A program made the translations under genes and the position numbers. Positions 1 through 64,000 of a stretch of DNA of 64,000 nucleotides are shown here, piece after piece (the stretch's first letter is position 1; each line of letters starts with the position of its first letter). The stretch spans positions 2,294,001 through 2,358,000 of the forward strand of contig NZ_CP048810.1 in the NCBI RefSeq assembly GCF_013347965.1, written 5' to 3'. The notes below the pieces were generated by a model. It made no database searches, was not told the origin of the DNA, and saw only the letters and a program-made list of their open reading frames with translations. Origin of the DNA: Pseudomonas bijieensis (GTDB lineage Bacteria > Pseudomonadota > Gammaproteobacteria > Pseudomonadales > Pseudomonadaceae).

Positions 1-16
1 TAATCGGGTTTTAGCC

Positions 17-66
17 GTTGGGGCTGCTACGCAGCCCAGCGGGAGCAAGCTCCCTCGCCACAAAAA
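17..66. repeat. REP element, GAGGGAGCAAGC family
   Basis: An imperfect palindrome around GGGAGCAAGCTCCC followed by TCGCCACAAAAA, the same end sequence seen in the paired elements near 49.7, 53.8 and 62.7 kb. Only one arm is clear here; the partner may lie before the window start. It sits downstream of the DUF1989 gene. Confidence 0.7.
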
Positions 67-82
67 GCCCGCGCCTTCGGCT

Positions 83-935
83 TCACTTTTCCCAATCCGC
101 CTTAGCGATATGCAAGCCATGCAACCCCTTGTACGTCGCCCGCTCAGGCTGGCTCCAGCCTTGCAGCAATGATTCCTCCAGCCGATAGATCTCCACTCCC
201 AGCGGACGACAGACGCTGAGTGGATCCTGTGCATCCGGCCCCCCACATCGCCAACGACAGGTCACCACCCGGGCAGGTGGACAGGGCACACAACAGATCA
301 ATCTCGGCAAAGAATTCCAGGTAATCACCCTTCTGCGCCGGACAGGCCTTCATGAAGTACATGTCGTCATGATTGAGCCCCGTGCACTGGAAAATATTCA
401 GTACGTCGTGCACATCGAACTCCGTCAGGCCGTGGGGCAGCACCGCGCGGGTCAGGTTCGAGTGGCAATGATGGTGGAAATCCTCCCCGGTGAGCATCCG
501 GTTCACATACGGATCACAGCGCGTGCCCAGCAGATCGTGCAATCGTCCGCCATGCTCATCGATGCCGTAGCCGGCCAGACTGTCATCGGTGATGGTCACT
601 AATGGCCGCAGGAATGGCAGGTTCGACCACAACCGATCATGGGTGCTGACATGGGCACCCTGAAGTTGGCGCGTACGCGCCGCCCACAGACGTTCCCGCG
701 GGTCATGGGCGTTCCAGACGTTGAAGTCTCCCACCTGCGGGCCCACCGGTGTGGTGACGCGGAATACATGCCCGGCCGGTACGTGCCAGGCGCGGCCGGT
801 ACGGATCGGCACTTCGAACTGCTCAATCAGCGTGCGCTTGTCCTGCTGGGTGCGGATGCGGTCGTAGAAGGGTTTGTCCACGTGTAGGGCTGAGCCTTTG
901 CTGACCTGGTAGGCGGCTGGGTAGTCTTTGTACAT
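83..935 (-). pseudogene. DUF1989 (urea carboxylase-associated family) protein, frameshifted
   Basis: The family is associated with urea/amide and aminoalcohol metabolism; the exact reaction of this member is unknown. From ATG at 935 the frame encodes a typical DUF1989 protein (about 230 residues, including TTPVGPQVGDFNVW and a cysteine- and histidine-rich core with HHHCHSNL). It reaches CPGGDLS and MWG, then a run of six G on the minus strand (239-244) shifts the frame. The proper ending (GPDAQDPLSV... to ADWEK, stop at 83) continues in another frame. Removing one G restores an uninterrupted protein of about 283 residues; without that the protein ends at 144 with an unrelated tail. It lies 15 bp after the GntR-family gene on the same strand, so the two are probably co-transcribed and the regulator probably controls it. 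A sequencing or assembly indel is as likely as a true mutation. Confidence 0.8.
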
Positions 936-950
936 GGCGCGGATCCTTGA

Positions 951-1604
951 TCAGTGGTGAGGGGTGGGCGTCAGCAACTGCAAAAGCAGTTGCTCGGAAT
1001 CGTCGAGGTAAAGGCTCATGGCTTCGTGAGCCGCAAGCTTGTCGCCTTCGGCCAGCCAATCATGGATACGTCGATCACGGGCCAGCCACGGTGCCTGGAA
1101 ACGCGCCTCATCAGGCGCAGAGCTAAATACCAGACGTAGTTGTGCGACCACATTGGTGAAAAACTCATCCAGCAGCGGGCTGCGCATCAATCCAACGATG
1201 TGCTGATGAAAGGCCAGGCCATGGGTACCGACCGAACGCCAGTCCTCACGCTCGCGAGCCAAATCCGCAGCCTCGAGGGCTTCGAGCATCCGGTCGGATT
1301 GATACTCACGCAATGGTTGGCTGCCCAGGATGGCTTGCAGTTCCAGGGTGCGACGGACCTTGAACAGATCTCGCACGTCATCGACACCTAACCTGCGGAC
1401 CATCACTCCTTTGTTGCGCACGTAACGGGTCAACCCTTCCTGGCCCAGGCGGTGTAACGCTTCGCGGATGGTGTTGCGCGAGGCGTTGTAGGCCGAGACC
1501 AGGTTGTTCTCCACCAATGCCATGCCTGGCAGCAGGCGACCGTTGATGATGTCGGCGCGCAGCTCCAAGGTAATGTGGTCAGCGAGGGAGAGTGTGTTGA
1601 TCAT
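951..1604 (-). CDS. GntR family transcriptional regulator (FCD/FadR subfamily)
   Basis: A 217-residue DNA-binding regulator. Residues about 8-70 form the winged helix-turn-helix (LRADIINGRLLPG, then SRNTIREALHRLGQEGL, then a wing with RNKGVMVRRL). Residues about 78-205 form the all-helical FCD ligand domain, with the Asp/His metal-site pattern visible in FHQHIVG and the later helices. The FCD subfamily usually represses a neighbouring catabolic operon and is released by an organic acid or similar metabolite. Here the only downstream partner is the DUF1989 gene 15 bp away. The palindrome at 1621-1633, directly upstream of the start, is the expected operator for autoregulation. The natural ligand cannot be read from the sequence. 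Confidence 0.88.
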   Translation of the reverse strand: MINTLSLADHITLELRADIINGRLLPGMALVENNLVSAYNASRNTIREALHRLGQEGLTRYVRNKGVMVRRLGVDDVRDLFKVRRTLELQAILGSQPLREYQSDRMLEALEAADLAREREDWRSVGTHGLAFHQHIVGLMRSPLLDEFFTNVVAQLRLVFSSAPDEARFQAPWLARDRRIHDWLAEGDKLAAHEAMSLYLDDSEQLLLQLLTPTPHH

Positions 1605-1620
1605 GAAAGGGAAACCTCAG

Positions 1621-1633
1621 ATTGTTGAACAAT
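1621..1633. promoter_or_regulatory. Probable GntR/FCD operator
   Basis: The sequence ATTGTTGAACAAT is a near-perfect palindrome of the TTGTNNNACAA type bound by FadR-subfamily regulators. It lies 17 bp upstream of the GntR ATG, where a bound repressor would block transcription. The assignment is by motif and position only. Confidence 0.55.
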
Positions 1634-1639
1634 CGATTG

Positions 1640-1658
1640 GCTGTAGATAATCATTATT
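1640..1658. promoter_or_regulatory. Fur-box-like sequence
   Basis: The stretch contains GATAATCATTAT, whose core ATAATCATTAT is a perfect 5-1-5 palindrome. It matches about 14 of 19 positions of the classical Fur box. It lies upstream of the GntR/DUF1989 unit, next to the putative GntR operator. No iron-related gene adjoins it, so it may be chance. Confidence 0.3.
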
Positions 1659-1713
1659 TGTGCCAAAGGGAGACGCTCGCAGAATTCGTCCAGGATTTGC
1701 ATCCACCAGAAAG

Positions 1714-1742
1714 CAAAAAGGCCAGTCAATTCGACCGGCCTC
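1714..1742 (-). terminator. Rho-independent terminator after comEA
   Basis: On the minus strand the inverted repeat AGGCCGGTC...GACTGGCCT is followed directly by TTTTTGC. It lies 15 bp after the comEA stop codon and probably ends transcription of the O-antigen/comEA strand before the GntR unit. Confidence 0.8.
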
Positions 1743-1756
1743 CTTCAATCACAAAC

Positions 1757-2092
1757 TCAATTCACTTCCAGCTTGTCACGGTTCCTGTCGAGAATCGCCT
1801 TGCCGATTCCCTTGACCTCCAATAATTCTTCTACCGAAGAGAACGGCCCATTACTCTCCCGATACGCAACAATCGCTTCGGCCTTGCCCTTGCCTATCCC
1901 TGACAGCTCGCGCTGCAGAGTTGCAGCATCCGCCCCGTTCAAATCGACCTTGGTACTCTGCGTTTTGGCTGGCTGCTCCACGGCCTGGGGCGTAACGACC
2001 GACTCGGGTTTGACCGCAGGGGCAGCGATAGCAGCAATCGAGGCGCTGGTGAGGAAGGCAAAAACCAGAGAATAGAAATAGCCTGTACGCAT
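1757..2092 (-). CDS. ComEA family helix-hairpin-helix DNA-binding protein
   Basis: A 111-residue exported protein. It has an N-terminal signal peptide (about residues 1-24, ending near AIAA), a Pro/Ala/Gln-rich linker, then a C-terminal double helix-hairpin-helix domain (VDLNGADAATLQREL, GIGKGKAEAIVAYR, then VKGIGKAILDRNRDKL). ComEA proteins bind DNA non-specifically in the periplasm during uptake. Short forms like this are common in Pseudomonas just after wbpM, whether or not competence is known. It is transcribed in the same direction as wbpM, 114 bp downstream and behind a strong hairpin, so it may be only partly co-expressed with the O-antigen genes. Confidence 0.9.
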   Translation of the reverse strand: MRTGYFYSLVFAFLTSASIAAIAAPAVKPESVVTPQAVEQPAKTQSTKVDLNGADAATLQRELSGIGKGKAEAIVAYRESNGPFSSVEELLEVKGIGKAILDRNRDKLEVN

Positions 2093-2119
2093 AAATGACG
2101 CTCCATGACATCGTTAAGA

Positions 2120-2148
2120 GAGAAGCAGCTTTTCCGAAGCTGCTTCTC
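2120..2148 (-). terminator. Strong stem-loop between wbpM and comEA
   Basis: A perfect 12-bp stem GAGAAGCAGCTT/AAGCTGCTTCTC closes a short loop. On the minus strand only a weak T stretch (TCTT) follows, so it could be a leaky terminator, an mRNA-stabilising hairpin at the end of the O-antigen transcript, or an attenuator for comEA. Confidence 0.55.
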
Positions 2149-2206
2149 AAACTTAGGCGATGAAGTGTCGCTGTCAAAAATGTGTACGTTACAGCATATG
2201 TAACAA

Positions 2207-4201
2207 TCAGGGTTCGAGGCGGCGTTGCTGGTAGATCCAGTCGACAATCTCGCCGTCCGGGGCGTAACCACTGACCGTGTCCCGAAGCAGCTGGCGGACC
2301 CTGGTGTAGTCATCGTGCTCAATGGCGGCCAGTAACTCGGCCAGCTTGATCTTAAGCGCATCCCAAGACAGATGGTCCTCGTTGGCACTCATGATCATTG
2401 GGTGCTGCGTGGCGACGACGTTGTCGCCAATCAGCAACTCCTCGTAAAGCTTCTCGCCTGGGCGCAGGCCGGTGAACTCGATTGAAATGTCTCCGTGGGG
2501 GTTCTTATCCGAACGGACACTCAAGCCAGACAGATGAATCATCTTTTCCGCCAGCTCGACAATCTTTACCGGTTCGCCCATATCCAGCACAAAAACGTCT
2601 CCGCCCAACCCCATAGAACCCGCCTGAATCACCAACTGAGCGGCCTCGGGGATGGTCATGAAGTAACGCGTGATTTTTGGATGCGTGACGGTCAACGGCC
2701 CGCCGGATTTGATCTGTTTGTGGAACAGTGGAATAACCGAACCGGATGAACCCAACACATTGCCGAACCGGACCATGGTGAAGCGGGTTTTATTGACCCT
2801 TGAGACGTTGGCCTTATCGCCAAATAACACGGGGGCCAGCTCGCGACTAAGGGCCTGCAAGGTCAGTTCTGCAAGCCGCTTGGTACTACCCATTACATTG
2901 GTCGGGCGCACCGCTTTATCCGTGGAGATCAGCACGAAGTTCGACACACCAGACTGCAACGCAGCCTGTGCCGTATTCAACGTACCGATCACATTGTTCA
3001 GGACGCCTTCGGCGATATTGTGCTCGACCATCGGCACATGTTTGTAGGCCGCGGCGTGATAGACCGTGTCGACATTCCAGGTCTTCATCACGTCCAGCAG
3101 TTTGTCCTGGTCTCGTACCGATCCAAGGATAGGCAGCAACCGAACCGACAACGACTCCCGATTAACTCGAGGTTCAAGTTCAGACAGAATGCTATAGAGA
3201 TTGAATTCACTATGCTCATACAGCAGCAAGGTAGTCGGTTTCAGTGCCAGGATTTGTCGACAAAGCTCGGAGCCAATCGAACCACCGGCTCCAGTGACCA
3301 GAACCGACTGGCCAGTAATGCAATGCTCCAACAGATCAGGTTGCGCGGGAACCGGATCGCGCCCGAGAAGGTCCGCGATGTCCACTTCCTGGATGTCGTC
3401 GACCTTGACTCTGCCGCTGGCCAGGTCCATGAACCCGGGAACGCTGCGGACATGCAGCGGAAAGCCTTCAAGCAACGTCAATATCTCCCGACGGCGCCCA
3501 CGTGAAGAGGAAGGCACCGCCAGCAGAATTTCCTGCGCACCGGTTGTATCGATCATTTTCTGGATATGCTTGGGCGCGTAGACGTGTAGCCCAGCGATCA
3601 CGCGGTCCGCGATGCTGTTGTCATCATCAATGAATGCCACCGGCCGCATCACCCGCCCCATGCGTAGCGCAGCCACGAGCTGGTTACCTGCGGCCCCGGC
3701 ACCATAAATAGCAACCTTGGGCAGTCCGTCATCCCGGTTGGTAAACGGTACATGCTGGGCTGCGGTAAACCAGTCCCCCAGGAAGTACTGCCGCATCATC
3801 AGGCGCAAGCCGCCAATCATGATCAGGCTCAACCACCAATAATTGAAAATAATGGAGCGTGGCACCACGGTTTTATGGTTGCTGTACCAATACACCAAAA
3901 GCGCCAACAACAAAGCTGAAAGACTGACCGCCTTGCAAATAGTAATCAGCGCATCGTTGCCAAAATAACGCATGACAGCGCGGTACATCCCAAAGCGAAT
4001 GAAAATTGGAATAGCGATCAGCGGAGCGGATACGAAAAGCCACAGATGTGTTTCGATTGGGCTGGCTAACGCCTCGACACCCAGTCGAACGACAAATGCC
4101 AGCCACAAGGCGAACCAAACCAAAACCACATCGGTGGCTACTTGGATTGCTCGCTTGTGGCGTCTTGGCAGCCCCAACAGAGCCGATCTTATTTTATCCA
4201 T
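2207..4201 (-). CDS. wbpM: UDP-GlcNAc 4,6-dehydratase WbpM-like, polytopic
   Basis: It converts UDP-GlcNAc to UDP-2-acetamido-2,6-dideoxy-4-hexulose, the precursor of UDP-D-QuiNAc/FucNAc for O-antigen initiation. The 664-residue length matches WbpM (about 665). The ATG at 4201 is chosen because the protein then begins MDKIRSALLGLPRRHKR, like WbpM; a GTG 15 bp upstream is possible. Four transmembrane helices fill about residues 15-140. A first Rossmann domain starts at GAGAAG (about 167), and the catalytic dehydratase domain starts at TGAGGSIGSE (about 303). The usual YxxxK is MxxxK (NVMGSTK), with the preceding STDK. This is the Ser-Met-Lys triad typical of WbpM. It is the last sugar gene of the locus, after wbpL. 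Confidence 0.93.
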   Translation of the reverse strand: MDKIRSALLGLPRRHKRAIQVATDVVLVWFALWLAFVVRLGVEALASPIETHLWLFVSAPLIAIPIFIRFGMYRAVMRYFGNDALITICKAVSLSALLLALLVYWYSNHKTVVPRSIIFNYWWLSLIMIGGLRLMMRQYFLGDWFTAAQHVPFTNRDDGLPKVAIYGAGAAGNQLVAALRMGRVMRPVAFIDDDNSIADRVIAGLHVYAPKHIQKMIDTTGAQEILLAVPSSSRGRRREILTLLEGFPLHVRSVPGFMDLASGRVKVDDIQEVDIADLLGRDPVPAQPDLLEHCITGQSVLVTGAGGSIGSELCRQILALKPTTLLLYEHSEFNLYSILSELEPRVNRESLSVRLLPILGSVRDQDKLLDVMKTWNVDTVYHAAAYKHVPMVEHNIAEGVLNNVIGTLNTAQAALQSGVSNFVLISTDKAVRPTNVMGSTKRLAELTLQALSRELAPVLFGDKANVSRVNKTRFTMVRFGNVLGSSGSVIPLFHKQIKSGGPLTVTHPKITRYFMTIPEAAQLVIQAGSMGLGGDVFVLDMGEPVKIVELAEKMIHLSGLSVRSDKNPHGDISIEFTGLRPGEKLYEELLIGDNVVATQHPMIMSANEDHLSWDALKIKLAELLAAIEHDDYTRVRQLLRDTVSGYAPDGEIVDWIYQQRRLEP

Positions 4202-4316
4202 AACCTCTTCACGCACCTTGGTCAGCTCCTAAAACAATGCATCCCTATACAGCACGCAATTATATTTCCGTCTCTTAGACAACCGATAAGGAAAAACCGC
4301 GAACCTTACCCTGAAA

Positions 4317-5351
4317 TCAGGGCTTCTCCAGCTCACCAGCATGAAACCTGACGGCAAGCAGCACCAACGGAACATAAGCCACTATCAAAGCCAACACGCC
4401 ATCCATGTGCCACAAAACGACACATGCCGCCAGAGGCAGAAGCCAGAACAGGTTAATCACCGCCACCGCCACGGTTACCGGCAAATGACGGCCATACTGA
4501 CGCGAAGCGAATTGGTACGCATGACTGCGGTGGGCTTCATACACCTTATCGCCTCGTAACAAGCGTCGTATCAAGGTGACGGTTGCATCGACGATGAACA
4601 CACCCAACAAAACTAGCCAGACCCAAAGCAGCTTGGGTGAAGTCCAAGCTGCCTGCAACGAAAACAGACCAAGGATGATGCCGAGGAATCCGCTTCCTGC
4701 GTCCCCCATAAAAATTCGTGCGGGAGGGAAATTCCAGTAAAGAAACCCTCCCACTGCCATTGCGAGTACCAGTGGCGCCGCAATCAAGCTATCAAAGCCC
4801 CCCAACCAGTAAAGCAGACAAGCCCCGAGGCAAGCGCAAATTGCCTCGACGCTGGCGATACCGTCGATACCGTCCATGAAGTTGTAGAGGTTGAGCATCC
4901 AGACCAGGTAGAAGACTGCCAGGGCGTGCCCAAACCAAGCTAATTCAAGTTCAAGACCAAACAAGCTGATTGCCGGCAGACCGCCCAACCAATACAACGC
5001 CCAAATCGACGCCGCGAAATGACCGAGCAACCGCCAGCGGGCAGCGATGTGACCATGATCGTCCAAGAATCCCAGCACAGCGATCCCAGAGCCCGCTCCA
5101 AGCATTGCCCACATGGCTGACCAAGGCAGAACGCCGGTAGTTGCTAGTATGGGCAAGGCCAACAGGAAGCTTAGGACGATCGCCACGCCGCCACCACGAG
5201 GGGTGGGGACTGTATGTGAGCTACGGGCGTTGGGGATGTCGATGATACTTCGGACGAGGGCATATCTACGCAATGCACCGGTCAAGAGGAGTGACAGCGC
5301 AGCCGCGAGAGGAATTATTAACCAAGGAGACATAGAATAAACAGTTTCCAT
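4317..5351 (-). CDS. wbpL: Undecaprenyl-phosphate sugar-1-phosphate transferase, WbpL/WecA family
   Basis: An integral membrane enzyme that starts the O-unit by moving a HexNAc-1-phosphate (FucNAc or QuiNAc type) from a UDP-sugar to undecaprenyl phosphate on the cytoplasmic face. The 344-residue protein has about ten hydrophobic helices and the family motifs: RSSH near residue 44, YNFMDGIDGIA (Asp-rich catalytic loop) near the middle, GDAGSGFLG, and a late HRSHAYQ loop that binds UDP-sugar. An in-frame ATG six codons downstream (5333) gives MSPWLIIPL and is also a plausible start; neither has a strong ribosome site. It lies 16 bp after the epimerase gene and about 115 bp before wbpM, the order I recall from several P. 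aeruginosa serotypes. Confidence 0.92.
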   Translation of the reverse strand: METVYSMSPWLIIPLAAALSLLLTGALRRYALVRSIIDIPNARSSHTVPTPRGGGVAIVLSFLLALPILATTGVLPWSAMWAMLGAGSGIAVLGFLDDHGHIAARWRLLGHFAASIWALYWLGGLPAISLFGLELELAWFGHALAVFYLVWMLNLYNFMDGIDGIASVEAICACLGACLLYWLGGFDSLIAAPLVLAMAVGGFLYWNFPPARIFMGDAGSGFLGIILGLFSLQAAWTSPKLLWVWLVLLGVFIVDATVTLIRRLLRGDKVYEAHRSHAYQFASRQYGRHLPVTVAVAVINLFWLLPLAACVVLWHMDGVLALIVAYVPLVLLAVRFHAGELEKP

Positions 5352-5367
5352 TATAGAAAGAGGAAGC

Positions 5368-6327
5368 TTAACGAGCGCGAGAAAAATAATCTTTCCCAGC
5401 CCTGAATAACGCTTCGTCTGGAGCTATCGAGGGTGTCCATCCCAAAAGGCTACGGGCTTTATTCGAGTCAACCACAAGGGAGCCATAAAGCTGATCGTAT
5501 GTCGTTTCACGCCCGATTAATCGAGCAACCTTACTAATCAACCCATCAGGCACAGGAAACAATCTCGCCTCATGCCCCATTCCCTTTGCGAGACAGCGAA
5601 TAATTTGAGGAGTCGACACATCAACCCCATCAGACGCGAGAAAGGTTTGATTGGCAGCCGCCGGATGCTCAACGCATAGAGACACCAGATCAACCAGATT
5701 GTCCAAAGCAATAATGCTACGCCTATTTTCTACCCCCCGAAAAGGAAGTGGCAACCCACTGGCCACTAACTTCAACAAGGCCTGAAAATTTCCTGGCGCA
5801 TGCCCGGCATAAATCAATGGTGGACGAATAACAACCAGCTCCATACCATTTTTTATCGAAATACTCTTTAGCCCGTTTTCTGCTTCCAATTTTGAAAGTG
5901 CATAATCGGCATGGGGCATTAATGGAGAGAGCTCATCCAAAGGCGTCCCTGTCGTATTCGCTCCATGAACGCCGATTGAACTGATAAAAACGAATCGCTT
6001 CACACCTGCGTCGTGGGCTTGTCGCGCCAAATTGAGACTCGCCTCAACGTTTACCTTCCTAAACTCCAACAAAGGATTTTCACATTTGTCATTTAATTTA
6101 TGAGCTCGACCAGCAACATGCACAACGCAATCAACACCCTGTAAAACATCGGCCCACGCAGTATCACCCGAAAGATCACCGACACCGATCGTCTGGGAAC
6201 CGTCCGAAGCAAGTTGCGGCAAACGGGATACCGCTACAACGGAATAGGTAGAGCCGAGAACCGCATGTAACCTGCTCCCGACAAAACCCGTACTACCTGT
6301 AAGTAGAATCCGTTTAGTTGGTCTCAT
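5368..6327 (-). CDS. NAD-dependent epimerase/reductase, WbpV/WbpK-like
   Basis: An extended short-chain dehydrogenase of 319 residues. ATG at 6327 is preferred because it overlaps the preceding stop as ATGA and places the NAD motif TGSTGFVGSRL at residues about 9-19; an open frame continues 40 codons upstream but inside the GT2 gene. The active-site YxxxK is YALSK, preceded by ISSIGVHG. WbpV/WbpK-type enzymes reduce the 4-keto product of WbpM to UDP-D-FucNAc or UDP-D-QuiNAc. Lying between the GT2 gene and wbpL, this protein most likely makes the UDP-sugar used by WbpL. Which epimer is formed cannot be told from the sequence. Confidence 0.85.
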   Translation of the reverse strand: MRPTKRILLTGSTGFVGSRLHAVLGSTYSVVAVSRLPQLASDGSQTIGVGDLSGDTAWADVLQGVDCVVHVAGRAHKLNDKCENPLLEFRKVNVEASLNLARQAHDAGVKRFVFISSIGVHGANTTGTPLDELSPLMPHADYALSKLEAENGLKSISIKNGMELVVIRPPLIYAGHAPGNFQALLKLVASGLPLPFRGVENRRSIIALDNLVDLVSLCVEHPAAANQTFLASDGVDVSTPQIIRCLAKGMGHEARLFPVPDGLISKVARLIGRETTYDQLYGSLVVDSNKARSLLGWTPSIAPDEALFRAGKDYFSRAR

Positions 6328-7073
6328 TTTTTTAGATAGCTCGCCAATTTGAACGGAACCTTCATAGCAACCAGTAAAATATTGGTATAAATGCCATTTT
6401 CCCGGCAAGCCCTGACAATTTCGAGATTTTGGTGAATTCGCCACCAAAAACCCGTTGTACTTATTCCGCCGTCCCGCATCTTAACCATGACCGCATCGTG
6501 CCTTACCATTCTTACATTTTTTGGAAAAAACCGTGCCATCAGTTCGAAATCAGCGGAAACGCGATAGCCCAACTTATAATCACCGAACCGCTGAAAAAGC
6601 TCGCGCCGCGCATAAAAAGTCGGATGAGGAATCATAAAACCAAAACGAATTTTCCACGGAGAAAAACCTGCTGAAGAATATTTTCGGATAACAACCTCAG
6701 TCTGCTTACGCTGTACAAAAACGAGATCTGCGTAAGTAGCATCCGCGCCAGGGTTATTTTGCAAGTGCGTAACCAGATCTTGGATGACGTGATCCCCAGC
6801 AAAAAAGTCATCCGAGTTCAAGATACCAACATAATCACCTGTTGCGGCCCTGACACCCTTATTCATGGCATCATATATGCCCTTATCCGGCTCACTTATC
6901 ACCTTGGCAATCCGACCATCATACTCGGATATTACATCCAGAGTTCCATCTTTCGAGGCGCCATCCACGATAATGTATTCGATATTTTTATATTGCTGCG
7001 CAAGAACAGACTCAATGGTATCTCTAATTGTGTCAACACCATTATAACAAACAGTAATTATCGAGATTTTCAA
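6324..7073 (-). CDS. Glycosyltransferase family 2
   Basis: A 249-residue GT-A fold transferase with no transmembrane helix. The N-terminal domain shows ISIITVCYNG, the nucleotide-binding VDGASKDGT, and the metal-binding LNSDD near residue 86. The middle has PHPTFYARR and YRVSADFELMARF, typical of small O-antigen GT2 enzymes that add a single sugar to the lipid-linked oligosaccharide. Donor and linkage are unknown. As the only conventional transferase in a locus that makes GDP-L-fucose, it is the best candidate fucosyl transferase. The gene is more AT-rich than the core genes of this window. Its stop overlaps the start of the epimerase gene (ATGA), and it lies 6 bp after manC. Confidence 0.88.
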   Translation of the reverse strand: MKISIITVCYNGVDTIRDTIESVLAQQYKNIEYIIVDGASKDGTLDVISEYDGRIAKVISEPDKGIYDAMNKGVRAATGDYVGILNSDDFFAGDHVIQDLVTHLQNNPGADATYADLVFVQRKQTEVVIRKYSSAGFSPWKIRFGFMIPHPTFYARRELFQRFGDYKLGYRVSADFELMARFFPKNVRMVRHDAVMVKMRDGGISTTGFWWRIHQNLEIVRACRENGIYTNILLVAMKVPFKLASYLKK

Positions 7074-7079
7074 CGCAAC

Positions 7080-8489
7080 CTAACTCCGACCATATATATC
7101 TTCAAACCGGACAATATCATCCTCGCCCAAATAAGTACCTGATTGAACCTCAATCAACTCTAACGGTATCACGCCTGGGTTTTCCAACGCGTGGACCTGG
7201 CCCACAGGGATATAAGTAGACTGGTTTTCCGTTACGAGATAGCTCTTATCACCATTGGTTACACGTGCAGTGCCGCTCACAACTATCCAATGTTCTGCAC
7301 GATGGTGGTGCATTTGTACCGATAGCTTCGCGCCGGGATTAACTGTAATGCGTTTAACTTGATAACGCGGGCCATTATCTATGCAGTCATAAACGCCCCA
7401 TGGACGATAAACTTCACGATGATTTGCATATTCAGTGCGTTTACAATTTTTCAGTTGGTCGACTATTTTTTTTACGTCTTGGACGTCACCCTTATGCGCA
7501 ACGAGCACCGCGTCCTTGGTTTCAACAATCACAAGATCATCAACGCCGATGGTTGCGACAAGTCGATGAGTGGCATGTACATAGCTACTACTTGTACGTT
7601 CAGTCAGCACATCGCCTTTGAGCACATTACCATCGGCATCCTTGTCAGCAGTGTCCCATAGCGCCGTCCACGACCCCACGTCACTCCATCCAGCATCAAG
7701 CGGTACCATTACCGCATCGGACGTACGTTCCATCACCGCGTAGTCAACTGAGTTCTCCGGGCAAGCCCCGAACGTCTGGGCGTCGACACGGGTGAAATGC
7801 ATATCCTGCCGGGCACTTGCAAAAGAGGCACGGCAAGCATGGAGAATATTCGGCGCAAAACGCCCCAACTCCTCCAGATAACGGCTTGCTCGAAACATGA
7901 ACATGCCGCTATTCCAAAAGTATTGGCCGCTGTCCAAGTATCTTTGGGCAGTAGCTGAGTCGGGCTTTTCCACGAACCGGCTGACAACGTAACCGCCAAG
8001 AGCCAGTTCCTTTCCCCTTTCCAGATAGCCAAAACCGGTTTCTGGATGAGTAGGCAACACCGCGAACGTCACCAATTTACCCGATTCAGCCAGTGTCAAA
8101 GCATGGCCAATACTGGCGTGGAACGCTTCAATATCTTGAATGAGATGATCGGCAGCAAGAACCAGCAGAATCGGATCATCTCCGCCAGCAGTCGCTTGCA
8201 ATGCTGCGAGCGCAATAGCCGGTGCAGTATTGCGCCCTACCGGTTCAAGCAAAATCCGGGCTTCCTCCATGTCAAGCTGTCGCAATTGCTCTGCCGCAAG
8301 GAATCTCTGCTGTTCATTGCAGATCAGTATCGGCAGATGATGATCAAGCCCCTCCAGCCGCTTGATTGTCGACTGAAGCAGCGATTGCTCGGCATCAATC
8401 AACGGCAGAAATTGCTTGGGATTGAGCTGGCGAGACAATGGCCAGAGGCGAGACCCCGAGCCGCCAGCCATGATTACTGGAAGAAACAT
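7080..8489 (-). CDS. manC: Mannose-1-phosphate guanylyltransferase / mannose-6-phosphate isomerase
   Basis: A 469-residue two-domain enzyme (type II PMI, like AlgA/WbpW/PslB). The N-terminal nucleotidyltransferase (residues about 1-280) begins with the pyrophosphorylase signature [12 protein letters not shown] and contains FVEKPD and a [17 protein letters not shown] block (here [14 protein letters not shown]). The C-terminal cupin (about 350-465) carries [10 protein letters not shown], the metal site of the isomerase. The product GDP-mannose is the substrate of the adjacent Gmd. Phosphomannomutase is not in the window and would have to come from elsewhere (AlgC in Pseudomonas). It lies 97 bp after fcl and is followed 6 bp later by the GT2 gene. 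Confidence 0.94.
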
Positions 8490-8586
8490 ACAAAATCGTC
8501 CTTTGCAGCTATCGAGTTGCCATTAAATTCTTTTTATTCATAGGCTTATTTACATCAATAGCCTGATAAATCCAGTCTGCAGTGCA

Positions 8587-9564
8587 TTAATCCCTGGCTT
8601 CCAACCGATGCTCTACAAACCAGCGATAAGCATCGCCCAGCCCGTCTTCCAGATCTATGGTGGCCTGCCAGCCCAGTGCACGGAGCCGCGAGACATCCAT
8701 CAACTTGCGCGGGGAACCATCAGGTTTGCTTGCATCGAAAGATAGCTGCCCCTTGAAACCGGTGACCTTGGCGATGGTTTCTGCAAGCTCGCGAATCGTA
8801 CAGTCTTTACCAGTCCCCACGTTGATATGCGACAACATTGGTTGGGTATTGGCCTGATAAGTAGCACCATCAAGCTGCATAACATGGACGCTGGCCGCTG
8901 CCATGTCATCGACATGCAGGAACTCACGCATCGGATTGCCGCTACCCCAGATGACCACTTCGGCCTGATCCGCCTGCACGGCCTCGTGGAAGCGGCGAAG
9001 CAATGCCGGAATCACGTGGCTGTTTTGTGGATGATAATTATCATGAGGTCCATAAAGATTGGTTGGCATGACACTGCGGTAGTCACGACCATATTGGCGA
9101 TTATAGCTCTCACACAACTTGATCCCGGCAATCTTGGCGATCGCATAAGGCTCGTTGGTCGGTTCCAGAACTCCGGTCAGCAACGCGTCTTCCTTCATAG
9201 GTTGAATCGCATGCTTGGGGTAGATGCAGGAAGATCCAAGAAACAACAACCGTTGGACGTCCGACGCGTGAGCCGCTTGAATCACATTCGACTGAATCAT
9301 CAAGTTGTCGTAAATGAAGTCCGCGGGGAACGTATTGTTAGCATGAATTCCTCCGACTTTGGCCGCCGCAAGATACACCTGATCAATTCGGTGCTCGGCG
9401 AAGTAGGCGCGTACCGCTCGCTGATCCAGCAAATCCAGTTCGTCCCGTCCGGCGCAAAGAACGGAGCGATAACCCAGGGCTTGAAGGCGGCGCACGATGG
9501 CCGAGCCGACCATACCTCGATGGCCCGCGACAAAAATGTTCTGGTTCAATTCACGGGACATCAT
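8587..9564 (-). CDS. fcl: GDP-L-fucose synthase
   Basis: A 325-residue NADPH-dependent epimerase-reductase that converts GDP-4-keto-6-deoxy-D-mannose to GDP-L-fucose. It shows the Rossmann motif [10 protein letters not shown] near residue 14, SSCIYP, and the catalytic YAIAK. The C-terminal substrate-binding part includes HNVGTG-like HINVGTG. Its start (tandem ATG ATG) overlaps the gmd stop, a tight coupling expected for consecutive pathway enzymes. Length and motifs match WcaG/Fcl. An alternative 4-reductase (giving GDP-rhamnose or similar) would lack this family signature. Confidence 0.93.
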
Positions 9565-10682
9565 CAGTTCTCCACAGCGACCGGAACATCATGACCGTGT
9601 TGCTTGAGCAAGGCATGGCGCTGAGCGACCTTGAGGTCTTCGCGGACCATTTCGGCACACATCTCCTGCACGGTGATTTCCGGCACCCAGCCCAGGTTCT
9701 TCTTGGCTTTGCTAGGATCCCCCAACAAGGTTTCAACCTCGGCGGGCCGGAAATAACGCGGATCAACACGTACTATTACGTCCCCGACATTCAACGCCAG
9801 TGCCAACTCGCCGTCAATGCGCTCGACCACAGCGCGCTCTTCTACACCCTCGCCCTCAAAGCGCAAGGTAATCCCCAGCTCAGCTGCGGACCAGCGCACG
9901 AACTCACGTACCGAATATTGCACACCGGTGGCGATCACGTAGTCTTCCGGTTGGTCCTGCTGCAGCATCATCCACTGCATGCGTACGTAATCCTTTGCAT
10001 GCCCCCAATCGCGCAACGCATCCATATTGCCTAGAAACAGACACTGCTCCAGCCCTTGAGAAATGTTCGCCAAGGCCCGGGTAATCTTGCGCGTCACGAA
10101 AGTCTCGCCACGACGTGGGGACTCATGGTTGAACAAGATGCCATTGCAGGCATACATACCATAGGCTTCGCGGTAGTTCACTGTGATCCAGTAGGCGTAG
10201 AGTTTTGCCACGGCATACGGAGAACGCGGATAGAAAGGAGTCGTTTCCCGTTGCGGAGTTTCCTGCACCAGGCCATACAGTTCAGAAGTCGATGCTTGAT
10301 AAAAACGGGTTTTTTTCTCCAACCCCAACAAACGAATCGCTTCAAGGATCCGCAAGGTGCCCATCGCATCGACATCAGCGGTGTATTCAGGAGACTCGAA
10401 ACTCACGGCAACGTGAGACTGGGCCCCTAGGTTGTAGACTTCATCCGGCTGAACTTCCTTGATGATCCGGGTGAGGTTCGAGGAGTCGCTCAGGTCGCCA
10501 TAATGAAGGACAAAATTACGGTTATCGACATGTGGATCCTGATAGATATGATCGACACGCTGAGTATTAAAGGAGGAAGCTCGACGTTTGATGCCGTGGA
10601 CTTCGTAACCTTTCTCAAGTAACAGTTCAGCCAGATAGGACCCATCTTGCCCTGTAACCCCGGTAATTAAAGCTCTTTTCAT
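9564..10682 (-). CDS. gmd: GDP-mannose 4,6-dehydratase
   Basis: A 372-residue NADP-dependent dehydratase that makes GDP-4-keto-6-deoxy-D-mannose. ATG at 10682 is chosen because it follows GGGAG and gives the standard start [19 protein letters not shown]; the 20 upstream in-frame codons lie in the wzy-gmd gap. Active-site features are [17 protein letters not shown] and the C-terminal [16 protein letters not shown] block that binds GDP-mannose. With manC and fcl it forms a complete GDP-L-fucose route from mannose-6-phosphate. It is well conserved and GC-rich compared with the wzy gene just upstream. Confidence 0.95.
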
Positions 10683-10704
10683 GCTCCCATTCTCCCAGTC
10701 ATTT

Positions 10705-11847
10705 TTAAGTTCTGGCAACGACAGACGAATCCGCCTCGCCATGCGAAGGAAGCAATATCACTTCTCTTCTAAAATTGGGTGTAAACCGCCTGAAATACCA
10801 ATAGAAAACCAGCGGAAAAACCAAAAAATCCATTAAGTTAAACAAATAAAATATATCAAACGCAGCTCGAAACAGGTACAAAAAAAGCACAACCATCAAC
10901 AAATACTGCTTGTCAAGAATTAATCTGACAAATGAAGCACCAACGATAAAGAGGAAGAAAAATATTGAAACACCGAAAAAAGAATGCAGTCGCAAGAAAG
11001 CACTATGAGGATTACCACCAAAGGCTTCGACCATCGGTACGCTTGTTAAATTTACTCCAGCAAAAAAACCAACCAGATCCAAATGTGCAAAATAATCTTG
11101 AGCAATATAATATCGATCACTTTCCAACCCCGCAGCCAAATTTGTACGAGACTGCACAAGATCATAAAAATACTCCCACCCCACAACCAAAACAACAAAA
11201 CCCATAACAGCCATTACCGAAAACGCGAGAATACTTTTCCTCCATAAGACACATAACAAAAGCACAAAAGAAACAAAAACCCCATTACGACTATACAAAG
11301 GAATACTTATCAAGAACACCAAAACAAACAAGATCACCGATATAGACTTACCTGCATACTCTCGGGAAAAAATATACCCACTTGCAAGCGCCAACAATAT
11401 TCCAGAATATACATTTCGACTCGACCCGACAAGCACCTTGTTAAACTCTGCCGCCCCATACCCCTTCACCAGAATCAGCCAGATCGTAACAGTCAAGAAC
11501 ATAAAGAAGGGAAGCTCAAAGAATACCCACGTCTTCCGAAACTCCACTGCATACCAGGCAATACCAAGTCCTGAAACGAAAACAAAGACCGTGAAGACAC
11601 TTCTGTATTCTGACCAATCATAGTTAAACAACGAAAAAATAAACAAACAGAAAAACAAAAGCACTAGACCGAAAAAAGATAAGCCACTTCGTCCTCGAGA
11701 AACCGAAAGCATGACAGCGAATACAACGACTCCAACGGCCACTGCCCCCGTACGATAACTAATTTCTCCGTAATAAAAAGCCAACGCAGAAAGAACAATA
11801 TAAATACACGCATAAAAAAATGCGCTACCTCGAAGGACAGCGGCCAT
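10705..11847 (-). CDS. wzy: Putative O-antigen polymerase Wzy
   Basis: A 380-residue polytopic protein with about ten to eleven predicted hydrophobic helices and few recognisable motifs, as usual for Wzy. A larger hydrophilic stretch in the second half (about residues 230-280, [17 protein letters not shown] then [16 protein letters not shown]) resembles the periplasmic loop with an H-x6-H pattern found in O-antigen ligase/polymerase proteins. The ATG at 11847 has GAGGAAG upstream. The gene is conspicuously AT-rich, as polymerases often are because they are swapped between strains with the repeat unit. It is called Wzy rather than WaaL because the locus contains wzx and wzz but no other polymerase candidate. 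Confidence 0.78.
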
Positions 11848-11879
11848 TTAAATCTTCCTCACGAAATTAATGCCTGCCA

Positions 11880-12779
11880 TCATTCCAACTCAGCCCACCC
11901 CAGAATTTCGGCCGATGGAGACAACTTACTTGCCGCCAATATTTCTACACCGTATTTTTTTAGCTCGTGCTTTAGCGCTTTTATTACCGCCACCACTCCG
12001 ACACCGTTCTCGCCGATCGCGGTTTTATGCAACTCGAAGCCACCCTCATCTGGATTTATCGGTTGCGGCAACGCCCCATTATTGAAAATAATCTCAGAAG
12101 CGTCACGTCCATAAAAGTGCGGCCCCTGAAAATCCAGACCGTGAACGATAATCTTCTTAAAACCCATCATTTTGGCCAAAACAGCCAAACCAACGACACT
12201 GGATACTGCTTGGGGCAAGCCTTGGGTTTCCGCACACATCTGCGCCACTATGGGAGCAACGCCTTTGTTGCCAAAAATCCTGAAATGTCGATCCTTTATA
12301 AAGAATGCTTTATCCGAATACAGCGTACCGATAAGACCCATCGAATTTTTTAATTCAGATAAGTTCTTGAAAATAACTTTTGCATTCGCATAAACATTAA
12401 GTTTCTCCAAAGCAAAAAATGTTTGATAGGTATTCACAAAAAAACGCAAATCCTTAACTGACGCATTCTCAATGAAATGCAAGTCGGGATCATTACATTT
12501 CAAAAATGAAAAATTGAAACCTATAACAAACGATTTTGCACGATCGATAGTTTCATAGGAGTGATTCAGACTCCAACCTGACGCCAGGATATGACATTCA
12601 AGCGAAGAGTCGAACTTATTAGCAGAAGCAACAAACTCCTGCATCCCCAGCCGCTTCAGCTTGGAAGCTCGCACCTCTTGCAAAATGGATTCAAGCCAAA
12701 GTATTAGCCGTGCACACAAGAGCTGAAGTGGCAGCGGTAACTTTCCGAGAGCCACTCTGATATTTTTTTTACTTAACAT
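11880..12779 (-). CDS. Putative nonulosonate (pseudaminate) transferase, sialyltransferase-like
   Basis: A 299-residue protein with no close family that I recognise, but with features of GT42-type bacterial sialyltransferases. These are an N-terminal nucleotide-binding block (CHILASGWSLN, in place of the usual GNGPSL), a central SSVVGLAVLAKMMGFKKI followed by VHGLDF (compare TSG...LGYKEIYLSGIDF), and a later His-containing block before VIKALKHELKKYGVEIL and a PSAEIL ending. It directly follows pseI, overlapping by 11 bp, so it is the natural candidate to use the CMP-activated sugar. A DUF115/MptE-like fold is the main alternative. The gene is AT-rich like its wzy neighbour. The function is inferred, not shown. 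Confidence 0.6.
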   Translation of the reverse strand: MLSKKNIRVALGKLPLPLQLLCARLILWLESILQEVRASKLKRLGMQEFVASANKFDSSLECHILASGWSLNHSYETIDRAKSFVIGFNFSFLKCNDPDLHFIENASVKDLRFFVNTYQTFFALEKLNVYANAKVIFKNLSELKNSMGLIGTLYSDKAFFIKDRHFRIFGNKGVAPIVAQMCAETQGLPQAVSSVVGLAVLAKMMGFKKIIVHGLDFQGPHFYGRDASEIIFNNGALPQPINPDEGGFELHKTAIGENGVGVVAVIKALKHELKKYGVEILAASKLSPSAEILGWAELE

Positions 12780-13827
12780 AAAAATCTTTTATCTTGACAG
12801 GAGTATTCTTATCAATATCTCGAGTCGTCACGCTACCCACCACGGAGTCCATTAGCTTTGGATGCAAGCCAAATCCTGGCCTGACGCTCCTCACCGAATC
12901 AGCAGTGATGACGTCGCCTGCTTTCAAAGTTCTCACAAAATACAATGACCGCCGAAACTGCACGTTCCCTTGCTCACTAGATTTCCGGCCATAATCAACC
13001 CTTCCCAACGCAGCCCATGCAGTCTTACTGTCCCGACACAAAGCTACGAGTTCTGCAGGCTCAAGAGAGAAACTGTCATCAGGGCCACCACCACTCCGAT
13101 CAAGAGTAAAGTGCTTTTCAATGATTGAAGCACCCAGTGCAACACTGGTTATTGCAGTAGTATTATCTAATGTGTGATCGGACAAACCAGTCACCAGCCC
13201 GTGACGCTGGATCATGTCAGGTATTGTACGCAGGTTATAGTCATGCGCCGGGGCAGGATAACCACTTACACAGTGCAATACTGCCAGCTCTTTACAACCT
13301 CCCTCACGAGCAGCCTCAATAGCTTCTGCTATCTCCTCGGCGTCAGCCATCCCAGTGGAAATAATCATGGGTTTACCGGTGCTGGCAACATATTTGATGA
13401 GTGGTAAGTCAATAGCCTCAAAAGATGCAATTTTATAGGCTGGAGCATTTAACCCTTCCAGCAGATCGACCGCCGTATTATCGAACGGAGAACTGAAGAT
13501 TGTAATGTCTAATTTACGCGCATAATCAAAAAGCGGCGCGTGCCACTCCCAAGGCATATGAGCTTCTTGATAAAGCTCATAAAGTGTCCGCCCATCCCAA
13601 AGTCCACCGTTGATCTTGAAATCTGGAGAGTCGCAATCCAGCGTAATGGTATCGGCCGTGTAGGTTTGCAACTTGACCGCATCAGCACCAGTTTTTTTGG
13701 CTTCTTCGATAATTCTCTTTGCGGTTTCAAAGTTACCGTTATGGTTAGCAGACAACTCAGCTATTATATACGGCGGCTCATCAACACCGATCGTTCGACC
13801 TGCAATTGTAATAGTAGGATTTGTCAT
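12769..13827 (-). CDS. pseI: Pseudaminic acid synthase
   Basis: A NeuB-family enzyme that condenses 6-deoxy-AltdiNAc with phosphoenolpyruvate to pseudaminic acid. The protein is 352 residues from ATG 13827, which lies one base after the pseH stop with AGGA upstream. A longer frame from 13860 would run into pseH and is less likely. The TIM barrel opens with IIAELSANHNGN and includes DAVKLQTYTADT, FSSPFD, KIASFE and STGMA. The C-terminal SAF/antifreeze-like domain (about 285-350) contains SLYFVRTLKAGDVIT and RPGFG. The SANHNGN-type start distinguishes PseI from sialic acid synthases. Confidence 0.94.
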   Translation of the reverse strand: MTNPTITIAGRTIGVDEPPYIIAELSANHNGNFETAKRIIEEAKKTGADAVKLQTYTADTITLDCDSPDFKINGGLWDGRTLYELYQEAHMPWEWHAPLFDYARKLDITIFSSPFDNTAVDLLEGLNAPAYKIASFEAIDLPLIKYVASTGKPMIISTGMADAEEIAEAIEAAREGGCKELAVLHCVSGYPAPAHDYNLRTIPDMIQRHGLVTGLSDHTLDNTTAITSVALGASIIEKHFTLDRSGGGPDDSFSLEPAELVALCRDSKTAWAALGRVDYGRKSSEQGNVQFRRSLYFVRTLKAGDVITADSVRSVRPGFGLHPKLMDSVVGSVTTRDIDKNTPVKIKDFYVK

Positions 13828-13828
13828 A

Positions 13829-14359
13829 TTATTGATTCCTATTGCCTGACTGCCACTCATCGCTCAATAAACCGAAGCAGATGACCGCATGATAATTTTC
13901 GCCATCATAGTGCTGATCGCGCAGAACGCCTTCCTGCTGAAATCCCAAACCATGATGAAATTGAATTGACCGTTCATTGAATGCAAGTGCCTGACCACAA
14001 ACCTTATGCAGATTGAGGTGATTAAAAGCATAATCCAGAGCAGCTTTCCCTAGCTGGCGGCCAGTACCCTTAACAGCGTCCGGTGCAATGTAGAATCCCC
14101 AGTCCGCCACTGCGGACGAGCTAAGTTCCGTTATATTCACAAAGCCTTGAGGTTTTTCGCCTACCTCAAAAACCAATAGGTGTTTTTTTGAATCCTGGGA
14201 GGCTCGCTCAAACCACGCGCGATGCTCTTCGATTGAGATTTCATGCTGGGTGTACATATAACGACGAATCTCTGGATGATTACGCCAAGCCCGGACGACA
14301 TTCAGATCATTCGCTGTCATCTTACGTATCGCTAAACGCATTGCCTGCGAACTATCCAT
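13829..14359 (-). CDS. pseH: UDP-4-amino-4,6-dideoxy-AltNAc N-acetyltransferase
   Basis: A 176-residue GNAT acetyltransferase. The acetyl-CoA motif region is ADWGFYIAPDAVKGTGRQLG, followed by ALDYAFNHLNLHKV and FNERSIQFHHGLGF, typical of RimJ/PseH-type enzymes. It is placed between pseG and pseI and overlaps the pseG stop by 8 bp. In the pathway it would acetylate the 4-amino group made by PseC, giving the 2,4-diacetamido sugar that PseG then hydrolyses. An internal ATG (14341) gives MRLAIRKM and is also possible. The position in a complete pse set makes another GNAT role unlikely. Confidence 0.88.
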   Translation of the reverse strand: MDSSQAMRLAIRKMTANDLNVVRAWRNHPEIRRYMYTQHEISIEEHRAWFERASQDSKKHLLVFEVGEKPQGFVNITELSSSAVADWGFYIAPDAVKGTGRQLGKAALDYAFNHLNLHKVCGQALAFNERSIQFHHGLGFQQEGVLRDQHYDGENYHAVICFGLLSDEWQSGNRNQ

Positions 14360-15473
14360 TCATATCACTCATTTGCTTGAGAACTTGCTGAACCCCCAAG
14401 CCGTCGCAGATTCTACGTGCGTTTTCGCTCAGCGCCGACAATGTACTTTCGTTCGCCAAGGCACGTATAGCTGCTGGCAATTGCACGGGAATATCCCGAA
14501 CCTTTTCGATCAGTTCAACACATCCAGAACTTAACAGCGCCTCGGCACCTGACTTTTGATTATCCGCCAATACCACCATTATTGTGGGGACACCCAGACA
14601 GCATCGCTCCCAGGAGGTACCTCCTGCTGCACCGATAACGATGTCCGACGAGGCCATTCTCTCCCCCATGTCGGTAACATTTACCAGCACTTCGGTCGGC
14701 CATGGCATATTAGTCGCCGCGTCAGCTACTTCCGCCAAGTTAGGTGCATTGAGTCCCATCACAACGCTGATCCGGCAGCTCACTGGCAAAGGACACATTT
14801 TCAAGGCTTGCAACGTCAGTCCAGTAGCATTCGCCTGGTCAATTCCTCCCATCGTAACCAAAATATGTTGAAGGCTTGGAGAGGCTCGCCGTTCCAGACT
14901 TTGCTTGCGAAGTCTGGCAAATTCAGGTCGCAGGAGCGCATATTGCGGACCGACCATCAACCGGCAGCCGTTGGGCACCAATGCCGCATAGTCCAGCTCT
15001 GTGTGCCCCAGATTCTGGTCAAGCAATAAATCACAGATGTGCTTGCGATCAGCGAGATCGTCAATTACCAAAAGACGGAGGGCGAACGCTTGAAGCGCCG
15101 TTTCCCATTGCGTGTCCAAGGCGTAATGATCGACGACTAGCCAGTCAGGTTTCACATCCTCAAGGATCTTTCGGCAGACTTCCGCATCCTTTGATTGAGC
15201 GACACCTAACCAATGAGCATGAGCCGGCTCAACGCGTTGTAAAGCTGGCCTGCCTGAGGAGACGGCGCTGTCAACCGTGCTCAAACGATGAATATTGAAC
15301 CCCTTGCTACAAATCAAATCCAGCAAGTGCCCTGGATGCTCACGGCAAATGAAGTGACATTTCGCCCCCCCATCCCGAAGAGCTTCGGCCAACGTCAGAC
15401 AACGCATGACGTGTCCGCTACCTATTTGCAGCGAGGCGTCCACCCGAAAAGCTACGGTGGTCTTGTTCACCAT
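14352..15473 (-). CDS. pseG: UDP-2,4-diacetamido-2,4,6-trideoxy-beta-L-altropyranose hydrolase
   Basis: It removes UDP from the PseH product before PseI acts. It is a GT-B (MurG-like) fold of 373 residues from ATG 15473; a GTG one codon on forms GTGA with the preceding stop. The N-terminal phosphate-binding loop is RVDASLQIGSGHVMRC, with the catalytic GHxMR histidine. The C-terminal half has VTMGGIDQANATG and GAAGGTSWERCCLGVP, the UDP-binding segment shared with SpsG and MurG. The length is typical of the family plus a slightly longer linker. It follows the SDR gene and overlaps pseH. Confidence 0.92.
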   Translation of the reverse strand: MVNKTTVAFRVDASLQIGSGHVMRCLTLAEALRDGGAKCHFICREHPGHLLDLICSKGFNIHRLSTVDSAVSSGRPALQRVEPAHAHWLGVAQSKDAEVCRKILEDVKPDWLVVDHYALDTQWETALQAFALRLLVIDDLADRKHICDLLLDQNLGHTELDYAALVPNGCRLMVGPQYALLRPEFARLRKQSLERRASPSLQHILVTMGGIDQANATGLTLQALKMCPLPVSCRISVVMGLNAPNLAEVADAATNMPWPTEVLVNVTDMGERMASSDIVIGAAGGTSWERCCLGVPTIMVVLADNQKSGAEALLSSGCVELIEKVRDIPVQLPAAIRALANESTLSALSENARRICDGLGVQQVLKQMSDMNG

Positions 15474-16288
15474 GCCGTCCAACCACCGTCCACGACTACG
15501 TTGGTACCGTTTACAAAAGACGCTGCCGAGGAGGCAAGAAAGAGTATCGGCCCCATTATTTCTTTGGCTTGGCCAATACGCCCCATAGGAACCTTCTGTG
15601 CGAGTTTGGCAATAAACTCAGGAGCGGCCTGTTGTACTTGGATCGACGGAAATGGACCAGGCGAAATTGAATTGATACGAATACCTTCCTTGCCAAACTC
15701 ACATGCCGCGTATTTGCTCCAGTGGATCATCGCGGCCTTGGCTGCACCGTAAAAAGGAGGATTGGTTCCGGCCGCAGAGTCATAGATTCGAGCATCCGGG
15801 CTGACCATGCCATACATCGACCCGACATTGATGACCGATGCCTCGCCCGAAGAGCGCACAGCTCGGCGCATCGCCGGCAGGGCGCATTTTAAAACGTTAT
15901 GAGCGGCCACCAATGACACTTCATAAGCATCGAGATAATGCTCACCGCTGCTGGTTTCCACCGTTCCACCGCCCCCGGCGTAGGCATTATTGATCAATAC
16001 ATGCAGTTCACGCGGAGCAAACCCGTCCATAAAATCCCGCACCTGTATTTCGTCGCTCACATCGAATACAGCCAGCTCGGCGGAAAAGCCTTGGTTCGAC
16101 AATTCCTCAACTAGCAAAGTAGCACGCTCAAAGGAACGGGAATTGACCAGTACATGCGCGCCTGCAGCAGCCACAGCATTGCTCATCGCAATGCCTAGGT
16201 ACCCTGTAGCGCCAGTTATCAGTACGGTTTTGCCAGCCAATGAAAACAACTCGGTTCCGTTGTTCAATCTCACCCCCTCAACCAGCAT
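15467..16288 (-). CDS. Short-chain dehydrogenase/reductase in the pse cluster
   Basis: A classical SDR of about 268-273 residues. The cofactor motif is TGATGYLG (instead of the usual TGxxxGIG), with NNAYAGGG, the serine in NVGSMYG, the active-site YGAAK, and a C-terminal GTNVVVDGGW. It is not one of the six known pseudaminic acid enzymes. Its place between pseF and pseG and its tight overlaps suggest that it modifies the nonulosonate or a precursor. The start is uncertain: ATG 16288 lacks a ribosome site, GTG 16273 overlaps the previous stop as GTGA, and a TTG at 16267 has GAGGGG at good spacing. The substrate is unknown. Confidence 0.82.
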   Translation of the reverse strand: MLVEGVRLNNGTELFSLAGKTVLITGATGYLGIAMSNAVAAAGAHVLVNSRSFERATLLVEELSNQGFSAELAVFDVSDEIQVRDFMDGFAPRELHVLINNAYAGGGGTVETSSGEHYLDAYEVSLVAAHNVLKCALPAMRRAVRSSGEASVINVGSMYGMVSPDARIYDSAAGTNPPFYGAAKAAMIHWSKYAACEFGKEGIRINSISPGPFPSIQVQQAAPEFIAKLAQKVPMGRIGQAKEIMGPILFLASSAASFVNGTNVVVDGGWTAW

Positions 16289-17895
16289 GCAGGGTTCAAT
16301 GCCTGCTCCGTCAACCGAGGACGGGAGGCTTGTAGAGCTGCTATTTGCCCGGGCTCTAACGAGGGTTTACAGAACAGCTTCAGGTTTTCCGAAAGCTGTT
16401 CGATATTTTCCATTCCTACTGCGACCCCATCGACCCAGGTCAATGCTCGCAAGTAGGCGAAACAGAGATCTACAATACTGGCGCGCCCTAAGGTCGAAAC
16501 CTGATTACTCAACCATTCACGCACCGTCGCCGAATCATCCACATGAGCGGAACGCCAGCTCACCTCATTTTCATTAACCAACAGTCCTTGTAACAAGGCG
16601 CTGCGCACATGGATTATGAGCGAGCGGTCTTGTTTGGCCTCCTCAATAAGCGGTATCGAGTCGTCCCAACGCCAGTCCAGAAGGTTACATGGCAATTGGA
16701 TATAACTGACCAGCGGTTCTGCCAACGCCCATTGCAGCTCTACTGGGTTCTGCACAGAAACACCCAGTGCAGCGATGACGCCTTGCTGTCGTAACTCAGA
16801 GAGTCTTTCCCAAGCAGCCCCTTGCCATTGAACAAGCTGGGCAGCACGGTGCAGCATGACTACATCTAGCGTTTTTGATTCCAAATGGTGGCATGATTCG
16901 AAAATACTGGCATCTATAGCCGCTCGCACCCACAAGGAGTCAGCATCTACTGGGCAATCAGCCAGAGGGCTGAGTTTGGTAATGACAGTTGCCCGTCCTT
17001 CCCATCCACCCTTGAAAGCTGCCCCAACAACAGCCTCACTAGTACCGTAGGCACGCGCAGTATCGATATACTTGACGCCGTTGATCACAGCGGTGCGAAG
17101 CATAATACAAGCAAGGGCAAGATCAGGACGACCGGTTTTATTACTGACTCCATAGTTCAGTCCCAATTGCACAGTGCCAAATACCAGCTTATCGGGCGCT
17201 TGAGCCACGACTGGCCCGTCCGGTGAGACTTCCAGCCTTCGCATTAACTCCTGGCAAGGTACGTTTACAGCATCTGTAACCGAGCTGAATACCCTTTGGA
17301 CCACAAGATAATCGTCAAGATTGTCGACTGTGCAGCGCAACAATCCCAGCTCGCGAAATTTATAACGCTCAAAATAACAACGACCAAAGCGTCTGATGAT
17401 TAAAGGCGTTACGTGCTCAGTATCAAAAGCGTCGACAGCATTGTCCAACGCCCAGCGTAGATGCTCGAGTCGGGTAACTTCAGCGCTGACCCCGTAGGGC
17501 AAACCGGACTCTATACCATTGCAACAAAGATATTCGTACTCGCCCTGAACGAAGGCTTCTTCGATTTCATCCAGCAAGTGACCATCTGGAAAAACATTGT
17601 CCGCAGTCAAACGAAAAACAATGGTGTTGTCAGGGTACGCGTCCAACGCTAGGACTATACGTTCCAGAGGGCTTTCCAGACTTCCCCGAAAGCAATTCAA
17701 ACCATGCATATCGAGCACATCGGCGAGCGCATCGTCACTGGCCTGGCTAGAGGTAGCTACGATCACTTCTCGACCGGTGTTAGCCGCACGCTTCGCCGCC
17801 AATACCGCCAGCGGAATACCATTGATGGGTAATAGCACCTTGCCGGGAAGGCGAGACGAAGAAGTCCTCGCCTGCAGTACTGCAACGCTTGTCAT
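16270..17895 (-). CDS. pseF: PseF-type cytidylyltransferase fused to aldo/keto reductase
   Basis: A 541-residue two-domain protein. Residues about 1-235 are a SpsF/CMP-KDO-synthetase-like nucleotidyltransferase (VLQARTSSSRLPGKVL at the start, FRLTADNVFPDG for metal binding, TEHVTPLI), expected to make CMP-pseudaminic acid. Residues about 238-535 are an aldo/keto reductase beginning LVFGTVQLGLNYG. All four AKR catalytic residues can be placed: Asp in IDTA, Tyr in RAYG, Lys in ITKL, His in MLHRA. The start overlaps the pseC stop (ATGA). Standalone PseF proteins are about 230 residues, so the reductase is an addition. It may act on the same sugar together with the adjacent SDR. No stop or frameshift separates the domains. 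Confidence 0.88.
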   Translation of the reverse strand: MTSVAVLQARTSSSRLPGKVLLPINGIPLAVLAAKRAANTGREVIVATSSQASDDALADVLDMHGLNCFRGSLESPLERIVLALDAYPDNTIVFRLTADNVFPDGHLLDEIEEAFVQGEYEYLCCNGIESGLPYGVSAEVTRLEHLRWALDNAVDAFDTEHVTPLIIRRFGRCYFERYKFRELGLLRCTVDNLDDYLVVQRVFSSVTDAVNVPCQELMRRLEVSPDGPVVAQAPDKLVFGTVQLGLNYGVSNKTGRPDLALACIMLRTAVINGVKYIDTARAYGTSEAVVGAAFKGGWEGRATVITKLSPLADCPVDADSLWVRAAIDASIFESCHHLESKTLDVVMLHRAAQLVQWQGAAWERLSELRQQGVIAALGVSVQNPVELQWALAEPLVSYIQLPCNLLDWRWDDSIPLIEEAKQDRSLIIHVRSALLQGLLVNENEVSWRSAHVDDSATVREWLSNQVSTLGRASIVDLCFAYLRALTWVDGVAVGMENIEQLSENLKLFCKPSLEPGQIAALQASRPRLTEQALNPACWLRG

Positions 17896-19049
17896 AAAAC
17901 AGCCTTTCGCAACGAGGCAATCACCTGATCCTGCTGCTCGTCACTCATCGTCTGGAACATCGGGATGCTAATGGCCTCGCGGTAGTACGCTTGCGCCGCC
18001 GGGAAGTCCTCAGGCTTGAAGCCCATCTGCGCATAGTAAGGCTGGGTATGAACCGGGATGTAATGCAGGTTCACGCCAATTCCTTGCTCACGCAGCGATT
18101 CAAACACCTGACGATGAGTCTTGCTGATTCTATCCAGCTGTAAACGAATCACATAAAGATGCAGACCCGAGTAGCTGTCAGCGTGTTGCCAAGGAACAGT
18201 GACGGGTAAAGTCGCCAACAGATCGTTGTAACGTGCAGCCAATTGATGGCGACGGCCGACGTATTCGTCCAGACGCTCCATCTGACTGACGCCCAAGGCT
18301 GCCTGCAGTTCGGTCATTCGGTAATTGAATCCCAAATCAATCTGCTGGTAGTACCAGGGACCATCCGATTCATGAGTCATCTGTTGCGCATCGCGGGTAA
18401 TACCGTGGCTACGCAGCAGAGCCATTTTATTGGCCAGCGCTGCATTGTTGGTCAAAACCATGCCGCCTTCGGCAGTAGTAATGATTTTTACAGGGTGAAA
18501 ACTGAATACAGTAATGTCGCTGTACTTTCCGTTTCCGATAAATTCGCCTTGGTATTTGCCACCAATGGCATGGGAGGCATCTTCGATTACTTTGAACCCA
18601 TAGTGCTTGGCCAACCCGTGAATTGCTTTCATGTCGCAGGGCTGCCCGCAGAGATGAACCACCACGACAACTTTGGGCAGCGCATTCTCTCGCTCGGCCT
18701 GCTCCAGCTTGCGCTCCAACGCCAGTGGGCAGAGGTTGTAGGTGCGAGGATCGATATCAACGAAATCAACCTGCGCGCCGCAATAAAGACCGCAATTGGC
18801 AGAGGCCACGAAGGTTATAGGGCTCGTCCACAAACGATCACCAGGACCCAATCCCAGTGCAAGACAAGCGATATGCAACGCGGACGTCGCGCTGTTCACC
18901 GCCAGCGCATGGCTGGCTCCCACATGCTGGGCAACCTGCTGCTCGAAGCGGGGCACCATAGGCCCTTGGGTGAGGAAATCGGATTGCAACACCCCTATCA
19001 CCGCATCGATATCAGCTTGGGTTATGTCCTGGCGACCGTAGGGGATCAT
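17892..19049 (-). CDS. pseC: UDP-4-amino-4,6-dideoxy-N-acetyl-beta-L-altrosamine transaminase
   Basis: A PLP-dependent DegT/DnrJ/EryC1 aminotransferase of 385 residues that aminates C4 of the PseB product using glutamate. Visible features are VNSATSALHIACLALGLGPGD (phosphate-binding end), IEDASHAIGG (the Asp contacting the pyridine nitrogen), and FSFHPVKIITTAEGG, with the Schiff-base lysine. NYRMTELQAALG and the late GIGVNLHYIPVHTQPYY are typical of PseC. It starts 3 bp after pseB and overlaps the fused pseF gene. It is the second enzyme of the pseudaminic acid route. Confidence 0.95.
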   Translation of the reverse strand: MIPYGRQDITQADIDAVIGVLQSDFLTQGPMVPRFEQQVAQHVGASHALAVNSATSALHIACLALGLGPGDRLWTSPITFVASANCGLYCGAQVDFVDIDPRTYNLCPLALERKLEQAERENALPKVVVVVHLCGQPCDMKAIHGLAKHYGFKVIEDASHAIGGKYQGEFIGNGKYSDITVFSFHPVKIITTAEGGMVLTNNAALANKMALLRSHGITRDAQQMTHESDGPWYYQQIDLGFNYRMTELQAALGVSQMERLDEYVGRRHQLAARYNDLLATLPVTVPWQHADSYSGLHLYVIRLQLDRISKTHRQVFESLREQGIGVNLHYIPVHTQPYYAQMGFKPEDFPAAQAYYREAISIPMFQTMSDEQQDQVIASLRKAVL

Positions 19050-19052
19050 GTA

Positions 19053-20051
19053 TCAGATACTCCCGATCTTGGCTTCGTTGAGGGTGATCCAGTTTTTCAG
19101 ATCCTCATCGCTCATCCACTCAGTGTTGTTATCACTGGCGTAAACGAAGCCTTCAGCGACCTTTTTGCCGTCTTTGATTCGTTTGGGGCAGGTCGCCCAT
19201 TCGTTGATAACCGGCAGAATCTTAAAGTGCTCAGGGTACTCGTACGTGTAGTAGGAATCTTCGGCGCTGATCATCTGCTCATGCAGTTTTTCGCCAGGAC
19301 GAATGCCAACGATCTTTTGGGTAGCTTCAGGTGCAACGACACGAGCGAGATCTGTCACCTTCATCGATGGGATCTTCTTCACATAGATCTCACCACCTTC
19401 CATGTCTTCGAAGGCATGCCAAACCAGCTCGACACCCTCCTCCAGGGAGATCATGAAACGGGTCATACGTTCATCGGTGATTGGTAATTCACCTTTGTCC
19501 TTGATCGACATGAAGAACGGGATCACCGATCCGCGCGACCCCATCACGTTGCCATAACGCACAACCGCCATGCGGGTTTCGTGACCACCGGCGTAGGAGT
19601 TACCGGCAACAAACAGCTTATCGGACGCCAACTTGGTGGCGCCGTACAGGTTTATCGGGCTGCTGGCCTTGTCGGTGGACAATGCGACAACGCGTTTGAC
19701 GCCTTTGTCGATGCAGGCATCGATCAGATTCATCGCGCCATTGATGTTGGTCTTGATGCACTCGAAAGGGTTGTATTCTGCGGTTGGCACGATCTTGGTC
19801 GCCGCTGCGTGAACCACATAATCAACACCGTCCAGGGCGCGGTACAAGCGCTCCTTGTCGCGGACGTCGCCGATGAAGAATCGAACGCGGGAATCACCCT
19901 CGAATTTCTTCGCCATGTCCCATTGCTTCATTTCATCTCGGGAAAAGATGATGATCTTTTTCGGGTTGTATTTGGCCAGGGTCATTGGCACAAACGTGTT
20001 ACCAAAAGAGCCGGTACCACCGGTGATGAGAATGGTTTTATTGGTGAACAT
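19053..20051 (-). CDS. pseB: UDP-GlcNAc 4,6-dehydratase (inverting)
   Basis: The first enzyme of pseudaminic acid synthesis; it removes water from UDP-GlcNAc with C5 inversion. ATG 20051 is chosen because the 332-residue product then starts MFTNKTILITGGTGSFGNTF, as in PseB/FlaA1; the 40 extra upstream codons would run into wzx. Active-site features are STDKASSPINLYGATK, with an ordinary YxxxK, in contrast to the MxxxK of WbpM in the same locus, and VRYGNVMGSRGSVIPFF. It lies 32 bp after wzx. Two dehydratases in one locus draw on the same UDP-GlcNAc pool for two different sugars. Confidence 0.95.
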   Translation of the reverse strand: MFTNKTILITGGTGSFGNTFVPMTLAKYNPKKIIIFSRDEMKQWDMAKKFEGDSRVRFFIGDVRDKERLYRALDGVDYVVHAAATKIVPTAEYNPFECIKTNINGAMNLIDACIDKGVKRVVALSTDKASSPINLYGATKLASDKLFVAGNSYAGGHETRMAVVRYGNVMGSRGSVIPFFMSIKDKGELPITDERMTRFMISLEEGVELVWHAFEDMEGGEIYVKKIPSMKVTDLARVVAPEATQKIVGIRPGEKLHEQMISAEDSYYTYEYPEHFKILPVINEWATCPKRIKDGKKVAEGFVYASDNNTEWMSDEDLKNWITLNEAKIGSI

Positions 20052-20083
20052 TGACGCGTCCCTTGGTTGCTTCCTGCACGAAG

Positions 20084-21340
20084 TCAGGATTGAAATAAAC
20101 GGTAAGGTGCTGGCGTGAGGCGATAGAAGCTCCACGACTTCCAGCACAAAACGACAAAGAAACTGGTACACAGCCCTAGCGGCACCGCAAGATGAGGCCA
20201 GATTTGCACAAAACTCCAGGTCGCCAGAACAAAAATGATCAGACTGGCCAGGTGGCTATGAATGATCGGTCGATCACGACCTTGGGCATATAACCCATAG
20301 TGGGGAATCATGCCCAGCGCGTAGAGCACCGTAGCCAAAAGTATCCAGACGAAAAGTCCCTGCTGCTCACTGTAAAGCGGCTTGCCTAGCCAAGCCAGCA
20401 ATGGGCCTATCATAACCAGTGCGATTACCGAAAAAGCGCCGCAAAGACCAACGGTCTGCAGCAATAATCTGCGTATACCTTGATGAAAACCGACTGGATC
20501 GCGCTGCTGGTAGGCGCTGATCAGCCCTGGATAAATGAAGGCAAATACGCCCGAATCCAGAAATGACATCAACGCCATACTGACGCCCATGAACAAGACA
20601 TAGGCACCGAGCACGTCCAATCCCGCCAAATCTTGGAACCAATAACGGTCCAGGGTGAAAACCCCCCGAATGGCCAAGGTCGCAATCAGCAATGCGGACG
20701 CTACCTTTAATCCCTTGACGATCCAGGACCAGTCAACACCTTGCCGCCAACCAGATAGCTCCATGCGCTTGACGCGATATATACCCAAAAAAAGCGCTGC
20801 CGCCGATCCCAGCGTCCAAGCTCCAAATACCATGTCCAGATTTCTCGTCTCGGGTTCAACAAACATCAATCCCGTGATCAGGACGGCCCAGACCCCCGAC
20901 CGAAAAAACAGTATCAGACTCGCAAAGAGTTGATCAGAAATCGCGATCAGCAAGCGACCCAATTCCTGAGTCAGATGCTCAAGTATCAGTAAAACGAAGA
21001 ACCAGCCAATAACCTTCATTGGAAGCAAGCCTTTGATAAAAACCAAGCTCAGCAACGGCAAAAAAATGACGTACAGCATCAGGGTCAAAGCCCCTTGCGC
21101 TTTGAGTAGCCCACCCCACTCGTGACGCTCGCGCTTGAGCAGCTCACGAGTGCTATAGGTATAAAAATCGAACCCGAGAAAATACAGCGAATAACCAACG
21201 GTCGCGGCCAACAAGCCATAGATTCCTAGCTCGGCCGGCTCTAGAAAACGGGCAAGAAAAAAAATCAGCAAAAATTTGCTGACAAGCGTCAAGCCACGAA
21301 TTGCAACATTGGAAATCTGTAAAAAATTTCGAGCAGGCAT
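20084..21340 (-). CDS. wzx: O-unit flippase Wzx-like
   Basis: A 418-residue polytopic membrane protein of the MVF/polysaccharide transporter class with about twelve hydrophobic helices. The N-terminus (NVAIRGLTLVSKFLLIFFLARFLEPAELGIYGLL) has the pattern typical of Wzx/RfbX proteins, and the middle holds YWFQDLAGLDVLGAYVLFMG. It would move the undecaprenyl-linked repeat unit across the inner membrane for Wzy. It is the first gene of the O-antigen operon, about 70-80 nt downstream of the ops-like hairpin and candidate promoter. Sequence alone does not give its sugar specificity. Confidence 0.85.
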   Translation of the reverse strand: MPARNFLQISNVAIRGLTLVSKFLLIFFLARFLEPAELGIYGLLAATVGYSLYFLGFDFYTYSTRELLKRERHEWGGLLKAQGALTLMLYVIFLPLLSLVFIKGLLPMKVIGWFFVLLILEHLTQELGRLLIAISDQLFASLILFFRSGVWAVLITGLMFVEPETRNLDMVFGAWTLGSAAALFLGIYRVKRMELSGWRQGVDWSWIVKGLKVASALLIATLAIRGVFTLDRYWFQDLAGLDVLGAYVLFMGVSMALMSFLDSGVFAFIYPGLISAYQQRDPVGFHQGIRRLLLQTVGLCGAFSVIALVMIGPLLAWLGKPLYSEQQGLFVWILLATVLYALGMIPHYGLYAQGRDRPIIHSHLASLIIFVLATWSFVQIWPHLAVPLGLCTSFFVVLCWKSWSFYRLTPAPYRLFQS

Positions 21341-21410
21341 TAGATTGGTCTATTCACGTTCGCACCTGATAGCAGTCGCATAAAAAGCACTTTTTATCCC
21401 TGTGTTTGAC

Positions 21411-21434
21411 CCTTGGCACGCTGCCGTCCCAAGG
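21411..21434 (-). promoter_or_regulatory. ops-like element in a hairpin loop, upstream of wzx
   Basis: On the minus strand CCTTGG and CCAAGG form a perfect 6-bp inverted repeat enclosing the 12-mer GACGGCAGCGTG. The 12-mer differs at two positions from the enterobacterial ops element GGCGGTAGCGTG, as I remember it. RfaH is recruited where ops forms a hairpin in the non-template strand. The element lies in the wzx leader, next to an rfaH pseudogene, which is where ops would be expected. Function is inferred. Confidence 0.5.
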
Positions 21435-21442
21435 ATTACCGT

Positions 21443-21460
21443 CGTTTTCCTGAGAAAACG
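21443..21460. other. Short perfect hairpin in the wzx leader
   Basis: CGTTTTC and GAAAACG flank a four-base centre, just downstream of the possible -10 box at 21469-21474. No T-run follows on the minus strand, so it is not a standard terminator. It could protect the 5' end of the O-antigen transcript. Confidence 0.4.
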
Positions 21461-21468
21461 ATCACTTA

Positions 21469-21474
21469 ACTATA
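21469..21474 (-). promoter_or_regulatory. Possible -10 box for the O-antigen operon
   Basis: The minus strand reads TATAGT (five of six matches to TATAAT), with only a weak -35 (TAAGCA) 17 bp upstream. A start about 7 bp downstream would place the ops-like hairpin 25-50 nt into the transcript, the geometry of JUMPstart leaders. It overlaps no intact gene. Confidence 0.35.
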
Positions 21475-21497
21475 TCGCCTCCCCCCATGACTGCTTA

Positions 21498-21981
21498 TTA
21501 GGCTGCAATAACAGCCGCCAACGGTACGCTGGTTTGCTGTTGGCAACTGAGCATACTGACCAGCAAAATGACTCGTTCATCCCCCGTCATGGCCAGATAC
21601 ACAGCGCCTATCCCAGCGTGATCGCAGTGGAGGACACGGACGTTTCCACCCAGACAGAAGGGTGTTCCTACATCGGATTTTGATCTTTGTAGCAGTTGAA
21701 AAATCAGCTCATCGGCTGCGTGAAGCGGCCGCCACCAAACGCGATTATTCGAGCAGCGCCGCGGCGCGGACCGTACTTTTCCCCAATCATGGCCCCCATC
21801 TGAATGAACAGATAAACAGGAAACAACGACTCGGTGTTAGTCCGCAGTTGTCGACACACGATGCGCTCACGCCTGCATGTCGAACACACGCACTGGTAGC
21901 CTTGCCGGCCAAGGTTGTCTTACACATTCTCATCTTGACGAGGCTTGCACTGTAGGAGAGCCCCACGTTGGCCTGGATCAT
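21498..21981 (-). pseudogene. rfaH: rfaH-like (NusG paralog) transcription factor pseudogene
   Basis: Reading three minus-strand frames together recovers a whole RfaH-type protein of about 160 residues. The pieces are LLQCKPRQDENV, a stop, DNLGRQGYQC, then TESLFPVYLFIQM (the RfaH/NusG NGN core), RIIAFGGG, a frameshift near 21705, ADELIFQLL, then the KOW-like GGNVRVLHCDHAGIGAVYLAMTGDERVILLVS and QQTSVPLAAV to a stop at 21498. A further shift is needed near the ATG at 21981. At least three independent lesions mean genuine decay, not a single read error. RfaH binds ops and suppresses termination in long LPS operons; the gene lies directly upstream of the O-antigen operon on the same strand. Confidence 0.82.
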
Positions 21982-22522
21982 CAGGGACTTGGGTAGCGTG
22001 GTCTAGCTTGCATTTCCCTTCCTTTCTCATACCAGGTGATCAACCTGCTCCACAGTCCATTCTGGTTAAGCGACGGCAACCATCAGCATGTCACCCTGCT
22101 CGGTGTAATGACCTAGTTGGGCCTGGCCAGCAACCACTCAGGAGGCACAATCAGCCTGCGCGTATTATGCCTGCTCTCGAGCAAAATGGTTTTAAGGTTT
22201 CCCACGTACACGCTGGATGTCCGATCCAGGCAATGCTCATAGATAACCAGAACCGCTTTCGCCTGACAGTTTATCTTTTTTGCACAAGACATGACCACCG
22301 AGGCGGTCACACACCTAACACCAATACCGCCAAAAGACACTAAGCGAGCCAGTGCATGACTTAAAGATCAGTCGACCAGCAGCGCGTAGAGTTTTCCTTC
22401 CGCATCAAAAAGCCTGCTTCCATTGGATAACACCTAATACCGACAGCCTCAATAAAACCGAACAGACATTACTTATTCTTTACATACTCATGTCGGCAAA
22501 GTGGTATTCAATCGAGACTGGC
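21982..22522. other. Non-coding or decayed DNA between wzz and the rfaH remnant
   Basis: No convincing gene is present. The longest minus-strand frame (22113-22340) and a short piece near 22380 (LFDAEGKLYALLVD) look like fragments of former coding sequence, but neither belongs to a family I recognise. The region has none of the strong codon bias of its neighbours. No transposase or terminal inverted repeat was identified. Confidence 0.5.
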
Positions 22523-23578
22523 TTAGCCACCTCGTTGCACTTCCACATTGCGAAGCAATACAAACCTGATCAATGCGGCAAACCCGCCCAATAGCAACCC
22601 CGCCAAGACCCCCAATACCAAGACCAAGCCTTTTTTAGGTTTTATCGGATTCTCGGGCACCTCAACACTACCGTCCTGCCGATACACCGCAATACTTTCA
22701 GCGTCGATGTTTAATTTATGATAAAAGCTGTACCTCATTTGCAATGAACGCAAATCGTTAATAAAAGCATCATCGGAAGATCTAGTCTCCAACGCATCAA
22801 TCTCAGCCGCCAGCGCTTTACTTCCCCGCTGATAGTCCATTTTGTTTCCCGTTTCCACGGTGATATCCACTGCGGCGGTGGAGTTAATTGCTGGGGTAGT
22901 CAGGCCAATGGACTTAGCAACTTTCAACGCTTCGCGCAACTGCTGAATACGGTCCTCGCGTACGCGCTGTGCATTCTCGCGTAAACTGACAATTCGCTGC
23001 TCTAGGTTACGCGCCCTGACCGAGGCTTCGGCCGTGACGTTTTTGATTAATTCCGACTCAGCAGCCTCACTAGCACGCTGGATATAACTCTTTGCCCACT
23101 CCGTGGCTTGAGCAGGATCGGCACCTTGAACAGCAATCGAGAAACGATCAGGCGTATCTTTACCAGGCCCCTTTATTACCAACTCTCGGGAGAAGCGCTC
23201 GTACAAGCTCTCAAGCGTCCCCTTCCGCCTAGACTCATCAAGCGAAGGAAGGTAAACCTCATTAAAGAACTTCTGACGAAGTCTCTCCGCCTGAAGATTG
23301 CGAACAAAAACATCATAAACATGCCGGATAGAATAAATCTCCAGCTCCGTACTTTTCCCACGACCGTAATTTAACTCAGCAATATCATTCTGAGTAGGCG
23401 GCATGATAAAAAGCTTAGCCTCATAGACAGGCTTACTAAGAAACGCATAAAAACCTGCACCAACAGTGACCAAAAAAGTGACACCCAAAATCAGCCATTT
23501 TTGAGCCCAAAGCCCCCGAACCAGCTCAAACAGATCAATTTCATCTTCGCGACGCGCATCAATACGATCACTTTGCAT
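22523..23578 (-). CDS. wzz: Wzz-type O-antigen chain-length determinant
   Basis: A polysaccharide co-polymerase of 351 residues that sets the modal number of repeats added by Wzy. It has a cytoplasmic N-terminus (DEIDLFELVRGLWAQKW), a first transmembrane helix at about 31-50, a long periplasmic part with coiled-coil character (VRARNLEQRIVSLRENAQRVRE), and a Pro-rich motif (VEVPENPIKPKKG) leading into the second helix at about 322-343. These are the defining Wzz features. It lies between lapA and the O-antigen locus on the same strand, as in P. aeruginosa. A gap of about 1.2 kb separates it from wzx. Confidence 0.93.
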   Translation of the reverse strand: MQSDRIDARREDEIDLFELVRGLWAQKWLILGVTFLVTVGAGFYAFLSKPVYEAKLFIMPPTQNDIAELNYGRGKSTELEIYSIRHVYDVFVRNLQAERLRQKFFNEVYLPSLDESRRKGTLESLYERFSRELVIKGPGKDTPDRFSIAVQGADPAQATEWAKSYIQRASEAAESELIKNVTAEASVRARNLEQRIVSLRENAQRVREDRIQQLREALKVAKSIGLTTPAINSTAAVDITVETGNKMDYQRGSKALAAEIDALETRSSDDAFINDLRSLQMRYSFYHKLNIDAESIAVYRQDGSVEVPENPIKPKKGLVLVLGVLAGLLLGGFAALIRFVLLRNVEVQRGG

Positions 23579-23741
23579 AAATAGCCTCGCAGGGCATCAC
23601 GCTCGCAGACACAACAGTCGTGTTGAAAATATCGGACACAACAGCAAACTGAGTTAGATTAAATACGAACAAAACGCACCCAAAGTCAGAAAAAATTGTA
23701 GACAGTGATCCTTACCAAGACTACTGGGCTCACACATCCAT

Positions 23742-23966
23742 TTATTTCAACCGTCGACGCGCACTCACGAACCATGCGAGTAACGGCCCTAGCATCATAC
23801 CAGCGAGTAGCGCCAGCAGCACAAAAACCGAAATCGGCAACTGTGGGGTCGACCAACCCAAGAAAAACAGGGCGACAGGCTGAGTATTCTCAAGCACGAA
23901 AAGAATAACGGCAGACGCCACGAGCAGCGCAGCTACGACAAGCGCCAAGCGTTTAAAGTTCCGCAT
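23742..23966 (-). CDS. lapA: LapA family (DUF1049) inner membrane protein
   Basis: A 74-residue protein with two transmembrane helices (about 7-27 and 42-65) separated by ENTQPVALFFLGWSTPQLP and ending in a basic tail. The E. coli relative YciS/LapA works with LapB in LPS assembly and LpxC turnover. It lies 26 bp after ihfB on the same strand, a conserved pair. This is unrelated to the Pseudomonas adhesin also named LapA. Confidence 0.88.
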   Translation of the reverse strand: MRNFKRLALVVAALLVASAVILFVLENTQPVALFFLGWSTPQLPISVFVLLALLAGMMLGPLLAWFVSARRRLK

Positions 23967-23992
23967 GAAGCCACCTTTGCATGGTCTTCTGG

Positions 23993-24289
23993 TTAAAGCT
24001 CATCCCCCTCCTCCTCATTCACACGATCCCTAAGCTCCTTACCAGGTTTGAAATGAGGAACAAACTTTCCGTCAAGACTGACGGATTGACCGGTCTTCGG
24101 ATTACGACCTACCCGCGGGGCTCGGTAATGCAGGGAAAAGCTGCCAAAACCACGGATTTCAATACGATCCCCCGTCGCCAGGCACTGGGACATTTGTTCA
24201 AGCATGGTCTTGATGGCCAGTTCCACATCCTTGGATGAGAGTAGCCCTTGATGGGTGACAATTCGTTCGATCAACTCCGACTTCGTCAT
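23993..24289 (-). CDS. ihfB: Integration host factor beta subunit
   Basis: A 98-residue HU/IHF family DNA-bending protein. Residues 1-45 form the helical dimerisation part ([18 protein letters not shown]). The DNA-binding arm holds [20 protein letters not shown], with the conserved Arg-Asn-Pro at the tip that intercalates DNA, followed by [10 protein letters not shown]. It pairs with IhfA, encoded elsewhere. It lies downstream of rpsA and a small lipoprotein gene and upstream of lapA. Confidence 0.97.
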
Positions 24290-24300
24290 ATTTTTCCCTT

Positions 24301-24335
24301 CTTTTTCAAGCAGCTAGGAAAATCGCTTGAAAAGG
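24301..24335. other. Hairpin in the ihfB leader
   Basis: TTTTTCAAGC and GCTTGAAAA form an inverted repeat with a 13-base loop, about 12 bp upstream of the ihfB ATG. On the minus strand it is followed by A and G rather than T, so it is not a terminator for that strand. It could affect ihfB translation or mark a processing site. Confidence 0.35.
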
Positions 24336-24433
24336 TTTTAGCATGACCGGAGGGATTTGAACAGCCCAAGTATTGACATTCTTCTTTGCTCCCTTGTCGC
24401 CTCTTTCCATGCAGATAGGGAGATTTTCTCAAG

Positions 24434-24712
24434 CTATCGACAGATGACCAGCATCGTGCGAGTCAGATAGCCAGCGGGATTGAAACCAAAAGGGTACTGA
24501 TCGTCATCCTTGGCATCGTCTGATCGGGTAATGACCTTGTAGCCAGCACCCTTGCACTCCCTTGCAGCCCTCTTATGGCACTTCTCCCAGCCAGAGCCCA
24601 ATCCTGAACAGTCGACCTCGATACCGCTGACTCCACGCACTGCATGAGTCTTGGCGCTCGTAGAGCAACCCGCCAATACCAAGACACCCAACACCAAAAA
24701 GAGCCTGTTCAT
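24434..24712 (-). CDS. Small hypothetical lipoprotein
   Basis: A 92-residue protein with a type II signal peptide and lipobox LVLAGC (lipidated Cys at residue 16), so it is probably membrane-anchored. The mature part has four more cysteines (VDCSG, KCHK, ECKG, ICR), which could form two disulfides, and the pattern GWEKCHKRAARECKGAGY. I recognise no family beyond similar small lipoproteins of Pseudomonas. It lies between rpsA and ihfB on the same strand, downstream of the rpsA terminator. Confidence 0.75.
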   Translation of the reverse strand: MNRLFLVLGVLVLAGCSTSAKTHAVRGVSGIEVDCSGLGSGWEKCHKRAARECKGAGYKVITRSDDAKDDDQYPFGFNPAGYLTRTMLVICR

Positions 24713-24898
24713 TCAGTTCCTTTAGACAGAGACCCGGATCGATCATTTATACAAATCAGAGCCTGGCCCTGATTGGATTAATGATCTGCTTCATAAAAGA
24801 GACACCTTGGTTGCAAGGTTGGTTTCGCAACGCCCCGAATGAACTCCACCATCGACAACGGCTTATAGGGAGCAGAGCGCTTGTAGATATTGCGCCCA

Positions 24899-24931
24899 CA
24901 AAAAAGGGCGACCGAAGTCGCCCTTTTTCTA
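24899..24931 (-). terminator. Rho-independent terminator after rpsA
   Basis: AAAAAGGGCGACTTCGGTCGCCCTTTTTT on the minus strand is a GC-rich stem with a TTCG tetraloop and a long T-run, 15 bp after the rpsA stop. The flanking A-run also makes it able to work on the plus strand. Confidence 0.92.
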
Positions 24932-24945
24932 TGGTCTGACAGAAC

Positions 24946-26637
24946 TCAGTTCTGTTTTTCCATTTGTGCACGCAACAGGTCGCCCAGAGTGGTAGGACCA
25001 GCAGCAATGTCAGCAGCTGGCTTGTCGCGCAGGCTCTGGATTGCTTCTTTCTCTTCAGCATCGTCTTTCGACTTGATGGAGAGCTGGATTACGCGGCTCT
25101 TGCGGTCAACGCTGATGATCTTGGCTTCTACTTCTTCGCCTTCTTTCAGCACGTTGCGCGCGTCTTCAACGCGGTCACGGCTGATTTCGGAGGCTTTCAG
25201 AGTCGCTTCGATATCGTCGGCCAGGGTGATGATGGCGCCTTTGGCGTCAACTTCTTTCACGATGCCCTTAACGATTGCGCCTTTGTCGTTCTCTTGAACG
25301 TACTCGGAGAACGGATCGCTTTCCAGTTGCTTGATACCCAGGGAGATGCGCTCGCGCTCTGGGTCAACCGACAGGATAACGGTGTCCAGCTCGTCGCCCT
25401 TCTTGAAACGACGTACGGCTTCTTCGCCCACTTCGTTCCAGGAGATGTCGGACAGGTGAACCAGGCCGTCGATGCCGCCGTCCAGACCAATGAAGATACC
25501 GAAATCGGTGATCGACTTGATAGTGCCGGAGATTTTATCGCCCTTGTTGAACTGGCCAGAGAAGTCTTCCCATGGGTTGGACTTGCACTGCTTGATGCCG
25601 AGGGAGATACGACGACGCTCTTCGTCGATGTCCAGAACCATGACTTCCACTTCGTCGCCGACTTGTACGACTTTCGAAGGGTGGATGTTCTTGTTGGTCC
25701 AGTCCATTTCGGAAACGTGTACCAGGCCTTCAACGCCTTCTTCCAGCTCAGCGAAGCAGCCGTAGTCGGTCAGGTTGGTAACACGAGCGGTGACGCGGGT
25801 GCCTTCTGGGTAACGGGCTTTGATAGCAACCCATGGGTCTTCGCCCAGTTGCTTCAGGCCCAGGGAAACACGATTGCGCTCGCGATCGTACTTCAGAACC
25901 TTGACATCGATTTCGTCGCCAACGTTGACGATTTCCGAAGGATGCTTGATACGCTTCCAGGCCATGTCGGTGATGTGCAGCAGGCCATCGACGCCACCCA
26001 GATCGACGAATGCGCCGTAATCGGTGAGGTTCTTGACGATACCCTTGACCTGCTGGCCTTCCTGCAGCGATTCCAGCAGAGCTTCACGCTCGGCGGAGTT
26101 CTCGGCTTCCAGGACACTGCGACGGGAAACGACAACGTTGTTGCGCTTCTGGTCCAGCTTGATGACCTTGAATTCCAGCTCTTTGCCTTCCAGGTGCGTG
26201 GTGTCGCGCACTGGACGGACGTCAACCAGGGAACCTGGCAGGAACGCACGGATGCCGTTAACGTCGACAGTGAAGCCGCCTTTAACCTTACCGTTGATAA
26301 CGCCCTTGACCACTTCCTCAGCTGCGAAGGCCGCTTCCAGAACGATCCAGCATTCAGCGCGCTTGGCTTTTTCACGGGACAGCTTGGTTTCACCGAAACC
26401 ATCTTCAACCGAGTCCAGCGCAACGTGAACTTCATCACCAACATTGATGTTCAGTTCGCCAGCGTCGTTGTAGAACTGCTCAAGCGGGATGAGTGCTTCA
26501 GACTTCAGACCAGCGTGAACGGTTACCCAGCGAGCTTGGTAATCGATATCAACGATAACGCCGGTGATGATGGAGCCTGCCTGAAGGTTCAGGGTTTTCA
26601 AGCTTTCTTCAAAGAGTTCCGCAAAGCTTTCGCTCAT
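24946..26637 (-). CDS. rpsA: 30S ribosomal protein S1
   Basis: A 563-residue mRNA-binding ribosomal protein with six S1 (OB-fold) repeats. The first two (about 21-90 and 105-170) bind the ribosome and are divergent. The next four (from about 190) repeat the pattern G.V.(N/S)(L/I)TD(Y/F)G.F..L..G..GL.H.SD..W, for example [20 protein letters not shown] and [20 protein letters not shown]. It starts [13 protein letters not shown], as in other gammaproteobacteria, with AGGAATT upstream. It follows cmk, from which it is separated by a hairpin-rich 120-bp leader, and ends in a strong terminator. Confidence 0.97.
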
Positions 26638-26676
26638 TTTAATTCCTGTTGATTAGGGCGAAGAATACGCCCGCCT

Positions 26677-26696
26677 CCACACCCCAGACGGTGTGG
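26677..26696. other. Stem-loop in the rpsA leader
   Basis: CCACACC and GGTGTGG pair around a short loop, about 40 bp upstream of the rpsA ATG. S1 is known in other bacteria to repress its own translation through leader structure; this hairpin is a candidate but unproven site. Confidence 0.4.
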
Positions 26697-26705
26697 GTTA
26701 GTTTC

Positions 26706-26747
26706 ATATAAAAGAAGCACCGCAGGACTATGACTGGTCCCCTGCGG
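26706..26747 (-). terminator. Hairpin with T-rich tail between cmk and rpsA
   Basis: On the minus strand CCGCAGGGGAC and GTCCTGCGG pair with one bulge, followed by TGCTTCTTTTATAT. It lies 11 bp after the cmk stop. It would partly separate the aromatic/cmk operon from rpsA, which then needs its own promoter. Confidence 0.6.
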
Positions 26748-26757
26748 AGCTTCCTGG

Positions 26758-27447
26758 TCACCCGGCGATATCGCGAATGGCGATCTCGCTCATGATGCGT
26801 TGCAACACCTGATCGATGGACAACTCCGTGGAATCCAGCTGTATCGCATCGGCCGCCGGTTTGAGCGGGGCCACTGCGCGCTGGGTGTCACGCTCATCGC
26901 GTGCACGGATCTCATCTAGCAGACTCGACAGACTAACATCCTCGCCTTTGCCCTTCAACTGCAAATATCGGCGACGCGCCCGCTCCTCCGCACTGGCGGT
27001 GAGGAAAATCTTCAGCGGCGCGTCGGGAAATACCACAGTGCCCATGTCGCGACCATCGGCCACCAGCCCCGGAGGCTCCTGGAAGGCGCGCTGGCGTTGC
27101 AGCAAGGCTTCGCGAACCGCCGGCAGCGCGGCGACCTGGGAGGCCCCGGCGCCCACGCTTTCGGTACGGATGACGTCGCTGACTTCGTCACCCTCCAGAA
27201 TGATGCGCTGGAGCTGACCGTCGGTCGCCGCGATGAATTGCACGTCCAGATGAGCCGCCAATGCCTTGAGCAACTCTTCATTGGTCAAGTCGACGCCATG
27301 GTTGGCGGCGGCGAATGCCAGCAGACGGTACAAGGCACCCGAATCGAGCAGGTTCCAGCCCAACTGCCTGGCCAGGATTCCGGCGACGGTGCCCTTGCCC
27401 GAACCGCTTGGGCCATCGATGGTGATGACCGGTGCCTTGATGTTCAC
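26758..27447 (-). CDS. cmk: Cytidylate kinase
   Basis: It phosphorylates CMP/dCMP with ATP. The start is GTG at 27447, giving [21 protein letters not shown] and a protein of 229 residues; the GTG overlaps the aroA stop codon as GTGA. The P-loop GPSGSGKGT, the NMP-binding insert with [32 protein letters not shown] and the LID region [14 protein letters not shown] are present. The open frame upstream of the GTG lies inside the aroA portion and is not used. Clustering of cmk between aroA and rpsA is the common gammaproteobacterial order. Confidence 0.95.
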
Positions 27448-29687
27448 GACTGTGCCTCTTGCGCTACTCGGATACCGACCTGTGCGCACAGCGCCAGGAA
27501 GTTCGGGAACGACGTCGCGACGTTGGCGCAATCATGGATGCGAATCGGCGCACTGGCGCGCAAAGACGCAACACTGAAGGCCATGGCGATACGGTGATCG
27601 CCGTGGCCATGGACTTCGCCGCCGCCGATCTGGCCGCCGTCGATGATGATGCCGTCCGGCGTTGGCTGGCACTTGACGCCCAGGGCGAGCAAGCCATCAG
27701 CCATCACCTGGATACGATCCGATTCCTTGACCCGCAGCTCTTCGGCGCCAGTCAACACAGTGCGCCCTTCTGCACAGGCGGCCGCCACGAACAGCACCGG
27801 GAATTCGTCGATAGCCAGTGGGACCAACGCCTCGGGAATCTCGATACCCTTGAGTTTAGCTGCTCGTACGTGCAAGTCCGCTACTGGCTCGCCGCCGACT
27901 TCACGCTGATTTTCCAGCGTGATGTCGGCACCCATCAGGCGCAGGATGTCGATCACGCCAGTACGGGTCGGATTGATGCCGACGTGTTCGAGCACCAGGT
28001 CGGAGCCTTCGGCAATCGAAGCGGCCACCAGGAAGAAGGCGGACGAGGAGATATCGCCCGGCACTTCGATGTGGGTCGCGGACAGCTTGCTGCCAGACTC
28101 GACGGACGCCGTGGCGCCATCGACAGTGACTGGATAGCCGAAGCCGCGCAGCATGCGCTCGGTGTGGTCGCGGGTCGGAGCCGGTTCGGTGACGGTGGTC
28201 TTGCCTTCGGCATAGAGGCCGGCCAGCAGCAGACAGGATTTCACCTGGGCACTGGCCATCGGCATGGTGTAGGTCAGGCCCTTGAGCTTGTGGCCACCGC
28301 GAATGGTCATCGGCGGACGACCGTCGGCGGCCGTCTCGATGACCGCGCCCATTTCCCGCAACGGGTTGGCGACGCGATTCATCGGGCGCTTGGACAGCGA
28401 GGCGTCGCCGGTCAGGGTGCTGTCGAAGTCCTGGGCGGCCAGCAGGCCGGACAACAGGCGCATCGAGGTCCCGGAGTTACCCAGGTAGATCGGCCCCGGG
28501 GCAGGCTTGAGGCCGTGCAGGCCGACACCATGGATGGTCACGCGGCCGTGGTGCGGGCCTTCGATGACCACGCCCATATCGCGAAACGCTTGCAACGTCG
28601 CCAGGGCATCTTCGCCCTCGAGGAAGCCTTCCACCTCGGTCACGCCTTCGGCCAGGGAGCCGAGCATGATCGAACGGTGGGAAATCGATTTATCGCCCGG
28701 TACACGAATACGCCCACTCAGGGAGCCACCAGGTTGTGCCAGGAAAATCAGATCATTGGAGTTCATAGCGTCCACATAGGCCCGACGGGCCAGGATTTTA
28801 CTGAAATGCTCGCGGGCCACCCTGGCGCGCGTGAAAACGCCCAGCAATTGGTGCCCGTCCCCTGCATCGACCGCGTCGCGCAAGGCGTCGAGATCGCTGC
28901 GAAATGTATCGAGTGTGCGCAAGACAGCTTCGCGGTTGGCGAGGAAGATGTCGTGCCACATGACCGGGTCGCTTCCAGCGATTCTCGTGAAATCGCGGAA
29001 ACCGCCGGCAGCGTAACGGAAGATCTCAAGATTTTCATTGCGTTTGGCCAACGAATCCACCAGGCCGAACGCCAACAGGTGCGGCAAATGGCTGGTAGCG
29101 GCCAACACTTCATCATGACGCTCGACCTGCATGTGCTCGACATCGGCGCCCAGTTCGCGCCACAAACGGTCAACCACCGCCAGCGCGGCTGGATCCGTCT
29201 GGTCCAGCGGCGTGAGGATCACTTTGTGACGACGAAACAGTTCGGCGTTGGAGGCTTCCACCCCGCTCTGCTCGGAACCGGCAATCGGATGACCGGGCAC
29301 GAAACGCGCCGGCATTCCGCCGAAAGCCTCGGTAGCCGCGCGCACGACATTACCCTTGGCGCTGCCAACGTCGGTCAGAATCGCTTGCCCCAGGTTCATG
29401 GTCGCCAGACGCGCCAGCAGCTTTTCCATGGCCAGGATCGGCACCGCCAGCTGGATCACGTCCGCGCCCTGGCAAGCGATCGCCAGGTCATCCTCGCAGC
29501 GATCGACCACACCCAGCTCCACGGCCAGCTTGCGCGACTGCGGATCCAGGTCGACACCGACCACTTCGCGGCACAGGCCGCTTTCACGCAAGCCCTTGGC
29601 GAACGAACCGCCGATCAACCCCAGGCCAACCACCACCAGGCGACCGATCATAGGGGCAGCAGGTTGCAGCGAGGTGACATCAACCAC
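27444..29687 (-). CDS. tyrA-aroA: Prephenate dehydrogenase / EPSP synthase fusion
   Basis: A 747-residue bifunctional enzyme. Residues about 1-300 are the TyrA part: NAD-binding [36 protein letters not shown] and the histidine in [10 protein letters not shown]. Residues about 308-747 are EPSP synthase, starting [33 protein letters not shown], the [10 protein letters not shown] loop, and [11 protein letters not shown] near the end. The two reactions lie at different points of aromatic amino acid synthesis, shikimate to chorismate and prephenate to tyrosine. This fusion is typical of Pseudomonas. It overlaps hisC by 8 bp and cmk by 4. Confidence 0.96.
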
Positions 29688-30792
29688 GAACCAGGACCTT
29701 GCTCAACGCCTCGAGGAAACGGCTGTTTTCCGCAGGCAGACCAATGGTGATGCGCAAGTGGTTCGGCATGCCGTAATTGGCCACCGGACGCACGATCACG
29801 CCTTCGCGCAACAACCCCTGGTACACCGGCGCGGCGACACGCCCCAGGTCGACGCAGATGAAATTGCCTTTGGATGGAATCCAGCCCAAGCCCAGCTCAC
29901 GCAACCCCGCTTCCAACTGCTGCATACCGGCCGCGTTCAGGCGACGACTTTCCGCCAGGTAATCCTCATCCTGCAATGCCGCACAAGCAGCGGCCAAGGC
30001 AAAACTGTTGACGTTGAATGGCTGGCGCACGCGGTTCAGCACATCGGCCACCACAGCAGTGGACAAGCCGTAGCCAACCCGTAGTGAAGCCAGGCCGTAG
30101 GCTTTGGAGAACGTGCGCGAAACCAGCAGGTTCGGGTAGGCCGCGAGGAAATCCAGGCCATCGGGCAAATCGCTGCCTTCGGCGTATTCGATGTAGGCCT
30201 CGTCCAGCACCACCAGCACGTGCGCGGGCACGTCTTGCAGGAAGTCGTCCAGGGCCTGGGCATCGAACCAGGTGCCGGTCGGATTGTTCGGGTTGGCAAT
30301 GAAAACCACCCGGGTGTTGGCGTCGATGGCGGCCAGCATGGCCGGCAGATCGTGCCCCCAATCCTTGGCCGGAACCACATGGGCATCGGCGCCGACGGCC
30401 TGGGTGGCAATCGGATAGACCGCAAACGCATGTTCGCTGAACACAGCGTTGAGACCTGGCGCCAGGTATGCACGGGCGACCAGCTCAAGAATGTCGTTGG
30501 AGCCATTGCCCAGTGTCACCTGGTTCAGCTCGACGCCACAGCGCTCGGCCAGCAGGCTTTTCAATGCAAACCCATTGCCATCGGGGTAGCGGGTCAGCTC
30601 GGCCAATTCGTCGCGGATCGCCGCCAGCGCCTTGGGGCTCGCACCCAGCGGATTTTCGTTGCTCGCCAACTTGACGATGCTGGCCGGATCCAGGTCCAGC
30701 TCGCGAGCCAGTTCGTCCACGGGTTTGCCCGGAACGTAAGGCGAGAGTTGTTGCACGCCTGGCTGAGCCAGAGCGAGGAAGTTGCCACTCAT
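29680..30792 (-). CDS. hisC: Histidinol-phosphate aminotransferase
   Basis: A class I/II PLP aminotransferase of 370 residues. Key parts are SNENPLGASPKA, the NGSNDILELV phosphate-site turn, FIANPNNPTG, VVLDEAYIEY, and SRTFSKAYGLASLRVGYG with the Schiff-base lysine. In Pseudomonas this second hisC (hisC2) sits with pheA and tyrA-aroA and may also serve phenylalanine or tyrosine transamination. It is 13 bp after pheA and overlaps tyrA-aroA, so the block is one operon. Confidence 0.95.
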   Translation of the reverse strand: MSGNFLALAQPGVQQLSPYVPGKPVDELARELDLDPASIVKLASNENPLGASPKALAAIRDELAELTRYPDGNGFALKSLLAERCGVELNQVTLGNGSNDILELVARAYLAPGLNAVFSEHAFAVYPIATQAVGADAHVVPAKDWGHDLPAMLAAIDANTRVVFIANPNNPTGTWFDAQALDDFLQDVPAHVLVVLDEAYIEYAEGSDLPDGLDFLAAYPNLLVSRTFSKAYGLASLRVGYGLSTAVVADVLNRVRQPFNVNSFALAAACAALQDEDYLAESRRLNAAGMQQLEAGLRELGLGWIPSKGNFICVDLGRVAAPVYQGLLREGVIVRPVANYGMPNHLRITIGLPAENSRFLEALSKVLVRG

Positions 30793-30805
30793 TTGCTATC
30801 CGCCC

Positions 30806-31900
30806 TTAAAGAACTGCCTTGGGGTAGGAACCCAGCACCTTGAGTGCCACTGCTTCCTGACTGATTTTTTCCAGCACACCTTTTACCAGTGGATCACGGT
30901 GGTGGCCGACAAAATCGATGAAGAACACGTAGGTCCATTTACCGCTGCGCGACGGACGGGTCTCGATCCGCGTCAGGTCGATACCGTTGTCATGGAACGG
31001 CACCAGCAGTTCATGGAGCGCGCCGGGCTTGTTGCTCATGGACACGATGATCGAGGTCTTGTCGTCGCCGGTCGGCGGCACTTCCTGGCTGCCGATCATC
31101 AGGAACCGCGTGGAGTTGTCCGGGCGGTCCTCGATTTTCTCGGCCAGGCGGGTCAGCCCATAGAGGCCGGCCGCCATGTCGCCAGCGATCGCCGCCGAGT
31201 TCCACTCGCCCTTGACCCGCTTGGCCGCTTCGGCGTTGCTCGATACAGCCACGCGCTCGACGTTCGGGTAATGGGCGTCCAGCCACTTGCGGCACTGGGC
31301 CAACGACTGGGCGTGGGAATAGATCCGGCTGATGCTGTCAGTCTTGGTGTTCTCGCCGACCAACAGGTGGTGGTGGATACGCAGCTCGACTTCGCCGCAG
31401 ATCACCATGTCATGCTCGAGGAAGCTGTCCAGCGTGTGGTTGACCGCGCCTTCGGTGGAGTTCTCCACCGGCACCACGCCGAAATTCACGGCCCCGGCCG
31501 CCACTTCACGGAAGACTTCGTCGATGGCCGCCATCGGCTTGCTGATCACGGCGTGGCCGAAGTGTTTCATGGCGGCAGCCTGGGTGAAGGTGCCTTCCGG
31601 GCCCAGGTAGGCGACCTTCAGTGGCTGCTCGAGGGCCAGGCACGAAGACATGATTTCGCGGAACAGACGCGCCATCTCTTCGTTGCCCAGCGGCCCCTTG
31701 TTGCGCTCCATGACACGCTTGAGCACCTGCGCTTCACGCTCGGGGCGATAGAACACTGGTACTTCGCCTTCGGCCAGGGAAGCCATCTTCACCCGGGCGA
31801 CTTCCTGGGCGCAGCGCGCGCGCTCGCTGATCAGCTCCAGGACCTTTTCGTCCAGGGCATCGATGCGCAGGCGCAGCGCCTTGAGTTCTTGCTCAGACAT
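30806..31900 (-). CDS. pheA: Chorismate mutase / prephenate dehydratase (P-protein)
   Basis: A 364-residue bifunctional enzyme of phenylalanine synthesis. Residues 1-90 are an AroQ helical mutase (LRLRIDALDEKVLELISERA). Residues about 93-275 are the dehydratase with AYLGPEGTFTQAAAMKHFG, VPVENSTEGAVNHTLD and the catalytic TRFLMIG. Residues about 280-364 are an ACT regulatory domain with SNKPGALHELLVPF and TRIETRPSR, the phenylalanine-binding motif for feedback control. Its ATG overlaps the serC stop as ATGA. Confidence 0.96.
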   Translation of the reverse strand: MSEQELKALRLRIDALDEKVLELISERARCAQEVARVKMASLAEGEVPVFYRPEREAQVLKRVMERNKGPLGNEEMARLFREIMSSCLALEQPLKVAYLGPEGTFTQAAAMKHFGHAVISKPMAAIDEVFREVAAGAVNFGVVPVENSTEGAVNHTLDSFLEHDMVICGEVELRIHHHLLVGENTKTDSISRIYSHAQSLAQCRKWLDAHYPNVERVAVSSNAEAAKRVKGEWNSAAIAGDMAAGLYGLTRLAEKIEDRPDNSTRFLMIGSQEVPPTGDDKTSIIVSMSNKPGALHELLVPFHDNGIDLTRIETRPSRSGKWTYVFFIDFVGHHRDPLVKGVLEKISQEAVALKVLGSYPKAVL

Positions 31901-32985
31901 CAGCCATGTTCCTTCTCGAACTCTGCCATGTAGGCGATCAGCGCATTGACGGCGTTGATGTCGACGGCGTTATAGATGGAAGCGCGCATGCCACCGACCG
32001 AACGATGGCCCTTGAGGTTCAGCAGGCCACGTTCGTCGGCACCGACCAGGAACGGCTTGTCCAGACGGTCATCGGCCAGGCGGAACGGCACGTTCATCCA
32101 CGAACGATCGGTCTTGTTGATCGGGTTGCTGTAGAGGCCGCTGGCATCGATGAAGTCATATAGCGTGCGCTGCTTCACTTCGTTGAGCTTGCCGATGGCT
32201 TCGACACCGCCCTGCTCTTTCAGCCATTCGAACACCAGGCCGGACAGATACCAGGCCAGGGTCGGCGGCGTGTTGTACATCGAGCCGTTGTCGGCCGCGA
32301 CCTTGTAGTTGAGCATGGTCGGGCACAGGGAACGGGCGCGACCCAGCAGGTCTTCGCGAATGATGCTGACCAGGATGCCGCTCGGGCCGATGTTCTTCTG
32401 CGCTCCGGCGTAGATCATGCCGAAACGGGAGATATCCACAGGACGCGAGAGAATGTCCGAGGACATATCGGCCACCAGGGGCACGTCGCCGGTTTCCGGG
32501 ATCCAGTTGAACTCCAGGCCACCGATGGTTTCGTTCGGCGCGTAGTGAACGTAGGCCGCATCCTTGGACAGATTCCACTCGTTCTGGCCGGGAATGGCGA
32601 AATAGTCGTAGTGCTTGGCGGTGGCAGCCACGTTGACGTGACCGTAGCGCGAAGCCTCTTCGATGGCTTTCTGCGACCAGATACCAGTGTCGATGTAGTC
32701 GGCCTTGCCGCTTTCTGGCAGCAGGTTCAGCGGAACCTGGGCGAACTGCTGGCTCGCGCCGCCCTGCAGGAACAACACCTTGTAATTGGACGGGATGTTC
32801 AGCAGATCACGCAGGTCCTGCTCGGCCTTGGTGGCAATGGACACGAACTCATCGCTGCGATGGCTCATTTCCATGACGGACAGGCCCTTGCCATGCCAGT
32901 CGAGAAGTTCACCCTGGGCACGTTTCAGGACCGCTTCAGGCAACGCCGCCGGGCCGGCACAGAAGTTATAGGCTCTCTTGCTCAC
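31900..32985 (-). CDS. serC: Phosphoserine aminotransferase
   Basis: A class V PLP aminotransferase for serine (and pyridoxal) synthesis. GTG at 32985 is taken as the start because it gives VSKRAYNFCAGPAALPEAVL and the standard 361 residues; an ATG ten codons upstream (33015) is the alternative. Seen in the sequence are GGASQQFAQVPLNL, VADMSSDILSRP, YAGAQKNIGPSG with the PLP lysine, and the C-terminal GHRSVGGMRASIYNA. It begins the serC-pheA-hisC-tyrA/aroA-cmk operon, downstream of gyrA and separated from it by REPs and a terminator. Confidence 0.95.
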   Translation of the reverse strand: MSKRAYNFCAGPAALPEAVLKRAQGELLDWHGKGLSVMEMSHRSDEFVSIATKAEQDLRDLLNIPSNYKVLFLQGGASQQFAQVPLNLLPESGKADYIDTGIWSQKAIEEASRYGHVNVAATAKHYDYFAIPGQNEWNLSKDAAYVHYAPNETIGGLEFNWIPETGDVPLVADMSSDILSRPVDISRFGMIYAGAQKNIGPSGILVSIIREDLLGRARSLCPTMLNYKVAADNGSMYNTPPTLAWYLSGLVFEWLKEQGGVEAIGKLNEVKQRTLYDFIDASGLYSNPINKTDRSWMNVPFRLADDRLDKPFLVGADERGLLNLKGHRSVGGMRASIYNAVDINAVNALIAYMAEFEKEHG

Positions 32986-33071
32986 ATCCAATCTCGCTCT
33001 GATCTGGTGGTTCACGCAATTAATACGGTATCAGGTGGTGCGCATTGTGGACCTAGGGCGGGAGAGCAAAG

Positions 33072-33199
33072 GTGTGGGAGCAAGGCTTGCCCGCGATAGC
33101 AGACTGTCATCCAACATTGATGTTGACTGGTCTACCGCCATCGCGGGCAAGCCTTGCTCCCACAAGCTTTGCTCCCACACAAGCCTTGCTCTCACAAAG
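33072..33199. repeat. REP pair (REPIN), GTGGGAGCAAGGCTTGCCCGCGATAG type
   Basis: Two inverted copies (33072-33098 and 33139-33165) flank about 40 bp, so the whole can fold into one long hairpin. Two more degenerate copies of the outer end follow up to 33199. The element lies between the serC start and the gyrA terminator. Confidence 0.9.
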
Positions 33200-33236
33200 C
33201 TGCAATTTGATACGAAATTTCAAACAGAACAAACAA

Positions 33237-33265
33237 CAAGGGGGCGAATCTTCATCCGCCCCCTG
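33237..33265 (-). terminator. Rho-independent terminator after gyrA
   Basis: On the minus strand GGGGGCGGATGAAGATTCGCCCCC forms a GC-rich stem, followed by TTGTTGTTTG, 10 bp after the gyrA stop. Confidence 0.8.
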
Positions 33266-33274
33266 CGTGTCCGC

Positions 33275-35938
<2,664 letters not shown>

Positions 35939-36264
35939 GAGAAGCCTGATTCCTTTTTCTGGTGAAACCTCGTCACATCCAGATGGGACGAACGAAGCTC
36001 GCCGCTGCAGAACAAGTGCCGTGCAGCGACTTACGACAAATCAACGAGTTATGCCATGGATCTGCGCAGTAAAGGCCACCTCGCGAGGCAGCCCTGGAAA
36101 CCGCCGGATGTTATCACAAGAGCCGCCACGCACCTATCCCCCAGATGCGCATGGTGCGTAGTTAGTTGACCGGTGACAGGCTGATATGGGACCAGAGGGG
36201 CTCAGAAGCGCTGCGGATGAAGAATTGAAGGGCAAATGCAAGGCATTTGTTGACTTTCTGGACT

Positions 36265-36364
36265 CTATCGCGGGCAGGCTCGCCTCCCACAGGGAGTTTT
36301 GGTGTGCCCAGAATTCAGGACATAACACCGATCCAATGTGGGAGCGAGCCTGCTCGCGATAGCG
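36265..36364. repeat. REP pair (REPIN) between gyrA and mtnA
   Basis: One copy reads CTATCGCGGGCAGGCTCGCC and the inverted copy GTGGGAGCGAGCCTGCTCGC, separated by about 45 bp. It lies just downstream of the mtnA stop codon. The rest of the 35939-36385 gap (the gyrA leader) shows no gene and no clear promoter boxes to my eye. Confidence 0.88.
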
Positions 36365-36385
36365 CTATGCCTGACGACAAGCGGC

Positions 36386-37462
36386 TCAGTGCAACCGCTT
36401 GCGGCACATCAGCTGCGCCAGCTTCGCGGAATCCGGGCGCTCGATGATGCCCTTTTCCGTGACGATGACATCAATCAGGTCCGCCGGGGTGACATCGAAT
36501 ACCGGATTGAAGGCATCCACATCCGCGCCGAGCCACTTGCCACCGATTTCCAACAGTTCGCGCCCGTCACACTCCTCGATCGGGATGTCATCCCCGCTGG
36601 CCAGGCTCATGTCGATGGTCGAGCTCGGCGCCACCACCATGAAGCGTACGCCATGGTGCATGGCGCAGACCGCCAGTTGATAAGTGCCGATCTTGTTCGC
36701 TACGTCACCATTGGCGGCGATGCAATCGGCACCGACGATCACCCAGGTCACACCCTTGGTCTTCATGATGTGGGCAGCAGCGGAATCGGCGTTGAGGGTC
36801 ACCGGGACGCCCTCACGAGCCATCTCCCATGCCGTCAGGCGCGAGCCCTGCAGCCATGGACGGGTTTCGTCGGCATAGACCCGCTCGACCATGCCTTCGA
36901 TATACGCACCACGGATGACCCCCAAGGCCGTGCCGAAGCCGCCGGTCGCCAGGGCGCCGGTGTTGGAATGGGTCAGGATGGCCTGGGCATTGCCCTGGTG
37001 CTTGCGGATCAGGTCGACACCGAGCTGGGCCATGGTCAGGTTGGCTTCACGGTCACTCTCGTGGATCGCGATGGCTTCGGCCTCAAGCACAGCCAGCGGC
37101 TCGGCGTGCTCTTTCAAGCGCCCCAGCCGATCGCGCATCCGGTCCAGCGCCCAGAAGAGGTTCGCCGCCGTCGGCCGGGCCTCGGCCAGCAAGGCAAAAT
37201 CAGCCTCCAGCGCCGCTTGCCAGTCATCCCCCTCAGCCATCCTGGCCCGCGCTGCCAGCACGACGCCATAGGCCGCACTGATGCCGATGACCGGTGCGCC
37301 GCGCACCACCCTCGAGCCAATGGCCTCGGCCACATCGGCGGCACGGGTGCAAGCGATCCAGTTTTCCTCGAACGGCAAGCTACGCTGATCCAGCAGGTAC
37401 AGGACGCCATCGCGCCAATCGATGGCTTTCACCTTCTCCGCAGCCAATAGTCGATCGCGCAT
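36386..37462 (-). CDS. mtnA: S-methyl-5-thioribose-1-phosphate isomerase
   Basis: A 358-residue eIF2B-like isomerase of the methionine salvage pathway. Motifs seen are [82 protein letters not shown] and [12 protein letters not shown]. The cysteine of NTGALATGG is replaced here (Cys is common as THCNTG; this protein has HSNTG), so the usual catalytic Cys may be absent or located elsewhere. The gene is divergent from the MTA deaminase, an arrangement that I recall from P. aeruginosa and that links the two steps of MTA recycling. Confidence 0.93.
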
Positions 37463-37527
37463 CCTTCACCCCGCACTCATGAACAAAAGCCGCCGATTAT
37501 AGCGATCCCTCCGCGAAGACGCTCGGG

Positions 37528-37533
37528 TATACT
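37528..37533 (+). promoter_or_regulatory. Possible -10 box for the MTA deaminase gene
   Basis: TATACT lies about 36 bp upstream of the ATG at 37569 in the 106-bp gap shared with divergent mtnA. No good -35 is visible, so the assignment is weak. Confidence 0.3.
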
Positions 37534-37568
37534 TCGCCATCCTTTATACCCCATGGAACCGTTCCACG

Positions 37569-38900
37569 ATGCCCAAGCCTGCCGTTGCGCTCGACTTATT
37601 ATTGCTGCCGACCTGGTTGGTGCCTGTCGAACCCGCCGGTGTGGTGCTCAAGGACCATGGCCTGGGCATTCGCGACGGTTGCATCGTGTTCATCGGCCCC
37701 CGAGCCGAAGCCCTGAAGTGCGACGCCGCACAGGTCCGCGAGCTGCCCGGCATGCTGCTCAGCCCCGGCCTGATCAATGCCCACGGCCACGCGGCCATGA
37801 CCCTGTTTCGCGGCCTGGCCGATGACTTGCCCTTGATGACCTGGCTCGAACAGCACATCTGGCCGGCTGAAGCCAAATGGGTCGATGAAGATTTCGTCCG
37901 CGATGGCACCGACCTGGCAATCGCCGAGCAGATCAAGGGCGGCATCACTTGCTTCTCCGACATGTATTTCTACCCCAAGGTCGCCAGCGAGTGCGTCCAC
38001 GACAGTGGCATTCGTGCGCAAATCGCCATTCCGATCCTCGACTTTCCGATCCCCGGTGCCGCCAGTGCCGACGAAGCCATTCGTCAGGGCATCGAATTGT
38101 TTGGCGACCTCAAGCACCATCCGCGGATCAAAGTCGCATTCGGCCCGCACGCGCCCTACACGGTGGGCGACGAGAACCTGGAGAAAATCCGCGTGATCGC
38201 CGAGGAGCTGGACGCGGCCATTCATATGCATGTCCACGAAACCGCCTTCGAAGTACAGCAGGCTGTGGATAACACCGCTGAGCGGCCGATGGCGCGCCTG
38301 GGACGACTGGGTCTGCTGGGGCCACGCTTCCAGGCCGTGCACATGACTCAGATCAGCGACGAAGACCAGGCCTTGCTGGTAGAAAGCAATTGCAGCGTGA
38401 TTCATTGCCCCGAATCGAACCTGAAGCTGGCCAGCGGCTTCTGCCCGGTGGAGCGCCTGTGGCAGGCCGGCGTCAATGTCGCCCTCGGTACCGACGGCGC
38501 GGCGAGCAACAACGACCTGGATCTGCTCGGCGAAACCCGCACCGCCGCCCTGCTGGCCAAGGCCGTCGCCGGCTCGGCCACCGCCCTGGATGCCCATCGG
38601 GCACTGCGCATGGCCACGCTCAATGGCGCCCGGGCGCTGGGCATCGAGGCGACAGTCGGCTCGCTGGAAGTGGGCAAGGCCGCCGACCTGGTGGCCTTCG
38701 ATCTGTCGGGACTGGCCCAGCAGCCGATCTACGACCCGGTGTCGCAGTTGATCTATGCCACCGGTCGCGATTGCGTCAAACACCTGTGGGTGGGCGGCAA
38801 GCCGTTACTGGAGGATGGCCGGCTGACTCGCATGGACGAATCAAGCCTGATCGCCACGGCCCAGGCCTGGGGTCGCCGCATCAGCGGTCACAACGAATAA
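37569..38900 (+). CDS. mtaD: TRZ/ATZ family hydrolase, 5'-methylthioadenosine/S-adenosylhomocysteine deaminase
   Basis: An amidohydrolase-superfamily enzyme of 443 residues. Metal ligands are visible as [15 protein letters not shown] (HxH), HMHVHET (His), a later TQISDEDQ region and [13 protein letters not shown] (Asp). The N- and C-terminal beta-sandwich ends are intact (ending GRRISGHNE). The P. aeruginosa ortholog, as I remember it, deaminates methylthioadenosine to methylthioinosine, a by-product of polyamine and homoserine-lactone synthesis. Divergent mtnA supports a salvage role. Substrate preference between MTA, SAH and related compounds is not decided by the sequence. Confidence 0.88.
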
Positions 38901-38904
38901 CCAC

Positions 38905-38928
38905 GCCCCTTGAGCCACGGCTCGGGGC
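38905..38928. other. GC-rich stem-loop between the deaminase and ubiG
   Basis: GCCCC...GAGCC and GGCTC...GGGGC pair around a three-base loop with a small internal mismatch. There is only a short T stretch 5 bp after it (TGATTTT), so it may attenuate read-through into ubiG. Confidence 0.45.
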
Positions 38929-38960
38929 ACTGATTTTCCAAGCTTTTCGAGGATCTGCAC

Positions 38961-39659
38961 ATGAGCAACGTCGACCACGCCGAAATCGCCAAATTCGAAG
39001 CCCTGGCCCATCGCTGGTGGGACCGTGAAAGCGAATTCAAACCGCTGCATGACATCAACCCGCTGCGGGTCAACTGGATTGACGAACGGGTCAACCTGGC
39101 CGGCAAGAAGGTCCTCGACGTCGGTTGCGGCGGCGGCATCCTCAGCGAGGCCATGGCCCAGCGCGGGGCGACGGTAATGGGCATCGACATGGGCGAAGCG
39201 CCGCTGGCGGTTGCGCAACTGCACCAGCTGGAATCCGGCGTCAACGTGGAATACCGGCAGATCACCGCCGAAGCCCTGGCCGAAGAAATGCCCGGTCAAT
39301 TCGACGTGGTCACCTGCCTGGAAATGCTCGAACACGTGCCAGACCCGTCCTCGGTCATCCGCGCTTGCTTTAGCATGGTCAAGCCCGGCGGCCAGGTGTT
39401 CTTCTCCACGATCAACCGCAACCCGAAAGCCTACTTGTTCGCCATCATCGGCGCCGAATACATCATGAAGCTGCTGCCACGCGGCACCCACGACTTCAAG
39501 AAATTCATCCGCCCTTCCGAGCTGGGCGCCTGGAGCCGCATGGCCGGGCTGACCGTCAAGGACATCATTGGCCTGACCTACAACCCGCTGACCAAGCACT
39601 ACAAGCTGGCCGCCGATGTTGACGTCAACTACATGATCCAGACCCTGCGCGAGGAGTAA
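38961..39659 (+). CDS. ubiG: Ubiquinone biosynthesis O-methyltransferase
   Basis: A class I SAM methyltransferase of 232 residues that does both O-methylations of ubiquinone synthesis. It begins [21 protein letters not shown], typical of UbiG. Motif I is [16 protein letters not shown], the acidic loop is GIDMGEAPL, and the post-I region is [16 protein letters not shown]. The C-terminal [19 protein letters not shown] and [12 protein letters not shown] are family-specific and include the membrane-binding segment. It is followed 4 bp later by mupP. Confidence 0.96.
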
Positions 39660-39663
39660 GTCG

Positions 39664-40335
39664 ATGCGTCTCAAAGCGGTTCTTTTCGACATGGACGGCA
39701 CGCTGCTCGACACCGCGCCGGATTTCATCGCCATCTGCCAGGCCATGCGCGCCGACCGTGGCTTGCCACCGATGAACACGCAGCACATTCGCGACGAGAT
39801 TTCCGGCGGCGCCCGGGCGATGGTCGCGGTGACCTTTTCCATGGACCCGGAATCACCAGGGTTCGAGGACCTGCGCCAGGAATTCCTCGACCGCTACCTC
39901 AAGGGTTGCGCGGTCCACAGCCACCTGTTCGACGGCATGGCCCAGGTGCTGGCCGATATCGAAGCGGCCAACCTGATCTGGGGCGTGGTCACCAACAAAC
40001 CGGTGCGTTTCGCCGAACCGATCATGCAGCAACTGGGCCTGGCCGAGCGTTCGAAAGTGCTGATCTGCCCTGACCACGTGAAAAACAGCAAGCCGGACCC
40101 GGAACCGCTGACCCTGGCGTGCAAGCTGCTCGACCTGGACCCGGCCAGCGTGTTGTTCGTGGGCGATGACCTGCGGGACATCGAGTCCGGCCGCAGCGCC
40201 GGCACCAAGACCTGCGCGGTGACCTACGGCTACATCCACCCGGACGACAACCCCCGGCACTGGGGTGCGGATGTGGTGATCGATCACCCGTTGGCGCTGC
40301 GCGAGGTGCTGGATAACGCGTTGTGCAGTTGCTGA
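39664..40335 (+). CDS. mupP: N-acetylmuramic acid 6-phosphate phosphatase MupP
   Basis: A 223-residue HAD-superfamily phosphatase. Motif I is [14 protein letters not shown], motif II VVTNKP, motif III around [10 protein letters not shown], motif [21 protein letters not shown] sequences are hard to tell apart, but the position directly after ubiG and before yciK is that of Pseudomonas MupP. There it dephosphorylates MurNAc-6-P in the cell-wall recycling route that bypasses de novo MurNAc synthesis (AmgK-MurU pathway). Older annotations call it phosphoglycolate phosphatase. Confidence 0.88.
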
Positions 40336-40364
40336 TCTGACTGTTCTTGTGGTGACGGGATTTT

Positions 40365-40464
40365 TGTGGGAGCAAGGCTTGCCCGCGATGAAGGCGATGC
40401 GGTCTTTCAGAAATCGCGACGCCTGTTCGCGAGCAAGCCCTGCTCCCACAGCCTGCTCCCACAT
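40365..40464. repeat. REP pair between mupP and yciK
   Basis: The left arm reads GTGGGAGCAAGGCTTGCCCG, and the right arm is an imperfect inverted copy (CGCGAGCAAGCCCTGCTCCCACA), followed by one further outer-end copy. It may separate mupP and yciK transcripts. Confidence 0.85.
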
Positions 40465-40526
40465 AGCGGGGAAAATCCCCTCGCCACACAGCGTCTGCCA
40501 ACAGATTGACTTGTTGAGGTTTTTTT

Positions 40527-41267
40527 ATGTTTGATTATTCCGCCCGCCCCGACCTGCTCAATGGCCGGGTGATTCTGGTTACCGGCGCCGGTCGCGGGAT
40601 CGGGGCCGCTGCGGCGAAAGCCTACGCAGCCCACGGTGCCACTGTGCTGTTGCTGGGCAAGACCGAAGCCAACCTGACCCAGGTCTACGATGAGATCGAG
40701 GCGGCCGGTCATCCGCAGCCAGCGGTGATCCCGTTCAACCTCGAAACGGCGTTGCCTCATCAGTACGATGAACTGGCGGCGATGATCGAAACCGAGTTCG
40801 GTCATCTGGACGGCCTGCTGCACAACGCCTCGATCATCGGCCCGCGCACACCGCTGGAACAGTTGTCCGGCGAGAACTTCATGCGCGTGATGCATGTGAA
40901 CGTCAACGCCATGTTCATGCTCACCAGCACCTTGCTGCCCCTGCTCAAGCTGTCCAAGGACGCCTCCGTGGTATTCACTTCCAGCAGCGTCGGGCGCAAG
41001 GGCCGGGCGTACTGGGGCGCCTATGGCGTGTCCAAGTTCGCCACCGAAGGGCTGATGCAGACCCTGGCCGACGAAGTCGATACCGTCGCCGCAGTGCGCG
41101 CCAACAGCATCAACCCCGGCGCTACCCGCACCAGCATGCGTGCCCAGGCCTATCCAGGGGAAAATCCGCTCAACAATCCGACGCCTGAAGAGATCATGCC
41201 GGTCTATCTGTACCTCATGGGCCCGGACAGTACCGGTATCAACGGCCAAGCCTTCAACGCGCAATAA
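40527..41267 (+). CDS. yciK: YciK family short-chain oxidoreductase
   Basis: A 246-residue SDR. The N-terminal cofactor motif is VTGAGRGIGAAAAKAYAAHG, then HNASIIG, the serine in FTSSSVGRKGRAYW, and the active-site YGVSK. The unusual WGAYGVSKFATEGLMQ block and the ending TGINGQAFNAQ are typical of YciK. The physiological substrate of this conserved gammaproteobacterial enzyme is unknown. It follows mupP after a REP pair and ends just before a strong stem-loop. Confidence 0.92.
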   Translation: MFDYSARPDLLNGRVILVTGAGRGIGAAAAKAYAAHGATVLLLGKTEANLTQVYDEIEAAGHPQPAVIPFNLETALPHQYDELAAMIETEFGHLDGLLHNASIIGPRTPLEQLSGENFMRVMHVNVNAMFMLTSTLLPLLKLSKDASVVFTSSSVGRKGRAYWGAYGVSKFATEGLMQTLADEVDTVAAVRANSINPGATRTSMRAQAYPGENPLNNPTPEEIMPVYLYLMGPDSTGINGQAFNAQ

Positions 41268-41277
41268 CTGCCTTTCT

Positions 41278-41309
41278 CCGCGTCGCGACGATTTACCGTC
41301 GCGACGCGG
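41278..41309. terminator. Strong stem-loop after yciK
   Basis: A perfect 13-bp stem CCGCGTCGCGACG / CGTCGCGACGCGG with a six-base loop lies 10 bp after the yciK stop. The downstream tail is only moderately T-rich (GCTCCTTC). Confidence 0.7.
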
Positions 41310-41428
41310 GCTCCTTCAATCGCCTGCCAGGCGAAACGCCAAGCCCACGCCGCCCAAATGCTGACGCGGCGCTCGCCCATGATCATCAATTCATTGATTT
41401 CTATCGGTTTTTATTCTAATGAACTGAA

Positions 41429-41444
41429 TGGCACGACTTTCGCT
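41429..41444 (+). promoter_or_regulatory. Sigma-54-like promoter sequence upstream of the diguanylate cyclase
   Basis: TGGCACGACTTTCGCT matches the -24/-12 pattern TGGCACG-N4-TTGCT with one mismatch (TCGC for TTGC in the -12 part). A start about 12 bp downstream would leave a leader of about 175 nt before the ATG at 41631. That leader contains several GGA triplets (as RsmA/E targets do) and no other gene. Confidence 0.4.
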
Positions 41445-41630
41445 CTAAATATCCTCAAACACGCCATGTTCGGCGGGGAACGGACGTTGAGACGAGTCTT
41501 ACGCCTGACAGGGAAAGCGGTCTAAACTCAAATCAGATGTCCTACGGGACTGAAGGATCAGTACGACACGCTACCTTAAGCGGCATCACCCAGCCCGGCA
41601 GGACAGATTTAGCTTAGGGGCTAACGCCAA

Positions 41631-42557
41631 ATGAAAACGCCCACCCAGATCAACGCGATAGACTTCGACAGCGCCAAGTTGCAGCGCCTGGGCTTCGGCC
41701 AGCCGTCGCCGCTCGTGCCACGCTCGGTCAGCCTTTCGCAATTGCGCAAGCAACTGGGCCAACAATTGCAGACCAGCCTGGAACCACAACGCATCCTGGG
41801 CCTGTTTTTCCGGGAAGTTCAGCGATTGGTGCCCCTGGATGCATTGGCCTATCAACACAAGCCCAGCGATCTGCGTCTCGAACTCGGACAGCGGGGCCAT
41901 CACACCCTCAGCTACAACCTCAGCCATGAAGGCGAACACTTGGGCGAGTTGGTATTCCGGCGCAACCAACGCTTCTCTGAGGCGGAACAGGCCGACTTGG
42001 AATCGGTGCTCTCGACATTGCTGTATCCATTGCGCAACGCGCTGCTTTATCGAGCCGCCACTCAAAGCGCGCTGCGCGATCCGCTGACCGGCACCGGTAA
42101 CCGCATCGCCATGGACCAGACCCTGGTTCGTGAAATCGACATGGCTAGGCGGCATCTACAACCCTTGTCGCTGCTGATGCTCGACATCGATCATTTCAAG
42201 CGTATCAACGACAGCCATGGGCATGGCGTCGGCGACGAAGTGCTCAAGGCCGTGGCCGAATCGATCAAGAGCCAACTGCGCAATGTGGACATGGTGTTCA
42301 GGTTCGGCGGTGAAGAATTTCTGATTCTGCTGGCCAATACCAGCCGCGACGCTGCGGCCATGGTGGGGGAACGGCTACGTTATGCCGCCCAGGCCCAGGA
42401 TTATTTCGCCGCTGGCACACGGATCGAACTGACGGTGAGCCTGGGTTGCGCGACGTTGCTACCGGGGGAGTCCTCGGAAAGCCTGCTACGCAGGGCCGAC
42501 AGCGCGCTGTACGTCGCCAAACGCGAAGGACGCAATCGGCTGGCGATGGCAGGCTGA
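41631..42557 (+). CDS. GGDEF (GGEEF) diguanylate cyclase with GAF-like N-terminus
   Basis: A 308-residue soluble protein. Residues about 35-140 look like a small GAF-type sensor (LEPQRILGLFFREVQRLVPLD). The cyclase domain begins DPLTGTGNRIAMDQTL at about 150, with LLMLDIDHFKRINDSHGHGVGD and the signature GGEEF at 226-230. An RxxD inhibitory site (RNVD, 217-220) lies exactly five residues before it, so it should be an active, product-inhibited c-di-GMP synthase. There is no signal peptide or transmembrane helix. It stands alone, with a long leader and a sigma-54-like sequence upstream and a REPIN downstream. Confidence 0.92.
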   Translation: MKTPTQINAIDFDSAKLQRLGFGQPSPLVPRSVSLSQLRKQLGQQLQTSLEPQRILGLFFREVQRLVPLDALAYQHKPSDLRLELGQRGHHTLSYNLSHEGEHLGELVFRRNQRFSEAEQADLESVLSTLLYPLRNALLYRAATQSALRDPLTGTGNRIAMDQTLVREIDMARRHLQPLSLLMLDIDHFKRINDSHGHGVGDEVLKAVAESIKSQLRNVDMVFRFGGEEFLILLANTSRDAAAMVGERLRYAAQAQDYFAAGTRIELTVSLGCATLLPGESSESLLRRADSALYVAKREGRNRLAMAG

Positions 42558-42563
42558 AAATAA

Positions 42564-42654
42564 CTGTGGGAGCGAGCTTGCTCGCGATAGTGGTCTAGCC
42601 GTCAACCTCCCCGTCGACTGCCAGGCCTCTTCGCGAGCAGGCTCGCTCCCACAT
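42564..42654. repeat. REP pair (REPIN), convergent intergenic
   Basis: CTGTGGGAGCGAGCTTGCTC is paired with an inverted copy ending GCAGGCTCGCTCCCACA, about 35 bp apart. It lies between the convergent ends of the cyclase gene and the TenA-like gene, where it could serve as a two-way transcript end. Confidence 0.92.
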
Positions 42655-42681
42655 GGGTGCAGCTATCTGTAGCGGTAGAAA

Positions 42682-43485
42682 TCAGCTCCCGGCCAGCGCC
42701 AGGCGCTCACGGGTGGAAGAAGATTTGCCCACGGACTCCGACTGCTCCAGTTGCATGCAACGCTCCAGGAACAGGTACATGTAGTCGTAGCTCTTGCACA
42801 CAGCCTGTCGCAGCTCCGTTTGCAGGGCCTTGCTCGGATTCATCCCCGCCAGCGTACAGATGATTTCCAGGGCCTCCCAAGGATGGGCGTCATCGTACTG
42901 GGCATGCATCTTCAGCCATTTCATGGCCCGCTTGCGATCTTCCTCGGCGAAAGCCGCCGCATAGACGCCGGTGGAACACACCAGCGCCGACCACTCTCCC
43001 GTCGCCCCCTCAATGGCATAGTTGGTCGCGGCGATGGCCACGATCAGCGAATCCGAGGAGCTGGTGTGCCAGCACCAGTGGCTCAAGGCATGAAGCTCGG
43101 GTGGCACATGCTGGGCTTGCAGGTCTTCCAGGCTCACGCCATGGGCGGCGCTCCAGTTCACCCAGTAGTCGGCATGGTTGAGTTCGACACGAATGTTACG
43201 CATCAGCCAGCGACGCGCCATGTCCTCGCCGGGATGGCGGGCGAAGCGGGTCTTGGTGAGGTTCTGTGCCATGTATAAAGCGAACTGTTCGACGACCGGC
43301 CAACCACCAATGAGGTAGTGGCGCATGGTCTTGGCGCTGAGCTTGTTGTCGCGCATGCGCTGATACAGTTCGTGTTCGACAACCCGGCGCTTGCTCTCGC
43401 TGCAATCGGTAATGAGCTGCTGTGCCCATTTCGGATAGCTCGTGGGGTCCATGAGCGGGCCTGTTCGGTTGAATGTGTCGATCAC
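42682..43485 (-). CDS. TenA / iron-containing redox enzyme family protein
   Basis: A 267-residue all-helical protein of the heme-oxygenase-like fold. The start is GTG at 43485, preceded by AAGGAGC six bases away, giving MIDTFNRTGPLMDPTSYP; the longer frame upstream lacks a site. Candidate metal or active-site residues are the Glu and His in RRVVEHELYQRM, the motif RVELNHADYWVNW, and the late QYDDAHPWEALEI with His and Glu. TenA proteins hydrolyse thiamine breakdown products, whereas the related diiron HDO proteins are oxidases; this one is not placed with thiamine genes. It follows the GGDEF-EAL gene by 44 bp on the same strand. Substrate unknown. Confidence 0.8.
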   Translation of the reverse strand: MIDTFNRTGPLMDPTSYPKWAQQLITDCSESKRRVVEHELYQRMRDNKLSAKTMRHYLIGGWPVVEQFALYMAQNLTKTRFARHPGEDMARRWLMRNIRVELNHADYWVNWSAAHGVSLEDLQAQHVPPELHALSHWCWHTSSSDSLIVAIAATNYAIEGATGEWSALVCSTGVYAAAFAEEDRKRAMKWLKMHAQYDDAHPWEALEIICTLAGMNPSKALQTELRQAVCKSYDYMYLFLERCMQLEQSESVGKSSSTRERLALAGS

Positions 43486-43529
43486 TGTCGGGCTCCTTTT
43501 GATTGTGATTTTCCGGATCAACAAGAGGT

Positions 43530-45989
43530 TCAGCGGAACGTGCCGGGGGCCTTGAATAACAACGGCTGGGGCCGGGCCGGCCGACATTGCAACGTGTCGC
43601 AGGTAAACAATTGCGGGCGTTCGATCACATACCCCTGAGCGTAGTCCACCCCAATCTCCAGCAATGCCTGCTCGATCTGGGCGGTTTCAACAAACTCGGC
43701 AATCGTGCGCTTACCCATGACGTGACCGATGTGATTGATCACCTCGACCATTGCACGGTTAATCGGGTCGTCCAGCATATCCTTTACGAAACTCCCATCG
43801 ATCTTCAGGAAGTCTACAGGTAAATGTTTCAGGTAAGCGAATGAAGACATTCCGGCGCAAAAGTCATCCAGCGAGAAGTAACAGCCCAAGCTCTTGAGTT
43901 CATTGATAAAGCGGATCGCACTACCCAAATTCGAAATAGCGCTGGTTTCTGTAATTTCAAAACAAATCATTTCTGGCGGAATCGAGTAGGCCGCAAACTG
44001 TTTACGCAGGAAATCGAGAAACGCCTGATCTCCGATAGTAGTGCCTGACAGATTGATCGCACACATCGCCATGGGTCCCTGTCGCGAATCATTCAGGCAT
44101 TGGCGGATGATCTTGAAGACATTTTCCACCACCCAACGGTCCAGGGACGTCATCAGGCCATAGCGTTCCGCTGCGGGAATGAAGCTGTCCGGCAGGATCA
44201 TCCGCCCGGCTTCATCGTGCAGGCGCAGCAGGATTTCAATGTGCCCACCACCATGATCGCCCGGCCCCAGCGCGGCGATTTCCTGGGCATAGAGGCAGAA
44301 GCGATTTTCCTCCAGGGCCATATGCAAGCGCTGGACCCAGGCCATCTCGCCAAAACGCAGGGACAGCTCCGAGTCGTCGGCGTGATAGACCTGGACCCGG
44401 TTACGCCCCTTTTCCTTGGCCATATAGCAGGCCATGTCGGCAGCCCGCAGGGACGCCTCCAGGGTGGTCGGCGTCTGGGCGATATGCACCAGGCCGATGC
44501 TCACAGTGGTCACGAACGGCCGCCCCTTCCAGACAAAGTGCAGGTTCTGCACGGTCTGGCGCAGCCCTTCGGCGATCTTTTCCGCCGCTTCCGGCGAACA
44601 GTTCTCCAGCAAGATCCCGAACTCATCCCCGCCCAACCGGGCCAGGGTGTCGTTTTCCCGCAGCCCTGATTGCAGCAAGGCGCAGATATGACGCAACAAT
44701 TCGTCGCCCGCGGCATGGCCGCAGGTGTCGTTGACCAGCTTGAACTGGTCCAGGTCGAGAAACATCAAGGCATGGCGCCCGACCTGGCGGGTAAGGTTGT
44801 GCAAGGCCTGCTCGAGGCGATACTCGAACTCCCGGCGGTTCGCCAGGCCAGTCAGGGCGTCATGGGTGGCCTGCCACGACAGGTTGGCGATGTATTGACG
44901 CTCCTGGGTCATGTCATGCAGCACCAGCACGGCGCCGCTGACCTTGCCCGCATGACGGATCGGCGCGCCCACCAAGGTGACCGACACGGTGCTGCCGTCC
45001 AGGCGCTGGATCAGTTTCGAATGCTCGCTGGCGCCGCTGAGCCGGCCGCTGAGGATGTGCTCGATCAGGGTCAGCCCCTCGGTCTGGGCATTGTCATCGA
45101 GCAAATTGAACAGCGCGGCCAGGGGCAGGCCCGTCGCGTGTTCGGTTTTCCAATGGGTCATCGCCTCGGCAGCGGGGTTCATATAGGCGATGGCACCCTC
45201 GACGTCGGTGGTGATGACCCCGTCGCCAATGGATTGCAGGGTGATCTGCGCCCGTTCTTTCTCCATCTGCAGCGCATTGGCGAACACTTGTCGCTGGGCC
45301 AGCAGTTTATGGGTACGCAACAACGCCAGGACGATCAACCCCAGGGCGGTGGCGAAATTGGTCACCAGCAAGAGCCGCAGGATGAAACGCGAACCCTCGC
45401 CCAATGCATCGCTGAAGGCCTTGGCGGCCGGGGTGACGGAGTCATTGATCGCAAAAATCTGGGCCTTCCAGCCCCGGATATCCAGCTCCGACGCCAGGCC
45501 TGCGCTAATGCTACCGTGCATCTGCCGGGCGACGTTGTCCAGCTCGATCAGGTAGCCGTCGCCCACCGTCCAGAGATCGATGGCTTCTTCCAGGTAGCTG
45601 AAGTGACGAAAATTCAGATAAAGCCAGATCAGGCTGGACACATCGTCCGGATGATTGCCGCCCTTGAGGATGCCCGCCCTTGCCGCTTTCAGGTCCGGTG
45701 GTTCGCGGTCCAGCGCCACTCGCAACTCATGGCCGCCCTCAGGGACGGCGATGGCTTGCTGGTATTTGCGAAAAATTGTCTCGTCACGGCTGTCGGCGTA
45801 GAGATTGAGGTAATAGATGGCGTCTTTCTGGCCCTTGGACCAGAGGCTCTCCCCCGCCACGTAGCCGCGAACGGCGGACAGCACGTAAAGACTGACGCCG
45901 CCAAGCAATGCCTGAAATAGCACAACGGCGATAAAGGGCCAGACGATGCCCAGCAGCCGAGGTGTTCCGAGAGTCTGCTTTTGCTTCAT
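43530..45989 (-). CDS. rbdA: Membrane GGDEF-EAL protein with PAS domain (RbdA-like)
   Basis: An 819-residue c-di-GMP enzyme. ATG 45989 (AAGGGA upstream) is chosen over 46049; the length then fits P. aeruginosa RbdA, about 818. Two transmembrane helices (about 13-40 and 201-225) enclose a periplasmic sensor. A PAS domain (about 244-365) and DALTGLANRREFEY precede GGDEF at 453-457, with an intact RxxD site (REND). The EAL domain starts with a degenerate EILLR, but keeps the Asn in INLSG, EITETSA, LDDFCAG, FLKIDGSFVK and AEFVET, so phosphodiesterase activity is likely. The following genes are, in my memory, the same as those next to rbdA. In RbdA, GTP stimulates the EAL activity and promotes biofilm dispersal. 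Confidence 0.85.
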   Translation of the reverse strand: MKQKQTLGTPRLLGIVWPFIAVVLFQALLGGVSLYVLSAVRGYVAGESLWSKGQKDAIYYLNLYADSRDETIFRKYQQAIAVPEGGHELRVALDREPPDLKAARAGILKGGNHPDDVSSLIWLYLNFRHFSYLEEAIDLWTVGDGYLIELDNVARQMHGSISAGLASELDIRGWKAQIFAINDSVTPAAKAFSDALGEGSRFILRLLLVTNFATALGLIVLALLRTHKLLAQRQVFANALQMEKERAQITLQSIGDGVITTDVEGAIAYMNPAAEAMTHWKTEHATGLPLAALFNLLDDNAQTEGLTLIEHILSGRLSGASEHSKLIQRLDGSTVSVTLVGAPIRHAGKVSGAVLVLHDMTQERQYIANLSWQATHDALTGLANRREFEYRLEQALHNLTRQVGRHALMFLDLDQFKLVNDTCGHAAGDELLRHICALLQSGLRENDTLARLGGDEFGILLENCSPEAAEKIAEGLRQTVQNLHFVWKGRPFVTTVSIGLVHIAQTPTTLEASLRAADMACYMAKEKGRNRVQVYHADDSELSLRFGEMAWVQRLHMALEENRFCLYAQEIAALGPGDHGGGHIEILLRLHDEAGRMILPDSFIPAAERYGLMTSLDRWVVENVFKIIRQCLNDSRQGPMAMCAINLSGTTIGDQAFLDFLRKQFAAYSIPPEMICFEITETSAISNLGSAIRFINELKSLGCYFSLDDFCAGMSSFAYLKHLPVDFLKIDGSFVKDMLDDPINRAMVEVINHIGHVMGKRTIAEFVETAQIEQALLEIGVDYAQGYVIERPQLFTCDTLQCRPARPQPLLFKAPGTFR

Positions 45990-46179
45990 GAGGTCCCTTG
46001 CACAGGTATTGCCGGACGAACACCCGCCAGAATTCCGCTCCTGACTCAATAGCCTAGGCTAGTTTTCAACCCTTCGAATGAATGGATGAACAGATCGACA
46101 GGCTTTGCGTGGAATTGGGAAAAATCGGCGTGTTTGCCTGCTTTTTTTCCGATACTAAGCGCAGAAAAGCTGCGCAAAC

Positions 46180-48006
46180 TCAAGGCTGCTGTATCTGTTG
46201 CAAGTGACCGTAGAGTCGGGCGTAGAGACCGCCCTCGGCAATCAACTGCAAATGGTCGCCGTCTTCGGCGATTTGCCCACCGTCGAACACCAATACCCGA
46301 TCGGCCTGCTTCACCGCCGAGAGCCGGTGGGCGATGATCAGTGTGGTGCGTGCACTCAAAAAGCGCGCCAGTGCCTGGTGGAGGTTGTACTCGGTGGCAG
46401 CGTCCAGTGCCGAGGTGGCTTCGTCGAGAATCACCACCCGGGGGTTGGCCAGTACCATGCGGGCGATGGCCAGCCGTTGACGCTGCCCGCCCGACAACCG
46501 CACCCCGGAACGCCCTACTACACTCTCCAGGCCCAGGGGCAGCGCCCGTACAGTGGCATCGAGCTGGGCGATTTCCAGTGCCCGCCAGCAGTCGTCGTCA
46601 CTGCACTCACGCCCCATGGAGAGGTTCGCACGCACCGTGTCGTTGAACAGCGCCGGATGTTGCAACACCACTGCAACATTCTCCCGAATAGTCTCCAGGC
46701 CGATCTCCTGCTGCGTGGCGCCACCAAAACGAATGCTGCCCGATTGCGGCGTGTACAACCCCAGCAACAACTGCACCAGGGTGCTCTTGCCGCCGCCGCT
46801 GGCACCGACAATAGCGACTTTCTCGCCAGGCGAGATGGACAGGTTCAACTGGTCGAGCACCAGTTCTTCACCGTAACCGAAACTCAACCCCTGGATATCG
46901 ATGCCTACGGTGTCACGCCCCTTGAACGGATCGACGACACCCGTGTACTGAGGCTCGTCGGCCCGGGCCAGCAGTTCATTGATCCGGTTCAAGGCACCGC
47001 CAGCGGCATAAAAGGCGTATTGCAGATTGAGCAACTGCTCGACCGGACCGATCATGAACCAGAGATAGCTGAATACCGCCAGCATCTGGCCGATGGACAG
47101 GTCGGAAAAAACTACGGTGAGCATGGCCGCCGCGCGAAAAATATCGATGCCGAACTGGAACAGCAAACCACTGGCGCGGTTCGAGGCGTCGGTTTTCCAC
47201 TGCGAACTCACGGCGTAATCACGGACTTCCTTGGCACGCATCCCCAAGCGGCCAAGGAAATAACCCTGGCGGTTACCGGCGCGCACTTCCTGGATGGCAT
47301 CCAGGGTTTCGGTCAAGGCCTGGGTGAAGCGCGAGGTGCTGTCGTTCTCCAGTTTCTTGAGGTGCTTGACTCGCTTGCCCAACTGCACCGTGGCGTAGAT
47401 CACCAGCGGGTTGAACAGCAGGATCAACAGCGCCAGTTCCCAGTGCATCCATACCAGGATCCCGGCCGTGCCCACCAGGGTCAGCATCGCCACCAGGAAA
47501 CGGCTGAGGGTTTCACCGATGAATTTGTCGAGGGTGTCCAGGTCGGTGACCAGATGGGCTGCCACGGTACCGCTGCCCAGGCTTTCGTACTCGCCCAGGG
47601 AGATTCGCTTGAGACGCTCGATCAGCCGGATGCGAATGCGATAGACGATGTCCTTGGCCAACCTGGCGAACAGGCGCGCCTGCACCACGTTGAACAGCAA
47701 TGCGCCACAGCGCAGGGCCAGGGTCACCAGCAACATCAGCCCGATATAACCGGCAGCGCGCTGCCAACCCATGGGCAATGCATGGTTCATGACTTTCAAG
47801 GCGGCATCGCCATGACCCAGCAGCACTTCGTCGACCAGCAATGGCAACAGCAACGGGATCGGCACGCTGCACAGCGTCGCCAGCACAGCCACGCCGTTGG
47901 CGATCCACAGGGCTTTTTTATGCTTGAGGGCCAGGCGACGGATTTCCGTCCAGCTCAACCGGTCGATACGCGGCGAGGCCGATGTATCCTGCGGCCGCTC
48001 AGGCAC
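46180..48006 (-). CDS. ABC transporter, fused permease and ATPase (MsbA-like)
   Basis: A 608-residue half-transporter that would act as a dimer in the inner membrane. The N-terminal half (about 35-320) has six transmembrane helices. The C-terminal ATPase has Walker A GASGGGKST (about 408), the Q-loop, the signature RLSGGQRQRLAIARM, Walker B VVILDEATSALD and the H-loop IAHRLSA. It is of the exporter class for lipids, peptides or drugs; the substrate is unknown. Its start overlaps the DsbA-family gene by 8 bp, so the two are co-translated. There is a separate copy of true MsbA elsewhere in Pseudomonas genomes, so the generic name is kept. Confidence 0.9.
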   Translation of the reverse strand: MPERPQDTSASPRIDRLSWTEIRRLALKHKKALWIANGVAVLATLCSVPIPLLLPLLVDEVLLGHGDAALKVMNHALPMGWQRAAGYIGLMLLVTLALRCGALLFNVVQARLFARLAKDIVYRIRIRLIERLKRISLGEYESLGSGTVAAHLVTDLDTLDKFIGETLSRFLVAMLTLVGTAGILVWMHWELALLILLFNPLVIYATVQLGKRVKHLKKLENDSTSRFTQALTETLDAIQEVRAGNRQGYFLGRLGMRAKEVRDYAVSSQWKTDASNRASGLLFQFGIDIFRAAAMLTVVFSDLSIGQMLAVFSYLWFMIGPVEQLLNLQYAFYAAGGALNRINELLARADEPQYTGVVDPFKGRDTVGIDIQGLSFGYGEELVLDQLNLSISPGEKVAIVGASGGGKSTLVQLLLGLYTPQSGSIRFGGATQQEIGLETIRENVAVVLQHPALFNDTVRANLSMGRECSDDDCWRALEIAQLDATVRALPLGLESVVGRSGVRLSGGQRQRLAIARMVLANPRVVILDEATSALDAATEYNLHQALARFLSARTTLIIAHRLSAVKQADRVLVFDGGQIAEDGDHLQLIAEGGLYARLYGHLQQIQQP

Positions 48007-48634
48007 AGGCCGCGCGCTCGAGCCAACGGCCCAGCAAAGGCGACAGTTGGCTCAGGGGCTGATAACCGTTGGTCAGCAAGGCCAACTGGCCGTCACGCTC
48101 GGCCAACAACGTGGGGAACCCGGCAATGCCCAAGTCCTGCACCCAGGTGAAATCCGCAGCGGTGGCGGCATGTTGGTCGGCGCGGTCGAAAGCCGCGGCG
48201 AATTCGATGCGTGGCAGCCCGGCCTGTTCGGCCAGCTCCACCAGGACGCTGGCGTGGGTGACATCACGGCCTTGCACATAAAAGGCTTCCTGGATCAGCT
48301 TCAACAGCTTCCAGGCCAGGTCCGGGGCCAGGCTGCGGGCCGTCACCAGTGCCCGACAGGCAGGCTCTGTGTCGTAGACGAAACCGTCCGGCAACGCACC
48401 TTCAAGCTTGAAGGGTTGGCCGGTGGCCTGGGTGACGGCCTGCCAGTGTTCAAGAATGTAGCGGCGGGTGGTCGGCTCCAGCGCCGAACCGCTGCCGGTG
48501 CGCAAGCCGCCCACCACCAGGTGCAACTCCACCCCCGCGGCATGCGCCTGCCCCACCAATGCCTCGGCCACCGGCGCAAAGCCCCAGCACCAGGAACACA
48601 TCGGGTCCATCACATAGAGCAAGCGTGACGCCAT
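47999..48634 (-). CDS. DsbA family protein (FrnE-like thioredoxin-fold)
   Basis: A 211-residue thioredoxin-fold protein without a signal peptide, so it is probably cytoplasmic. The active site is CSWC in YVMDPMCSWCWGFAP at residues about 13-16. The helical insertion is large, and the cis-proline loop is GIAGFPTLL. The CSWC-W context is typical of the cytoplasmic DsbA-like group near FrnE/2-hydroxychromene isomerase rather than of periplasmic DsbA. It lies 3 bp after trhO and overlaps the ABC transporter gene. The substrate is unknown. Confidence 0.85.
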   Translation of the reverse strand: MASRLLYVMDPMCSWCWGFAPVAEALVGQAHAAGVELHLVVGGLRTGSGSALEPTTRRYILEHWQAVTQATGQPFKLEGALPDGFVYDTEPACRALVTARSLAPDLAWKLLKLIQEAFYVQGRDVTHASVLVELAEQAGLPRIEFAAAFDRADQHAATAADFTWVQDLGIAGFPTLLAERDGQLALLTNGYQPLSQLSPLLGRWLERAACA

Positions 48635-48637
48635 GGT

Positions 48638-49579
48638 TCAGGCCTCGGAAGATGTCTGCTTATAGTTGTAGCCGATCGGGTGCGGCATGTTGCGAGCCTT
48701 GGCCAATTCGATCTGCTTCTGCCGGTCGATGGCGCTGCGCCGGGTTTTCTCGCTCAGCTTATCCCAGCAATGTGGGCAACTGATGCCAGGTACATAGTGC
48801 TCCGAGGCGCGGTCTTCGACGCTGACCGGAGTACGACAAGCGTGACATTGATCGTAGTCGCCTTCGCTGAGGTCGTGGCGAACGGTGACGCGGTTGTCGA
48901 ACACGAAGCAGTCGCCGCGCCACTTGGTTTCTTCCTGAGGCACCTCTTCGAGGTATTTCAGGATGCCGCCCTTGAGGTGATAGACCTCGTCGAACCCCTG
49001 GCCAAGCATGTAGCTGGAGGCTTTTTCACAACGAATGCCGCCGGTGCAGAACATCGCGACTTTCTTGTGCCGGGCCGGGTCGAAGTTGGCTTTGATGTAC
49101 TCGGGGAATTCGCGGAAGCTGGTGGTCTTGGGATCGACGGCGCCTTCGAAGGTGCCGATGGCCACTTCGTAATCGTTGCGGGTATCGATCAGCAGCACTT
49201 CCGGATCGCTGATCAGTGCGTTCCAGTCCTGCGGTTCGACATAGGTGCCGACCTGCTTGTTCGGATCCACGCCTTCAACGCCCAGGGTGACGATTTCTTT
49301 CTTTAGCTTGACCTTGGTGCGGTAGAACGGCTGCTCGTCGCAGTACGACTCTTTATGGTCGATGTCGATCATGCGCGGATCGTTCTTGAGCCATGCCAGC
49401 AGGCCATCGATGCCTTCACGAGTACCGGAAACCGTGCCGTTGATGCCTTCTTCGGCGATCAGCAACGTGCCTTTGATGCCGTTGTCGAGCATGGCCTTGA
49501 GCAGGGGCTCACGCAGCTCGACGTAATCTTCCAGGGTGACGAACTTATACAGTGCCGCCACGACAATGGGTTGTGCCAT
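48638..49579 (-). CDS. trhO: tRNA uridine(34) hydroxylase (rhodanese-like, YceA/TrhO)
   Basis: A 313-residue protein that hydroxylates U34 of some tRNAs, giving ho5U, with oxygen. The N-terminal acylphosphatase-like part ends near residue 95. The rhodanese domain (about 125-220) has [21 protein letters not shown] and the active cysteine in [11 protein letters not shown]. The C-terminal cysteine motifs (CHACR and CPHC) suggest a zinc site. The ATG follows GGAGAAAC. It is preceded by the bolA-side terminator and a REPIN. Confidence 0.93.
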
Positions 49580-49625
49580 GGGTGTTTCTCCAGGTGGCTA
49601 CCCTCGTAAAGGGTGAACCGGATGC

Positions 49626-49656
49626 GAAAAAAAACGCGCCGGGTGAGCGGCGCGTT
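49626..49656 (-). terminator. Rho-independent terminator downstream of the BolA family gene
   Basis: AACGCGCCGC and GGCGCGTT pair on the minus strand, followed by an 8-T run. It ends the DUF2059-bolA transcript before trhO. Confidence 0.9.
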
Positions 49657-49717
49657 GCGGATTCTAACAAAAACGATGTGGCTTTAGGAGCGAAGTGCCC
49701 TGAAGCGAAGCGCTTAT

Positions 49718-49808
49718 CGTGGCGAGGGAGCTTGCTCCCGCTCGACGGCGAAGCCGTCGCTCAGGGGGCCGCTTCGCAGCCCAGCGGGAGCAAGCTCCCT
49801 CGCCACAA
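49718..49808. repeat. REP pair (REPIN), GTGGCGAGGGAGC type
   Basis: CGTGGCGAGGGAGCTTGCTC and its inverted copy (GAGCAAGCTCCCTCGCCAC) flank an inner GACGGCGAAGCCGTC palindrome. It lies between the bolA stop and its terminator. Confidence 0.92.
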
Positions 49809-49839
49809 AAACTTGTTCACCCAAAAGCAGGTTGCCCGC

Positions 49840-50139
49840 TCAGTGCTTGCTACCACCGGCACAGGTCGGCGAAGCCGGGGCGGCGTCGATCTGCGCCCAT
49901 TCTTCAGGGGTGTAGGTGTGCAGCGCCAACGCATGGAATTCGCCCATCAGTTCGCCCAGCGTGCCGTAGACCTTCTGGTGACGCTTGACGCGATTGAGCC
50001 CTTCGAACTGCTGGCTGACCACCACGGCCTTGAAGTGGGTCTGCAGGCCACGGCTGTGCATGTGGCTTTCATCCAGCACTTGCAAGTGCTCAGGCTGCAA
50101 GAGCCCGAGTGTCGATTCGATGCGTTGTTGCATGCTCAT
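49840..50139 (-). CDS. BolA family protein
   Basis: A 99-residue protein with the BolA fold (KH-like): IESTLGLLQPEHLQVLDES, the HSRGLQTHFKAVVVSQQFEG central block, NRVKRHQKVYGTLGELM and the VHALALHTYTPEEW-type ending (EFHALALHTYTPEEW). A histidine in the ESHMH segment and a C-terminal histidine could ligate an iron-sulfur cluster with a monothiol glutaredoxin. BolA proteins affect iron-sulfur trafficking, cell shape and stress response. It is 12 bp after the DUF2059 gene on the same strand. Confidence 0.92.
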   Translation of the reverse strand: MSMQQRIESTLGLLQPEHLQVLDESHMHSRGLQTHFKAVVVSQQFEGLNRVKRHQKVYGTLGELMGEFHALALHTYTPEEWAQIDAAPASPTCAGGSKH

Positions 50140-50151
50140 ACCGGGCTCCGC

Positions 50152-50673
50152 TTACGGCTTTTTCTTGGCAGGGGCAGCGGCTTTTGGCTCGAGCTCGGCC
50201 GTCATGTCGGCCAGCAGCTTGTTCACCACCGGCACCGCGCTTTCCAGCTTGGCCTGGGTCAGTTGGGCCGATTGCTGGGTCAACTGCGGCATTTTTTCCA
50301 GGACTTTCTTGCCCAATGGCGATTGGTAGAAGGCTACCAGGTCCTTGAGCTCCGACTCGCTGAAGTTGCTGGTGTAGAGCTTGACCATGTCCGGCTTGAG
50401 CTTGTTCCAGCCGATAGCCTGGTCCAGCGCGGCATTGGCCTTGGCCTGGTAGGTTTCCAGGGTGGCTTTTTTCGACTCAGGGGCCTTGGTCTGTTCAAAG
50501 CGCTGGGCAAACATCTGCTGCACTTGCATGTACACCGGAGTGCCCAGTTTGTCAGCGTGCGCCAGGGTCAGGAACGCTTCGGCGCTGGCGTTGTGGCTGG
50601 CGGTATCGGCGAAAACAGGGCCGCTGGCACACACCAGAGCAACTGCGGTACAGATGGCACGAAGACGGGTCAT
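50152..50673 (-). CDS. DUF2059 family periplasmic protein
   Basis: A 173-residue exported protein. ATG 50673 is preferred, because AAAGGAAA lies at the right distance; a frame from 50688 begins with an ATG inside that ribosome site. The signal peptide (MTRLRAICTAVALVCASGPVFA) has a cleavage site before DTASHN. The domain (residues about 60-150) carries DMVKLYTSNFSESELKDLVAFYQSPLGKKVLEKMP, the DUF2059 core. A basic Ala/Lys/Pro tail ends the protein. The function is unknown. It is divergent from fumC. Confidence 0.85.
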   Translation of the reverse strand: MTRLRAICTAVALVCASGPVFADTASHNASAEAFLTLAHADKLGTPVYMQVQQMFAQRFEQTKAPESKKATLETYQAKANAALDQAIGWNKLKPDMVKLYTSNFSESELKDLVAFYQSPLGKKVLEKMPQLTQQSAQLTQAKLESAVPVVNKLLADMTAELEPKAAAPAKKKP

Positions 50674-50875
50674 CGAGTTTCCTTTCATTACAGGCGAGGT
50701 AAAACCCCAAGGGCGACCATTCTGCGCCTAAAAAACGCCGGGCCTCAACCCCGATGCTTGTCGGGTCCGATTGACGGGCCGAATCCGCCACGCCTAGATT
50801 GAGGGAAGATTGAGGGAACCGGTACCGCCCATCTGGGCCTAAACTGCGCATTCAGCCTTTAAGGAGTTTGACCCG

Positions 50876-52270
50876 ATGAGCCGTATCGAAACCGACAGCC
50901 TGGGCCAGGTTGAAGTCCCGGACGACGCCTACTGGGGCGCCCAGACACAGCGTTCCATGATTAATTTCGCCATTGGCAACGAACGCATGCCGCTGTCGGT
51001 GCTGCACGCCTTGGCACTGATCAAGAAAGCCGCCGCGCGGGTCAATGACCGCAACGGCGACCTGCCCGCCGACATCGCCCGCCTGATCGAACAGGCCGCC
51101 GACGAAGTGCTGGCCGGCCAGCATGACGACCAGTTCCCGCTGGTGGTCTGGCAGACCGGCAGCGGCACCCAGAGCAACATGAACGTCAACGAGGTAATCG
51201 CCGGGCGTGCCAACGAACTGGCCGGCAACCCCCGCGGCGGCAAGAGCCCGGTGCACCCCAACGACCACGTCAACCGCTCCCAGAGTTCCAACGACTGCTT
51301 CCCCACCGCCATGCACATCGCCGCCGCCCAGGCCGTCCACCAGCAATTGCTCCCGGCCATCAGCGAGCTGTCCGGTGGCCTGGCGGAACTGGCGGCGCGC
51401 CATATGAAGCTGGTCAAGACCGGCCGTACCCACATGATGGATGCCACGCCGATCACCTTTGGCCAGGAACTGTCGGCGTTCATTGCCCAACTCGATTACG
51501 CCGAACGGGCGATCCGCGCGGCGTTACCGGCGGTCTGCGAACTGGCCCAGGGCGGCACGGCGGTCGGCACCGGGCTCAACTCACCCCATGGTTTCGGTGA
51601 AGCGATCGCCGCTGAACTGGCGGCGCTGTCAGGCCTGCCATTTGTCACCGCACCGAACAAGTTTGCCGCGCTGGCCGGCCATGAACCTCTGACGTCCCTG
51701 TCCGGCGCACTGAAAACCCTCGCCGTGACCCTGATGAAAATCGCCAACGACCTGCGCCTGCTAGGCTCAGGACCACGGGCCGGGTTCGCCGAAGTGAAGT
51801 TGCCGGCCAACGAACCGGGCAGTTCGATCATGCCCGGCAAGGTCAACCCGACCCAGTGCGAAGCCTTGTCGATGCTGGCCTGCCAGGTCATGGGCAACGA
51901 CGTGACTATCGGCTTTGCCGCCAGCCAGGGTCATTTACAGTTGAACGTGTTCAAACCGGTGATCATCCACAACCTGCTGCAATCGATTCGCCTGCTGGCC
52001 GATGGTTGCAGCAACTTCCAGCAGCATTGCATCGCCGGACTGGAGCCGGACGCTGAGCAGATGGCCGCGCACCTGGAGCGTGGTTTGATGCTGGTGACCG
52101 CGCTGAACCCGCACATCGGCTACGACAAGTCAGCGGAAATCGCCAAGAAAGCCTACGGCGAAGGGCTGACCCTGCGTGAGGCCGCGTTGCAGCTCGGGTA
52201 CCTGACCGATGAAGAGTTCGATGCCTGGGTGAGGCCGGAGAATATGCTGGAGGCGGGTAGCCAGGGCTAA
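50876..52270 (+). CDS. fumC: Class II fumarate hydratase
   Basis: A 464-residue, iron-independent homotetrameric enzyme of the TCA cycle. It starts [26 protein letters not shown], has [17 protein letters not shown], the second region with [12 protein letters not shown], and the class signature [15 protein letters not shown]. The alternative FumA/B class would carry an iron-sulfur cluster. Pseudomonas carries two fumC genes, and the iron-independent ones are induced by iron limitation or oxidative stress. The ATG has AAGGAG eight bases upstream. It is divergent from the DUF2059 gene. Confidence 0.95.
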
Positions 52271-52282
52271 CGCCGGACCCCA

Positions 52283-52371
52283 TGTGGGAGCGAGCCTGCT
52301 CGCGATAGCGATGTATGAGTCGACTCTTCATCGACTGTCAGGCCGCATCGCGAGCAGGCTCGCTCCCACAG
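52283..52371. repeat. REP pair (REPIN) after fumC
   Basis: TGTGGGAGCGAGCCTGCTCG and an inverted copy ending CAGGCTCGCTCCCACA, about 40 bp apart, lie between the convergent ends of fumC and the EamA transporter gene. Confidence 0.93.
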
Positions 52372-52396
52372 CGGTTCATGTCAGACATGCCACCTT

Positions 52397-53359
52397 CTAT
52401 CGCTCTACAGCCAAACGCTCGCGCCGTGCCTTGAGCCCGGCGATGAGCGACGGCCCCAGCGCCACCAGCGCCGACCCCAGCACCACCAGCACCGCCCCGC
52501 CATAGCCCAACAGATTGATCTGCTCGGCATGGACATAGTCGGGCCACCACCAGGCCGCCATCGCCACTGCGGCAAAGGTCACCAACGGCGTGATCGCCAG
52601 GGTCGCACTGACCCGTGACGCTTCCCAATGGGCCAGGGCTTCGGCAAACGCGCCATAGGCAATCAGAGTGTTGAGGCAGCAGGCGAGCAACAACCAGCCT
52701 TGCAACGGGCTTAATTGCAGCGCCTCCAACGGATGTACCCAGGGTGTGAGCAGCAACGCGCAGAACAGGTAGATCACCATCATCACCTGCAACGAATTCC
52801 ACACCGTCAACAGTTGCTTCTGGCCCAAGGCATAGAACGTCCAGACCGTCGACGCCAGCAACACCATCAGGACCCCGGCGGTGTAGTCGCTCAGGGACGT
52901 CAGCAACTCGCCCAGGCGCTGGTTGAAAAACAACGTGAAGCCAATCAACAGCACCAGCAGGCCGATGCCCTGCCCCACGCTGAAACGCTCCTTGAACACG
53001 AACAGACTGGCGACCAGCAACATGATCGGCCCCATCTGCACCACCAGTTGTGCGGTGCCAGGGCTCAAGCGGTTCAGGCCCATCAGGTACAACACGTAGT
53101 TGCCCACTAGCCCGAGCACCGCCATCGCCACCAGCCAGCCACCGCGAGGGCCCAGGACCTTGCGACTGGGCAGACGCCGGGTGGCCGCCAAATAGATGAA
53201 CAACAACCCGCCGGACACCAGCAAGCGAAACCAGGTCACGGTGACCGGGTCCATCACTTGCAACACTTGCTTGAGCTTGATCGGCAGGATGCCCCACAGC
53301 AAGGCGGTCAACAGGGCGAGGAACAGGCCATAGACCCAGCGACCGGACGATATGTGCAT
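52397..53359 (-). CDS. DMT family (EamA) inner membrane transporter
   Basis: A 320-residue protein with ten predicted transmembrane helices in two EamA repeats (about 5-140 and 150-300). Each begins with an alpha-helical hairpin such as GLFLALLTALLWGILPIKLK and TAGVLMVLLASTVWTFYALGQ. ATG 53359 is chosen because GAGGGT lies just upstream; the longer frame from 53392 has no ribosome site. The substrate is unknown; this family exports amino acids, nucleosides or other metabolites. It is convergent with fumC. Confidence 0.88.
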   Translation of the reverse strand: MHISSGRWVYGLFLALLTALLWGILPIKLKQVLQVMDPVTVTWFRLLVSGGLLFIYLAATRRLPSRKVLGPRGGWLVAMAVLGLVGNYVLYLMGLNRLSPGTAQLVVQMGPIMLLVASLFVFKERFSVGQGIGLLVLLIGFTLFFNQRLGELLTSLSDYTAGVLMVLLASTVWTFYALGQKQLLTVWNSLQVMMVIYLFCALLLTPWVHPLEALQLSPLQGWLLLACCLNTLIAYGAFAEALAHWEASRVSATLAITPLVTFAAVAMAAWWWPDYVHAEQINLLGYGGAVLVVLGSALVALGPSLIAGLKARRERLAVER

Positions 53360-53548
53360 GCAACCCTCGAAGCTCAAGACATGAACGGCCATTCTAGGCG
53401 TCTATCGCTGCACGACACAGGGACAGTTAGGCGTCGGGCGCTCATGGGATTGTATGGGTCGCAGCCGTCGATCGGCTGGACAGGCGAGAATCAGGGACTG
53501 CACATATGCTCATTTGAAACTGACCTCGCTGCACCCTGGAGACCCGAC

Positions 53549-53747
53549 ATGCTTGGCAAACGCGCCCTGGATCCCGCCCCTACGACCATTTTTTCGCAGC
53601 GACCGGATCTGCCGGGTCAATGGCGAGTTCTATTTCAATACCCGCGAAGGCACCCAGGAAGGGCCATTCGCCAGTCGCGAGGATGCCTTGCGGGAGGTGG
53701 AAGCGTATGTGCAGCGAATGCTGCAACTGACCCAGGTTGCCAGCTAA
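53549..53747 (+). pseudogene. Small DUF6316-like protein, frameshifted in a T6 run
   Basis: The start MLGKRALDPAPTTIF is read from ATG 53549, with CTGGAGA upstream. The conserved part (RSDRICRVNGEFYFNTREG then QEGPFASREDAL) is in the next frame, joined at a run of six T (53589-53594). Removing one T makes a continuous protein of about 65 residues, like small Pseudomonas proteins that I associate with DUF6316. Otherwise the gene is broken. Function unknown. It follows the EamA gene in divergent orientation and is followed by a REPIN. Confidence 0.65.
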
Positions 53748-53774
53748 ACACTCCCACGGCTGGCGCAACATTTT

Positions 53775-53889
53775 TGTGGCGAGGGAGCTTGCTCCCGCTG
53801 GGTCGCGAAGCGGCCCCCCTGCCGATTAATAAACCGCACCGATCGGCGCCTGCTTCGCAGTCGAGCGGGAGCAAGCTCCCCTCGCCACA
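53775..53889. repeat. REP pair (REPIN), GTGGCGAGGGAGC type
   Basis: TGTGGCGAGGGAGCTTGCTC and an inverted copy (GGAGCAAGCTCCC-CTCGCCACA) are about 65 bp apart, with a further CGAAGCGG / CGCTTCG palindrome-like segment between them. It lies downstream of the thiolase gene. Confidence 0.9.
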
Positions 53890-53902
53890 AAAGCGCTTGC
53901 GG

Positions 53903-55087
53903 TTATCTCACCACCTCGAACAACCCAGTAGCCCCCATCCCGCCGCCCACGCACATGGTCACGATGCCGTAGCGCAGGTTGCGTCGTTGCAGCTCACGCA
54001 CCAGATGCCCCACTTGCCGCGAGCCGGTCATGCCGAACGGATGGCCGATGGAGATCGAGCCGCCATTGACGTTGTACTTTTCCGGATCGATTTCCAGCCG
54101 GTTGCGGCTGTACAGGCACTGGGAGGCAAACGCCTCGTTGAGTTCCCACAGGTCGATATCGGCAATCTGCAAGCCCTTGGCCTTGAGCAGCTTGGGCACT
54201 GAAAACACCGGGCCGATGCCCATCTCGTCCGGCTCGCAACCGGCCACGGTGAAACCACGGAAAAACGCCTTGGGCTTGAGCCCCAGCGCCAAGGCTTTTT
54301 CCAGGCTCATCACCAAGGTCATTGAGGCCCCGTCGGACAACTGCGACGAGTTGCCCGCCGTCACCGATCCGTCTTCGGCAAACACCGGTTTCAGGCCGGC
54401 CAGGCTCTCGTAGGTGGTGTCCGGGCGGTTGCAATCATCGCGATCGACCACGCCATCGAGAATCTGCACCGCGCCGGTCTGCTTGTCCTCGACCCGGTAT
54501 TTGACCGCCATCGGGATAATTTCGTCATCGAACAACCCGGCCGCCTGGGCCTTGGCGGTGCGCATCTGGCTCTGCAAGGCGTAGCGGTCCTGCTCTTCGC
54601 GGCTGACCTGGTAACGGCGGGCGACGATCTCGGCCGTCTGGCCCATGGGGAAATAGATCCCGGGCACCTGCTCCTTGAGCAGCGGGTTGATCAGGTTGTC
54701 GGTGTTGACGCTTTTCATCGTCAGGCTGATGGACTCCACGCCGCCGGCCACGATGATGTCGCTGCAACCGGAAGCGATCTGGTTGGCCGCGATGGCGATG
54801 GCTTGCAGGCCCGAGGAACAGAAACGGTTGAGGGTCATGCCGGCGGTGCCGATGCCCAATTGCGAGAGCACCGCCACGTTGCGCCCAATGTTGTAACCCT
54901 GGGCGCCTTCATTGGACCCGGCTCCGACGATGCAGTCCTCGACACTGGCCGGGTTGATGTCATTGCGCGCCAGCAGGGCGTTGACGCAGTGAGCCGCCAT
55001 GTCGTCCGGACGGGTCATGTTGAACTTGCCGCGAAAGGACTTGGCCAGGCCGGTCCGTACGCTGTCGACGATCACCACTTCACGCAT
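53903..55087 (-). CDS. Acetyl-CoA C-acyltransferase (thiolase)
   Basis: A 394-residue homotetrameric thiolase. The nucleophilic cysteine is in TLNRFCSSGLQAIA (about 89), the general-base histidine in ISIGHPFGMTG, and the second catalytic cysteine in VTMCVGGGMGATGLFE. Whether it is a degradative (FadA-like) or biosynthetic (PhaA-like) thiolase is not decided by these motifs; the LRYGIVTMCVGGG ending is nearer to FadA-type proteins. It has no fadB-like partner next to it. It is flanked by a REPIN and, divergently, by no close gene. Confidence 0.9.
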   Translation of the reverse strand: MREVVIVDSVRTGLAKSFRGKFNMTRPDDMAAHCVNALLARNDINPASVEDCIVGAGSNEGAQGYNIGRNVAVLSQLGIGTAGMTLNRFCSSGLQAIAIAANQIASGCSDIIVAGGVESISLTMKSVNTDNLINPLLKEQVPGIYFPMGQTAEIVARRYQVSREEQDRYALQSQMRTAKAQAAGLFDDEIIPMAVKYRVEDKQTGAVQILDGVVDRDDCNRPDTTYESLAGLKPVFAEDGSVTAGNSSQLSDGASMTLVMSLEKALALGLKPKAFFRGFTVAGCEPDEMGIGPVFSVPKLLKAKGLQIADIDLWELNEAFASQCLYSRNRLEIDPEKYNVNGGSISIGHPFGMTGSRQVGHLVRELQRRNLRYGIVTMCVGGGMGATGLFEVVR

Positions 55088-55190
55088 GGCTGTACCTCAT
55101 TGTTGTAGTCGGTTGAGAGTGAATCGAGCATAGATCCACTGCATAACCGACCGCGACAATCATTCACCTCGCGTATGCGTGCTCATCGTC

Positions 55191-56705
55191 CTAGCGCTTC
55201 TTCTTGCGAGCCTGTCGTGCGCTGCGCTCGAAAGCCGCCTCCAGCGCCTGATTGAGGGTGCGCAACACCTTGACCCGCGCCCAGCGCTTGTCGTTGGCTT
55301 CCACCAATGTCCAAGGGGAAATCTCAGTGCTGGTGCGGTCTACCATGTCGCACACCGCGGCGCGGTAGGCGTCCCACTTGTCGCGGTTGCGCCAGTCATC
55401 CTCGGTGATCTTGAAACGCTTGAACGGGATGTCCTCACGCTCCTGGAAACGCTCCAACTGCGTTTCCTTGTCGATGGCCAGCCAGAACTTGACCACCACC
55501 ACGCCGGCATCGGCGAGCTGCTCCTCGAAGTCGTTGATTTCACCGTAGGCCCGCAGCCAGTCGGCCTGGCTGCAAAACCCCTCGACCCGCTCCACCAGCA
55601 CCCGGCCGTACCAGGAGCGGTCGAACATGGTGAACTTGCCGCGCGCGGGAATATGCCGCCAGAATCGCCACATGTAAGGGTGGGCGCGCTCTTCTTCCGT
55701 GGGTGCGGCAATCGGCACGATGCTGTATTGGCGCGGGTCCAGGGCCGCCGTGACCCGTCGGATCGCGCCGCCCTTGCCCGCCGCGTCATTGCCTTCGAAC
55801 ACCGCCACCAGGGCATGCTGGCGCATGCGTTTGTCCCGCAGCAGGCCAGCGAAGCGCGCCTGCTCGGTGATCAGCTGTTCTTCGTAGTCGGCCTTGTCCA
55901 GGCGCCGGGTCATGTCCAGGCTGTCGAGCAAGGTGATCTGGCCATCCAACTCCGGCAGCGGCGCCACACTGACCTTTTGCGGCTTGACCTTCGACCGGTC
56001 CAGGGCCTGGCGCAAGCCGTCGAGCAGGATCCGTCCGACGGTGAGGCTGCGATAACAACTGTCCATGCCTTCGATCACATGCCACGGTGCGTAATCGCGA
56101 CTGGTGCGGCGCAGCACCCGCTCACCATACTTGACGAACTTGTCGTAGGTCTGGGACTGCTGCCAGTCCAGCGGGCTGATGCGCCAGCTGTGCAGCGGAT
56201 CATCCTTGAGCCCCTTGAGCCGGGCCTTCATCTGTTTCTTGGACAGGTGGAACCAGAACTTGAAGATCAGCGCGCCTTCGTCACAGAGCATTTTTTCCAG
56301 GCGCTCGGCACCGGCGATCGCCTGGTCGAGCCGCGGGTCCTTGAACTCGCCATGGACCCGGCCCTGCAGCATCTGGCTGTACCAGTTGCCGAAGAAAATC
56401 CCCATGCGCCCCTTCGCCGGCAGCATCCGCCAATAACGCCAGGCCGGTGGCCGCGCCAGTTCCTCGTCGGTCTGCTGGTCGAAGGTGCGCACTTCGATCA
56501 GCCGCGGGTCCATCCACTCGTTGAGCAACTTCACCGTCTCGCCCTTGCCCGCGCCTTCGATGCCGTTGATCAGCACGATGACCGGAAACCGGCCCTGCTG
56601 CTGCAACTCGAACTGCGCCTCCAGCAGCGCCTCACGCAGGGCCGGTACCTCGGCCTCAAAGGTGTCTTTATCAATGGCATGACCGATTTCAGCGGATTCA
56701 AACAT
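55191..56705 (-). CDS. pap: Polyphosphate:AMP phosphotransferase (class II PPK2)
   Basis: A 504-residue protein with two fused PPK2 domains. Each has a Walker A (NGIEGAGKGE near residue 46, EGNDAAGKGG near 300) and a Walker B or lid region (FDRSWYGRVLVERVEGF in the second). ATG 56705 is chosen because AAGGAG lies seven bases upstream. It transfers phosphate from polyphosphate to AMP, making ADP, and helps keep up the nucleotide pool in stress. The C-terminal tail ARQARKKKR is strongly basic. The first domain is likely structural and the second catalytic, as in other tandem PPK2 enzymes. Confidence 0.92.
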   Translation of the reverse strand: MFESAEIGHAIDKDTFEAEVPALREALLEAQFELQQQGRFPVIVLINGIEGAGKGETVKLLNEWMDPRLIEVRTFDQQTDEELARPPAWRYWRMLPAKGRMGIFFGNWYSQMLQGRVHGEFKDPRLDQAIAGAERLEKMLCDEGALIFKFWFHLSKKQMKARLKGLKDDPLHSWRISPLDWQQSQTYDKFVKYGERVLRRTSRDYAPWHVIEGMDSCYRSLTVGRILLDGLRQALDRSKVKPQKVSVAPLPELDGQITLLDSLDMTRRLDKADYEEQLITEQARFAGLLRDKRMRQHALVAVFEGNDAAGKGGAIRRVTAALDPRQYSIVPIAAPTEEERAHPYMWRFWRHIPARGKFTMFDRSWYGRVLVERVEGFCSQADWLRAYGEINDFEEQLADAGVVVVKFWLAIDKETQLERFQEREDIPFKRFKITEDDWRNRDKWDAYRAAVCDMVDRTSTEISPWTLVEANDKRWARVKVLRTLNQALEAAFERSARQARKKKR

Positions 56706-56855
56706 GGGCAGCTCCTTCCGGGGATGGGCCAAGACTAGCGGATTGGATGCGGCCCTGTGCAGCAGATTCCATCCAGATGCGCGCTCTATTGCGATGGGTC
56801 AAGCAAGCCCATACCGATCGGCTAGAATGGCCGCTCAGTTTTGACCGAGCCTGCC

Positions 56856-58838
56856 ATGACGCCCATCCAGCAACACGCCCAACTCGACTGGGATGACCAG
56901 GGGCGCCCGCGCTCGCGGGTGTTCGATGATGTGTATTTTTCCGACCAGTCGGGCCTGGACGAAACCCGTTATGTGTTCCTCGAGCAGAACAATCTGACCG
57001 AGCGTTTCGCGGCCCTGGCCGATGACGGGCGGCTGGTGATCGGCGAAACCGGATTTGGCACCGGCTTGAATTTCCTCTGCGCCTGGCAGTTGTTCGAGCA
57101 GTGCGCACCGACCGGGGCGCGGCTGCATTTCGTCAGCGTCGAAAAATATCCCCTGAGCCCCCGGGACCTGCGCCGGGCACTGGAACTGTGGCCGCAACTC
57201 AAGCATCAGGCGGAGCAATTGCTTGAGCAGTACGTCGCGGTCCACCAGGGCTTCCAGCGGCTGACTTTGGCGGGTGGACGAGTGACACTGACCTTGTTGA
57301 TCGGCGATGCCCTGGAGCAGTTGCCGCAACTGGACGGGCAGATCGACGCCTGGTTCCTGGATGGCTTCGCCCCGGCGAAGAACCCCGAGATGTGGACCGC
57401 CGAGCTGTTCGCCGAACTGGCCCGGCTGGCCGCACCCGACGCCACCCTCAGCACCTTCACCAGCACCGGTTGGGTCCGTCGATCGCTGAACGCGGCGGGC
57501 TTCAAGATGAAGCGCACGCCAGGCATCGGCCATAAATGGGAAATCCTTCGTGGCGTGTTTCTTGGCTGGCCGGAGCAGACACCCGCACCAGCCCCGGCAA
57601 AACCCTGGTACGCCCGCCCGACCACTCTGATCGGCGAGCGCCGGGCACTGGTGATCGGCGGCGGCCTGGCCGGTTGCGCCAGCGCGGCCAGCCTCGCTGC
57701 CCGCGGCTGGCAGGTGACGCTGCTGGAGCGTCATGCCGGGTTGGCCGAGGAAGCCTCCGGCAACCCCCAGGGCGTGCTGTACCTCAAGCTGTCGGCCCAC
57801 GGCACCGCTTTATCGCAGATGATCCTCAGCTGCTTCGGCTACACCCGGCGCGTGCTCGAACAACTGCAACGCGGCGTTGACTGGGACGCCTGCGGCGTCT
57901 TGCAATTGGCCTTCAACGGCAAGGAAGCCGAGCGTCAGGCGCAACTGGCCGACGCGTTCCCAAGGGATTTGCTGCACACCCTGGATCAGTCAGAGGCGCA
58001 GGTTCGGTCCGGCATCGACCTGGCCTGTGGTGGCTTGTTTTATCCCGAGGGCGGTTGGGTGCATCCGCCGGCGTTGTGTCGCTGGCAAGCCTCGCAGCCA
58101 GGGATTGATGTGCAACCCCATCATGAAGTGCTGCAACTGCGCCGAATCGACGGCCAATGGCAGGCATGGGACGGCGAACGCTGCCTGGCCAGTGCGCCGG
58201 TGGCGATCCTCGCCAGCGCGGCCGAGATCAAGCGTTTCGAACCGGCCGCCGAGTTGCCGCTCAAGCGCATTCGCGGGCAAATCACCCGCCTGCCGCAAAC
58301 CAGCCGCAGCCAGAGCCTGGCGACCGTGGTTTGCGCCGAAGGCTATGTGGCCCCGCCACGGCTGGGCGAACACACCCTGGGCGCCAGTTTCGACTTCAAC
58401 AGCGACGACCTGACCCCCACCGCCGCCGAGCACGCCGGCAACCTGCGGATGCTCGAAGAAATTTCCCAAGACCTGGTGGAGCGCCTGAACGCCGCCACCC
58501 TGGACCCGCAACACCTCGAAGGCCGCGCGGCGTTCCGTTGCACCAGCCCGGATTACCTGCCGATCGTCGGACCGTTGGCCGACCGCCAGGCCTTTACCGA
58601 GGCTTATGTAGCGCTGGGCAAGGACGCCCGCCAGGTGCCGGATACCCCCTGTCCGTGGCTCGATGGCCTGTACATCAACAGCGGTCACGGTTCCCGCGGC
58701 CTGATCACCGCGCCCCTATCGGGCGAACTGATCGCCGCCTGGCTGGACAACGAACCGCTGCCACTGCCCCGCATCGTGGCCGAGGCCTGCCATCCGAACC
58801 GGTTTGCGTTGCGGGCATTGATTCGGGGCAAGGCCTAG
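56856..58838 (+). CDS. mnmC: Bifunctional tRNA mnm5s2U biosynthesis protein MnmC
   Basis: A 660-residue enzyme that completes mnm5s2U34 of tRNA. Residues about 1-235 are the MnmD methyltransferase with IGETGFGTGLNFLCAW and the DAWFLDGFAPAKNPEMW block. Residues about 260-655 are the FAD-dependent oxidoreductase with RALVIGGGLAGCASAASLAA and LLERH, and the late YINSGHGSRGL that contacts FAD. The two reactions are cmnm5U to nm5U (FAD domain) and nm5U to mnm5U (methyltransferase). ATG 56856 is used; a TTG five codons upstream has no better site. Confidence 0.95.
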   Translation: MTPIQQHAQLDWDDQGRPRSRVFDDVYFSDQSGLDETRYVFLEQNNLTERFAALADDGRLVIGETGFGTGLNFLCAWQLFEQCAPTGARLHFVSVEKYPLSPRDLRRALELWPQLKHQAEQLLEQYVAVHQGFQRLTLAGGRVTLTLLIGDALEQLPQLDGQIDAWFLDGFAPAKNPEMWTAELFAELARLAAPDATLSTFTSTGWVRRSLNAAGFKMKRTPGIGHKWEILRGVFLGWPEQTPAPAPAKPWYARPTTLIGERRALVIGGGLAGCASAASLAARGWQVTLLERHAGLAEEASGNPQGVLYLKLSAHGTALSQMILSCFGYTRRVLEQLQRGVDWDACGVLQLAFNGKEAERQAQLADAFPRDLLHTLDQSEAQVRSGIDLACGGLFYPEGGWVHPPALCRWQASQPGIDVQPHHEVLQLRRIDGQWQAWDGERCLASAPVAILASAAEIKRFEPAAELPLKRIRGQITRLPQTSRSQSLATVVCAEGYVAPPRLGEHTLGASFDFNSDDLTPTAAEHAGNLRMLEEISQDLVERLNAATLDPQHLEGRAAFRCTSPDYLPIVGPLADRQAFTEAYVALGKDARQVPDTPCPWLDGLYINSGHGSRGLITAPLSGELIAAWLDNEPLPLPRIVAEACHPNRFALRALIRGKA

Positions 58839-58864
58839 CGCCGATTTTGCTCCCACCACAAATC

Positions 58865-58956
58865 CTGTGGGAGCGAGCCTGCTCGCGATGGCGGTGGCTC
58901 AGATGGTACCTGGGTTGACTGACACACCGCGATCGCGAGCAGGCTCGCTCCCACAT
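58865..58956. repeat. REP pair (REPIN) between mnmC and asnO
   Basis: CTGTGGGAGCGAGCCTGCTC and an inverted copy (GCGAGCAGGCTCGCTCCCACA) are about 40 bp apart. The remaining 150 bp to asnO must hold its promoter, but no boxes are clear. Confidence 0.92.
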
Positions 58957-59113
58957 ATCCTTGAGTTATACGGCAGACCAAGCGGCCCCCACCCTTCGCC
59001 TTATAACGCATCGATCTAAAACTCACAGCAATCCCCCCGGTCAGTTTCAGGGTACCCGCCATGTCGGCGCGTGCTGCTTGACCCCTCCCCAACGGAAAAA
59101 CCGGTAAGGACTT

Positions 59114-60886
59114 ATGTGCGGATTAGCTGGAGAGTTACGTTTCGATCAACAACCTGCGGACCTTGCGGCCGTAGAGCGAATCACCCATCACCTGGCCCCA
59201 CGCGGCCCCGACGCCTGGGGCTTTCATAGCCAGGGGCCGATTGCCCTGGGCCATCGGCGCCTGAAAATCATGGATCTGTCGGACGGCTCGGCCCAGCCGA
59301 TGATCGACAATCAACTGGGCCTGTCCCTGGCTTTCAACGGCGCGATCTACAATTACCCCGAACTGCGCACTGAACTCGAAGGCCTGGGCTACACCTTCTA
59401 TTCCGGTGGCGACACCGAAGTGCTGCTCAAGGGCTACCACGCCTGGGGCGAGGCGCTGCTGCCCAAGCTCAACGGCATGTTCGCCTTCGCCATCTGGGAG
59501 CGCGATACCAAGCGGCTGTTCATCGCCCGCGACCGCCTCGGCGTCAAGCCGCTGTACCTGTCGCGCACCGGCCAGCGGCTGCGTTTCGCCTCGGCGTTGC
59601 CGGCGCTGCTCAAGGGCGGTGATATCAACCCCGTACTCGACCCGGTGGCGCTCAACCATTACCTGAATTTCCACGCGGTGGTCCCGGCGCCTCGCACCTT
59701 GCTGGCCGGCATTGAAAAACTGCCGCCCGCCACCTGGATGCGGATCGAAGCCGACGGCAGCACCGAGCAGAAAACCTGGTGGACCCTGCCCTACGGTCCC
59801 CGGGCCGACGAACAGCACCTGAACCTGGAAGACTGGATCGACCGCGTGCTCGACAGCACCCGTGAAGCGGTCGCCATTCGCCAGCGCGCCGCCGTGGATG
59901 TCGGCGTGCTGCTTTCCGGCGGGGTGGATTCGAGCATGCTGGTGGGTCTGTTGCGCGAAGTTGGTGTTGAAGACCTGTCCACGTTCTCCATTGGTTTCCA
60001 GGATGCCGGCGGCGAGCGCGGTGACGAGTTCCAATATTCGGACCTGATTGCCAAGCACTACGGCACCCGTCATCACCAACTGCGCATCGACGAGAAAGAG
60101 ATCATCGAGCAACTGCCGGCAGCATTCCGTGCCATGAGCGAGCCGATGGTCAGCCACGACTGCATCGCCTTCTACCTGCTCTCACGGGAAGTGGCCAAGC
60201 ATTGCAAAGTGGTGCAAAGCGGCCAGGGCGCCGACGAGCTGTTCGCCGGTTACCACTGGTACCCGCAGGTCGATGGCGCCAGCGATCCGTACGCGGCCTA
60301 TCGCGCCGCCTTCTTCGATCGCAGCTACGAAGAATATGCCGCCACGGTGCAACCCAAATGGCTGACGGCCAACGATGCCGCCGGTGATTTCGTCAAGGAG
60401 CATTTCGCCCAGCCGGGCGCCAATGCGGCGGTGGACAAGGCCCTGCGCCTGGACAGCACGGTGATGCTGGTGGACGACCCGGTCAAACGCGTCGACAACA
60501 TGACCATGGCCTGGGGCCTGGAAGCGCGCACGCCCTTCCTGGATTACCGCTTGGTAGAACTCTCGGCCCGGGTCCCGGCGAAATTCAAGCTGCCCGATGG
60601 CGGTAAGCAGGTGCTCAAGGAAGCCGCCAGGCGGGTGATCCCTAGCGAGGTGATCGACCGCAAGAAGGGGTATTTCCCGGTGCCTGGCCTCAAGCACCTG
60701 GAAGGCAACACGCTGGCCTGGGTCCGCGAACTGCTGCTCGATCCGAGCCAGGATCGCGGCCTGTTCAACCCGGCCATGCTCGACCGCCTGCTGACCGACC
60801 CCAACGGCCAGCTCACGCCGTTGCGCGGGTCGCGGCTGTGGCAGTTGGCGGCGCTGAACCTGTGGCTCAGCGAGCAAGGAATCTGA
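59114..60886 (+). CDS. asnO: N-acetylglutaminylglutamine amidotransferase
   Basis: A 590-residue asparagine-synthase-type enzyme. The N-terminal Ntn amidase domain begins MCGLAGELRF, where Cys2 is the nucleophile, with RHHLAPRGPDAWGF-type glutamine-site residues and GHRRLKIMDLS. The synthetase domain has the PP-loop VGVLLSGGVDSSMLVG and a late DNMTMAWGLEARTPFLD. In Pseudomonas and rhizobia this gene makes the terminal amide of N-acetylglutaminylglutamine amide, an osmoprotectant dipeptide. It is 3 bp before ngg, so the pair is an operon. Upstream is a REPIN after mnmC. Confidence 0.94.
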   Translation: MCGLAGELRFDQQPADLAAVERITHHLAPRGPDAWGFHSQGPIALGHRRLKIMDLSDGSAQPMIDNQLGLSLAFNGAIYNYPELRTELEGLGYTFYSGGDTEVLLKGYHAWGEALLPKLNGMFAFAIWERDTKRLFIARDRLGVKPLYLSRTGQRLRFASALPALLKGGDINPVLDPVALNHYLNFHAVVPAPRTLLAGIEKLPPATWMRIEADGSTEQKTWWTLPYGPRADEQHLNLEDWIDRVLDSTREAVAIRQRAAVDVGVLLSGGVDSSMLVGLLREVGVEDLSTFSIGFQDAGGERGDEFQYSDLIAKHYGTRHHQLRIDEKEIIEQLPAAFRAMSEPMVSHDCIAFYLLSREVAKHCKVVQSGQGADELFAGYHWYPQVDGASDPYAAYRAAFFDRSYEEYAATVQPKWLTANDAAGDFVKEHFAQPGANAAVDKALRLDSTVMLVDDPVKRVDNMTMAWGLEARTPFLDYRLVELSARVPAKFKLPDGGKQVLKEAARRVIPSEVIDRKKGYFPVPGLKHLEGNTLAWVRELLLDPSQDRGLFNPAMLDRLLTDPNGQLTPLRGSRLWQLAALNLWLSEQGI

Positions 60887-60889
60887 TCG

Positions 60890-62635
60890 ATGAAACCTTA
60901 CGCAACCGTTCACAACCAACGCCTCTTGCGTGGCCAGGCACCGTCCTACGAACGCCTGCAGGCGCGCCTGGCCGAAGATGGCAGCGAATTGGGCGCCGAC
61001 CCGATCGCGGTGCATTGCGGCTGGGGCCGACTGCTGATCGGCCACACCTTCCCGGACCCGGCGAGCCTGGCCCGGGAACTGCTCAACGAACAACCCGGCG
61101 AACGCGACATTGCCTTGTACGTCGCCGCGCCCCAGCAGGTGCTGGGGCTGGAACCGGCGCAACTGTTCCTCGACCCATCCGACACTTTGCGCCTGTGGTT
61201 CAGCGACTATCGCCAGGCCACGCGGGTGTTTCGCGGGTTCCGCATCCGTCGGGCCCAGGGCGAGACCGATTGGCAGGCCATCAACCAGCTCTACCAGGCC
61301 CGGGGCATGCTGCCCATCGACCCGCAGCGACTGACCCCACGTCATGAAGGCGGCCCGGTCTATTGGTTGGCCGAAGACGATGACACCGGTGCGGTGATCG
61401 GCAGCGTCATGGGCCTGAATCATCAGAAGGCCTTCAACGACCCGGAAAACGGCAGCAGCCTCTGGTGCCTGGCCGTCGATCCGCAATGTCAGCGGCCCGG
61501 TGTTGGCGAAGTGCTGGTGCGCCACCTCGTCGAGCATTTCATGAGCCGTGGCTTGAGTTACCTCGACCTGTCGGTGTTGCATGACAATCGCCAGGCGAAA
61601 AACCTCTACGCCAAACTCGGCTTTCGCAACCTCTCGACCTTCGCCATCAAACGCAAGAACGGTATCAACCAGCCGTTGTTCCTCGGGCCAGGTCCCGAAG
61701 CGCAGTTCAATCCTTATGCGCGAATCATTGTCGAAGAAGCTCACCGGCGTGGCATCGAAGTGCAGGTAGACGATGCCGAGGCCGGCTTGTTCACCCTGGT
61801 TCACGGCAGCCGTCGGGTGCGCTGCCGCGAGTCCCTGAGCGACCTGACCAGCGCCATCAGCATGACTCTTTGCCAGAACAAAAGCCTGACCCACAAGGTA
61901 CTGAAGAATGCCGGCCTGAACCTGCCGGCCCAGCAGTTGGCGGGCAATGCCGATGACAACCTGGCGTTTCTCGACGAGCACGAACGGGTGGTGGTCAAGC
62001 CGCTGGACGGTGAACAAGGCCAAGGCGTGGCAGTGGACCTGCGCACCATCGAGGAGGTGCAAAGCGCCATCGAAGCGGCTCGGCGGTTCGACAGCCGGGT
62101 GCTGCTGGAAAGCTTCCACGAAGGATTGGACCTGCGGATCCTGGTAATCGGTTTTGAAGTGGTGGCGGCAGCGATCCGGCGCCCGGCGGAGGTGATCGGC
62201 GATGGCCGGCACACCATCGGCGCGTTGATCGAAGCCCAGAGTCGCCGACGGCAAGCGGCCACGGGCGGCGAAAGCAAAATCCCGATGGATGCCGAAACCT
62301 TGCGCACGCTCAGCGCGGCGGGGTTCGACTATGACAGCGTGTTGCCCGCCGGGGAGCATCTGTTCGTACGACGCACGGCGAACCTTCATACCGGAGGCGT
62401 GCTGGAGGATGTCACCAGCATCCTGCATCCGACCCTTGTCGATGCGGCGGTGCGCGCCGCGCGGGCGCTGGACATCCCCATGGTCGGCCTCGACCTGCTG
62501 GTGCCGGCGGCCGATCAACCCGAGTACGTATTCATCGAAGCCAACGAACGCGCAGGCCTGGCCAACCACGAACCACAACCCACCGCCGAGCGTTTTGTGG
62601 ATTTGCTGTTTCCCCATAGCCAGGCGGTGGCCTAG
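60890..62635 (+). CDS. ngg: N-acetylglutaminylglutamine synthetase (GNAT + ATP-grasp)
   Basis: A 581-residue two-domain enzyme. Residues about 110-265 form a GNAT acetyltransferase (FRIRRAQGETDWQAINQLY, SLWCLAVDPQCQRPGVGEVL, YLDLSVLHDNRQAKNLYAKLGF). Residues about 310-580 form an ATP-grasp ligase (LNLPAQQLAGNADDN, VVVKPLDGEQGQGVAVDL, the metal site VFIEANERAGLANHEP). It acetylates and joins the two glutamine units that AsnO then amidates. It belongs to the NAGGN system known from osmotically stressed P. aeruginosa and Sinorhizobium. Confidence 0.93.
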   Translation: MKPYATVHNQRLLRGQAPSYERLQARLAEDGSELGADPIAVHCGWGRLLIGHTFPDPASLARELLNEQPGERDIALYVAAPQQVLGLEPAQLFLDPSDTLRLWFSDYRQATRVFRGFRIRRAQGETDWQAINQLYQARGMLPIDPQRLTPRHEGGPVYWLAEDDDTGAVIGSVMGLNHQKAFNDPENGSSLWCLAVDPQCQRPGVGEVLVRHLVEHFMSRGLSYLDLSVLHDNRQAKNLYAKLGFRNLSTFAIKRKNGINQPLFLGPGPEAQFNPYARIIVEEAHRRGIEVQVDDAEAGLFTLVHGSRRVRCRESLSDLTSAISMTLCQNKSLTHKVLKNAGLNLPAQQLAGNADDNLAFLDEHERVVVKPLDGEQGQGVAVDLRTIEEVQSAIEAARRFDSRVLLESFHEGLDLRILVIGFEVVAAAIRRPAEVIGDGRHTIGALIEAQSRRRQAATGGESKIPMDAETLRTLSAAGFDYDSVLPAGEHLFVRRTANLHTGGVLEDVTSILHPTLVDAAVRAARALDIPMVGLDLLVPAADQPEYVFIEANERAGLANHEPQPTAERFVDLLFPHSQAVA

Positions 62636-62644
62636 CCCTTCTTC

Positions 62645-62775
62645 CGTGGCGAGGGAGCTTGCTCCCGCTGGGCTGCGAAGCGGCCCTTCTCCGCGGCCCT
62701 CCGGGTTTTTGCATCGACCTGGAGCTCAAAAGGGACCGCTCCGCGGTCCAGCGGGAGCAAGCTCCCTCGCCACAG
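62645..62775. repeat. REP pair (REPIN) between ngg and the M42 peptidase gene
   Basis: GTGGCGAGGGAGCTTGCTCC at the left and an inverted copy (GCGGGAGCAAGCTCCCTCGCCACAGG) at the right, with about 85 bp and smaller CGCGG / CCGCG repeats in between. It may insulate the peptidase from ngg. Confidence 0.9.
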
Positions 62776-62813
62776 GTTCCCTACTTCAATTTAATGTTCC
62801 GTGAGGAGTTTCC

Positions 62814-64000
62814 ATGATCAGCAAAATTCCCGAACCGGATCTCGAATACCTGCAAAAGGTCCTGCTGGAGATGCTCGCCATTCCCAGCCCCACCGGATTC
62901 ACCGACACCATCGTGCGCTATGTCGCCGAACGACTCGAAGAGCTGGGTATCGCTTTTGAAATGACCCGCCGCGGCACGATCCGCGCCACGCTCAAGGGCC
63001 GCAAGAGCAGCCCCGACCGAGCAGTATCGGCCCACTTGGACACCATTGGCGCTGCCGTGCGGGCCATCAAGGACAACGGCCGCCTGACCCTGGCCCCGGT
63101 GGGTTGCTGGTCCAGTCGGTTTGCCGAAGGCAGCCGGGTCAGCCTGTTTACCGACACCGGCGTGATTCGGGGCAGCGTGCTGCCGTTGATGGCTTCCGGG
63201 CACGCATTCAACACCGCCGTGGATGAAATGCCCATCAGTTGGGACCACATCGAGCTGCGCCTGGACGCCTATTGCGCCACCCGCGCCGATTGCGAAAGCC
63301 TGGGGGTGGGCATCGGCGATTACGTGGCCTTCGATCCCTTGCCGGAATTCACCGAAAGCGGTCATATCAGCGCCCGGCACCTGGACGACAAGGCCGGGGT
63401 CGCGGCGCTGCTGGCGGCGCTCAAGGCGATTGTCGACAGCGGCGAAGAACTGCTGATCGATTGTCACCCCCTGTTCACCATCACCGAGGAAACCGGCAGC
63501 GGTGCGGCGGCTGCACTGCCCTGGGATGTGAGCGAATTCGTCGGCATCGACATCGCGCCCGTCGCACCTGGCCAGCATTCGAGCGAACATGCGGTCAGCG
63601 TGGCGATGCAAGACTCCGGGGGCCCTTACGACTATCACCTGTCGCGACACTTGTTGAAACTGGCCAAGGAAAACGAGGTACCCGCACGCCGCGACCTGTT
63701 CCGCTACTACTTCAGCGACGCCCATTCGGCCATCACCGCCGGCCATGACATCCGCACCGCCCTGCTCGCCTTCGGCTGCGACGCCACCCATGGCTACGAA
63801 CGTACCCACATCGACAGCCTGGCCGCCCTCAGCCGCCTGCTCGGCGCCTACATCCTCAGCCCGCCGGTATTCGCCAGCGACGCGCAACCGGCCCAGGGCT
63901 CGCTGGACCGCTTCAGCCACCAGATCGAGCACGATGCACAGATGGAAAGCGATACCCGGGTACCGTCGGTGGATAGCCTGGTGGGGCAGCGTTCCGATAA
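62814..64000 (+). CDS. Osmoprotectant NAGGN system M42 family peptidase (partial)
   Basis: The frame runs from ATG 62814 (GAGGAG upstream) through the last base of the window, with 395 whole codons and no stop, so the C-terminus is missing. M42 aminopeptidases are dinuclear metal enzymes; metal ligands are visible as AHLDTIG (His), HLDDKAGVAA (Asp), EETGSG (Glu-Glu), GIDIAPV (Asp) and SDAHSAITAGHD (His). The gene next to ngg-asnO in Pseudomonas is, as I recall, the NAGGN-system M42 peptidase, possibly for breakdown or turnover of the dipeptide. The final residues in the window are VDSLVGQRSD. Confidence 0.9.
   Translation, partial: MISKIPEPDLEYLQKVLLEMLAIPSPTGFTDTIVRYVAERLEELGIAFEMTRRGTIRATLKGRKSSPDRAVSAHLDTIGAAVRAIKDNGRLTLAPVGCWSSRFAEGSRVSLFTDTGVIRGSVLPLMASGHAFNTAVDEMPISWDHIELRLDAYCATRADCESLGVGIGDYVAFDPLPEFTESGHISARHLDDKAGVAALLAALKAIVDSGEELLIDCHPLFTITEETGSGAAAALPWDVSEFVGIDIAPVAPGQHSSEHAVSVAMQDSGGPYDYHLSRHLLKLAKENEVPARRDLFRYYFSDAHSAITAGHDIRTALLAFGCDATHGYERTHIDSLAALSRLLGAYILSPPVFASDAQPAQGSLDRFSHQIEHDAQMESDTRVPSVDSLVGQRSD

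What the first reader, a model, noticed from the sequence alone, without database searches (positions are those of the whole stretch)
15467..17895. PseF fused to an aldo/keto reductase, plus an extra SDR: possible route to a modified nonulosonic acid
Seen: in a continuous 541-residue frame the cytidylyltransferase domain is followed by an AKR domain with all four catalytic residues (Asp, Tyr, Lys, His). The next gene encodes an SDR with intact Ser-Tyr-Lys. Both lie inside the tightly overlapping pse block. Known: the standard pseudaminic pathway from UDP-GlcNAc to CMP-Pse needs six enzymes and no further redox step. Inference: the SDR and AKR may form an oxidation-reduction pair, for example epimerising or deoxygenating the sugar or its precursor, giving a derivative of pseudaminic acid. 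The fusion would couple this to activation. Similar fusions may already be in databases; I know of no proven product.
Basis: partly seen in the sequence, partly recalled or inferred. Interest (0 to 1): 0.82.

Follow-up and report, generated by a model that had tools for sequence, protein, structure and literature searches.

The report
EpaA–EpaB-type 8-epipseudaminic acid module
A Pseudomonas carries, inside its surface-sugar gene cluster, relatives of two enzymes recently shown in Acinetobacter to flip one carbon of the bacterial sugar pseudaminic acid, and here they sit where the usual sugar-activating enzyme gene should be.

Summary
A 541-residue cytidylyltransferase–aldo/keto-reductase fusion and a 273-residue SDR lie between pseC and pseG of a pse operon in a Pseudomonas O-antigen-type locus. 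A product is known for this architecture: the pair resembles EpaA–EpaB of Acinetobacter baumannii prophages, shown in 2025 by complementation and NMR to turn pseudaminic acid (Pse) into 8-epipseudaminic acid (8ePse) (PMC12053666). The fusion is 41% identical over its length to a 542-aa A. baumannii protein with exactly EpaA's domain boundaries. The cytidylyltransferase half is not PseF; it stands in for it. In a sample of 298 Pseudomonas genomes, 110 have PseI: 101 of the 103 without the fusion have PseF, against 1 of the 7 with it. The SDR follows directly in 45 of 47 loci. In two MAGs the halves are separate genes. Best reading: SDR and AKR invert C8 by oxidation then reduction, and the N-terminal domain makes the CMP-sugar. 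Product and order of steps are inferred. New variant of a known kind: a cluster-integrated 8ePse module.

The parts
16270..17895 (-). EpaA-like fusion, 541 aa: N-terminal SpsF-like cytidylyltransferase (Pfam match residues 5-174, about 17374-17883) and C-terminal aldo/keto reductase (residues 236-523, about 16327-17190)
   Evidence: 41% identity over 540 residues to A. baumannii P0265; conserved P-loop and Asp residues and AKR tetrad; AlphaFold2 mean pLDDT 94.8, pTM 0.90
15467..16288 (-). EpaB-like classical SDR, 273 aa, Ser157-Tyr180-Lys184
   Evidence: 55% identical to the SDR of the Bordetella genomosp. 13 orphan pair; next best match in its own genome 35% by bit score order
17892..19049 (-). 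PseC, UDP-4-keto-6-deoxy-L-AltNAc aminotransferase
   Evidence: TIGR03588 574 bits, cut-off 423.5
19053..20171 (-). PseB, inverting UDP-GlcNAc 4,6-dehydratase (listed GTG start; family match begins at residue 41)
   Evidence: TIGR03589 548 bits, cut-off 407.75
14352..15482 (-). PseG, UDP-sugar hydrolase
   Evidence: TIGR03590 317 bits, cut-off 153.55
13829..14359 (-). PseH, N-acetyltransferase
   Evidence: TIGR03585 130 bits, cut-off 93.1
12769..13860 (-). PseI, pseudaminic acid synthase
   Evidence: TIGR03586 504 bits, cut-off 340.25
11880..12779 (-). 299-aa protein without a Pfam family, overlapping pseI by 11 bp; position suggests the transferase of the activated sugar (inference only)
   Evidence: no significant Pfam match, best MptE-like E 0.031; among the loci searched only L010 has a homolog, 76%, also after pseI

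Best explanation
The two genes are a chromosomal, cluster-integrated EpaA-EpaB-type module that makes CMP-8-epipseudaminic acid for the O-antigen. PseB, PseC, PseH, PseG and PseI make Pse5Ac7Ac. The SDR (EpaB-like) oxidises the C8 hydroxyl of Pse to a ketone with NAD(P)+. The AKR domain reduces that ketone from the other face with NAD(P)H, inverting C8. The N-terminal SpsF-like domain of the same polypeptide attaches CMP, doing the job of the missing PseF. Shown by others in A. baumannii: EpaA plus EpaB convert Pse to 8ePse. Shown here: homology, conserved catalytic residues, conserved pairing and position, and absence of PseF. Inferred: the product in this organism, which enzyme oxidises and which reduces, and that epimerisation precedes CMP transfer (I favour this order at about 60%).
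For: (1) Demonstrated homolog: EpaA (542 aa, CTP_transf_3 5-192, Aldo_ket_red 239-525) and EpaB (262-aa adh_short_C2 SDR) changed a Pse capsule to about 85% 8ePse. (2) P0265, A. baumannii, 542 aa, has exactly those boundaries and is 41% identical to the window protein over 540 residues with 2 gap positions. (3) SDR directly downstream in 45 of 47 loci, two of these unfused; the window SDR is 55% identical to that of the Bordetella pair, whose fusion groups with P0265. (4) Of 298 sampled Pseudomonas genomes 110 have PseI; PseF over its cut-off in 101 of 103 without the fusion and in 1 of 7 with it. (5) Slot: Bordetella genomosp. 13 has pseB-C-F-G-H-I, the window pseB-C-fusion-SDR-G-H-I. (6) Two loci hold PseF fragments beside the fusion-SDR pair. 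(7) In a Colwellia MAG and an Osedax symbiont MAG the cytidylyltransferase and AKR are separate overlapping genes in that slot. (8) Catalytic residues conserved in both domains.
Against: 41% identity is moderate, and the tree puts the window protein in a 29-row group (support 88/85), outside the 18-row group (100/100) that holds A. baumannii P0265, so the stereochemical outcome could differ. No chemistry is known for a window-type cluster in the papers I saw. P0265 was taken as EpaA by species, length and domain boundaries; its identity with accession SBS22546.1 could not be checked, and the A. baumannii EpaB sequence was not obtained. 2 of 47 loci lack an adjacent SDR. 1 of 55 homologs lacks the AKR lysine. 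In 6 of 47 loci the best NeuB homolog is under 45% identical to the window's PseI, and 3 show none in the stretch held; those six, and L055, where scanned, score higher with the NeuB_NnaB than with the PseI model, so some relatives may act on another nonulosonic acid. In 12 of 42 genomes a further cytidylyltransferase-type match exists.
Confidence: 0.72

Rival explanations
1. Same redox pair, different outcome: the window-type subfamily oxidises and re-reduces another centre (C4, or C7 by way of an 8-ketone that acidifies H7), giving another isomer of Pse rather than 8ePse.
For: Window proteins fall outside the clade of the A. baumannii protein at 41% identity. Related A. baumannii modules differing in one SDR gene give different epimers (PMC5595891, passages).
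Against: Between the window and the Bordetella pair the SDR is more conserved (55%) than the fusion (42%), including a long block around the catalytic Tyr and Lys; the sugar supplied by the cluster is the same, Pse.
Confidence: 0.13
2. The cytidylyltransferase domain is not the activator; it only tethers or senses nucleotide, and another enzyme makes the CMP-sugar.
For: In A. baumannii the pair works beside a complete psaA-F set, so the domain need not be the activator there. It is not a PseF by family model.
Against: Only three PF02348 matches were found in the window's genome: a KdsB-like protein, the fusion and a weak match in a 481-aa frame; no match there reaches the PseF cut-off. Arg10, Arg15, Lys19, Asp99, Asp191 and Asp195 are the same in 55 of 55. 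Stand-alone versions sit in the pseF slot.
Confidence: 0.06
3. The reductases act before PseI on a UDP-sugar or on 6-deoxy-AltdiNAc, or deoxygenate the sugar, as the first reader also considered.
For: Genes lie between pseC and pseG, among early-step genes.
Against: Gene order need not follow reaction order: pseF, which acts last, lies between pseC and pseG in Bordetella. The demonstrated homologs invert C8, a free hydroxyl only after PseI (general chemical knowledge).
Confidence: 0.05
4. The module is inactive or unexpressed and the O-antigen carries plain Pse.
For: No expression data.
Against: Intact, overlapping frames, conserved active sites, and no other candidate of the Pfam family for CMP activation besides the KdsB-like protein and a weak match.
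Confidence: 0.04

Closest known systems
EpaA-EpaB of Acinetobacter baumannii Caudoviricetes prophages (PMC12053666)
   Same: Domain order and lengths (541 vs 542 aa; 273 vs 262 aa), full-length homology of the fusion (41%, to P0265), SDR family, gene order, pseudaminic acid as the sugar supplied
   Different: There an add-on carried by prophages, working in cells with complete psaA-F; here built into the chromosomal pse operon in place of pseF; separate subclade of the fusion
Vibrio B9-25K2 pse cluster (PMC7371886, section 8 and passages)
   Same: SpsF-like cytidylyltransferase plus AKR after pseC followed by a dehydrogenase, no NeuA homolog; authors suggested it may replace NeuA
   Different: No product beyond a diacetylated Pse was suggested; bifunctional PseH and a methylmalonyl-CoA-epimerase-like gene there
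aci and ela modules of A. baumannii (PMC5595891, PMC9676051, passages)
   Same: Extra oxidoreductases linked to C7/C8 epimers of a nonulosonic acid; EpaB is 41.5% identical to AciE; in the module table lgaG, the CMP-Leg synthetase gene according to PMC12053666, is not listed where aci or ela genes are, a similar swap
   Different: Legionaminic acid as base sugar; three or four genes; [quoted passage not shown]
Canonical PseF (TIGR03584)
   Same: Role (CMP activation of Pse) and operon position
   Different: Different family; no match in the fusion at E <= 0.001
DepB step of oxidation-reduction epimerisation of deoxynivalenol
   Same: An AKR completes inversion of a secondary alcohol by reducing the ketone (abstract start of PMC9427786 in a search listing); DepB is among the listed structural matches of the AKR domain
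   Different: Different substrate and oxidising enzyme; other AKRs score as high or higher, so this is an analogy only

Membership tests
EpaA (8ePse-forming CTP_transf_3/AKR fusion) | N-terminal CTP_transf_3 and C-terminal Aldo_ket_red in about 540 residues, collinear homology | tested here: met
EpaA (8ePse-forming CTP_transf_3/AKR fusion) | Groups with the A. baumannii protein rather than beside it | tested here: inconclusive
   two supported groups of one family; window in the one without P0265
EpaA (8ePse-forming CTP_transf_3/AKR fusion) | AKR tetrad and nucleotidyltransferase residues kept | tested here: met
EpaA (8ePse-forming CTP_transf_3/AKR fusion) | Converts Pse to 8ePse together with EpaB | not testable with these tools
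   needs enzymology or glycan NMR
EpaB (partner SDR) | adh_short_C2 SDR encoded directly downstream of epaA with Ser-Tyr-Lys | tested here: met
EpaB (partner SDR) | Sequence similarity to A. baumannii EpaB itself | not tested
   sequence not obtained; compared only with the Bordetella genomosp. 13 partner SDR, 55%
PseF (TIGR03584) | Match over the family cut-off | tested here: not met
   not among the families matched by the fusion at E <= 0.001; no match over the cut-off in the genome
Canonical six-enzyme pse cluster | PseB, C, H, G, I present | tested here: met
Canonical six-enzyme pse cluster | PseF present | tested here: not met

The most novel reading that the evidence does not exclude
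8ePse is not an Acinetobacter oddity made by phages but a widespread bacterial (and perhaps archaeal) sugar with its own dedicated pathway. The branch point is free Pse: the SDR/AKR pair inverts C8 and a dedicated, fused CMP-8ePse synthetase captures the epimer, so that the whole output of the pse operon is committed to 8ePse. Phages carry a portable copy that converts hosts with an ordinary pse locus.
Probability: 0.45. Interest if true: 0.66.

Novelty: new variant of a known kind. Interest (0 to 1): 0.52.

Why it matters
In the papers seen, 8ePse is reported only from A. baumannii capsules. The window and its relatives predict it in Pseudomonas O-antigens and in bacteria of other phyla. They also account for pse clusters without PseF, offer a simple system in which to find the order of epimerisation and CMP transfer, and would let annotation tell such clusters from plain pseudaminic acid loci, which matters for O-typing and for phage receptor prediction.

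Tried and rejected
Searches for the fusion in phage records and IMG/VR viral contigs found no relative; with a more divergent alignment 23 viral contigs matched, none beyond about residue 247, that is the cytidylyltransferase half, so no phage-borne copy could be examined here. The plasmid search gave 37 records, 2 with at least 80% of the fusion; not followed. The idea that the fused domain is a PseF was rejected. The second NeuB of the genome (L009) was considered as another user of the cytidylyltransferase; it is a 633-aa frame outside the window next to a kinase-like gene (domain reading by eye) and was left unresolved. A structure of the 299-aa protein after pseI was predicted from two sequences; at mean pLDDT 37.6 it is not usable. 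DepB as a special structural neighbour of the AKR domain was weakened: AKR11C1 and L-galactose dehydrogenases score as high or higher. A class-wide count of the fusion was not obtained. Whether the fusion brings the two active sites together was not tested; no model coordinates were among the files open to scripts. Paper searches (no hit) gave no further paper, as far as titles and abstract starts show, on the built-in form.
Full report
What is there. On the minus strand, 12769-20171 is a pse operon in the order pseB, pseC, fusion, SDR, pseG, pseH, pseI; pseB and pseC are 3 bp apart and the other junctions overlap. All five Pse enzymes pass their NCBIfam cut-offs. Around it are Wzz, GDP-mannose dehydratase, epimerase, ManC-type and Glycos_transf_4 proteins, a 669-aa Polysacc_synt_2 protein, and a 418-aa protein with only a sub-cut-off Polysacc_synt match: an O-antigen type locus (this reading is mine). 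The window lies in a 6.73 Mb single-contig genome. I call it Pseudomonas because the closest named relatives of the fusion are Pseudomonas (P. ogarae 92%) and because G112, given as of the same genus, has its fusion at the coordinates of locus L010, a P. uvaldensis record.

The known relative. PMC12053666 (abstract, sections 4, 6, 8, 9 and 12, part 1 of 2 of the methods, and passages read) describes EpaA (542 aa, domains at 5-192 and 239-525) and EpaB (262-aa SDR) of A. baumannii prophages. Introduced into a Pse-producing strain, they made 8ePse about 85% of the nonulosonic acid in the capsule by NMR. In the protein database I found a 542-aa A. baumannii aldo/keto reductase, P0265, with 14 member sequences, whose Pfam boundaries are exactly 5-192 and 239-525. 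It is 41% identical to the window protein over 540 residues with two gap positions. I take P0265 to be EpaA or a near-identical form; the accession itself could not be checked. A maximum-likelihood tree of 55 homologs places P0265 in an 18-row group (100/100) with, among others, proteins named as Enterobacter, Kosakonia, Kluyvera, Mangrovibacter, Vibrio breoganii and Bordetella, and the window protein in a 29-row group (88/85). They are two branches of one family.

Partner and setting. A scan of GTDB species genomes with an alignment of the fusion gave 50 loci; the patterns came from close relatives of the window protein, so the sample leans towards them. In 47 of the 50 the match reaches residue 510 or beyond; the other three are cut by contig ends. 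The SDR follows directly in 45 of 47, two of them the unfused cases below; the exceptions are L011 (no SDR found) and L045 (about 3 kb away). Of the 47, 41 have a PseC homolog (38% identity or more), 43 a PseG homolog (24% or more) and 38 a PseI homolog (45% or more) within the stretch held; 6 have only a weaker NeuB homolog and 3 none. Ten NeuB homologs, most of them weak cases, were scanned: seven (L012, L016, L039, L043, L048, L055, L056) score higher with NeuB_NnaB, below its cut-off, and three (L031, L041, L050) are over the PseI cut-off. A minority of relatives may therefore use another nonulosonic acid. By record title the family extends to Chlorobium, Desulfosporosinus, the archaeon Methanospirillum, Verrucomicrobia, Elusimicrobia and Gemmatimonadales. 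In a sample of 390 genomes of the window's order, 7 had the fusion, one of them only in part.

It replaces PseF. The window genome has no PseF over the cut-off, and its PF02348 matches are a KdsB-like protein, the fusion and one weak hit in a 481-aa frame. In a sample of 298 Pseudomonas genomes (own genome included) 7 have the fusion, 103 PseF and 110 PseI. PseF is present in 101 of 103 PseI genomes without the fusion and in 1 of 7 with it; Fisher p 9e-8, not corrected for relatedness. Of the two genomes without either, G223 has a PseF-like match just under the cut-off (184 against 205.7 bits) and G078 none beyond a KdsB-strength match. The one genome with both, G112, has its PseF about 105 kb from the fusion; in the 20 kb around that PseF (L106) only a 31% PseC-like protein was found. 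In 42 fusion-bearing genomes searched whole (44 asked, 2 not held), my count is 30 without any further PF02348 match below 1e-10 besides at most one KdsB-like protein and the fusion or its unfused counterpart; 12 have one (KdsB assigned by score and length; drafts and MAGs included). In Bordetella genomosp. 13 the canonical order is pseB-C-F-G-H-I; in window-type clusters the fusion and SDR fill the pseF slot. Two loci hold PseF fragments there: a C-terminal 120-residue piece after the SDR in L013 and a 50-residue piece before the fusion in L039; both are draft or single-cell assemblies, and L039 also holds a complete NeuA/PseF-like gene about 4 kb upstream. In Colwellia (L053) and Osedax symbiont Rs2 (L056) MAGs the cytidylyltransferase (232 and 227 aa) and the AKR (317 and 314 aa) are separate overlapping genes, in the order pseC, cytidylyltransferase, AKR, SDR. 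The domains can therefore probably work apart, and the cytidylyltransferase stands alone where PseF would be.

Add-on versus built-in. Bordetella genomosp. 13 also carries an orphan fusion-SDR pair with no homolog of the window's pse genes in the 21.6 kb held, about 200 bp from a tRNA-Gly gene, besides its complete canonical pse cluster on another contig. This resembles A. baumannii, where the prophage sits in a tRNA-Gly gene and psaA-F lies at the K locus. The flanks of the Bordetella pair were listed as ORFs but not scanned for phage families, so its mobility is not shown.

Mechanism. Most likely the SDR oxidises C8 and the AKR domain reduces it from the other face. The two best matches of the SDR among solved structures are named gluconate 5-dehydrogenases, which act on a secondary alcohol of an open-chain sugar acid (general knowledge). 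That EpaA keeps an intact cytidylyltransferase even as an add-on next to a complete psa set, and that lgaG is not listed in the A. baumannii modules for 8eLeg or Aci, suggests that the epimer is made as the free sugar and activated by its own synthetase. Against this, PMC5595891 (passages) proposed CMP-Leg as the substrate that the aci enzymes convert and credits lgaABCDEF with making it. This remains open.

Literature. Papers were searched with these terms: 8-epilegionaminic/acinetaminic acid/oxidoreductase (8 papers); pseudaminic acid with aldo keto reductase and short-chain dehydrogenase (none); pseudaminic with aldo-keto reductase (2 papers); 8-epipseudaminic (5 papers, Acinetobacter work or an NMR review by title and abstract start); (wider nonulosonic acid terms); epaA/epaB/pseudaminic (two relevant of 19). 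PMC7371886 (section 8 and passages) described the same fusion plus dehydrogenase in a Vibrio pse cluster and suggested that it may replace NeuA, without assigning it a product. PMC13228068, PMC11494974, PMC9912281, PMC9676051 and PMC5595891 were seen in passages. In these searches I met no paper linking the built-in form to 8ePse; most subscription papers and all preprints are outside this library.

Verdict. Real, well conserved and largely explained by a 2025 discovery. The new part is the built-in form that replaces PseF and its breadth, which predicts 8ePse in Pseudomonas O-antigens.

Noticed in passing
L037 9980-12663 and L105 6100-11714: Bordetella genomosp. 13 has an orphan fusion-SDR pair beside tRNA-Gly and a complete canonical pseBCFGHI cluster on another contig, resembling the A. 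baumannii arrangement.
   Followed up: partly
L009 403-3668: The window's genome has a second NeuB-type gene (633-aa frame, longer than PseI) next to a kinase-like gene with CBS-like start (read by eye), outside the window; no further PF02348 cytidylyltransferase was found for it.
   Followed up: partly
L013 7349-7935: In a Crenothrix MAG an LmbE-like N-terminal part (read by eye) is joined to the C-terminal 120 residues of PseF, directly after the SDR gene; a relic or an assembly chimera.
   Followed up: partly
L053 4170-6584; L056 9992-12410: Unfused version: cytidylyltransferase and aldo/keto reductase as separate overlapping genes in two MAGs, followed by the SDR.
   Followed up: yes
L041 10001-11593: Thalassotalea marina homolog has Asn in place of the AKR catalytic Lys and a long branch; its AKR may be impaired or changed.
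   Followed up: no
L042 and L044, around 11605-12405: Burkholderiales 67-32 and Pigmentiphaga clusters have a partner SDR only 39-40% identical to the window's and share a long branch of the fusion; possibly a different product.
   Followed up: no
L011 10001-13000: Burkholderiales PBB3 locus has a complete fusion without an SDR nearby and a second, partial fusion-like frame downstream.
   Followed up: no
window 11880-12779: 299-aa protein without a recognised family directly after pseI; candidate transferase for the activated sugar; structure prediction was not usable.
   Followed up: partly
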